Part shown: piece after piece, positions 1 through 24,000 of the stretch
Layout of the letters: each line of letters starts with the position of its first letter
How positions within the stretch are numbered: position 1 is the first letter of the stretch
Notes under the pieces: generated by a model
What the model saw: the letters and a program-made list of their open reading frames with translations, nothing else
What the model was told of the DNA's origin: nothing
The model's database searches: none
Program-made: the position numbers and the translations under genes
Virus record (IMG/VR): IMGVR_UViG_3300008954_000275
Span: 1-24,000 of that record
DNA: 24,000 nucleotides
Direction: 5' to 3' (one strand)
Origin: a virus

Positions 1-2
1 AT

Positions 3-590
3 ATATTTCAAACACTAAATAAGATCAGACGTGAAATTAGAGATGTTTTTCCCTATCTAGTGATCGAGGTAGAGAGAGCAGAAGCGGATGATGTAATCGC
101 GATCATGACAGAAATCTTGATAAAAGAACAGAATTTGATATTATCAGGTGATAAAGATTTCGGACAACTACAAAAATATGACAATGTGTTTCAGTTCAAT
201 CCTATGAGAAAGCACTTTGTCGAGATAGATGATCCAGAGAAATTTTTAAAGGAGCAGATACTACGTGGTGACAAGGGTGATGGAGTGCCTAATTTTCTAA
301 GCCCTGATGATACCTTTGTGTCTGGTTCAAGGCAAGTTCCTTTATCCAGAACTAAAGTTTCCAAGTGGATTGATATGGAGCCGGAGATATTTTGTAACTA
401 TGAAATGGCTGTCGGTTATCAGAGAAACAAGGAAATGGTGCAGTTGAGTAGTGATGTTATTCCAGATGATGTATCAATCAGTATTCTGGAATGTTGGAAA
501 AACTTTAAACCTAATAGTAGGTCAACAATGATGCCCTACTTTGTAGAGAATAAGCTAAAAATTCTAATGGAAAGAATTGATGAATTTTAA
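3..590 (+). CDS. rnh: RNase H, T4 rnh-type 5' nuclease (5'-truncated by window edge)
   Basis: C-terminal about 196 residues of a T4-type RNase H, the FEN-family 5'-3' nuclease that removes lagging-strand RNA primers. The frame is open from the left edge, so the true start lies outside the window; T4 RNase H is about 305 residues. Visible signatures are ERAEADDVIA (acidic metal-binding block), LSGDKDFGQL (the second acidic cluster), RGDKGDGVPN (helix-hairpin-helix-like DNA-binding block) and the closing FVENKLKILMERIDEF, which resembles the T4 C-terminus ending in NEF. It is followed after 12 nt by an AAGGAG ribosome-binding site for the next gene. In T4 this gene lies close to dsbA, 33 and 59; here 33 and 59 appear about 23 kb downstream. 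Identification is from recognised family motifs. Confidence 0.93.
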   Translation: MFQTLNKIRREIRDVFPYLVIEVERAEADDVIAIMTEILIKEQNLILSGDKDFGQLQKYDNVFQFNPMRKHFVEIDDPEKFLKEQILRGDKGDGVPNFLSPDDTFVSGSRQVPLSRTKVSKWIDMEPEIFCNYEMAVGYQRNKEMVQLSSDVIPDDVSISILECWKNFKPNSRSTMMPYFVENKLKILMERIDEF

Positions 591-602
591 GGAGTATATA
601 TA

Positions 603-1064
603 ATGGAAATTTCGTTACATGAAATATTTGAGCAGGTGTCTGAGGCATCTACACCTACAGGGAAAATTGCAATCCTACATGAGAATGATTCACAAGGGTT
701 ACAAGTATTTTTACGATGTGTTTATGATGATTCTGTTGAATGGTTAGTACCTGATACAGTTCCACCATATGAGCAGAACGATGCTCCAGAGTGGGATCTC
801 GCAGACATGAGACTAGAACAGGAAATGCCCAAGATTGGTAGATTTATTCAAGTGAATGGCCAGACACCAGTTCAAGGTAGGGATTTGACCAGAACCAGAC
901 GGGAACAGCTGTTTATTCAGTTATTGGAAGGGTTGCACCCAACAGAAGCTAATTTGTTGCTATCGTCTGTCAAGGATAAGAATCGTGTTTCTAAATCCAG
1001 ATTAAAACAATACAAAGGATTAACAGAGAGGTTAGTCAAGAAGGCTTTTCCTGATCTTATATGA
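603..1064 (+). CDS. DUF6433-family T4-like phage protein
   Basis: A 153-residue soluble protein with the layout I associate with DUF6433 of T4-like phages: an N-terminal LHEIFEQVSEAST helix, a central VEWLVPDTVPPYEQND block, and a C-terminal half with REQLFIQLLEGLHPTEANLLL and KGLTERLVKKAFPDL. Function is unknown in the family. The start is supported by AAGGAG about 7 nt upstream of ATG. Its stop overlaps the next gene's start (ATGA-type, 4 nt), suggesting translational coupling. The family link is from memory of its conserved blocks; no biochemical role should be read into it. Confidence 0.82.
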   Translation: MEISLHEIFEQVSEASTPTGKIAILHENDSQGLQVFLRCVYDDSVEWLVPDTVPPYEQNDAPEWDLADMRLEQEMPKIGRFIQVNGQTPVQGRDLTRTRREQLFIQLLEGLHPTEANLLLSSVKDKNRVSKSRLKQYKGLTERLVKKAFPDLI

Positions 1065-1480
1065 GTTTAGATATGAATAGATGTTGGTTTATAGATGTTG
1101 ATGGTACGATTGTAGAACATCAATCAGATTTTAAATTGTTAGATGCTCTGTTCAATAAGGATTGGAAATTGGATAAGATTCTGCCTGGTGTAGCTCACTT
1201 GTGGGATAACATACCAGAGCAGGATTACATTGTGATTACTACGGCTCGTCCTAGTATTTTTCGTTATATGACAGAGAAAGCTCTCAAACGTCATGGTCTG
1301 AGATTCGATTATATCCTGATGAATTTACCGTCAGGGCCTCGGATTTTAGTTAATGATACCAAACCAGAAAATGAAGGTGGAATGACAACAGCTCATGCGA
1401 TACCAGTTGAACGGAATAAAGGGTTGGCCTGGGAAGATTTTCAAGAATATTTTAGTAGCGAAGGAACTGATACTATATAG
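1061..1480 (+). CDS. HAD-superfamily phosphatase-like protein
   Basis: A 139-residue protein with HAD-fold motif I FIDVDGTI near residues 10-17 (Asp12 predicted nucleophile, Asp14 acid/base), motif II ITTAR (Thr, about residues 66-70) and a motif IV-like acidic site in LVNDTKPENEGG. A basic residue for motif III may be Lys82 or Lys85 in the helix between. Length suits a compact, capless HAD enzyme such as phage polynucleotide or nucleotide phosphatases. The substrate cannot be read from sequence. ATG at 1061 overlaps the stop of the upstream gene; ATG at 1073 is an alternative start just before the nucleophile strand. It probably belongs to the same transcript as rnh and the DUF6433 gene. Confidence 0.82.
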   Translation: MSLDMNRCWFIDVDGTIVEHQSDFKLLDALFNKDWKLDKILPGVAHLWDNIPEQDYIVITTARPSIFRYMTEKALKRHGLRFDYILMNLPSGPRILVNDTKPENEGGMTTAHAIPVERNKGLAWEDFQEYFSSEGTDTI

Positions 1481-1552
1481 TAGATTTCTTTTTTGGAAAG
1501 GTAGATTTCAGAAATCATGGATTTTGTGGAGAATTGAGACATATTATGGAAT

Positions 1553-1591
1553 ACCGGCGGATGACTTTCAGTTTAGGAAGTTACCGCCGGT
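1553..1591 (+). repeat. GC-rich inverted repeat (possible RNA hairpin)
   Basis: ACCGGCGG at 1553-1560 is exactly complementary to CCGCCGGT at 1584-1591, with a 23-nt loop. It sits in the roughly 150-nt gap between the HAD gene and the gene at 1628. The following bases are only moderately T-rich (TTTCTGTTCT), so it could be a weak terminator, an RNA-processing hairpin or a leader structure. The loop is longer than in typical intrinsic terminators. Confidence 0.5.
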
Positions 1592-1627
1592 TTCTGTTCT
1601 AATCAAAGATTTATGGGGGTTTGGAAA

Positions 1628-1870
1628 ATGGCTACACCACCTAAAACAAGGGTAGACTTATCAGAGGGTTTACAGTTTTTACTTGATTCTATCAAGGATG
1701 AAACTGAAGAATTGAAAAATATGGCAGAGATGTTGTCAGATGATCTACCACTATCTAAGACAGCTAGAGCTCGGATTGAGTTAGGATTCGCGATAATTAA
1801 GTCTTGTTGTAAGATGTCAAATGAATTGTTTGAATATAGTGAGGGAATAACTGTAAAATATGACGATTGA
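1628..1870 (+). CDS. Small helical protein of unknown function
   Basis: An 80-residue protein, not recognised. It reads as alpha-helical: SEGLQFLLDSIKDETEELKN is amphipathic, followed by SKTARARIELGFAIIKSCCK. I start it at ATG 1628, preceded by a GGGGG run about 8 nt upstream, rather than the ATG at 1613, which lacks a convincing ribosome-binding site. Its last 11 nt overlap the start of the next small gene in another frame, as expected in a dense phage operon. The two adjacent cysteines near residue 65 are notable but not a metal motif. Confidence 0.7.
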   Translation: MATPPKTRVDLSEGLQFLLDSIKDETEELKNMAEMLSDDLPLSKTARARIELGFAIIKSCCKMSNELFEYSEGITVKYDD

Positions 1871-2036
1871 AGAGCAGTACGAATATTTAGTTGCGAGAGG
1901 GTTTGCAAGAAGGATTAAGGAAGCTCTTGAAAAAGGATTTTATCCTGATCCAGAGAAGGGTAAAAAACTAGTAGAAAATCTTGAAGCTAAAATGGTAGTT
2001 CTCAAGGAATTGGATAAAGAATGCGGTACAGATTGA
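1860..2036 (+). CDS. 58-residue small phage protein
   Basis: ATG at 1860 opens a 58-residue frame beginning MTIEEQYEYLVARGFARRIKE and ending in KECGTD. It is charged and probably helical (EKGKKLVENLEAKMVVLKEL). It overlaps the previous gene by 11 nt and the next by 16 nt, in different frames. Not recognised; no domain motif. The continuous coding-like composition and the clean overlap chain are the reasons for calling it. Confidence 0.6.
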   Translation: MTIEEQYEYLVARGFARRIKEALEKGFYPDPEKGKKLVENLEAKMVVLKELDKECGTD

Positions 2037-2143
2037 TTGTTCCAGAAGGATTGTATGAATCTGATACTATTATCGGATTAGTAGTAGAGGTATTAAGGCA
2101 TCGGTTTGAACATTTGGTCAGACACGGAAAATGGATGGACTAA
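2021..2143 (+). CDS. 40-residue small phage protein
   Basis: ATG at 2021 begins a 40-residue frame (MRYRLIVPEGLYESD... to ...HGKWMD). It starts inside the end of the preceding small gene and its TAA overlaps the ATG of the next gene (TAATG at 2141-2145). Basic at the C-terminus. Not recognised. The call rests on the overlap chain and uninterrupted frame, so confidence is moderate. Confidence 0.5.
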   Translation: MRYRLIVPEGLYESDTIIGLVVEVLRHRFEHLVRHGKWMD

Positions 2144-2349
2144 TGATAAGTAAGCTGTTGAATTATCACAGGAAAATTGGAAAATTTGCAACTAGAGTGG
2201 TACTCGCTGAGATAGTTCAAATAGTTACTTATACGTGTGTTTTCACAACGGTAATGTTAATGATTACTCATCTGTTGATAGCAGGTGAGTTTGGATTTTG
2301 TTGGTGGAGTGCTGAAAGGGGTTGGTTATGGAAGAACTTGATTGGGTAG
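2143..2349 (+). CDS. Small membrane protein
   Basis: A 68-residue protein with one strong hydrophobic segment at about residues 22-50 (EIVQIVTYTCVFTTVMLMIT followed by HLLIAG), long enough for one or two membrane passes. The N-terminal part is basic (KLLNYHRKIGKFATR), predicting a cytoplasmic N-terminus. The C-terminus is tryptophan-rich. Start chosen at ATG 2143, coupled to the upstream TAA (TAATG), rather than ATG 2131 inside the upstream gene. Its end overlaps the next tiny membrane gene. No family recognised. Confidence 0.62.
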   Translation: MISKLLNYHRKIGKFATRVVLAEIVQIVTYTCVFTTVMLMITHLLIAGEFGFCWWSAERGWLWKNLIG

Positions 2350-2444
2350 TGATTGGTGCTTGTGTTATGTGGGGAATCGGTATGATCGGTGTTGGGATTT
2401 TAGTTTACAGGTCAGTCTCAAAAGGTGATGATGGTAAAAACTAG
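2328..2444 (+). CDS. 38-residue single-pass membrane peptide
   Basis: ATG at 2328, overlapping the end of the previous gene, opens a 38-residue frame: a short acidic N-terminus (MEELDW), a hydrophobic span from about residue 7 to 27 (VVIGACVMWGIGMIGVGILV), then a polar tail YRSVSKGDDGKN. This is a typical phage membrane micropeptide. Function unknown. It ends 8 nt before a tRNA gene. Confidence 0.55.
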   Translation: MEELDWVVIGACVMWGIGMIGVGILVYRSVSKGDDGKN

Positions 2445-2452
2445 AGTAATAA

Positions 2453-2526
2453 CGGGGTGTAGTTCAGTCCGGCAGAACGCCTGCTTTGGGAGCAGGAGGC
2501 CGTAGGTTCAAATCCTACCATCCCGA
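2453..2526 (+). tRNA. tRNA-Pro (UGG anticodon)
   Basis: A 74-nt cloverleaf. The acceptor arm CGGGGTG pairs with CATCCCG (one G-T pair), followed by discriminator A at 2526. The anticodon arm CCTGC TTTGGGA GCAGG carries anticodon TGG. The T arm GTAGG TTCAAAT CCTAC is perfect. No 3' CCA is encoded; it must be added by host nucleotidyltransferase. An ORF drawn across it is spurious. Confidence 0.95.
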
Positions 2527-2545
2527 TTTTCGTGAGGTGTTTATT

Positions 2546-2746
2546 ATGAATCTAAAAGATAATACGTTGAAGGTAAAGCTAATATTTGAGTTAGATGTAG
2601 AGACAGATGATACTATAGAACCAAAGCATGTAGTTAATATCATTGCGGATGAAATTCGTATTAGGAAAAAATATGATGGATTTGAAGTCAGTGGCTTTGA
2701 AATGGACTATGAGGTAAGAAAAAATCCAGATATGTGGAAAGTTTGA
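2546..2746 (+). CDS. 66-residue acidic small protein
   Basis: Begins at ATG 2546 after GTGAGGTG, shortly downstream of tRNA-Pro; the longer open frame upstream runs through the tRNA and is not credible. The protein starts MNLKDNTLKVKLIFELDVET and reads as beta-strand, helix (VVNIIADEIRIRKKY), beta-strand, with a charged surface. Not recognised. It is followed by the first class A promoter, so it is probably the last gene of the preceding unit. Confidence 0.68.
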   Translation: MNLKDNTLKVKLIFELDVETDDTIEPKHVVNIIADEIRIRKKYDGFEVSGFEMDYEVRKNPDMWKV

Positions 2747-2764
2747 AAAAAAGTGCATTTAGAC

Positions 2765-2794
2765 TTGACACAGCTAGTGTCAATATGGTATAAT
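2765..2794 (+). promoter_or_regulatory. Class A promoter, copy 1
   Basis: TTGACA (2765-2770), an 18-bp spacer, TATAAT (2789-2794), with TGG immediately before the -10 (extended -10). Both hexamers match the sigma70 consensus exactly, so it is probably read by unmodified host RNA polymerase early in infection. The -35 lies in an inverted repeat TTGACAC/GTGTCAA (2765-2783), a possible operator. It drives the genes at 2824-3326 and probably the two downstream tRNAs. A 20-nt block around the -35 recurs at copy 2. Confidence 0.88.
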
Positions 2795-2823
2795 ATAGTA
2801 TATTAAACAATTGGAGATTTGAA

Positions 2824-3024
2824 ATGACGTTACAACAACTGATAGATCAATTACAAGAACTGAAGTCAGAACATGGTGAGAACATAGAAGTGAACTTCAC
2901 GATACCGGCACATGAAGGTTCGTATGAATCAGATTATGGTGCGTCGGAGTTGACGGAATCGGAAGCTTTCCAAATGCCGTGGAAAGGCGAAATGTACAAC
3001 GTACTGTCTTTAACCTTACAGTAA
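2824..3024 (+). CDS. 66-residue small phage protein
   Basis: Starts at ATG 2824 with GGAG 7 nt upstream, about 30 nt downstream of the class A -10 element. The N-terminus MTLQQLIDQLQELKSEHGEN followed by an IEVNF strand is a layout I associate with widespread small phage proteins (helix, GxxIEV strand). The remainder (IPAHEGSYESDYGASELTES) is acidic. No enzymatic motif is visible. First gene of a strong early promoter, so it may be made abundantly early. Confidence 0.72.
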   Translation: MTLQQLIDQLQELKSEHGENIEVNFTIPAHEGSYESDYGASELTESEAFQMPWKGEMYNVLSLTLQ

Positions 3025-3034
3025 GGGGTATTTG

Positions 3035-3208
3035 ATGATACGATATATGTTAGGAATGTTGACGATTATAGGTGTCGCCGGTGGTACGGAATGGGGCACC
3101 TTGTCTCCAAGTGCAGCTTTTCTCGGCGGAATTTTTGGTTTATGGCTGATGTATTCTCCGATTAAAGATGGAAGTATCTACAAACTGATTAACAATAAAA
3201 TTCGGTAG
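3035..3208 (+). CDS. 57-residue small membrane protein
   Basis: ATG at 3035 preceded by AAGGGG. Two hydrophobic segments, about residues 4-17 (YMLGMLTIIGVAGG) and 26-41 (AAFLGGIFGLWLMYS), then a basic tail ending NNKIR. Likely a two-helix hairpin in the inner membrane. It sits between the small gene at 2824 and a basic 37-residue peptide. No family recognised. Confidence 0.6.
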   Translation: MIRYMLGMLTIIGVAGGTEWGTLSPSAAFLGGIFGLWLMYSPIKDGSIYKLINNKIR

Positions 3209-3212
3209 GTAT

Positions 3213-3326
3213 ATGAGAAAGCGTAGAAAATTGACCAAGAAAAGGTTACAGGAAAAGCGTAATAGAGAACAGATGTTAAAAGCTAGTATCAATCCTGTAA
3301 CAGGTAAGACATGGGGAAGGAAATAG
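3213..3326 (+). CDS. 37-residue highly basic peptide
   Basis: ATG at 3213, 5 nt after the preceding stop. A 37-residue product starting MRKRRKLTKKRLQEKRNRE and ending NPVTGKTWGRK, extremely rich in Lys and Arg, suggesting nucleic-acid or ribosome binding. Not recognised. It ends 14 nt before tRNA-Ala. Confidence is limited by its size. Confidence 0.5.
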   Translation: MRKRRKLTKKRLQEKRNREQMLKASINPVTGKTWGRK

Positions 3327-3340
3327 GTTGATAAACATAT

Positions 3341-3413
3341 GGGGATATAGCTCAGATGGGAGAGCGTTGCCCTTGCACGGCAAAGGTCGCCGGTTCGATC
3401 CCGGCTGTCTCCA
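3341..3413 (+). tRNA. tRNA-Ala (UGC anticodon)
   Basis: A 73-nt cloverleaf: acceptor GGGGATA with TGTCTCC (wobble pairs included) and discriminator A, D arm GCTC...GAGC, anticodon arm TTGCC CTTGCAC GGCAA with anticodon TGC, T arm GCCGG TTCGATC CCGGC. No encoded CCA. Only 7 nt separate it from tRNA-Thr. Confidence 0.95.
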
Positions 3414-3420
3414 TTATTAT

Positions 3421-3493
3421 GCTGATGTAGCTCAGACGGCAGAGCAGTAGCTTTGTAAGCTTCAGGTCGTCGGTTCGATTCCGACCATCAGCT
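3421..3493 (+). tRNA. tRNA-Thr (UGU anticodon)
   Basis: A 73-nt cloverleaf: acceptor GCTGATG with CATCAGC and discriminator T, D arm GCTC...GAGC, anticodon loop TTTGTAA with anticodon TGT, T arm GTCGG TTCGATT CCGAC. The anticodon stem GTAGC/GCTTC holds one T-T mismatch. No CCA is encoded; a short T-run follows directly. Confidence 0.93.
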
Positions 3494-3530
3494 TTTTCTC
3501 AAAAAAAGTTTGAAAAAAATCACTTTTACC

Positions 3531-3570
3531 CTAAACCTTTTAAACTGCAGAACGTCTAATATAGTGTATA
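3531..3570 (+). promoter_or_regulatory. Class B promoter-like element, copy 1
   Basis: CTAAACCTTT (3531-3540), 11 bp, then ACGTCTAATATAGTGTAT (3552-3569), followed by AAAGGAC. This is one of four near-identical elements. It is preceded by an A/T-rich tract after tRNA-Thr and followed 20 nt later by a TTG-started gene. The ATAGTGTATA segment aligns with the -10 of class A promoters, or TAATAT could be the -10. No standard -35 is present. Confidence 0.6.
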
Positions 3571-3589
3571 TATAAAGGACAAATAGTTT

Positions 3590-3781
3590 TTGAAACTGAA
3601 GAAACGACTCAAGACCATCAAACAGATTGAAAATCTGTCAATCAAGCTGGACTACAACATTTTTGATGTTCTACCTGAAGATGTATTGAAACAGTTGAAT
3701 CCTAATTTCAGTCGCCCGACAATTGGATTTCAGTATCAACCGTCAACAAATGTTGTTGACAACAATCGAAACAAAATTTGA
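3590..3781 (+). CDS. 63-residue basic protein, TTG start
   Basis: TTG at 3590 is the only sensible start; GGAC lies just upstream (AAAGGACA at 3576-3583). The N-terminus is strongly basic (MKLKKRLKTIKQIENLSIKL), followed by DYNIFDVLPEDVLKQLNPNF. Its last codons cover a TTGTTG-A-CAACAA palindrome, part of which recurs near 7377-7400 with no gene attached. Unrecognised. It is flanked by a class B element upstream and a class A promoter downstream. Confidence 0.6.
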   Translation: MKLKKRLKTIKQIENLSIKLDYNIFDVLPEDVLKQLNPNFSRPTIGFQYQPSTNVVDNNRNKI

Positions 3782-3799
3782 AGAAAGTTGCATTTAGAC

Positions 3800-3829
3800 T
3801 TGACACAGCTACCTCATAAATGGTATAAT
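3800..3829 (+). promoter_or_regulatory. Class A promoter, copy 2
   Basis: TTGACA (3800-3805), 18-bp spacer, TATAAT (3824-3829) with preceding TGG. The 20-nt block GCATTTAGACTTGACACAGC is shared exactly with copy 1, but the second half of the inverted repeat is absent here. It directly precedes the large peptidase/VWA gene. Confidence 0.88.
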
Positions 3830-3852
3830 AGTATTATCAACAATTGGGAGAT

Positions 3853-6081
3853 ATGACATTGAGAACTAAAGTAGAGAACAAAATTTTCAAAGATAAGTTG
3901 GCTAAACTGATGGCGACAGAGAATCTTACCGTCGAATACGGTGAATTTGAAACCGCGGTATTCAATACTGTTGATCGCGTTCTGTCACTTCCGAACTGGT
4001 CACATACATCTAATGATGTTCACAATTTATTAGTAGGTCATGAAGTCAGTCACGCACTAAACACTCCACAATTATCAGATGAATCAGTTTTCACTGATAT
4101 TGATGAAGATCGCCCTCAGGTAGTCCACACTTATATGAATGTGGTAGAGGATGCACGAATTGAACGTGAGATCAAGACCAAATTTCCTGGGCTGAAGAGA
4201 TCATTCTTCAACGGCTATAAGACTCTGGTCGAAGAAGATAAATTCGGTATCAATGACCGCGATGTGTCAGAAATGAACCTGATTGACAGAATTAACCTGT
4301 TCTTCAAGGTTGGCAATCATGTTCACGTACCGTTCAGTCCAGAAGAAAAGCCCTTTCTGAAATTGGTAGAAAATACCAATAGTTTTGATGATGTGATGGA
4401 AGTAGTCAAAAGTATCTACTCTTACGCGAAGACCAAAGCTGAAGATGAAATGAACGAAGCTGAAACTTCTACTGAACACAAAATGATGATTGCCGGTGAT
4501 GATGATGATTCTACACCAGAATCTAATCCAGCTTCATCTGACATTACTGATTCAGAAAAGGTCGAGATGCCGTCTAATAGTTCTTCTGGTGAAGATGAAG
4601 CTGATCTCGGCGATGAGGAAAATTCTTCTGATTCTGATGATACGTCTGGCTCAGGCGGTAATGAAGGTGCGGATGACCAATTAACTGATAAATTGGATTC
4701 TGAAACTTCCAATAGTCTGAAGGATTCACTTGATGATCTGGTCGAAAAGGACAATTGGGGCAGTGCTGATGTTCCTAATTATTACTACATTCCAGAAGTC
4801 AACTCTGATGATTTTGTGGTAGAATTAAAGGATGTTCACCGTCAGATTGAAGCTTACTATTCCACTGGATACCAGTTTGAAGCTGATGAAATACGTCAGG
4901 AATTCACTAAGTTCAAGCGTGATACGTCCAAAGTAGTCAACTACATGGCGAAGGAATTTGAACTCAAGAAAAACGCAGAACAGATGTCAAGAGCGTCGGT
5001 TTCCAAAACTGGTGTAATTGATGTCAACAAGCTTCACTCATACAAGTACAATGATGATCTGTTCCGTCGAGTGACTTCAATCCCAGGCGGGAAAAATCAT
5101 GGTCTGGTGATGTTTGTCGATTGGTCTGGCTCAATGTCCGATTCAATCGGTGCTGTTATCCGTCAATCACTGACACTCGCAATGTTCTGTAAGAAAGTTG
5201 ACATTCCGTTTAACCTGTATTCCTTTACTGATTCCGGCATCAAGGTTGGTCACATCACACCCGGCGTTCATGAGCCAGATGATGTGGTAGGAAATGAAAC
5301 TCATTATGGCCATCCGGCGATCAATTACAAGTCTGGTGATATGACCATTTCCAATTTCCGTCTACGTGAACTACTCAACTCCAAGCTGAATAATCGACTA
5401 TTCGACATCGCGATGTATAACCTGTTCACTATGGCCAAGAATCTGGATGATTCGTACTGGAGAAATGTACCTTATAATGACCAGCTGAATTCGACTCCAT
5501 TGAACGAAGCTATCATCATCGCCCATGACCTGATTCCAAAATTCCGTTCACATTATAACTTGGAAAAGGTAACCGCGGTCTGGCTGACAGATGGCGACTC
5601 TAATTCTAATGATACTAGATATTTCGCGGGTGATGGCGATAATCCCTATACCTATTCATCAACCGAAAGAATTGTCAGTAATCGAACAACCAAACTTCAG
5701 TATCCAGCTAGTAACAGATCTGAAATGACCAACGCCCTTCTTGAATCACTGAAAGAAACAACACAGATTGAGACGGTTGGATTTTTCCTAACTGAGAGAA
5801 GAGCACAGAATCTAAGGTATAAGATACCCATGACAGAAGAAAATGAAAAGAAACTTAAATCCTTCTATCGTAACAAGTCAGCAGTATTCACAAATGTCCG
5901 CGGATACTCGGAATACTATGTACTCAGATCAGGAAAAAAAGATCTGGATACTGACTTTGATACCTTTGATATTGAGAGCGGAATGAAAAAAGGAAAAATC
6001 ACCACCGCGTTTAAGAAGCATACCAAAGCTCGTTTGACCAATCGAGTAGTATTAACCTCACTGATTGACGTAATATCATAA
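3853..6081 (+). CDS. CobT-like protein: metallopeptidase-like HExxH domain plus VWA domain
   Basis: A 742-residue protein in three parts. The N-terminal part (about 1-200) has HEVSH at 63-67 and VVEDARIE with Glu99, the layout of gluzincin-type metallopeptidase-like domains fused to VWA proteins. Residues about 205-300 are an acidic Ser/Asp/Glu-rich linker, as in CobT. The C-terminal VWA domain has an intact metal-ion adhesion site: DWSGS (Asp423, Ser425, Ser427), Thr548 in STPLNEA, and Asp580 in LTDGDS. CobT-type proteins work with a hexameric AAA+ partner (CobS/MoxR type), and such an ATPase is encoded at 7780. Known partners drive metal insertion or protein remodelling; a role in cobalamin synthesis is not implied. 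ATG 3853 is only 2 nt after GGAG, while in-frame TTG 3859 is 8 nt after it. Whether the peptidase site is active is unknown. Confidence 0.85.
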   Translation: MTLRTKVENKIFKDKLAKLMATENLTVEYGEFETAVFNTVDRVLSLPNWSHTSNDVHNLLVGHEVSHALNTPQLSDESVFTDIDEDRPQVVHTYMNVVEDARIEREIKTKFPGLKRSFFNGYKTLVEEDKFGINDRDVSEMNLIDRINLFFKVGNHVHVPFSPEEKPFLKLVENTNSFDDVMEVVKSIYSYAKTKAEDEMNEAETSTEHKMMIAGDDDDSTPESNPASSDITDSEKVEMPSNSSSGEDEADLGDEENSSDSDDTSGSGGNEGADDQLTDKLDSETSNSLKDSLDDLVEKDNWGSADVPNYYYIPEVNSDDFVVELKDVHRQIEAYYSTGYQFEADEIRQEFTKFKRDTSKVVNYMAKEFELKKNAEQMSRASVSKTGVIDVNKLHSYKYNDDLFRRVTSIPGGKNHGLVMFVDWSGSMSDSIGAVIRQSLTLAMFCKKVDIPFNLYSFTDSGIKVGHITPGVHEPDDVVGNETHYGHPAINYKSGDMTISNFRLRELLNSKLNNRLFDIAMYNLFTMAKNLDDSYWRNVPYNDQLNSTPLNEAIIIAHDLIPKFRSHYNLEKVTAVWLTDGDSNSNDTRYFAGDGDNPYTYSSTERIVSNRTTKLQYPASNRSEMTNALLESLKETTQIETVGFFLTERRAQNLRYKIPMTEENEKKLKSFYRNKSAVFTNVRGYSEYYVLRSGKKDLDTDFDTFDIESGMKKGKITTAFKKHTKARLTNRVVLTSLIDVIS

Positions 6082-6329
6082 TGAGCAATAAGAAAGAAGC
6101 AATTTGCGAAATACTGATCGAGCTGGAGATCACCATTACAAAGGATGACTCCAGCAGAGATCAGGTCGCACAGCTGATACATCAATACATACAGGAAATG
6201 AAAAATTTTCCTAATGACTATCCTTTCAAGGTTAATAAGGTATCTGCGGACTATAACTTTACATTACCAGATAGTGATGATGAAACTGATCTGAGTAAGA
6301 TAAATCTTGAGAAGGTGATAAAGGTCTAA
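6081..6329 (+). CDS. 82-residue protein of unknown function
   Basis: Starts at ATG 6081 within TAATG, coupled to the VWA gene stop. Probably helical at the N-terminus (KEAICEILIELEITI), acidic at the C-terminus (PDSDDETDLSKIN). No motif recognised. The tight coupling to the CobT-like gene suggests co-expression and perhaps a related role, but this is inference from position only. Confidence 0.65.
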   Translation: MSNKKEAICEILIELEITITKDDSSRDQVAQLIHQYIQEMKNFPNDYPFKVNKVSADYNFTLPDSDDETDLSKINLEKVIKV

Positions 6330-6333
6330 TGAT

Positions 6334-6453
6334 ATGTGGATAGTAATTGGAATAGAATTTTTGGTGATAATTTTGATCTATACTTACAGATGGGAATTGA
6401 TAACAGGACTACTCACAATGTGGAGTAAATTCTTAGACAAGCTCTTTAGGTAA
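6334..6453 (+). CDS. 39-residue membrane peptide
   Basis: ATG at 6334, 4 nt after the previous stop. The product begins MWIVIGIEFLVIILIYTYRW, a single transmembrane segment, followed by a second moderately hydrophobic helix with a basic end (FLDKLFR). Unrecognised; a typical phage membrane micropeptide. Confidence 0.5.
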   Translation: MWIVIGIEFLVIILIYTYRWELITGLLTMWSKFLDKLFR

Positions 6454-6458
6454 AGAGA

Positions 6459-6496
6459 AAATGACATTAGATTAGGTCAAGGCTCTTATGTCATTT
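6459..6496 (+). repeat. AT-rich inverted repeat upstream of the 6532 gene
   Basis: AAATGACA (6459-6466) and TGTCATTT (6489-6496) are exact inverted repeats with a 22-nt loop. No T-run follows, so it is a poor terminator. It lies in the gap before the orphan gene at 6532 and may be an operator or mRNA structure. Confidence 0.4.
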
Positions 6497-6531
6497 AAAA
6501 ATCAATAGTCTTGACAATGAGGACAAATTAT

Positions 6532-7170
6532 ATGTCAAATGTGAATTACAAAATGGGTATTAAAAAAACTGAGTTAGATGCATCTAACACGAATTGGAAT
6601 CCAATGGGTATTGTTTTTGGTGGAATGGGAAATGCTTATACCCAATTTAATGAATCTGGTAAAATTACTTATGGAACTGAACTGACAAGACAATTGGGTA
6701 CTGTAGAAGGATTCAGTGTTGATATAAATCATGAATTATGCTTGTCTATTGGAGAATCTCCTAGTGAAGATTATTCTTTACGAATGTGGGTAGGATGCAG
6801 TGACTCTTTTGCACATTTTGGAATATATAATGCACAGTATCAGGATGAACCGACTCCCATTTCTAATAGTAGAGAGAATAAGGATTCACTGAATCCTCCT
6901 TATATGTGGAATAGTATTGAATGGTGCGGTGGAGTTTTAGATCAAGGATATACGGATGGAATTTACCGTTATGCTAAAATCTCTGAACAGAAGTCAGTTA
7001 GATTTACCCCGACACAATTATATGTTGTCTCAAAGTCAACTAGTAATCGTAGTCAAGCTGGACAATTATCATCGAAAACTTTTACTCCGATAATTGTTGG
7101 GATTGACATAGGGAAAAATCCTAATGATCCAGATCGTGATCCTTTTGACCCATTGGGTCTTGGCAGTTAG
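6532..7170 (+). CDS. Orphan 212-residue protein
   Basis: Starts at ATG 6532 with GAGG about 9 nt upstream (6519-6522); the longer open frame to 6511 includes that ribosome-binding site. The product is soluble, rich in Gly, Asn, Ser and aromatic residues (GIVFGGMGNAYTQFNESGK, LRMWVGCSDSFAHFGIYNA), suggesting a beta-rich fold, and ends in a Pro/Asp-rich tail (KNPNDPDRDPFDPLGLGS). No family is recognised. It has no class A or B promoter directly upstream and is closed by a strong intrinsic terminator, so it behaves as a separable unit. Its codons look more A/T-rich than those of the neighbouring VWA gene. A surface or virion-associated protein is possible but unsupported. Confidence 0.75.
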   Translation: MSNVNYKMGIKKTELDASNTNWNPMGIVFGGMGNAYTQFNESGKITYGTELTRQLGTVEGFSVDINHELCLSIGESPSEDYSLRMWVGCSDSFAHFGIYNAQYQDEPTPISNSRENKDSLNPPYMWNSIEWCGGVLDQGYTDGIYRYAKISEQKSVRFTPTQLYVVSKSTSNRSQAGQLSSKTFTPIIVGIDIGKNPNDPDRDPFDPLGLGS

Positions 7171-7184
7171 TAAATTTATTATCA

Positions 7185-7220
7185 AACAGTGTCACTTTTG
7201 GGTGACACTGTTCAATTTTT
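7185..7220 (+). terminator. Intrinsic (Rho-independent) terminator
   Basis: AACAGTGTCAC (7185-7195) and GTGACACTGTT (7202-7212) form an 11-bp perfect stem with a 6-nt loop (TTTTGG), followed by CAATTTTT. It lies 14 nt after the stop of the orphan 212-residue gene and insulates it from the promoter region downstream. It is the clearest terminator in the window. Confidence 0.9.
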
Positions 7221-7304
7221 GTACACTTTTATAAAACCTCAAATAAATATGATCTTGTGATTTCGAGTATACGACGATTTTTTTACGAAAAACTTCAGAA
7301 ACAC

Positions 7305-7342
7305 CTAAACCTTTTTCTCTCCCATACGTCTAATATGGTGTA
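7305..7342 (+). promoter_or_regulatory. Class B promoter-like element, copy 2
   Basis: CTAAACCTTT (7305-7314), 11 bp, ACGTCTAATATGGTGTA (7326-7342), then GGACA at 7355-7359, as in copy 1. No convincing gene follows before the class A promoter at 7422. The stretch 7343-7421 holds only a remnant resembling the tail of the region after copy 1 (GTTGACA...CAACAATCGAAA). The preceding 7221-7304 shows nothing else I can name. Confidence 0.6.
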
Positions 7343-7421
7343 AGACATGATAATGGACAATCAGAAGTACCCACTGTTGACAATTATTTTACAACAATCG
7401 AAAGAAAGTTTGAAAATAACC

Positions 7422-7451
7422 TTGACTTTGGGTTGTCCAATATGGTATAAT
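7422..7451 (+). promoter_or_regulatory. Class A promoter, copy 3
   Basis: TTGACT (7422-7427), 18-bp spacer ending AATATGG, TATAAT (7446-7451). It drives the 58-residue gene at 7515. The untranslated leader of about 60 nt is longer than for other copies. Confidence 0.85.
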
Positions 7452-7514
7452 TAGTATTGAAGGGTTGGGAAAGGTTCTCAACCAGTTAGATCGCGAGATA
7501 TGGAGATTGAAAAT

Positions 7515-7691
7515 ATGAGAAGTTTTGTGTGGGTCGAATCAACCACTGATAATGTAGTAGTACGTGTCAAAATGACAGGTCAATTGAGTTTACACTGGAC
7601 GCGAGTAGACCTAGCGAGCCGTGGGTTGACCACTGATAAGAATTCTGAGTATGTCCTACCATCTGGTGACGTATTTCGATTCAAAAAATAA
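7515..7691 (+). CDS. 58-residue small protein
   Basis: ATG 7515 is preceded by ATGGAG at 9 nt spacing and is preferred to ATG 7500, which contains that ribosome-binding site. The product (MRSFVWVESTTDNVVVRVKM ... to VFRFKK) alternates hydrophobic and charged residues, suggesting a small beta-sheet domain. Unrecognised. It stands alone between two class A promoters, so it is probably expressed strongly and early. Confidence 0.65.
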   Translation: MRSFVWVESTTDNVVVRVKMTGQLSLHWTRVDLASRGLTTDKNSEYVLPSGDVFRFKK

Positions 7692-7708
7692 TTGAAAAAT
7701 AATTGGTC

Positions 7709-7742
7709 GGATGGGTCATTTAGTCTTGACTTTGACCCATCC
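7709..7742 (+). repeat. Inverted repeat flanking the -35 of class A promoter copy 4
   Basis: GGATGGGTCA (7709-7718) and TGACCCATCC (7733-7742) are exact 10-bp inverted repeats separated by 14 nt that contain most of the TTGACT -35 element. It could be an operator bound by a dimeric repressor or activator. No T-run follows, so it is less likely to be a terminator for the gene at 7515. Confidence 0.55.
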
Positions 7743-7755
7743 AATATGGTATAAT
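7726..7755 (+). promoter_or_regulatory. Class A promoter, copy 4
   Basis: TTGACT (7726-7731), 18-bp spacer, TATAAT (7750-7755), with TGG before the -10. The sequence from the -10 through the leader is nearly identical to that of copy 1 (ATAGTATATTAAACAATTGG). It drives the AAA+ ATPase gene. Confidence 0.88.
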
Positions 7756-7779
7756 ATAGTATATTAAACAATTGGAGAA

Positions 7780-9006
7780 ATGACATTGAGTACAGCAAAT
7801 CAGATTGATAGTTTAGACTTGACCTTTGAGAAAATTTTTGATTCTGGTATTGGAATAGAAAGAGAAGTGATTACTACTGGTGAACTGACTAAGATTTGGC
7901 CAAATGGTGGCTATAGTCGCGAACTCGATAGTGCTAAAATTCCGAATCCCAAAACAGGTAGGAATAAAGTAGGTGTTCGGAGATTAGAATGGTCAAAATG
8001 GAGTAAGTATTCGTTACATAGCGGCGAAAATGTTGCCACTGCAGAGGCCATCACTACGGTGGTTCCAGAGCCAGTTCCTCAACCTAGCGGCGAATTGGTT
8101 GCTGATATGGCTGAAGTCAGTTTTGTTCCTAGTGTTGACAGTACCTATGTCAAATGGGGCCATCATACTAAAGTTGAACAGATTATCAAGTCTGGAATGT
8201 TCTATCCTACATTCGTTACTGGACTCTCTGGTAATGGAAAAACTTTCATGATCGAGCAGGTCTGTGCGAAGCTGGAACGTGAATGTGTCCGCGTCAATAT
8301 CACTATCGAAACTGATGAAGATGATCTGTTGGGTGGATTCAGATTGATCAATGGTGAGACAGTGTTTCACAGAGGCCCTGTGGTCGACGCGATGGAGCGT
8401 GGTGCAGTTCTTTTACTAGATGAAATAGACCTCGCGAGTAATAAGATTTTGTGTCTACAGCCAGTGCTAGAGGGCAAGGGTGTGTTCCTCAAAAAAATCA
8501 ACCAATGGGTCAAACCTGCAAAAGGATTTACAGTCATCGCGACTGCGAACACTAAAGGTAAAGGCTCTGAGACTGGCTCCTTTGTGGGTACTCAGATTCT
8601 CAACGAAGCTTTTCTTGAAAGATTCGCAGTGACCTTTGAACAAGCTTACGCGTCACCTACTATCGAAAAGAAAATGCTCCTCAAGCACATGGCTGAAGCT
8701 GACGCGATTGATGATGGTTTCGCAGAGAAGCTAAGTCACTGGGCTGAGTCGATTCGTAAGACCTATTATGATGATGGGATTGATGAAATTATCAGTACTC
8801 GGCGACTGGTTCACATTGTCAATGCGTTTGGAATTTTCGGCGATAAAATGACAGCCATCAAGCTATGTATCAGTCGGTTCGATGAAGAAACCAAAATTGC
8901 GTTTATGGAATTGTATACAGCACATGATGAAACCGTGACCACTGAGAGTACGGTGGAAGATGTTGAAGCAGTCATGACTCCAGCCAGTGACTTCACTCCG
9001 TTCTAG
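7780..9006 (+). CDS. MoxR/CobS-like AAA+ ATPase
   Basis: A 408-residue protein. Residues about 1-75 form an N-terminal region; 76-110 is a Pro/Val/Glu-rich linker; the AAA+ module follows. Walker A is GLSGNGKT (Gly148 to Thr155, Lys154), Walker B is VLLLDEID (Asp214, Glu215), the sensor-1 Asn lies in IATANTKGKG (about 258), and a likely arginine finger lies in NEAFLERF (about 287). The Walker B/DEID block and the overall order fit MoxR/CobS ATPases, which act with VWA proteins; CobS-like genes are known in T4-like cyanophages. The peptidase/VWA protein at 3853 is the likely partner. Only 2 nt separate GGAG from ATG 7780, while in-frame TTG 7786 is 8 nt away. Confidence 0.88.
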   Translation: MTLSTANQIDSLDLTFEKIFDSGIGIEREVITTGELTKIWPNGGYSRELDSAKIPNPKTGRNKVGVRRLEWSKWSKYSLHSGENVATAEAITTVVPEPVPQPSGELVADMAEVSFVPSVDSTYVKWGHHTKVEQIIKSGMFYPTFVTGLSGNGKTFMIEQVCAKLERECVRVNITIETDEDDLLGGFRLINGETVFHRGPVVDAMERGAVLLLDEIDLASNKILCLQPVLEGKGVFLKKINQWVKPAKGFTVIATANTKGKGSETGSFVGTQILNEAFLERFAVTFEQAYASPTIEKKMLLKHMAEADAIDDGFAEKLSHWAESIRKTYYDDGIDEIISTRRLVHIVNAFGIFGDKMTAIKLCISRFDEETKIAFMELYTAHDETVTTESTVEDVEAVMTPASDFTPF

Positions 9007-9024
9007 TCATGAAGGCGGCTGCCA

Positions 9025-9843
9025 GTGTCTGATGCGTCGCGGCGTCGGGTGCTACGCGGCCTAGGAGTCACACGACACACTACTAGTTTCGTAAATAGGC
9101 GACAATATGGACATTCAAAATTTCACAGAGAGTCACAAATGCACTTAGTACCAAAAGCCAAGGAATCCTACCCATTAACCACAGTCATTGGAATGGGTCT
9201 AAGGGTTATCCAAGATGATGACGGAAAATATCTAAGTTCGGACGCAGTTTACCAAACGCAATTATTAAGCACCGGCGAGCAGGTCAAAAAATTATTAGAA
9301 AATTTCGGACAGAAGGGAGGCAGCTGGAATCAGTATATTGGAAAGGATCTTTTAATAGAATCCGCAGTGATTATGAAATGGGCTGAGAATTTTTTCTTGA
9401 CTGATTCCTCAGATTATCAAAGTCGTTGTAAGGAACTTTTTGAGCATCAGCACAGGCAAATAGAGTCTCATGATATTGGAACCATTGTCAGTACTATTCC
9501 GATGTATCAGTATTCCTCAGATCTGGATACAAACTGTAAGGATTCTGATTATTTCGGACAGCAATATCAAAGCACAGGAATCCTATTCTTGAAGTTAATC
9601 AAAATTAATCAGGACAAAGGGTGGCTAAAATGTCGTAGTCAGGATGGTAATTTATTTTTCTTCTATTTGAAGAATGAAAAAATCGTAGAGCATCAGCTAG
9701 AGGTTGGTGATTGTTTCACTCTGGAAGCAAAAGTTAAGGATCACGCCGAGTCTCCTTTTGACAGAGATTTATCAGGGAAAAGGCTACGGGTAACAAGTTT
9801 GAATTACGCGAAGGTGGTTAAAAATTATGGAAAACCTAAATAA
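9025..9843 (+). CDS. Protein with C-terminal OB-fold-like domain
   Basis: A 272-residue frame. The C-terminal part (about 190-265) has the look of an OB-fold region found in phage helicase-related and hypothetical proteins: GWLKCRSQDGNLFFFYLK, then LEVGDCFTLEAKVKDHAES, then GKRLRVTSLNYAKVV. The middle is helical and charged. The start is uncertain. GTG 9025 adds a basic, GC-rich segment (SRRRVLRGLGVTRHTTS), while ATG 9139 (MHLVPKAKES) has AGAGAG upstream at good spacing. It could bind nucleic acid. It follows the AAA+ gene by 18 nt and overlaps the next gene by 17 nt. Confidence 0.68.
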   Translation: MSDASRRRVLRGLGVTRHTTSFVNRRQYGHSKFHRESQMHLVPKAKESYPLTTVIGMGLRVIQDDDGKYLSSDAVYQTQLLSTGEQVKKLLENFGQKGGSWNQYIGKDLLIESAVIMKWAENFFLTDSSDYQSRCKELFEHQHRQIESHDIGTIVSTIPMYQYSSDLDTNCKDSDYFGQQYQSTGILFLKLIKINQDKGWLKCRSQDGNLFFFYLKNEKIVEHQLEVGDCFTLEAKVKDHAESPFDRDLSGKRLRVTSLNYAKVVKNYGKPK

Positions 9844-10255
9844 TAATGATACAAGATGTAAGGTCACGTTCATGAATCCTCTGTTGAAGATTGACATCTA
9901 TGGCTATACGCATCAGCAGACGATGCAGCTGTTGAATACCATTATTCAAGTTGATGACAGTCGATCAGAGAATCCAACGCGGCCGACATTCAGTACTGAT
10001 TTTGAAATAGCCAGTGCGGAAGAATCAGTAGAGTTCAAGGTAGAAGAAGAGCAGCGGAGATCCAGTGAAGGTACAGGATATAGTACTCCAGAGGGTCGCG
10101 GTGGTGAAGGTCTTGGAGTGCTAACGGATGAGGGAAATCCACTGCCCTTTAGTTCTGTTGATTTAAATCGTACGCCAGAAGAATTTACTGGCGAGGATAA
10201 TCATGGCGAAGGTGGAAATTACGTAACTAGCATAGATGAGGATGCTAAAGAATAA
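9827..10255 (+). CDS. 142-residue acidic protein of unknown function
   Basis: ATG 9827 overlaps the end of the OB-like gene. A short folded-looking N-terminus (CKVTFMNPLLKIDIYGYTHQ, then QTMQLLNTIIQVDD) is followed by a long, disordered-looking acidic tail rich in Glu, Gly, Ser and Thr (EEEQRRSSEGTGYSTPEGRG). No family recognised. Such a tail could be an interaction or DNA-mimic-like region, but that is speculation. Confidence 0.68.
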   Translation: MENLNNNDTRCKVTFMNPLLKIDIYGYTHQQTMQLLNTIIQVDDSRSENPTRPTFSTDFEIASAEESVEFKVEEEQRRSSEGTGYSTPEGRGGEGLGVLTDEGNPLPFSSVDLNRTPEEFTGEDNHGEGGNYVTSIDEDAKE

Positions 10256-10256
10256 T

Positions 10257-10379
10257 ATGGATATTTTGGTTTATGTATTTACTATTTCGGTAGTAGGGGT
10301 CATGTCTTATTTGGTAGGAGCTCTGCATGGTGAATTTAATGGAATGGATAAAGTCAGAAAAATTTATGAAAAGAAATAG
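10257..10379 (+). CDS. 40-residue membrane peptide
   Basis: ATG 10257 begins 2 nt after the previous stop. The product has one transmembrane span (about residues 3-24, ILVYVFTISVVGVMSYLVGA) and a basic C-terminal tail (MDKVRKIYEKK). Unrecognised. It overlaps the next small membrane gene by 50 nt in another frame. Confidence 0.55.
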   Translation: MDILVYVFTISVVGVMSYLVGALHGEFNGMDKVRKIYEKK

Positions 10380-10491
10380 TAGCAAGGTCTACGCAGCGAT
10401 GTGGGTATGGGTAGGACTAGGGGTTTCTCTAGTCCTGCTAATGGGTGCAGGTTTAGTAGGAACTTTAATCTGGAGATTGTTAAGTCTATGA
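10330..10491 (+). CDS. Small membrane protein, probable GTG start
   Basis: GTG 10330 is 9 nt after TAGGAG and gives 53 residues; ATG 10339 and ATG 10366 are in-frame alternatives. A basic stretch (KFMKRNSSK) precedes one transmembrane helix (MWVWVGLGVSLVLLMGAGLV) ending IWRLLSL. Its stop overlaps the next ATG (ATGA at 10488-10491). Unrecognised. Confidence 0.52.
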   Translation: MNLMEWIKSEKFMKRNSSKVYAAMWVWVGLGVSLVLLMGAGLVGTLIWRLLSL

Positions 10492-10685
10492 AAAATGGTT
10501 TTGATAAAGCGTATAGTCTGACTGAAGATAATCGTCTACAGCCGTTGAGTGTGGTCAAGGACGGTAAGGATAAATATATAGAAAAATTAGAGCATGAGAT
10601 TGAGTTGCTGAAATCTCGATTACGTGCAGTAGAAAATAATCGTAAATTAACAGAGCTCTGGGCGAAGGGTGAGGTGGAAAATTGA
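10488..10685 (+). CDS. 65-residue coiled-coil protein
   Basis: ATG 10488 is coupled to the upstream stop; the longer open frame back to 10401 overlaps the membrane gene and is not preferred. Residues about 28-55 (KYIEKLEHEIELLKSRLRAV) show heptad spacing of Ile/Leu, so a short parallel coiled coil is likely. It is the first of three consecutive coiled-coil genes. No family recognised. Confidence 0.6.
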   Translation: MKNGFDKAYSLTEDNRLQPLSVVKDGKDKYIEKLEHEIELLKSRLRAVENNRKLTELWAKGEVEN

Positions 10686-10933
10686 AATTAGTAATTGGTG
10701 AAGAAGAATTAAATAAGTTGATTCAATTAGGGCGAACTAGTTTTAGTGATTGGATGGATGCTTATGAAAAACTTCAAAAGGAAAATGAAGAATTAAAGAG
10801 TAAAATTTTCACTCTTGAAAATAAAGGATTATTACCAGCTGTTGATGGTGAATTAATCACATCAAATGAAACTGAACGAGAAGCTTTAGAACGTCGATGG
10901 GCAAATTTGAGGATTGGAGAGTTAGATGGATGA
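10682..10933 (+). CDS. 83-residue coiled-coil protein, TTG start
   Basis: TTG 10682 overlaps the previous stop and has GAGGTGG 5 nt upstream. Helical, with a heptad-like segment WMDAYEKLQKENEELKSKIF and a Thr/Glu-rich end (SNETEREALERRWANL). Unrecognised; similar in style to its two neighbours, which may reflect old duplication or simply similar function. Confidence 0.6.
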   Translation: MKLVIGEEELNKLIQLGRTSFSDWMDAYEKLQKENEELKSKIFTLENKGLLPAVDGELITSNETEREALERRWANLRIGELDG

Positions 10934-11405
10934 TTCAATATTGATGCCGGAACTAGACAAAGCAATTGTGGTGATTAAGAACTATGTGGAAATTCTTGAG
11001 AAGAAAGTCATAGAATTAGGAACCGAAAACAAGGATTTGAAAGTTGAATTGCATGACCTACATAATGAAATTGGACTGCTGAAAAAAGAGCCTGAGAAAT
11101 CTCATACGCCTATAAGAAATCAGTCGAGTCAACAATACGGGCTGGAACTGAATAGAAGAAAAGAAAATGGTGACAAGTCAGTTCTGGAATATATGAGTAT
11201 CCATAGAGAGTTAGTTACGACAAAAATAAAAATAAGAAAAACTAACCCAAAATTATTTCAAGATTGGGAGAAGAGCTATTCACAGTCATTTTCTGATTAT
11301 AGTGGTTATTCTTTTGAGGAGCATTTGAAACTAGACACGGATGAAATCAGGAAAGAGCTGAATGATTTGATAGAATATCTAGAAGAAAACGGAGAGTGGA
11401 CATAA
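10926..11405 (+). CDS. 159-residue protein with N-terminal coiled coil
   Basis: ATG 10926 overlaps the previous gene by 8 nt. Residues about 10-55 form a coiled coil (IKNYVEILEKKVIELGTENK onwards), followed by a polar linker and a C-terminal helical segment with many aromatic residues (WEKSYSQSFSDYSGYSFEEH). No recognised domain. Its stop overlaps the ATG of the next small gene. Confidence 0.65.
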   Translation: MDDSILMPELDKAIVVIKNYVEILEKKVIELGTENKDLKVELHDLHNEIGLLKKEPEKSHTPIRNQSSQQYGLELNRRKENGDKSVLEYMSIHRELVTTKIKIRKTNPKLFQDWEKSYSQSFSDYSGYSFEEHLKLDTDEIRKELNDLIEYLEENGEWT

Positions 11406-11575
11406 TGGGTAATTTTGTTAGGAAGGGTACGGTTGGTCGAAAGTTGAAAACAGGAGATTTGGATGTCCACACTGGCTTAAGGTATCGAAAAAAAACTTCA
11501 GCTAGACCTAAACCTTTATCAGGCTGGAAACGTCTAATAGGTGTAGTTATTGATTGGATGCGTAAAAGGAGATAA
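11405..11575 (+). CDS. 56-residue basic protein overlapping a class B element
   Basis: ATG 11405, coupled to the upstream TAA. A strongly basic 56-residue product (MGNFVRKGTVGRKLKTGDLD ... ending IDWMRKRR). A degenerate class B promoter element lies inside its 3' half, so the residues RPKPLSGWKRLIGV are dictated by, or tolerate, the promoter sequence. Either the peptide is real and hosts the promoter, or the frame is incidental leader DNA. I lean slightly to real because of the start overlap and the TAATG-type junction with the next gene. Confidence 0.48.
   Translation: MGNFVRKGTVGRKLKTGDLDVHTGLRYRKKTSARPKPLSGWKRLIGVVIDWMRKRR
11508..11546 (+). promoter_or_regulatory. Class B promoter-like element, copy 3 (degenerate)
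   Basis: CTAAACCTTT (11508-11517), 12 bp, then ACGTCTAATAGGTGTAG (11530-11546). Compared with the other copies the gap is one base longer and one base is missing from the TATGG part, so total length is kept. The upstream AAAACTTCAG is shared with copy 2. It lies about 30 nt before the gene at 11578. Confidence 0.5.
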
Positions 11576-11577
11576 TG

Positions 11578-12228
11578 ATGAAGTCGAAACGAAGAACAAC
11601 TAATATTGGTCGTAATGGTGTTGCAGTAGATCCAACTAGAAAAAATGAATTTGATGACAAACGAGAGGTCAAGCTCTTTCGTGATTTTTTGGGTAAACCT
11701 GATGTTAGAGATTATTTGAAAGAAAGTAGTGGTGTTGAAACTGGTGGAAAGTTAAAAGAATTTAGAACTTTTCTGTCTAAGAATAATAAGAAAAATTTTG
11801 GTTGGACTGGCAGACATTTTTTAAAAAAACCTTCAGAATTTTTAAATTTGGAAGATGCACCTAGTAATTTACTTAATAATGCCGGTAAGTTAATGTGGGA
11901 AAAAGGTAAGCGACAGAAACCTGATATTGAAATGGTCTTTGAAAGCGGGAATGCTTTAATTGTAGATGTAGAGAGATTTAAAGGTGGTGGTAGAAATTCT
12001 CGTTACGATGGGGATGGGAATGAAATTTTTAATGCTTGGTGTCGCAAAATGAAATATTTACGTGACAATCCTGAGAAATTTTTCTATGTTTCTTTTAATA
12101 AAGAAAATAGAATGTCAATTATTAATGGTTCTATTCTTGTTGATATTGAGGATAGGTATATTGAACTGAATGGAAGGGATTGGGTAAGGCAGGTTCCAGT
12201 AGAGAGGGTGAAAAGATTTTACGTTTAA
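11578..12228 (+). CDS. 216-residue protein, possible PD-(D/E)XK-like fold
   Basis: ATG 11578 with AGGAG 6 nt upstream; ATG 11575 is adjacent and in frame. A basic N-terminus (KSKRRTTNIGRNG) precedes a helical region and then PDIEMVFESGNALIVDVERF, which has the spacing of a restriction-endonuclease-like core (Asp ... hydrophobic strand with Asp and Glu) but lacks the canonical lysine at the third position. The C-terminus is beta-rich (MSIINGSILVDIEDRYIEL). It might be a phage nuclease or an inactive relative; I am not sure of either. It is downstream of a class B element. Confidence 0.68.
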   Translation: MKSKRRTTNIGRNGVAVDPTRKNEFDDKREVKLFRDFLGKPDVRDYLKESSGVETGGKLKEFRTFLSKNNKKNFGWTGRHFLKKPSEFLNLEDAPSNLLNNAGKLMWEKGKRQKPDIEMVFESGNALIVDVERFKGGGRNSRYDGDGNEIFNAWCRKMKYLRDNPEKFFYVSFNKENRMSIINGSILVDIEDRYIELNGRDWVRQVPVERVKRFYV

Positions 12229-12380
12229 TGGTTTGGAGATTTTTACACTGGTGTTTTGGAGCAGCTGGGGTAGTATGTGCTTGGGTAATGATGGGTTACT
12301 TAGGGATAGTCAGTCTGTTCTTTCCAGAGTATGTAGATAAATATTTAGAAAAAGTTAGACAAGATTGGGAGAATGATTGA
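12228..12380 (+). CDS. 50-residue membrane protein
   Basis: ATG 12228 within TAATG, coupled to the upstream gene. One long hydrophobic segment, about residues 5-32 (FLHWCFGAAGVVCAWVMMGY then LGIVSLFF), followed by a charged tail (DKYLEKVRQDWEND). The longer frame to 12180 overlaps the upstream gene and is not needed. Unrecognised. Confidence 0.55.
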   Translation: MVWRFLHWCFGAAGVVCAWVMMGYLGIVSLFFPEYVDKYLEKVRQDWEND

Positions 12381-12381
12381 T

Positions 12382-12993
12382 ATGGTTTTAGAAACAATGT
12401 TATTCGCGTTACACATGGAAATGACGGAAGCAGATAAGAAGCACTATAGTCCTGTTACCAGAGATGAGCATCTTTTTCGACCATTGGGATATAAAACTCC
12501 TGAATCACTTCCCAAGTGGAAGCTTCTTGGTACTAAGGTGGTAGGAAAAGACGCATTGACAGGAACATGGGCTTATATGTCAAGGTCTAATGATTGGGGA
12601 GTGGTGACAGTCATTAAAGAGGGAGTAGAATTTGCAGGAAGTACGGTCAAGGAAATTACCAATCGTAAGGTGGTAATGGAAAATGGTGATGTCTATGAGC
12701 AAAGGTCGGTCGAATTTTTGGGGAATGAAAAGGGAAGAGCTAGAGGAGTACTCAGAGAGGGTTCAGGCGGAACTGAACGCACTGAAAATCAAGTACGCGA
12801 AGGTGGTCAATCTGAACGTACAAATCGTGGAACAGCTGAAACGTCAGGTCGAAATGGCCGACGAAATGCGTCGTCTGCTCAAAGAGAAAGATGGCAAAAA
12901 AGAGCAGGAGAATTTGAGAAAGCCTCACCAGAAGAACAATTACGCATGATTGAACAATTCCGAAGTCAGCGTGGTGGTAGAGGTCGTAGATAA
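12382..12993 (+). CDS. Protein with GspC-like homology region and low-complexity tail
   Basis: ATG 12382 is 10 nt after GGGAG; ATG 12373 is only 1 nt after it, so I prefer the former (203 residues). Residues about 46-114 resemble the homology region of type II secretion GspC/PilP proteins: KWKLLGTKVVGK, a TWAYMSRSNDWGVV strand pair, GVEFAGSTVKEITNRKVVME, then NGDVYEQRSVEF. The tail (about 115-203) is rich in Arg, Gly, Glu, Ser and Thr and ends SPEEQLRMIEQFRSQRGGRG. The stretch encoding much of the tail also carries a second open frame at 12683-12949. The GspC link is a motif-level resemblance, and no transmembrane helix is present. Confidence 0.68.
   Translation: MVLETMLFALHMEMTEADKKHYSPVTRDEHLFRPLGYKTPESLPKWKLLGTKVVGKDALTGTWAYMSRSNDWGVVTVIKEGVEFAGSTVKEITNRKVVMENGDVYEQRSVEFLGNEKGRARGVLREGSGGTERTENQVREGGQSERTNRGTAETSGRNGRRNASSAQRERWQKRAGEFEKASPEEQLRMIEQFRSQRGGRGRR
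12683..12949 (+). CDS. Coiled-coil protein encoded in an alternative frame of the GspC-like gene
   Basis: An 88-residue frame wholly inside the previous gene, offset by +1. From about residue 15 it reads as an ordinary coiled-coil protein: KREELEEYSERVQAELNALK, then NVQIVEQLKRQVEMADEMRR, with regular heptad Leu/Val/Met, ending KPHQKNNYA. It resembles the coiled-coil genes at 10488-11405 more than a chance frame. GGTGG lies about 9 nt upstream of ATG 12683; ATGs at 12689, 12695 and 12725 are alternatives. If real, the region codes in two frames; the other frame would then explain its low-complexity tail. Confidence 0.5.
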   Translation: MVMSMSKGRSNFWGMKREELEEYSERVQAELNALKIKYAKVVNLNVQIVEQLKRQVEMADEMRRLLKEKDGKKEQENLRKPHQKNNYA

Positions 12994-12994
12994 T

Positions 12995-13363
12995 ATGAAA
13001 CAGGAAAAGGGATTATTATATTATTTATATTTGTGTTCATGGGAACGTGATGTTAGAAAATCCAAAAAGGATTTTAAGGGTGAATATTCTGAATTATTAG
13101 CTGCGGGTAGGAAGAAGGAGTTCCCTACACACGAAGATTTTTTGGCAGCTATAGCACATAATCGTCAAGTTGCGATTGAGAAATGTGGGTTTGATAAAAG
13201 GTTATTGAATAAATTTCAGAAAAATGGAATAACTACAATGGGCCAGGTTAGAGAACTTCAAGAAAGAGATGATTATCATGCTTTGGATTATACTCGTAAA
13301 CAGAAGGAGAGTATAGGATCATTTGTTTATGACACTCATTTAGATTATGAAGAAAGGAAATAA
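12995..13363 (+). CDS. 122-residue protein of unknown function
   Basis: ATG 12995, 2 nt after the preceding stop, with AGAGGTCG upstream; the open frame back to 12950 lies inside the previous gene. N-terminus MKQEKGLLYYLYLCSWERDV, then a helical domain containing FDKRLLNKFQKNGITTMGQV, which looks like a helix-hairpin-helix-type turn (as in RNA polymerase alpha C-terminal or similar nucleic-acid-binding segments). Not recognised beyond that; DNA binding is only a suggestion. Confidence 0.66.
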   Translation: MKQEKGLLYYLYLCSWERDVRKSKKDFKGEYSELLAAGRKKEFPTHEDFLAAIAHNRQVAIEKCGFDKRLLNKFQKNGITTMGQVRELQERDDYHALDYTRKQKESIGSFVYDTHLDYEERK

Positions 13364-13365
13364 AA

Positions 13366-13446
13366 ATGGTTACTGAAAGTTATTATTGGATGGTTGGTAT
13401 AGGTCTAATAACTATTTTAGGTCTGTGCATCACTATCTGTGGCTAG
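13366..13446 (+). CDS. 26-residue membrane micropeptide
   Basis: ATG 13366 follows AAGGAAATAAAA, a good ribosome-binding site at about 8 nt. The product is MVTESYYWMVGIGLITILGL followed by CITICG, a single transmembrane helix with no tail. Its clear Shine-Dalgarno and placement between two genes make it plausible, although it is very short. Confidence 0.45.
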   Translation: MVTESYYWMVGIGLITILGLCITICG

Positions 13447-13462
13447 TTAAAGGAGCAGCATT

Positions 13463-13873
13463 ATGGGAATGTTTGACTATGTTTATTACATTAAAGAATT
13501 ACCAAAAGAATTTCCAGATTTAGAAAACGAAAATGAAACTTTCGTGGTTACTATTGACTATAGCAATGAAGTTTTTCAGACCAAAAGTTTGGACAAGCTA
13601 TTGGAATATTATCGCGTGACTCCTAACGGAGAAATGTTGAGAATGGTTAATGATGAATATATTCGATGGCCCTATAGTGGATTGCTAAATTTCTATACCA
13701 CAGTAGAGGATGAGGTTGAGCTAATTGAAAGGCATGAGCTGATGATGACTGCAGTCAGGTCTTATTATTGGATTGAGTTTGAAAGCTTATTTAGTAAGGG
13801 TGAACTTTTATGGACAGAACCAAAAATTCTGGAGCATAGAGAGACTGAAGATTTATATAAGGTGGATGTATAA
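13463..13873 (+). CDS. 136-residue phage protein with MGMFDY N-terminus
   Basis: ATG 13463 preceded by AAAGGAGCAG. The start MGMFDYVYYIKELPKEFPDL is typical of a group of phage proteins opening MGMFDY/MGMYDY, of unknown function. The remainder alternates aromatic strands and acidic loops (NEVFQTKSLDKLLEYYRVT; WPYSGLLNFYTTVEDEVEL). No catalytic motif. Its last base overlaps the ATG of the next gene. Confidence 0.75.
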   Translation: MGMFDYVYYIKELPKEFPDLENENETFVVTIDYSNEVFQTKSLDKLLEYYRVTPNGEMLRMVNDEYIRWPYSGLLNFYTTVEDEVELIERHELMMTAVRSYYWIEFESLFSKGELLWTEPKILEHRETEDLYKVDV

Positions 13874-14097
13874 TGGAACAAGCTTTGACTGCATTTTACA
13901 TTTCATTATTCATGATGATGGGTAGTGCATTGTTTGTATTTGTTTGGGATGCATTGGATAATGACAAGGAAAAGAAATGGAAGATTGACTTAGGAGAAAA
14001 ATTACATCAGGAAATAGTTGATTCTCTTGGTTCAGATAATAATGATGAAATTAAGGAGTTTATCAGAAGGGCGGTAGGTACTTATCTGAAGGATTAG
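13873..14097 (+). CDS. 74-residue membrane-anchored protein
   Basis: ATG 13873 in TAATG. A transmembrane helix at about residues 5-26 (LTAFYISLFMMMGSALFVFV), then a charged cytoplasmic-type domain (KKWKIDLGEKLHQEIVDSLG) ending in a helix FIRRAVGTYLKD. Not recognised. It precedes a putative lipoprotein by 2 nt. Confidence 0.65.
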   Translation: MEQALTAFYISLFMMMGSALFVFVWDALDNDKEKKWKIDLGEKLHQEIVDSLGSDNNDEIKEFIRRAVGTYLKD

Positions 14098-14099
14098 TA

Positions 14100-14441
14100 A
14101 TGGAAAATAAGTATGTGATGGGGTTTTGGGTATGGGTTTTGATTATGATGTTAGCAATGCTAGCTATGGGATGCGGAACTGAATATGAGAAGGGTTGGGC
14201 ATGGGGAGTGGTGACAGAAGATGGAATGGAATCAGGTAAGCTGATTTGGAAGAATAAAGAAGTCAGAGTAGACAGTGTGGAAAAAACGGCATATGGTGAT
14301 GATATACTAATTCCTGATAACGCTCATAAGTTATGTAAGAATAAGCATTATCATGATCCTTATACCAAGTTTGAGTATTGTCTACCTGACAATTTTCGCA
14401 ATATGAATACTTTACATTTATATCGCGTTACACGAAAATAA
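14100..14441 (+). CDS. Putative lipoprotein
   Basis: A 113-residue protein. A hydrophobic signal (about residues 8-24, GFWVWVLIMMLAMLAMG) is followed by Cys25 in a lipobox-like LAMGC. The -2 position is Met, so the match to signal peptidase II consensus is imperfect. The mature part has further cysteines (KLCKN, FEYCL) that could form a disulphide in the periplasm, plus a Tyr/His-rich segment. Last gene before class A promoter copy 5. Possibly a superinfection-exclusion or spanin-type lipoprotein; nothing decides between these. Confidence 0.62.
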   Translation: MENKYVMGFWVWVLIMMLAMLAMGCGTEYEKGWAWGVVTEDGMESGKLIWKNKEVRVDSVEKTAYGDDILIPDNAHKLCKNKHYHDPYTKFEYCLPDNFRNMNTLHLYRVTRK

Positions 14442-14443
14442 CC

Positions 14444-14473
14444 TTGACTTTACCATAGTTAATATGGTATAAT
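14444..14473 (+). promoter_or_regulatory. Class A promoter, copy 5
   Basis: TTGACT (14444-14449), 18-bp spacer ending AATATGG, TATAAT (14468-14473). The flank AATAACCTTGACTTT is shared with copy 3. It sits 3 nt after the lipoprotein gene and starts the transcript running into the FmdB-like, PQ-loop, ligase and ThyX genes. Confidence 0.87.
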
Positions 14474-14507
14474 ATAGTATTACGAAAAATTGAGGAAGAA
14501 AAGAATT

Positions 14508-14744
14508 ATGAAGCAATATATCGACGCTACACCAGAACAAGTTAATTCCGCTAGAGAGTATTTAGATAGTCGTCCTGCATCGTTGGGAAAAGTTAATGTG
14601 ATGGAACTAGTAACTGAAGCTGGAGTCACAAATACTTTGGATGCTAAGGAAATGGTTCTGGATTGGTTGAATGATCAGTTATTTGATGTGGTGGTGCCTA
14701 GTTATGAAAGAATCAAAGAAATTGTCAAGACAGAAGATCAGTAA
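14508..14744 (+). CDS. 78-residue small protein
   Basis: ATG 14508 with GAGGAAG 9 nt upstream; TTG 14490 would put the start before the ribosome-binding site. Product MKQYIDATPEQVNSAREYLD ... predicted helical throughout, with TNTLDAKEMVLDWLNDQLFD resembling a small helix-turn-helix-like or winged bundle without a clear family. First gene after class A promoter copy 5. Confidence 0.66.
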   Translation: MKQYIDATPEQVNSAREYLDSRPASLGKVNVMELVTEAGVTNTLDAKEMVLDWLNDQLFDVVVPSYERIKEIVKTEDQ

Positions 14745-14904
14745 CGATCTTTACGATTATTATCATGGATTGGAATTAAGACAGAGGTTCAATAGTAATG
14801 ACAAAACGAAATCGGAAGTATACCAGTGTTCGCAGTCGAGAAAAGAAAGAGCAACTCAAGACGAGACATCAAATGGCTCCCGAAGGAAAAGTTATTATTC
14901 CTAA
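14704..14904 (+). CDS. Possible 66-residue overlapping ORF
   Basis: ATG 14704 opens a frame overlapping the end of the previous gene and the first half of the basic gene at 14798. The part unique to it (ISNDLYDYYHGLELRQRFNS) looks protein-like, but the rest, opposite the 14798 frame, is polar and unconvincing. It would fill the otherwise empty 14745-14797 gap. Doubtful. Confidence 0.25.
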   Translation: MKESKKLSRQKISNDLYDYYHGLELRQRFNSNDKTKSEVYQCSQSRKERATQDETSNGSRRKSYYS

Positions 14905-14974
14905 GCATAAACGGAAAACTCGCTCAGCTGAGCGACAGCAATGGATAAAGGAACATGCCGATCTACGCATATAG
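14798..14974 (+). CDS. 58-residue basic protein
   Basis: ATG 14798 opens a 58-residue frame, MTKRNRKYTSVRSREKKEQL onward, very rich in Lys and Arg, ending RQQWIKEHADLRI. It overlaps the FmdB-like gene by 20 nt. Similar in character to the basic peptides at 3213 and 11405. Nucleic-acid binding is likely from charge, but the family is unknown. Confidence 0.55.
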   Translation: MTKRNRKYTSVRSREKKEQLKTRHQMAPEGKVIIPKHKRKTRSAERQQWIKEHADLRI

Positions 14975-15158
14975 GTGTAAATCCTGTGGTTATGAATTTA
15001 GTGAACAGCAGACAGTGGATGATAGATACAAACCAAAAGAAAGTGCCTGTCCAGAGTGTAAAAACTCTGGGCATATTATTCTGCGGTTGGGTACTCCTTC
15101 AGTCAAGTTTGTTGGATCTGGTTTTTATGAGAATGATTATAAGAAAAAGAAAAAATGA
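14955..15158 (+). CDS. FmdB-family zinc-ribbon protein
   Basis: A 67-residue protein starting MPIYAYRCKSCGYEFSEQQT, the signature of FmdB-type putative regulatory zinc ribbons. Metal ligands are CKSC (Cys8, Cys11) and CPEC (about 32-35). The tail is Lys-rich. Family function is unclear. AAGGAAC lies just upstream of the ATG, and the stop overlaps the ATG of the PQ-loop gene. A second, longer relative is encoded at 18651. Confidence 0.85.
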   Translation: MPIYAYRCKSCGYEFSEQQTVDDRYKPKESACPECKNSGHIILRLGTPSVKFVGSGFYENDYKKKKK

Positions 15159-15427
15159 TGGATGGAATTTTTGGAGCAATTCTTACAGTTTCTTTTAGTG
15201 GTGCGTATATACCACAAATAATAAAGATGATTAGATACAGGAGTTCTAAAGATGTAAGTTTGGTAATGTTGATTATTAACGCGATAGGATATTGGTGTGG
15301 TCTAATATATGTTTTGCTTAAAGGGGTTGATGCAATCTGGTTGACTCTTAATTATTCATTAGGTTTTGTAATGACCTTTTTATGTATGTTTGTTTGGTTT
15401 ATTTATAAGGATAGTCGAGGAAGCTGA
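15155..15427 (+). CDS. SemiSWEET-like PQ-loop membrane protein
   Basis: A 90-residue protein with three predicted transmembrane helices, about residues 4-22, 36-56 and 62-84. The first carries a PQ-loop motif (SGAYIPQIIKMIRYRSSKDV) and the second the conserved-looking LIINAIGYWCGLIYVLL. One triple-helix bundle of this size matches bacterial SemiSWEET sugar transporters, which dimerise. The substrate cannot be read. The start overlaps the FmdB stop (ATGATGG; ATG 15158 is an alternative), and the stop overlaps the ligase ATG. A transporter in a phage operon next to ligase and ThyX is unusual. Confidence 0.82.
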   Translation: MMDGIFGAILTVSFSGAYIPQIIKMIRYRSSKDVSLVMLIINAIGYWCGLIYVLLKGVDAIWLTLNYSLGFVMTFLCMFVWFIYKDSRGS

Positions 15428-16608
15428 TGAAAGAAAATTTAGATACTCTTTACAGTATTGATACTAGAGATAAGGTTCGTCATTGGTCGATTTTTGTTAA
15501 TGGTGATTCCTACCACACTGAGTCTGGTCTAGTTGGCGATGAGTATAAAGTAACTAAAACGAAGCCTAAGAGGATTTCCGAGAAAAATGTTGGTAAGGTC
15601 AATTACAAAACAGCAGAGGAACAAGCTCAGATAGAAGCTCGTCGGGTTTGGGATGATCGGTATGAACGTGGACATAGGATTTCGGTCGAGGCTGCTAGAA
15701 GTGTGGTCGGCGAACCAAAAAAGTTTTTCCAGCCGATGCTAGCTGAGAAGTATAGCGAGAAGATGGTTGAAGATAATTTACCTGTTATGGTTCAGCCGAA
15801 GTTGGATGGAATTAGATGTATTGTTCGCAGGGAATCCAGTAGACTTGTAGCACGATCTCGGAATGGTAAAGAGTTTGATACATTGGTCTGTATGATGGAT
15901 GAACTAGAACCGTTGTTTAAAAAATATCCTAATCTGATTCTGGATGGTGAACTTTACAATCATGACTACAAAGAGAATTTCAATAAGATAATTTCACTGG
16001 TACGAAAAAAGAAGCCTACTAGTTGTGATCAGGATTGGTTAGATACTATAGACGAAGCTAGAGAGAAGCTCCAGTATCACGTCTATGATATTCCACAGGT
16101 CAATGGGCCAGAGGATTCGGATACAGAATATTGGACACGTACTGTTGAGTTTGTACATCAGCTAAAGGAAAAGGAACTTTGGCCTGATTGTTTAAAGTTA
16201 GTTCAAACTTGGTGGTGTATTGATACAGAAAGAGTATCACAAGTATACAATAGTCATGTTACTAAGGGCTATGAAGGTTCGATGGTTCGTCTAAATAGAG
16301 GATATGAGTCAAGTCGATCTAAGTCGCTTCTCAAGTATAAGGAATTCCAAGACGCTGAATATTTGGTAATTGGAATAGACGAAGGGTCTGGTAATAGAAC
16401 AGGTACTGCTAAGCATTTGGTCTGTAAGGATGTAGATACGGGCAAGGTGTTCAACAGTAATATTAAAGGAACTTTTGAGTGGTATACAGAGTTGCTGGAA
16501 AATAAGGAAGACTATATTGGTAAGATGGTAACTATACAGTTTGCTAATCTGACTCCAGATGGTATTCCTAGATTTCCTTTTGCTCTAGCCTTTAGGGATT
16601 ATGAATAA
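15427..16608 (+). CDS. ATP-dependent DNA ligase
   Basis: A 393-residue enzyme that seals nicks in duplex DNA. Nucleotidyltransferase motif I is QPKLDGIR with Lys125 as the AMP-accepting residue; RSRNGKEF is the motif Ia region, LDGELYN is motif III, KGYEGSMVRL is motif IV and LLKYKEF is motif V; an OB-fold domain follows. Residues about 8-80 (YSIDTRDKVRHWSIFVNGDS onward) form a WGR-like N-terminal domain seen in several phage ligases. All catalytic residues visible are intact. It lies between the PQ-loop gene and thyX with overlapping start and stop codons. Probable role: phage replication, recombination and repair. Confidence 0.95.
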   Translation: MKENLDTLYSIDTRDKVRHWSIFVNGDSYHTESGLVGDEYKVTKTKPKRISEKNVGKVNYKTAEEQAQIEARRVWDDRYERGHRISVEAARSVVGEPKKFFQPMLAEKYSEKMVEDNLPVMVQPKLDGIRCIVRRESSRLVARSRNGKEFDTLVCMMDELEPLFKKYPNLILDGELYNHDYKENFNKIISLVRKKKPTSCDQDWLDTIDEAREKLQYHVYDIPQVNGPEDSDTEYWTRTVEFVHQLKEKELWPDCLKLVQTWWCIDTERVSQVYNSHVTKGYEGSMVRLNRGYESSRSKSLLKYKEFQDAEYLVIGIDEGSGNRTGTAKHLVCKDVDTGKVFNSNIKGTFEWYTELLENKEDYIGKMVTIQFANLTPDGIPRFPFALAFRDYE

Positions 16609-17246
16609 TGGAAGTTACATTAATTGAAAAGATGGGTACGGACTTAACCGTAGTCAACGCAGCGAGAGTGAGTTTTGGAAAAAAGAAAACGAAGTTTACT
16701 AAACAGGATTCTAAGCTTATTGATTATCTGGCCACTCATAATCATTGGACTCCTTTCGGCCATTGCAGTCTTCAGTTTCATTGCGAGGCTCCTGTATTTG
16801 TAGCTAGACAATTGGTCAAGCATCAGGTGGGGTTGGTCTGGAATGAGGTTTCACGTAGGTATGTGGATTCTGAGCCGGAGTTCTATCATCCAGAGGAATG
16901 GAGATTGAGAGCTGAGAATAAGAAGCAGGGAAGTAGTGATGATGTATGGGAAGGTGATATTAAGACTGATCCTAGTATTGCTTACCAGAATATATGTGAT
17001 CAAGCAAAAGGAAAATATTTACATTGGGTTAATACTTTGAATATATGTCCTGAGCAAGCACGAATGGTATTACCACAATCCATGATGACAGAATGGTATT
17101 GGTCTGGTACACTGATGGCTTTTGCGAGGGTTTGTAATCTAAGGTGCAAACCTGATACACAGCAGGAAACAAGAATCCTAGCTAATAAAATAGATTTGTT
17201 ATGTAAGGATGAATTTCCTGTATCGTGGAAGGCATTACGGAAATGA
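16608..17246 (+). CDS. thyX: FAD-dependent thymidylate synthase ThyX
   Basis: A 212-residue protein that makes dTMP from dUMP using methylene-tetrahydrofolate and reduced FAD. Family blocks present: AARVSFGK near the N-terminus, TPFGHCSLQFH (about 46-56), then APVFVARQLVKHQ followed by GLVWNEVSRRYVD (about 61-87). The usual ThyX signature RHR-x7-S is altered here to KHQ (71-73), with one extra residue before NE, as I recall from some T4-like phage ThyX proteins. The C-terminal ARVCNLRCKPDTQQETR region is also typical. Overlaps the ligase stop by 1 nt and the next gene by 4 nt. Confidence 0.93.
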   Translation: MEVTLIEKMGTDLTVVNAARVSFGKKKTKFTKQDSKLIDYLATHNHWTPFGHCSLQFHCEAPVFVARQLVKHQVGLVWNEVSRRYVDSEPEFYHPEEWRLRAENKKQGSSDDVWEGDIKTDPSIAYQNICDQAKGKYLHWVNTLNICPEQARMVLPQSMMTEWYWSGTLMAFARVCNLRCKPDTQQETRILANKIDLLCKDEFPVSWKALRK

Positions 17247-17488
17247 GCGATGATATTAGACACCATACAGATTATGTTAGTGAGCAACAAGTCGTGTTTA
17301 AATGTACCTTTACCTATTTCGACATATTTACCAATATGCCTTTGCAGTGGTATGTTCAGAATGTTTACGATAGTGTCAATCGTAAGGGATATACGATTCC
17401 TTATAGAGATGTGCAGCAGTGGGTGGGTTACTTTCTCAAAGATGAAATAGATTTTTGTGAGCATTGTTATGGAACAGGAAAAAAATAA
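17243..17488 (+). CDS. 81-residue protein with C-terminal CxxCxGxG motif
   Basis: ATG 17243 in ATGA overlap with thyX; the frame to 17225 is inside thyX. The body is aromatic-rich (FKCTFTYFDIFTNMPLQWYV), and the end CEHCYGTGKK has a DnaJ-type zinc-ribbon half-site (CxxCxGxG). With Cys residues elsewhere limited, zinc binding would need dimerisation or be absent. Unrecognised family. Confidence 0.65.
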   Translation: MSDDIRHHTDYVSEQQVVFKCTFTYFDIFTNMPLQWYVQNVYDSVNRKGYTIPYRDVQQWVGYFLKDEIDFCEHCYGTGKK

Positions 17489-17939
17489 ATTGACAGAAGA
17501 TCTAAAGAATACGGTTGAATCTGATCATGAACTGATACTTCTGCTCAAAAAGGAAATAGAGGAGCTTACTTCACATGCAATAGATGTAGAGGATAGACTT
17601 GAAGTCTCACAGGAAAATTATCGGGATTCCTCTGAGCAGTTAGCTCTACATGAAAAGTTGTCTGCACAGCATGGAATATTGAAATGGATATTTTTTGGCG
17701 TGATTGGGTTGGTTATGATGATGGGGATGTTGGTGTTTTGGGGATGGCATACCAAACAGACAACCATAGAAAGAGAGATGGCGTTCTTTGAGCGTATTCT
17801 CTTGGTTCTGATCGGCATCGTTGGTGGTGCGGTCAGTAGTTTCTTTGACATTAGAAACTTTACTATTAACACTAGAAATGGAAATGGGAATGGATCTTCT
17901 GATAAAAAGGGTGGGTCACCTGTTAAAGATACGGATTGA
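17469..17939 (+). CDS. Coiled-coil and two-TM membrane protein (holin-like architecture)
   Basis: A 156-residue protein from ATG 17469 (GTG 17457 is possible). Residues about 1-65 are a coiled coil (KLTEDLKNTVESDHELILLL onward), then two transmembrane helices (about 71-94, WIFFGVIGLVMMMGMLVFWG; about 108-128, ILLVLIGIVGGAVSSFFDIR) and a polar Gly/Asn/Asp-rich tail. This could be a holin, a superinfection-exclusion protein or another inner-membrane factor. An endolysin lies 1.5 kb downstream, but several genes intervene, so the lysis role is only suggested. Confidence 0.68.
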   Translation: MEQEKNKLTEDLKNTVESDHELILLLKKEIEELTSHAIDVEDRLEVSQENYRDSSEQLALHEKLSAQHGILKWIFFGVIGLVMMMGMLVFWGWHTKQTTIEREMAFFERILLVLIGIVGGAVSSFFDIRNFTINTRNGNGNGSSDKKGGSPVKDTD

Positions 17940-17970
17940 TAAATACTATTACAATACAAGGAGAAGAAAT

Positions 17971-18159
17971 ATGATACTACCAGATGAACCTGAGCCTCCT
18001 GACGACTATTATAAAGTCAAAAAGGAGTGGTTCAGTAGAAGGGTTAAGATGTATGTTGTACGGAAAAGATCTGATAACGTTTTTGTTACTGCAATGCAGA
18101 GTAAGCCACTAGCATTAGATTGGATAGATAGACATAATCAACGAAGAAGGCGGAGATGA
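17971..18159 (+). CDS. 62-residue basic protein
   Basis: ATG 17971 with AAGGAGAAG about 7 nt upstream, a near-ideal ribosome-binding site; the longer frame from 17821 overlaps the membrane gene. N-terminus proline/acidic (MILPDEPEPPDDYYKVKKEW), C-terminus strongly basic (WIDRHNQRRRRR). Unrecognised; nucleic-acid binding plausible from charge. Confidence 0.65.
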   Translation: MILPDEPEPPDDYYKVKKEWFSRRVKMYVVRKRSDNVFVTAMQSKPLALDWIDRHNQRRRRR

Positions 18160-18299
18160 TGCGAGTAGAGAAGGTGGATAAAGTTAGATGGATTTGGCCA
18201 TGGCCAAAGAAAGTGAAACCTGTAGTACAGTCTAAAAAGACTGATAATAAGAAAACCGAAAAAGAGTTTAGACAATTTTTAATTAATGAGTTGAGGTAA
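18159..18299 (+). CDS. 46-residue basic peptide
   Basis: ATG 18159 (or 18156, in frame) overlaps the preceding stop. Product MRVEKVDKVRWIWPWPKKVK followed by PVVQSKKTDNKKTEKEF and a short helix. Trp/Pro/Lys-rich. Not recognised; retained because it fills the interval between two well-supported genes with no gap. Confidence 0.48.
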   Translation: MRVEKVDKVRWIWPWPKKVKPVVQSKKTDNKKTEKEFRQFLINELR

Positions 18300-18306
18300 A
18301 TATATT

Positions 18307-18651
18307 ATGGCAAGAATGCGTAGTCGAATTAAGGCGTTGAGTGGTTTGGGTTCTGGATTGACTGATGGTGTAGTGGAAAAGGTAATGGATTCTATTCTCG
18401 GTGATGATGGTATACTGGATGATGTAGTTGATAAGGTTATAGATCCAGTGATTGAAGCTATTCGCCAGAGTTCTTTGGTAGATGATATTATTGAGGAAGT
18501 TACAGAAGCGGTGATAGAAGAAATCGTGGAAGCTTTAACTGGCAGAGAAGTTGATATAGAACTTGGAGATGATGAAGATGATGAAGAGCGAATTCTTGAT
18601 ATGAATATCAAGACAGAAGATTTAGATGATGAGGAATTTGGAATAGAGTAA
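18307..18651 (+). CDS. 114-residue acidic helical protein
   Basis: ATG 18307. Short basic N-terminus (MARMRSRIKALSGLGSG), then a run of amphipathic helices with Val/Ile at regular spacing and acidic faces (VVEKVMDSILGDDGILDDVV; DDIIEEVTEAVIEEIVEALT), ending in a Asp/Glu-rich tail. It may be a multimerising or membrane-surface helical protein. No family recognised. Its stop overlaps the next ATG. Confidence 0.68.
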   Translation: MARMRSRIKALSGLGSGLTDGVVEKVMDSILGDDGILDDVVDKVIDPVIEAIRQSSLVDDIIEEVTEAVIEEIVEALTGREVDIELGDDEDDEERILDMNIKTEDLDDEEFGIE

Positions 18652-18929
18652 TGCCTTATTACGATTATAAATGTAAAAGCTGTGGTGAGGTTTACTTGGA
18701 TCGGCAATATTCTATTGCCGATCGTCTTAAGCCTACTGAACAGGCTTGTTCTAATTGTGACGAGCTCACTATCATCCTGATGGTAGGAGCTCCCGCAATT
18801 GGGGATGTGGTACGATTAGGTCTGAAGAAACCTGACCCAGCTTTTCAAAATCATTTGAAGAATATAACCAGAGGTATGCCGGGTGCTGAAAAGGATGTTC
18901 GGTATACTGAGAATATAACAGAGGTATAG
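18651..18929 (+). CDS. FmdB-like zinc-ribbon protein, longer paralogue
   Basis: A 92-residue protein opening MPYYDYKCKSCGEVYLDRQY, with metal ligands CKSC (8, 11) and CSNC (about 33-36). The zinc ribbon is aligned with that of the 14955 gene, including the DR...P and AC spacing. The C-terminal extension (LKKPDPAFQNHLKNITRGMP) differs and may bind a partner. It lies immediately before the endolysin gene (1-nt gap). Confidence 0.78.
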   Translation: MPYYDYKCKSCGEVYLDRQYSIADRLKPTEQACSNCDELTIILMVGAPAIGDVVRLGLKKPDPAFQNHLKNITRGMPGAEKDVRYTENITEV

Positions 18930-18930
18930 T

Positions 18931-19470
18931 ATGAGTAGTGAAAAATTGACTGAATTTGATGACATCATTAAGGTGGTCTTAAAGCACGAGGGTGGATACG
19001 TTGACGATCCAGATGATCGTGGCGGGGCTACTAATTGGGGTGTTACTCAAAAGGTCTATGAAGATTATGTCGGCTATTCTTGTAATAAAGAAGAAATTAA
19101 GAATATGAATCAGGAAGTGGCGGAGGAAATTTATTTTGAGAAATTCTGGAAGCCGTCTAAGGCGGAGAGACTTCCACCAGAAATTAGACAGACTTATTTT
19201 GATATGTGTGTGAATCATGGTCAGGGTGGAGCAGTAAAAATCTTACAACAAGCGTGTAATAATAAACGCAAGCCAGATAATCAGATTGATGTAGATGGTG
19301 GTATTGGCCCTAATACTATTCGAGCTGCAGCTAATCTCAAGGATTGGGAACTCCGAGTCGAGAGATCTGGTTTCTATTGGAATTTGGTTTATGATGGAGC
19401 TAAGTATACCAAACGTACTAGTCAGGTCAAATTTATTCGGGGATGGATACGTCGATGTTTCGATTTGTAG
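18931..19470 (+). CDS. GH108-family endolysin (peptidoglycan muramidase)
   Basis: A 179-residue soluble enzyme predicted to cleave peptidoglycan for host lysis. The N-terminal GH108 signature is KHEGGYVDDPDDRGGATNWG, with Glu20 the expected catalytic acid, followed by VTQKVYEDY. YFDMCVNHGQGGAVKILQQA and DGGIGPNTIRAA are the usual second half, ending in the predicted peptidoglycan-binding segment SQVKFIRGWIRRC. No signal peptide or SAR helix is seen, so release should need a holin. The stop lies inside the next gene (16-nt overlap). Confidence 0.92.
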   Translation: MSSEKLTEFDDIIKVVLKHEGGYVDDPDDRGGATNWGVTQKVYEDYVGYSCNKEEIKNMNQEVAEEIYFEKFWKPSKAERLPPEIRQTYFDMCVNHGQGGAVKILQQACNNKRKPDNQIDVDGGIGPNTIRAAANLKDWELRVERSGFYWNLVYDGAKYTKRTSQVKFIRGWIRRCFDL

Positions 19471-20135
19471 GCCCTCCTGTAGATATAAAGCCGCTCGAAC
19501 GTAAAAACATAAATGGCAAACGTCATTATGTGGTTGGTGATGATTACTACCCGTCTGTTACTTCTGTGACGGGTAGCATTCCCGGCAAAGCAGAAGGTCT
19601 GGCTAAATGGAGAAAGAGAGTCGGTGAGGAAAAAGCTAATAAAATTTCATCTACGGCTTCACGTAGAGGAACCAAGATGCATGAGATTTGTGAAGCATAT
19701 CTCAAGGGTGTAGATTACACAGTAAAGGCTTCACCCGATGCGTTAGAAATGTTTGGGTATATTAGGGGTATTCTGGATTCTAAGATTACTGATATTTTTG
19801 GATTGGAAGAAAGAATATATTCACATCATTTGAAGTTGGCGGGTACGGTAGACTGTATTGCTGAATGGGATGGCACTCTGTCAGTGATAGATTTTAAAAC
19901 AAGTCTTAGACCTAAGAAAACAGAATGGGTCGAGGATTACTTTATGCAGGCCTGTGCATATTCTATTATGTGGGAAGAATTGACAGGCATGCCGGTTCCT
20001 AGATTGAATTTGGTGTTTTCAATAGTCAACTCAACACCAGAATTGGATTCTCAGATTTTTAGTGATAAGAGAGATAATTGGGTAGATCCATTATTAGATG
20101 CTATAGAATATTATAATAAGATAAAAGGTGATTGA
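19455..20135 (+). CDS. PD-(D/E)XK nuclease, RecB/Cas4-like
   Basis: A 226-residue protein from ATG 19455 (ATG 19443 is in frame but inside the endolysin gene). RecB-family nuclease motifs are in order: GTKMHEICEAYLKG (motif with His76), GTVDCIAEW (Asp133), VIDFKTS (Asp146, Lys148) and the QxxxY motif MQACAYS (Gln165, Tyr169). These make a single-domain exonuclease, similar to those in T4-like cyanophages. Probable role: DNA processing in recombination or host DNA breakdown. Confidence 0.88.
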   Translation: MFRFVGPPVDIKPLERKNINGKRHYVVGDDYYPSVTSVTGSIPGKAEGLAKWRKRVGEEKANKISSTASRRGTKMHEICEAYLKGVDYTVKASPDALEMFGYIRGILDSKITDIFGLEERIYSHHLKLAGTVDCIAEWDGTLSVIDFKTSLRPKKTEWVEDYFMQACAYSIMWEELTGMPVPRLNLVFSIVNSTPELDSQIFSDKRDNWVDPLLDAIEYYNKIKGD

Positions 20136-20136
20136 T

Positions 20137-20970
20137 ATGAATCAAAATGAACTACATGATAAGATCTTATATCCAGTAACCAGAGTAAAAGCTGGTAAAG
20201 CTGGTGGCAGTGGTGTGTTGGTATATAGTGAACCAGATCCTAATGATGCTGGTAAGAATATTAATATTGTGCTGACCTGTCAGCACGTTATTGATGGTGC
20301 TATTTCAGTAAAGGATGAATGGGATTCACTACTCAAAAGGGAAATTAAAAAGGACATCATGGAAGAAGTTTCAGTAGAAATTTTTGATTATGATGGTTCT
20401 AAGATTGCTTCGGCTAATAGTTCACAAGCCGAGATAATCGCCTATGATAAAGGACACGATCTTGCCGCTGTTAAATTACATAATAGTCGTCCACAGGAGC
20501 ATGTTGCATCAATTTATCCGAAAGACGATATTGATGGTCTGCGATTATTTGATGAGGTATGGACAAGTGGATGTAGCTTGTTACATGATCCATTTTCTAA
20601 TAAGGGCGAGTTGACATATCTACGTGAAATGATTGACCAGAAATCTTATATCATGTATAATGCTCCTTCCATTTTTGGAAACTCAGGTGGTGGTGTATTT
20701 CATGGTAATGGAACATTGCTAGGTTTGTGTTCACGTATTACGAATATTCAGTTAGGGTTCGGGATTGATGTTATGACTTGGATGGGATTTGGTACGCACC
20801 CATCGAGGTTGTATGAGTTTTTCGAGCATCATGAATTACAATTTATCTATGATGGTTCGGATTATTACGATGCACAGGAACGTCGCAAGGTACGTCAACG
20901 AAAATCACTCCGTCATCTATTCATAGAAGAAAAGGATGCTGATAAGGTTGATGTAGCTGAGCAGTCTTAA
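20137..20970 (+). CDS. Trypsin-like serine protease
   Basis: A 277-residue protein with a complete chymotrypsin-fold triad: His50 in LTCQHVI, Asp108 in KGHDLAAVKL and Ser183 in FGNSGGGVF, followed by GTLLGLCSRI, as in DegP/S1-family trypsin-like domains. No signal peptide or PDZ domain. The C-terminal part (FFEHHELQFIYDG, then a basic RRKVRQRKSLRH and acidic end) is unusual. ATG 20137 is preferred over GTG 20128 because AAAGGTG falls at the right spacing. A target cannot be inferred; prohead maturation proteases of T4 (gp21) belong to another fold. Confidence 0.87.
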   Translation: MNQNELHDKILYPVTRVKAGKAGGSGVLVYSEPDPNDAGKNINIVLTCQHVIDGAISVKDEWDSLLKREIKKDIMEEVSVEIFDYDGSKIASANSSQAEIIAYDKGHDLAAVKLHNSRPQEHVASIYPKDDIDGLRLFDEVWTSGCSLLHDPFSNKGELTYLREMIDQKSYIMYNAPSIFGNSGGGVFHGNGTLLGLCSRITNIQLGFGIDVMTWMGFGTHPSRLYEFFEHHELQFIYDGSDYYDAQERRKVRQRKSLRHLFIEEKDADKVDVAEQS

Positions 20971-20981
20971 AGGAGAAGCTT

Positions 20982-21353
20982 ATGCCGGTATATTTAGATG
21001 ATAAGGACGCAATTCAAGAAACTGTTAAAAAGTATCTACAGGGTGTGAACTGTAGTGTAGCCGAATTTATGGCTTATATCTATATGGATAAACAAGGTCT
21101 ATACTTGATTGATGATTCTAGTAACGAATATGACGAATTGATCGAGAAAGTTAAGGCCGAACATCCAAGTCAATCTGATATTACTATTGTTGATGAAATA
21201 ACAGAAGTTATGGAAAAACAAGAGCGAGAGTATATCAGGGGTTGGATGGATCAAGCTATGAAAATGGATAACCTAAGAAAATCTATAAGAGGTGAATTCG
21301 TTGAAGATCTTGAAAAAGAATGTCAAACGGGTGATCTTTCTATTAGTTGCTAG
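20982..21353 (+). CDS. 123-residue acidic protein of unknown function
   Basis: ATG 20982 with AAAGGAGAAG upstream. Helical and acidic (DDKDAIQETVKKYLQGVNCS; EYDELIEKVKAEHPSQSDIT; IVDEITEVMEKQEREYIRGW). Unrecognised. Its 3' end overlaps the lipoprotein gene by about 50 nt in another frame. Confidence 0.68.
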   Translation: MPVYLDDKDAIQETVKKYLQGVNCSVAEFMAYIYMDKQGLYLIDDSSNEYDELIEKVKAEHPSQSDITIVDEITEVMEKQEREYIRGWMDQAMKMDNLRKSIRGEFVEDLEKECQTGDLSISC

Positions 21354-21666
21354 TGTTCTAGTTGGGTGTGTGCCGGTATACCGGCACCACCTAGAACCTA
21401 TTGATAGTATTATAATACAGGAGCAGATAGAGTATGTCTATATACCAAGATACAGACCACGACCTATGTATCAATGGGCAGGTATATGGTATGATGAGCC
21501 GTATAGGTATATACCATATCAAGATAGATGGGGTCGAGTAGCTCCTAGAAAAATTCCCAAAAGACTCTATGATAAAATTGAAAGACAAGCACCAGTAAAA
21601 CCTATAACACCACGTAGGCCTATAAATGGACGAACGAAGATTAGGCGAAGGGTAAAACGTCGATAA
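21301..21666 (+). CDS. Lipoprotein with basic Tyr/Pro/Arg-rich body, TTG start
   Basis: I start at TTG 21301 because AGGTGA sits 5 nt upstream; GTG 21292 overlaps that ribosome-binding site. The N-terminus is a good lipoprotein signal: basic KILKKNVKR, hydrophobic VIFLLVASV and lipobox LVGC. The 99-residue mature part is rich in Tyr, Pro and Arg (YVYIPRYRPRPMYQWAGIWY) with a very basic C-terminus. This could be an outer-membrane spanin-like lysis lipoprotein or another periplasmic protein. Codons just after the lipobox Cys hold an 18-bp perfect palindrome. Confidence 0.7.
   Translation: MKILKKNVKRVIFLLVASVLVGCVPVYRHHLEPIDSIIIQEQIEYVYIPRYRPRPMYQWAGIWYDEPYRYIPYQDRWGRVAPRKIPKRLYDKIERQAPVKPITPRRPINGRTKIRRRVKRR
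21370..21387 (+). repeat. 18-bp perfect palindrome
   Basis: GTGCCGGTATACCGGCAC reads identically on both strands. It lies in the lipoprotein gene just after the lipobox codons. A fully GC-flanked palindrome of this length is uncommon in this AT-rich window; it could be a protein-binding site, an mRNA hairpin or chance. Confidence 0.7.
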
Positions 21667-21670
21667 TGAT

Positions 21671-22084
21671 ATGTCTGAAGAAATTCTCAAGAAACGAATT
21701 AAAGAAACCCACGACAGTGAATGGATTAGGTTTAGTGGTCTACATTCACTGTTGGCGATTGCTTTACCTATTTTGAGTGAGTTTGAAGGTGTTGGTGAGA
21801 GTGTGTTTATGGTCATGGGCGGAACTGCTGCAGTTACTGTGTTTTCGATATTAATGAAAATAGCCAGAGTTACTTGTGCTGTACAGACTATTTATGCAGA
21901 ACAAGATGAGATGAATGAAAAAGAACACTCAGAGTATGTAGGTAAAGTTGTGGCAGAGAGACAACGTAGAAAAGAATCAAAATATGCTACTAGTCCACCT
22001 GAGGCTAAAGTAGAACCATTGTATATGAGTCCGACAGAATGGCAAGAAGAATTAATGAAAAAAATTAGAGAAAAACGAAATTAA
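21671..22084 (+). CDS. Two-TM holin-like membrane protein
   Basis: A 137-residue protein. Short charged N-terminus, hydrophobic segments at about 24-38 (LHSLLAIALPILSEF) and 44-66 (VFMVMGGTAAVTVFSILMKI), then a long charged cytoplasmic-type tail with Glu/Lys/Arg (EQDEMNEKEHSEYVGKVVAE). Size and layout fit a holin or other small inner-membrane protein. It is the last gene of the block that includes the endolysin and the lipoprotein. The holin role is inferred from context. Confidence 0.66.
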   Translation: MSEEILKKRIKETHDSEWIRFSGLHSLLAIALPILSEFEGVGESVFMVMGGTAAVTVFSILMKIARVTCAVQTIYAEQDEMNEKEHSEYVGKVVAERQRRKESKYATSPPEAKVEPLYMSPTEWQEELMKKIREKRN

Positions 22085-22085
22085 A

Positions 22086-22124
22086 CTAAACCTTTTTAGC
22101 TGGCATACGTCTAATATGGTGTAT
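22086..22124 (+). promoter_or_regulatory. Class B promoter-like element, copy 4
   Basis: CTAAACCTTT (22086-22095), 11 bp, ACGTCTAATATGGTGTATG (22107-22125), then AAAAGGACAG. It begins right after the stop of the holin-like gene and is the only promoter-like sequence upstream of the flagellin operon and gp33-gp59 that I can see. It is identical over the core to copy 2. Confidence 0.65.
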
Positions 22125-22140
22125 GTATTAAAAGGACAGA

Positions 22141-22217
22141 TAGACTCCCAAGTGTTATTTAACCCAAGCGAGTCTATTGAGGAAAGCCGGCCTTCCGATT
22201 AGATATAATTGGTCGGC
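22141..22217 (+). other. Structured 5' leader of the flagellin operon
   Basis: Between the class B element and the first ATG (22241), two stems can be drawn: TAGACTC (22141-22147) with GAGTCTA (22170-22176), and GCCGGCC (22186-22192) with GGTCGGC (22211-22217, one G-T). The loop of the first contains CCCAAG twice. The second overlaps an alternative pairing of CCGATT with AATTGG, so two mutually exclusive folds exist near the ribosome-binding site (GGAG at 22230-22233). Could be a regulatory RNA element; no known riboswitch class is recognised. Confidence 0.45.
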
Positions 22218-22240
22218 ACGATGTAAATTGGAGATATAGT

Positions 22241-22411
22241 ATGAGTGAAGAACGGTTAGAGGAAATTGAAGTGGATTTGGATGATGATCTTTTTGATAAG
22301 ATTGTTAGACATTTAGGAACGGATGAGCCAGAAGTAATTTCGGAATGGGTTTCGGAAGTGGTCAAGACAGTGTTTACAGAATATTTGGACAAGGAGATGC
22401 AAGATGATTAA
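22241..22411 (+). CDS. 56-residue acidic protein, first gene of flagellin operon
   Basis: ATG 22241 with TTGGAG about 8 nt upstream, directly after the structured leader. Product MSEERLEEIEVDLDDDLFDK onward, strongly acidic, with helical EVISEWVSEVVKTVFTEYLD. Size and style suggest a small regulatory or chaperone-like partner, but no family is recognised. Overlaps the next gene by 8 nt. Confidence 0.65.
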   Translation: MSEERLEEIEVDLDDDLFDKIVRHLGTDEPEVISEWVSEVVKTVFTEYLDKEMQDD

Positions 22412-22619
22412 TACTTATGGTGTAAAGCAAATGAATTCGGTGGACTACTATCGTGTCTTCTTAGAGATTCAAGCTGCTAAACAATCTGAACGTTTGAGTA
22501 TGAAGACGGAATTAGCAACTCATGAACGTGAGAAGCACATGATCAATGTTCAGATCAAAGAAAATAATAACGTTATGGCTCCAAGAAAATGGGGTTCTAA
22601 CTTAGATGTGAAAGCATGA
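22404..22619 (+). CDS. 71-residue helical protein upstream of flagellin
   Basis: ATG 22404 with AAGGAG 7 nt upstream. A mostly helical product (DYYRVFLEIQAAKQSERLSM; KTELATHEREKHMINVQIKE), basic at the C-terminus. Adjacent to the flagellin gene, so it may serve it (secretion chaperone or anchor), but its sequence matches no flagellar chaperone I know (FliS is longer and different). Confidence 0.62.
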   Translation: MINTYGVKQMNSVDYYRVFLEIQAAKQSERLSMKTELATHEREKHMINVQIKENNNVMAPRKWGSNLDVKA

Positions 22620-22643
22620 TGAAAGATGAAAGAGGTAAATTGT

Positions 22644-23474
22644 ATGTTGAGTGGACTAACAGCAAAAACATTGGGTAGGTATCAAGAAGCAACTCGGATG
22701 ATTGAGGAATCAATGTCAAGGTTGGCGTCAGGAACAGCTGATATTGGTTCAGCTGATAAAATTAAAGTGGGTAGGATCAACAACACTATTCACACCTTAC
22801 AGACAGCAAACAAGGTAGTCAAACAGAATCAAGATTTGTTAGAAACTGCTTTAGCTGGAACCGATGCTATTACAGCTGTTGTCATTAAGATGAAAGAGGT
22901 AGCAGCTGAAGCACAGGATGACCAGTTGACAGCTAATCAACGACAAGCTCTGGTGGATGAATACAATGAACTAGCTAAAGAAATTGATTATGTAGCCAAG
23001 AATACTGAATATGATGGTACAGAATTGATTGATGGTTCATTTGGAACTAAGAGCTTTGTTATTGATGGTGTTAATACAGACCAGACTGTCAGTGTTGCGT
23101 TGGGTGATCTTACACTGGAAGGTCTGAAGGTTGGTGCTTATACTGATGCTAATAATCAGGCAGTCACAGCATCGGCATTGGATACTGTAGCTAATGCTGA
23201 AGATGCAGTTACCAGATTGGAAACAGCTTTGTCTACATTAGAAGGTGAACGGTCTAATCAGTTAGCTAAGATCGAAAGATTTGACTTTACGATTTCTCAT
23301 ATGGAACGTATGATTTCTATGAATGAGGAATCCATATCAAGTATTAATGATTTTGATGAAGCTGCAGAGATGGCTAAGTTGACCAGTTATAGAATCGAAC
23401 AACAGACAGCTATGGCACTGATGGCACAAGCACAACAGTTATCTGCTAGCGTTTTACAACTTTTACAAGGATGA
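22644..23474 (+). CDS. Flagellin-like protein
   Basis: A 276-residue protein homologous to bacterial flagellin, the filament subunit. ATG 22644 has AGAGG 8 nt upstream; ATG 22626 lacks one. The N-terminal D0/D1 part shows MIEESMSRLASG (about 20-30), TANKVVKQNQDLLETALAGT, MKEVAAEAQDDQLTANQRQA and EIDYVAKNTEYDGTELIDGS, matching the flagellin signature order (RLSSG..., QTAEGAL..., IRELAVQA..., EFNGTKLLDG). The C-terminal D1/D0 part shows SALDTVANAEDAVTRLETAL, RFDFTISHMERM, SINDFDEAAEMAKLTSYRIE and QQTAMALMAQAQQLSASVLQ then LLQG. The variable middle is very short, so it is a minimal flagellin. Whether it enters host filaments, the virion or neither is unknown. Confidence 0.93.
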   Translation: MLSGLTAKTLGRYQEATRMIEESMSRLASGTADIGSADKIKVGRINNTIHTLQTANKVVKQNQDLLETALAGTDAITAVVIKMKEVAAEAQDDQLTANQRQALVDEYNELAKEIDYVAKNTEYDGTELIDGSFGTKSFVIDGVNTDQTVSVALGDLTLEGLKVGAYTDANNQAVTASALDTVANAEDAVTRLETALSTLEGERSNQLAKIERFDFTISHMERMISMNEESISSINDFDEAAEMAKLTSYRIEQQTAMALMAQAQQLSASVLQLLQG

Positions 23475-23575
23475 TTTACTATACTATACCGTGTGCTACC
23501 TATTGGTTCGATTTTGAAATGGGTAGTGTACGGTATACTTTCAAAGTAGAGATGTATGAAAGAATTGATGACTGA
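23471..23575 (+). CDS. 34-residue small protein
   Basis: ATG 23471 overlaps the flagellin stop (ATGA), and the frame ends at 23575 inside the gp33 start region. Product MIYYTIPCATYWFDFEMGSV followed by RYTFKVEMYERIDD, aromatic and beta-strand-like. The double overlap suggests coupling between flagellin and gp33 translation. Unrecognised, small, moderate confidence. Confidence 0.42.
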   Translation: MIYYTIPCATYWFDFEMGSVRYTFKVEMYERIDD

Positions 23576-23813
23576 GGAAGAGCAGTTAATGAATCAATTG
23601 ATTCAAAATAAAAGCAAATTTACTTTTGCAATAGAGAAAATTAGAAAGGATTTTGAAATGTCATATATTGATTCTATAATTTATTATTGTGATGAACATG
23701 ATATTGAACTTAGCATTGTGGATAGTTTGGTTACACCAAACCTAAAAGAGAAACTTGAAGCAGAAGCAGTTGAGTTGAATTTTCTCCCTAGAGGTGGAGT
23801 CTTACCTATTTAA
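23556..23813 (+). CDS. 33: gp33-like late-transcription coactivator
   Basis: An 85-residue protein matching the conserved core of T4 gp33, the RNA polymerase-binding coactivator that links the sliding clamp gp45 to late promoters. FTFAIEKIRKDFEMSYIDSI corresponds to the T4 segment with IEKMVEEFGMSYLEA, and LKEKLEAEAVELNFL to IIEKIQSEAIDENLL. Shorter than T4 gp33 (112 residues), lacking part of the N-terminal region and the extended C-terminal clamp-binding tail. The order 33 then 59 is as in T4. ATG 23556 is used; ATG 23568 is an alternative. Confidence 0.85.
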   Translation: MKELMTEEEQLMNQLIQNKSKFTFAIEKIRKDFEMSYIDSIIYYCDEHDIELSIVDSLVTPNLKEKLEAEAVELNFLPRGGVLPI

Positions 23814-24000
23814 TGGATGCATTAGATACCTATGTTGTTTATATGGCTTTGAAACTTCATTTTACGTCTAAAAACTACGATTATTTTCGTAGCAACGGTA
23901 GAGTGAAGGTGAATCCAGAGACATTTTATAAACGTAATGATAGGTGGCTTTTCACTAAGATTGGTGAAAAGCATTCGGATGAGGAAGTAGTTGAATACTT
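23813..24000 (+). CDS. 59: gp59-like loader of replicative helicase (3' end outside window)
   Basis: The first 62 residues of a T4 gp59 homologue, which loads the gp41 helicase at forks and recombination intermediates. VVYMALKLHFTSKNYDYFRS followed by FYKRNDRWLFTKIGEKHSDE matches the T4 pattern YLMIKQHMNGKYDVIKYNW and YQKRRDKYFFQKLSEKY. ATG 23813 overlaps the gp33 stop (TAATG). The frame is open to the window edge; the T4 protein is 217 residues. Confidence 0.88.
   Translation, partial: MDALDTYVVYMALKLHFTSKNYDYFRSNGRVKVNPETFYKRNDRWLFTKIGEKHSDEEVVEY

Follow-up and report, generated by a model that had tools for sequence, protein, structure and literature searches.

Phage T4 transcribes replication and regulation genes, between its early and late genes, from middle promoters that pair a MotA box with a TATAAT −10 element and involve AsiA. 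Little is known about middle transcription in non-enteric T4-like phages, which are without MotA and AsiA. Promoters of extracytoplasmic-function (ECF, group IV) sigma factors are marked by AAC in their −35 and CGT in their −10 element, as in the ECF41 promoter TGTCACA-n16-CGTC, with a spacer of 16 ± 1 (PMC3426412). Salmonella phage 7-11 has late promoters, GTAAtg-(16)-aCTA, that are read by its own ECF-like sigma gp47 on the host core polymerase (PMC8948821). T4-like cyanophages carry sites for host regulators, namely NtcA and Pho boxes (PMC3037559).

The putative promoter analyzed here, class B, shares traits with each of these systems. Like T4 middle promoters, it lies before replication and regulation genes, but it lacks both a MotA box and a conserved TATAAT and shows a sigma-like −35/−10 pair instead. 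It has the bipartite layout and 16-bp spacer of the phage 7-11 late promoters, which differ in their consensus, in belonging to a podovirus, in serving late genes and in being read by a phage-encoded sigma, of which none was found in class B phages. As with the NtcA and Pho boxes of cyanophages, a T4-like marine phage would carry sites for a host regulator; there the regulator is a host activator, whereas the reader proposed for class B is an alternative sigma serving core phage genes. A literature search returned no lytic phages using host ECF promoters, although this does not prove their absence.

Four copies of a two-box motif

We analyzed a linear 24-kb stretch of a virus record (the window), which encodes T4 RNase H, CobT, CobS, ligase, ThyX, endolysin, gp33 and the start of gp59. 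It had no window-level nucleotide match among 50,697 phage records, and a 59-nt consensus searched in phages gave three matches only, all chance-like. The pattern CTAAACCTTTN{12,13}CGTCTAA matched exactly four times in the window, at 3531, 7305, 11508 and 22086, all on the plus strand, and not once in 100 dinucleotide shuffles of the window. The four copies listed by the sequence-only reading were thus all recovered. That reading had described two conserved blocks at fixed spacing; two boxes, CTAAACCTTT and CGTCTAA, are invariant at every copy, and the spacer between them is 12 or 13. The downstream TATAGTGTA is strongly preferred yet variable. The longer second block originally proposed, ACGTCTAATATGGTGTA, is exact at 7305 and 22086, is one base off at 3531 (ATAGTG) and reads CGTCTAATAGGTGTAG at 11508, where the stretch past the −10 box is 1 base shorter and the spacer 1 base longer. 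The GGACA said usually to follow the motif is found at 3531, 7305 and 22086 and is absent at 11508; among relatives it is mostly confined to the window's own clade. With supported genes as the reference, all four copies fall between genes; the 56–59-aa ORF overlapping the copy at 11508 (11396/11405–11575) has no support from relatives.

Copy 1 (3531–3568) consists of CTAAACCTTT at 3531–3540, a spacer of 12, CGTCTAA at 3553–3559 and TATAGTGTA at 3560–3568, with an A-tract upstream at about 3513–3519. It is followed by a 63-aa ORF with a TTG start (3590–3781, plus strand), which is found in relatives (cluster C195), then by a sigma70 promoter of the kind we call class A (3800–3829, plus strand) directly upstream of the gene for a CobT-like protein (3844–6081, plus strand; phrog_459 'peptidase'). 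In other phages of the group, CobT orthologues lie under a putative class B promoter. The window also carries tRNA genes for Pro-TGG (2453–2526), Ala-TGC (3340–3414) and Thr-TGT (3421–3493), and copy 1 starts 38 nt past the end of the last of these.

Copy 2 (7305–7342) comprises CTAAACCTTT at 7305–7314, a spacer of 12, CGTCTAA at 7327–7333 and TATGGTGTA at 7334–7342. About 80 nt past it lies a class A promoter (7422–7451, plus strand), forming a B–A tandem, and another (7726–7755, plus strand) stands upstream of the gene for a CobS-like AAA ATPase (7780–9006, plus strand; phrog_249), whose orthologue has class B upstream in contigs G009 and G013. An intrinsic-terminator-like hairpin, AACAGTGTCAC-TTTTG-GGTGACACTGTT followed by CAATTTTT, occupies 7186–7219, and copy 2 is located about 100 nt beyond this hairpin and T-run. 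Between CobS and the next gene (9007–9070) is a GC-rich stretch, ggcggctgccagtg...gtcgcggcgtcgggtgctacgcggcc, in AT-rich surroundings.

Copy 3 (11508–11543) is the variant, with CTAAACCTTT at 11508–11517, a spacer of 13, CGTCTAA at 11531–11537 and then TAGGTGTAG; a 217-aa ORF (11575–12228) begins 38 nt past it. Copy 4 (22086–22123) has CTAAACCTTT at 22086–22095, a spacer of 12, CGTCTAA at 22108–22114 and TATGGTGTA at 22115–22123, and is followed by ORFs at 22241–22411 and 22404–22619, a flagellin-like gene at 22626–23474, gp33 at 23556–23813 and gp59 from 23813. The flagellin-like protein matches Pfam Flagellin_N and Flagellin_C; its gene lies just upstream of gp33 in a T4-like phage, and its cluster (C106) includes relatives from four of the five phage groups. 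Further class A promoters in the window lie at 2765–2794 (TTGACA-N18-TATAAT) and 14444–14473 (both plus strand). All five class A sites match the sigma70 consensus exactly; a sixth match, at 20633, falls within a gene.

Spread, placement and promoter classes in related phages

Motif scans of IMG/VR returned 35 and then 56 stretches, a few of them chance-like and inside genes. The non-redundant class B copies number 56, in about 35 related contigs of T4-like (Kyanoviridae-like) phages. Gene by gene, their proteins correspond to those of the T4-like pelagiphage Mosig, including gp13–gp23, gp43–gp47, gp55, gp32, gp33, gp59, CobS, CobT and ThyX. Once chance-like matches were set aside, a common longer pattern emerged, with an A-tract 12–17 nt upstream, CTAAACCTTTT, a spacer and (N)CGTCTAATATAGTGTA. 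The 721 kb of sequence, in 38 contigs or pieces of contigs, hold 78 exact two-box sites in total; because the motif itself was used to find the contigs, each contig has one exact site or more by construction, which does not apply to the further sites. The contigs are fragments, which together cover most T4 core genes and the tail-fibre region least. Near-misses with one to three mismatches to the two-box motif were almost lacking in the 721 kb. The one convincing variant, in which both boxes are altered, combines GTAAACCTTT with CGTTTAA and occurs upstream of CobS in two contigs. An inverted repeat, TAAACC-TTTT-GGGTTTTA, was considered as the conserved feature and set aside because it is present in one clade and absent from others.

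The placement of the sites is directly observed and differs from chance. The sequence-only reading had named copies lying mostly inside genes as an outcome that would refute it; instead, 49 of the 56 non-redundant sites lie between genes, compared with 14.5% of random positions, and in 25 of 54 cases the site ends no more than 60 nt from a same-strand start codon (5.7% at random). The genes 3′ of class B include CobT, CobS, gp32, gp55, Hsp20 and small genes without known function.

Among identified genes in all contigs, the promoter classes divide clearly. Class B is found upstream of 20 of 125 replication and regulation genes and class A sigma70 promoters upstream of 24, and neither precedes any of 80 structural genes; the T4-type late motif TATAAATA shows the opposite distribution (0/125 and 16/80). 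With this absence from structural genes, class B is not late, and its timing would be early or middle. Orthologous genes have class A in one phage and class B in another, and B–A tandems occur. Class B lacks the sigma70 pair TTGACA/TATAAT at 16–18 bp, and the window's exact consensus matches are other sites. Nor does it show the conserved TATAAT −10 and activator box near −30 of T4 middle promoters, the hexamer after CGTC being TAATAT, TAAATA, TAATAG or TAATAC, or the late pattern of TATAAATA before structural genes. The earlier suggestion of a new promoter-like class, unlike sigma70, T4 middle or T4 late promoters, is therefore borne out by a motif that recurs upstream of genes and is conserved across many phages. 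As judged from sequence and placement, class B adds a third promoter class to sigma70 and the T4-type late TATAAATA, and we infer that transcription initiates there.

ECF-type architecture and bacterial counterparts

The two boxes have the layout of an ECF promoter. AAC is present in the −35 box, CTAAACCTTT being invariant except at the two GTAAACCTTT sites, and CGT(C) in the −10 box, which is CGTCTAA except at the two CGTTTAA sites. The spacer between the boxes is 12 (41 sites) or 13 (15 sites), which places AAAC and CGTC 16 (41 sites) or 17 (15 sites) apart, within the 16 ± 1 of ECF promoters. The strong conservation of TATAGTGTA just past the −10 counts against this reading, since a conserved stretch of this kind is not known as an ECF feature.

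We then asked where the same sequence occurs in bacteria. A near-identical string had nine matches among 84,980 bacterial and archaeal species genomes. In three of these, from Spirochaetales, Evansella and Kangiella, an ECF sigma gene follows 5–92 bp downstream, and in a fourth the following gene is Skp-like and adjoins BamA. Across the 369 genomes of Kangiella's class, the string is present once, at the Kangiella ECF sigma gene (locus L147). Orthologues of this sigma were identified in 57 of the 197 genomes of its order, and (C/T)TAAACCTTT-N13/14-C(A/G)TCTAA was found upstream of the sigma gene in 29 of 30 orthologue loci, with a spacer of 13 in 24 loci and 14 in five. Shuffled boxes gave a mean of 1.7 and a maximum of 9 at the same 30 loci; under a stricter score, 23 loci retained a two-box site, compared with a shuffled mean of 0.17. 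The sequence thus stands upstream of ECF sigma genes, the arrangement of autoregulation, in both sets. The Kangiella genome has four two-box sites, each 30–40 nt before a start codon. Besides the sigma gene, the targets, named from sequence, are an MBOAT-like acyltransferase and two exported proteins, and together they look like a small envelope regulon.

The phage and Kangiella promoters agree almost letter for letter in the −35 (TAAACCTTT), have C(G/A)TCTAA as the −10 with a similar AAC-to-CGTC spacing, and stand shortly before a start codon. They differ in that the first −35 base is C in the phages and usually T in Kangiella-type boxes, whose −10 is often CATCTAA; in a box spacer of 12–13 rather than 13–14; in the conserved TATAGTGTA after the phage −10; and in their targets, which are replication and regulation genes in the phages and envelope genes for the Kangiella ECF promoters. 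Viral contigs bearing TTAAACC are few (7). The identity between the boxes is directly observed, and because the two boxes precede the sigma gene in 29 of 30 loci, we assign the phage box to the Kangiella sigma subfamily: by its letters it is that subfamily's box, beyond a generic ECF likeness. Class B is very probably an ECF-type promoter, with CTAAACCTTT as the −35, CGTCTAA as the −10, 16–17 bp between AAAC and CGTC and often an upstream A-tract. Two-box promoters with the phage-like 12-bp spacer were seen in distant phyla, in Omnitrophica (L067:7744–7774), before the gene for a small exported protein, and in Porphyromonadaceae (L064:1308–1338, minus strand), before a Skp-like gene.

Candidate readers of class B

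The sequence-only reading had proposed a modified −10 with an upstream activator box. In its fullest form, host sigma70 would read TAATAT or TATAGT as a −10 while a MotA-like phage activator binds CTAAACCTTT. One or the other hexamer does follow CGTC in most copies, T4 middle promoters have their activator box near −30, and class B genes are of the kind that T4 transcribes from middle promoters. We nevertheless consider this improbable, as the candidate −10 varies (TAAATA, TAATAG, TAATAC) and CGTC does not, so that the conserved pair is AAAC-N16/17-CGTC. Sigma70 with an activator would also leave unexplained why the same two boxes, at near-equal spacing, precede bacterial ECF sigma genes. The alignment of ATGGTGTAT with TATAAT is not supported either. 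Furthermore, we know of no MotA in T4-like marine phages. A promoter for a single-subunit T7-like phage RNA polymerase is suggested by the resemblance of TAATACGTCTAATATAG to TAATACGACTCACTATAG, whose 3′ halves look alike by eye, and a sigma28 (FliA)-type promoter, TAAAGTTT-N11-GCCGATAA, by the flagellin-like gene at 22626, 3′ of copy 4, and by the TAAA common to both −35 boxes. Both are highly implausible. The distant CTAAACCTTT box and variable spacing do not suit a compact T7-type promoter and the phages are T4-like; the lack of a PF00940 match in ten contigs weighs little, since control genomes also had none. As for sigma28, its −10 is different, the class B spacing is 1–2 bp longer, most copies are far from flagellin-like genes, and the best bacterial matches precede ECF sigma genes.

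Given an ECF-type promoter, the reader could be encoded by the phage or by its host. An ECF-like phage sigma missing from the contigs, or too divergent to be recognized, has its direct precedent in gp47 of phage 7-11; the near-absence of mismatched sites would suit a dedicated phage factor, and the phage spacers of 12–13 are slightly off the bacterial 13–14. Searches with Pfam, our own HMMs and profile–profile comparison detected no ECF sigma in the 721 kb of fragmentary phage contigs, while the divergent phage sigma gp36 of phiEco32 was detected as a control. The best profile–profile match for 341 protein clusters against ECF reached 16.8% over 17 residues. Pfam sigma regions 2 and 4 gave only weak region 2 matches in the phage contigs (G001, G008, G021, G030, G034 and G040). 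PHROGs identifies the matches in G001 and G008 as gp55, and those in G021 and G040 lie at the gp55 locus; G030 and G034, whose motif copies look like chance matches, were left out of this characterization. No phage sigma besides gp55 was found among the characterized matches of these sigma-family searches. ECF HMM matches at G028 50361–50546 and G029 30511–30696 (62 aa, E 0.007) and in the window ORF 11350–11751 (minus strand; E 0.11) were judged spurious on account of low scores and the absence of region 4. In addition, none of the viral contigs in IMG/VR encodes the recognition helix of the Kangiella subfamily, G[TS][SC]K[AT][QH][LYF][HSN]RA. Because the contigs are fragments, the searches may have overlooked a phage-encoded sigma, but this appears to be the less likely prospect. 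With no ECF sigma in the phage contigs and the recognition helix in no viral contig, a host-encoded sigma, proposed from the likeness of the promoters, is our best guess and more probable than not.

One phage candidate is C82, a helical protein of 240–360 aa without known function, which is encoded near CobT and conserved in four of five phage groups (G002:C1:56431–57153, minus strand, L046; relatives in G001, G004, G009, G010, G013, G029 and G031). Its clade-specific, two-domain, all-helical character would fit a phage sigma. A tblastn search of 50,697 phage records gave no match, and phrog_11903 matched weakly. Its AlphaFold model is a two-part helical structure (pLDDT 71.5, pTM 0.41) without a significant Foldseek match (best E 0.78), which counts against such a role; a few sigma chains are among the insignificant matches.

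Taken as a whole, we favor the reading that class B sites are ECF-type early or middle promoters and that their reader is most likely a host ECF sigma. They would serve replication and regulation genes beside sigma70 early promoters, with late promoters presumably read by gp55. This sigma would belong to the subfamily that Kangiella shares with other gammaproteobacteria of its order; instead of relying on MotA/AsiA as T4 does, the phage would tap a stress or envelope sigma that infection might release. The chances seem even that a widespread group of lytic marine T4-like phages has swapped MotA/AsiA for promoters copying those of a host ECF stress sigma, so that replication and late-switch genes (gp32, CobS/CobT, gp55, Hsp20) would need, for their expression, an envelope-stress sigma set free in the host upon infection. 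If true, a widespread marine phage group would have a third promoter class with a likely reader named; its host must carry one specific ECF sigma, giving a handle on host identity; and a lytic phage would have placed its core genes under a host stress sigma, which the host could turn to its own defense. A small HTH protein of about 131 aa (G004:C1:25704–26099, minus strand; L017:1930–2334) adjoins class B sites; it resembles the C-terminal HTH of serine recombinases and is a possible regulator.
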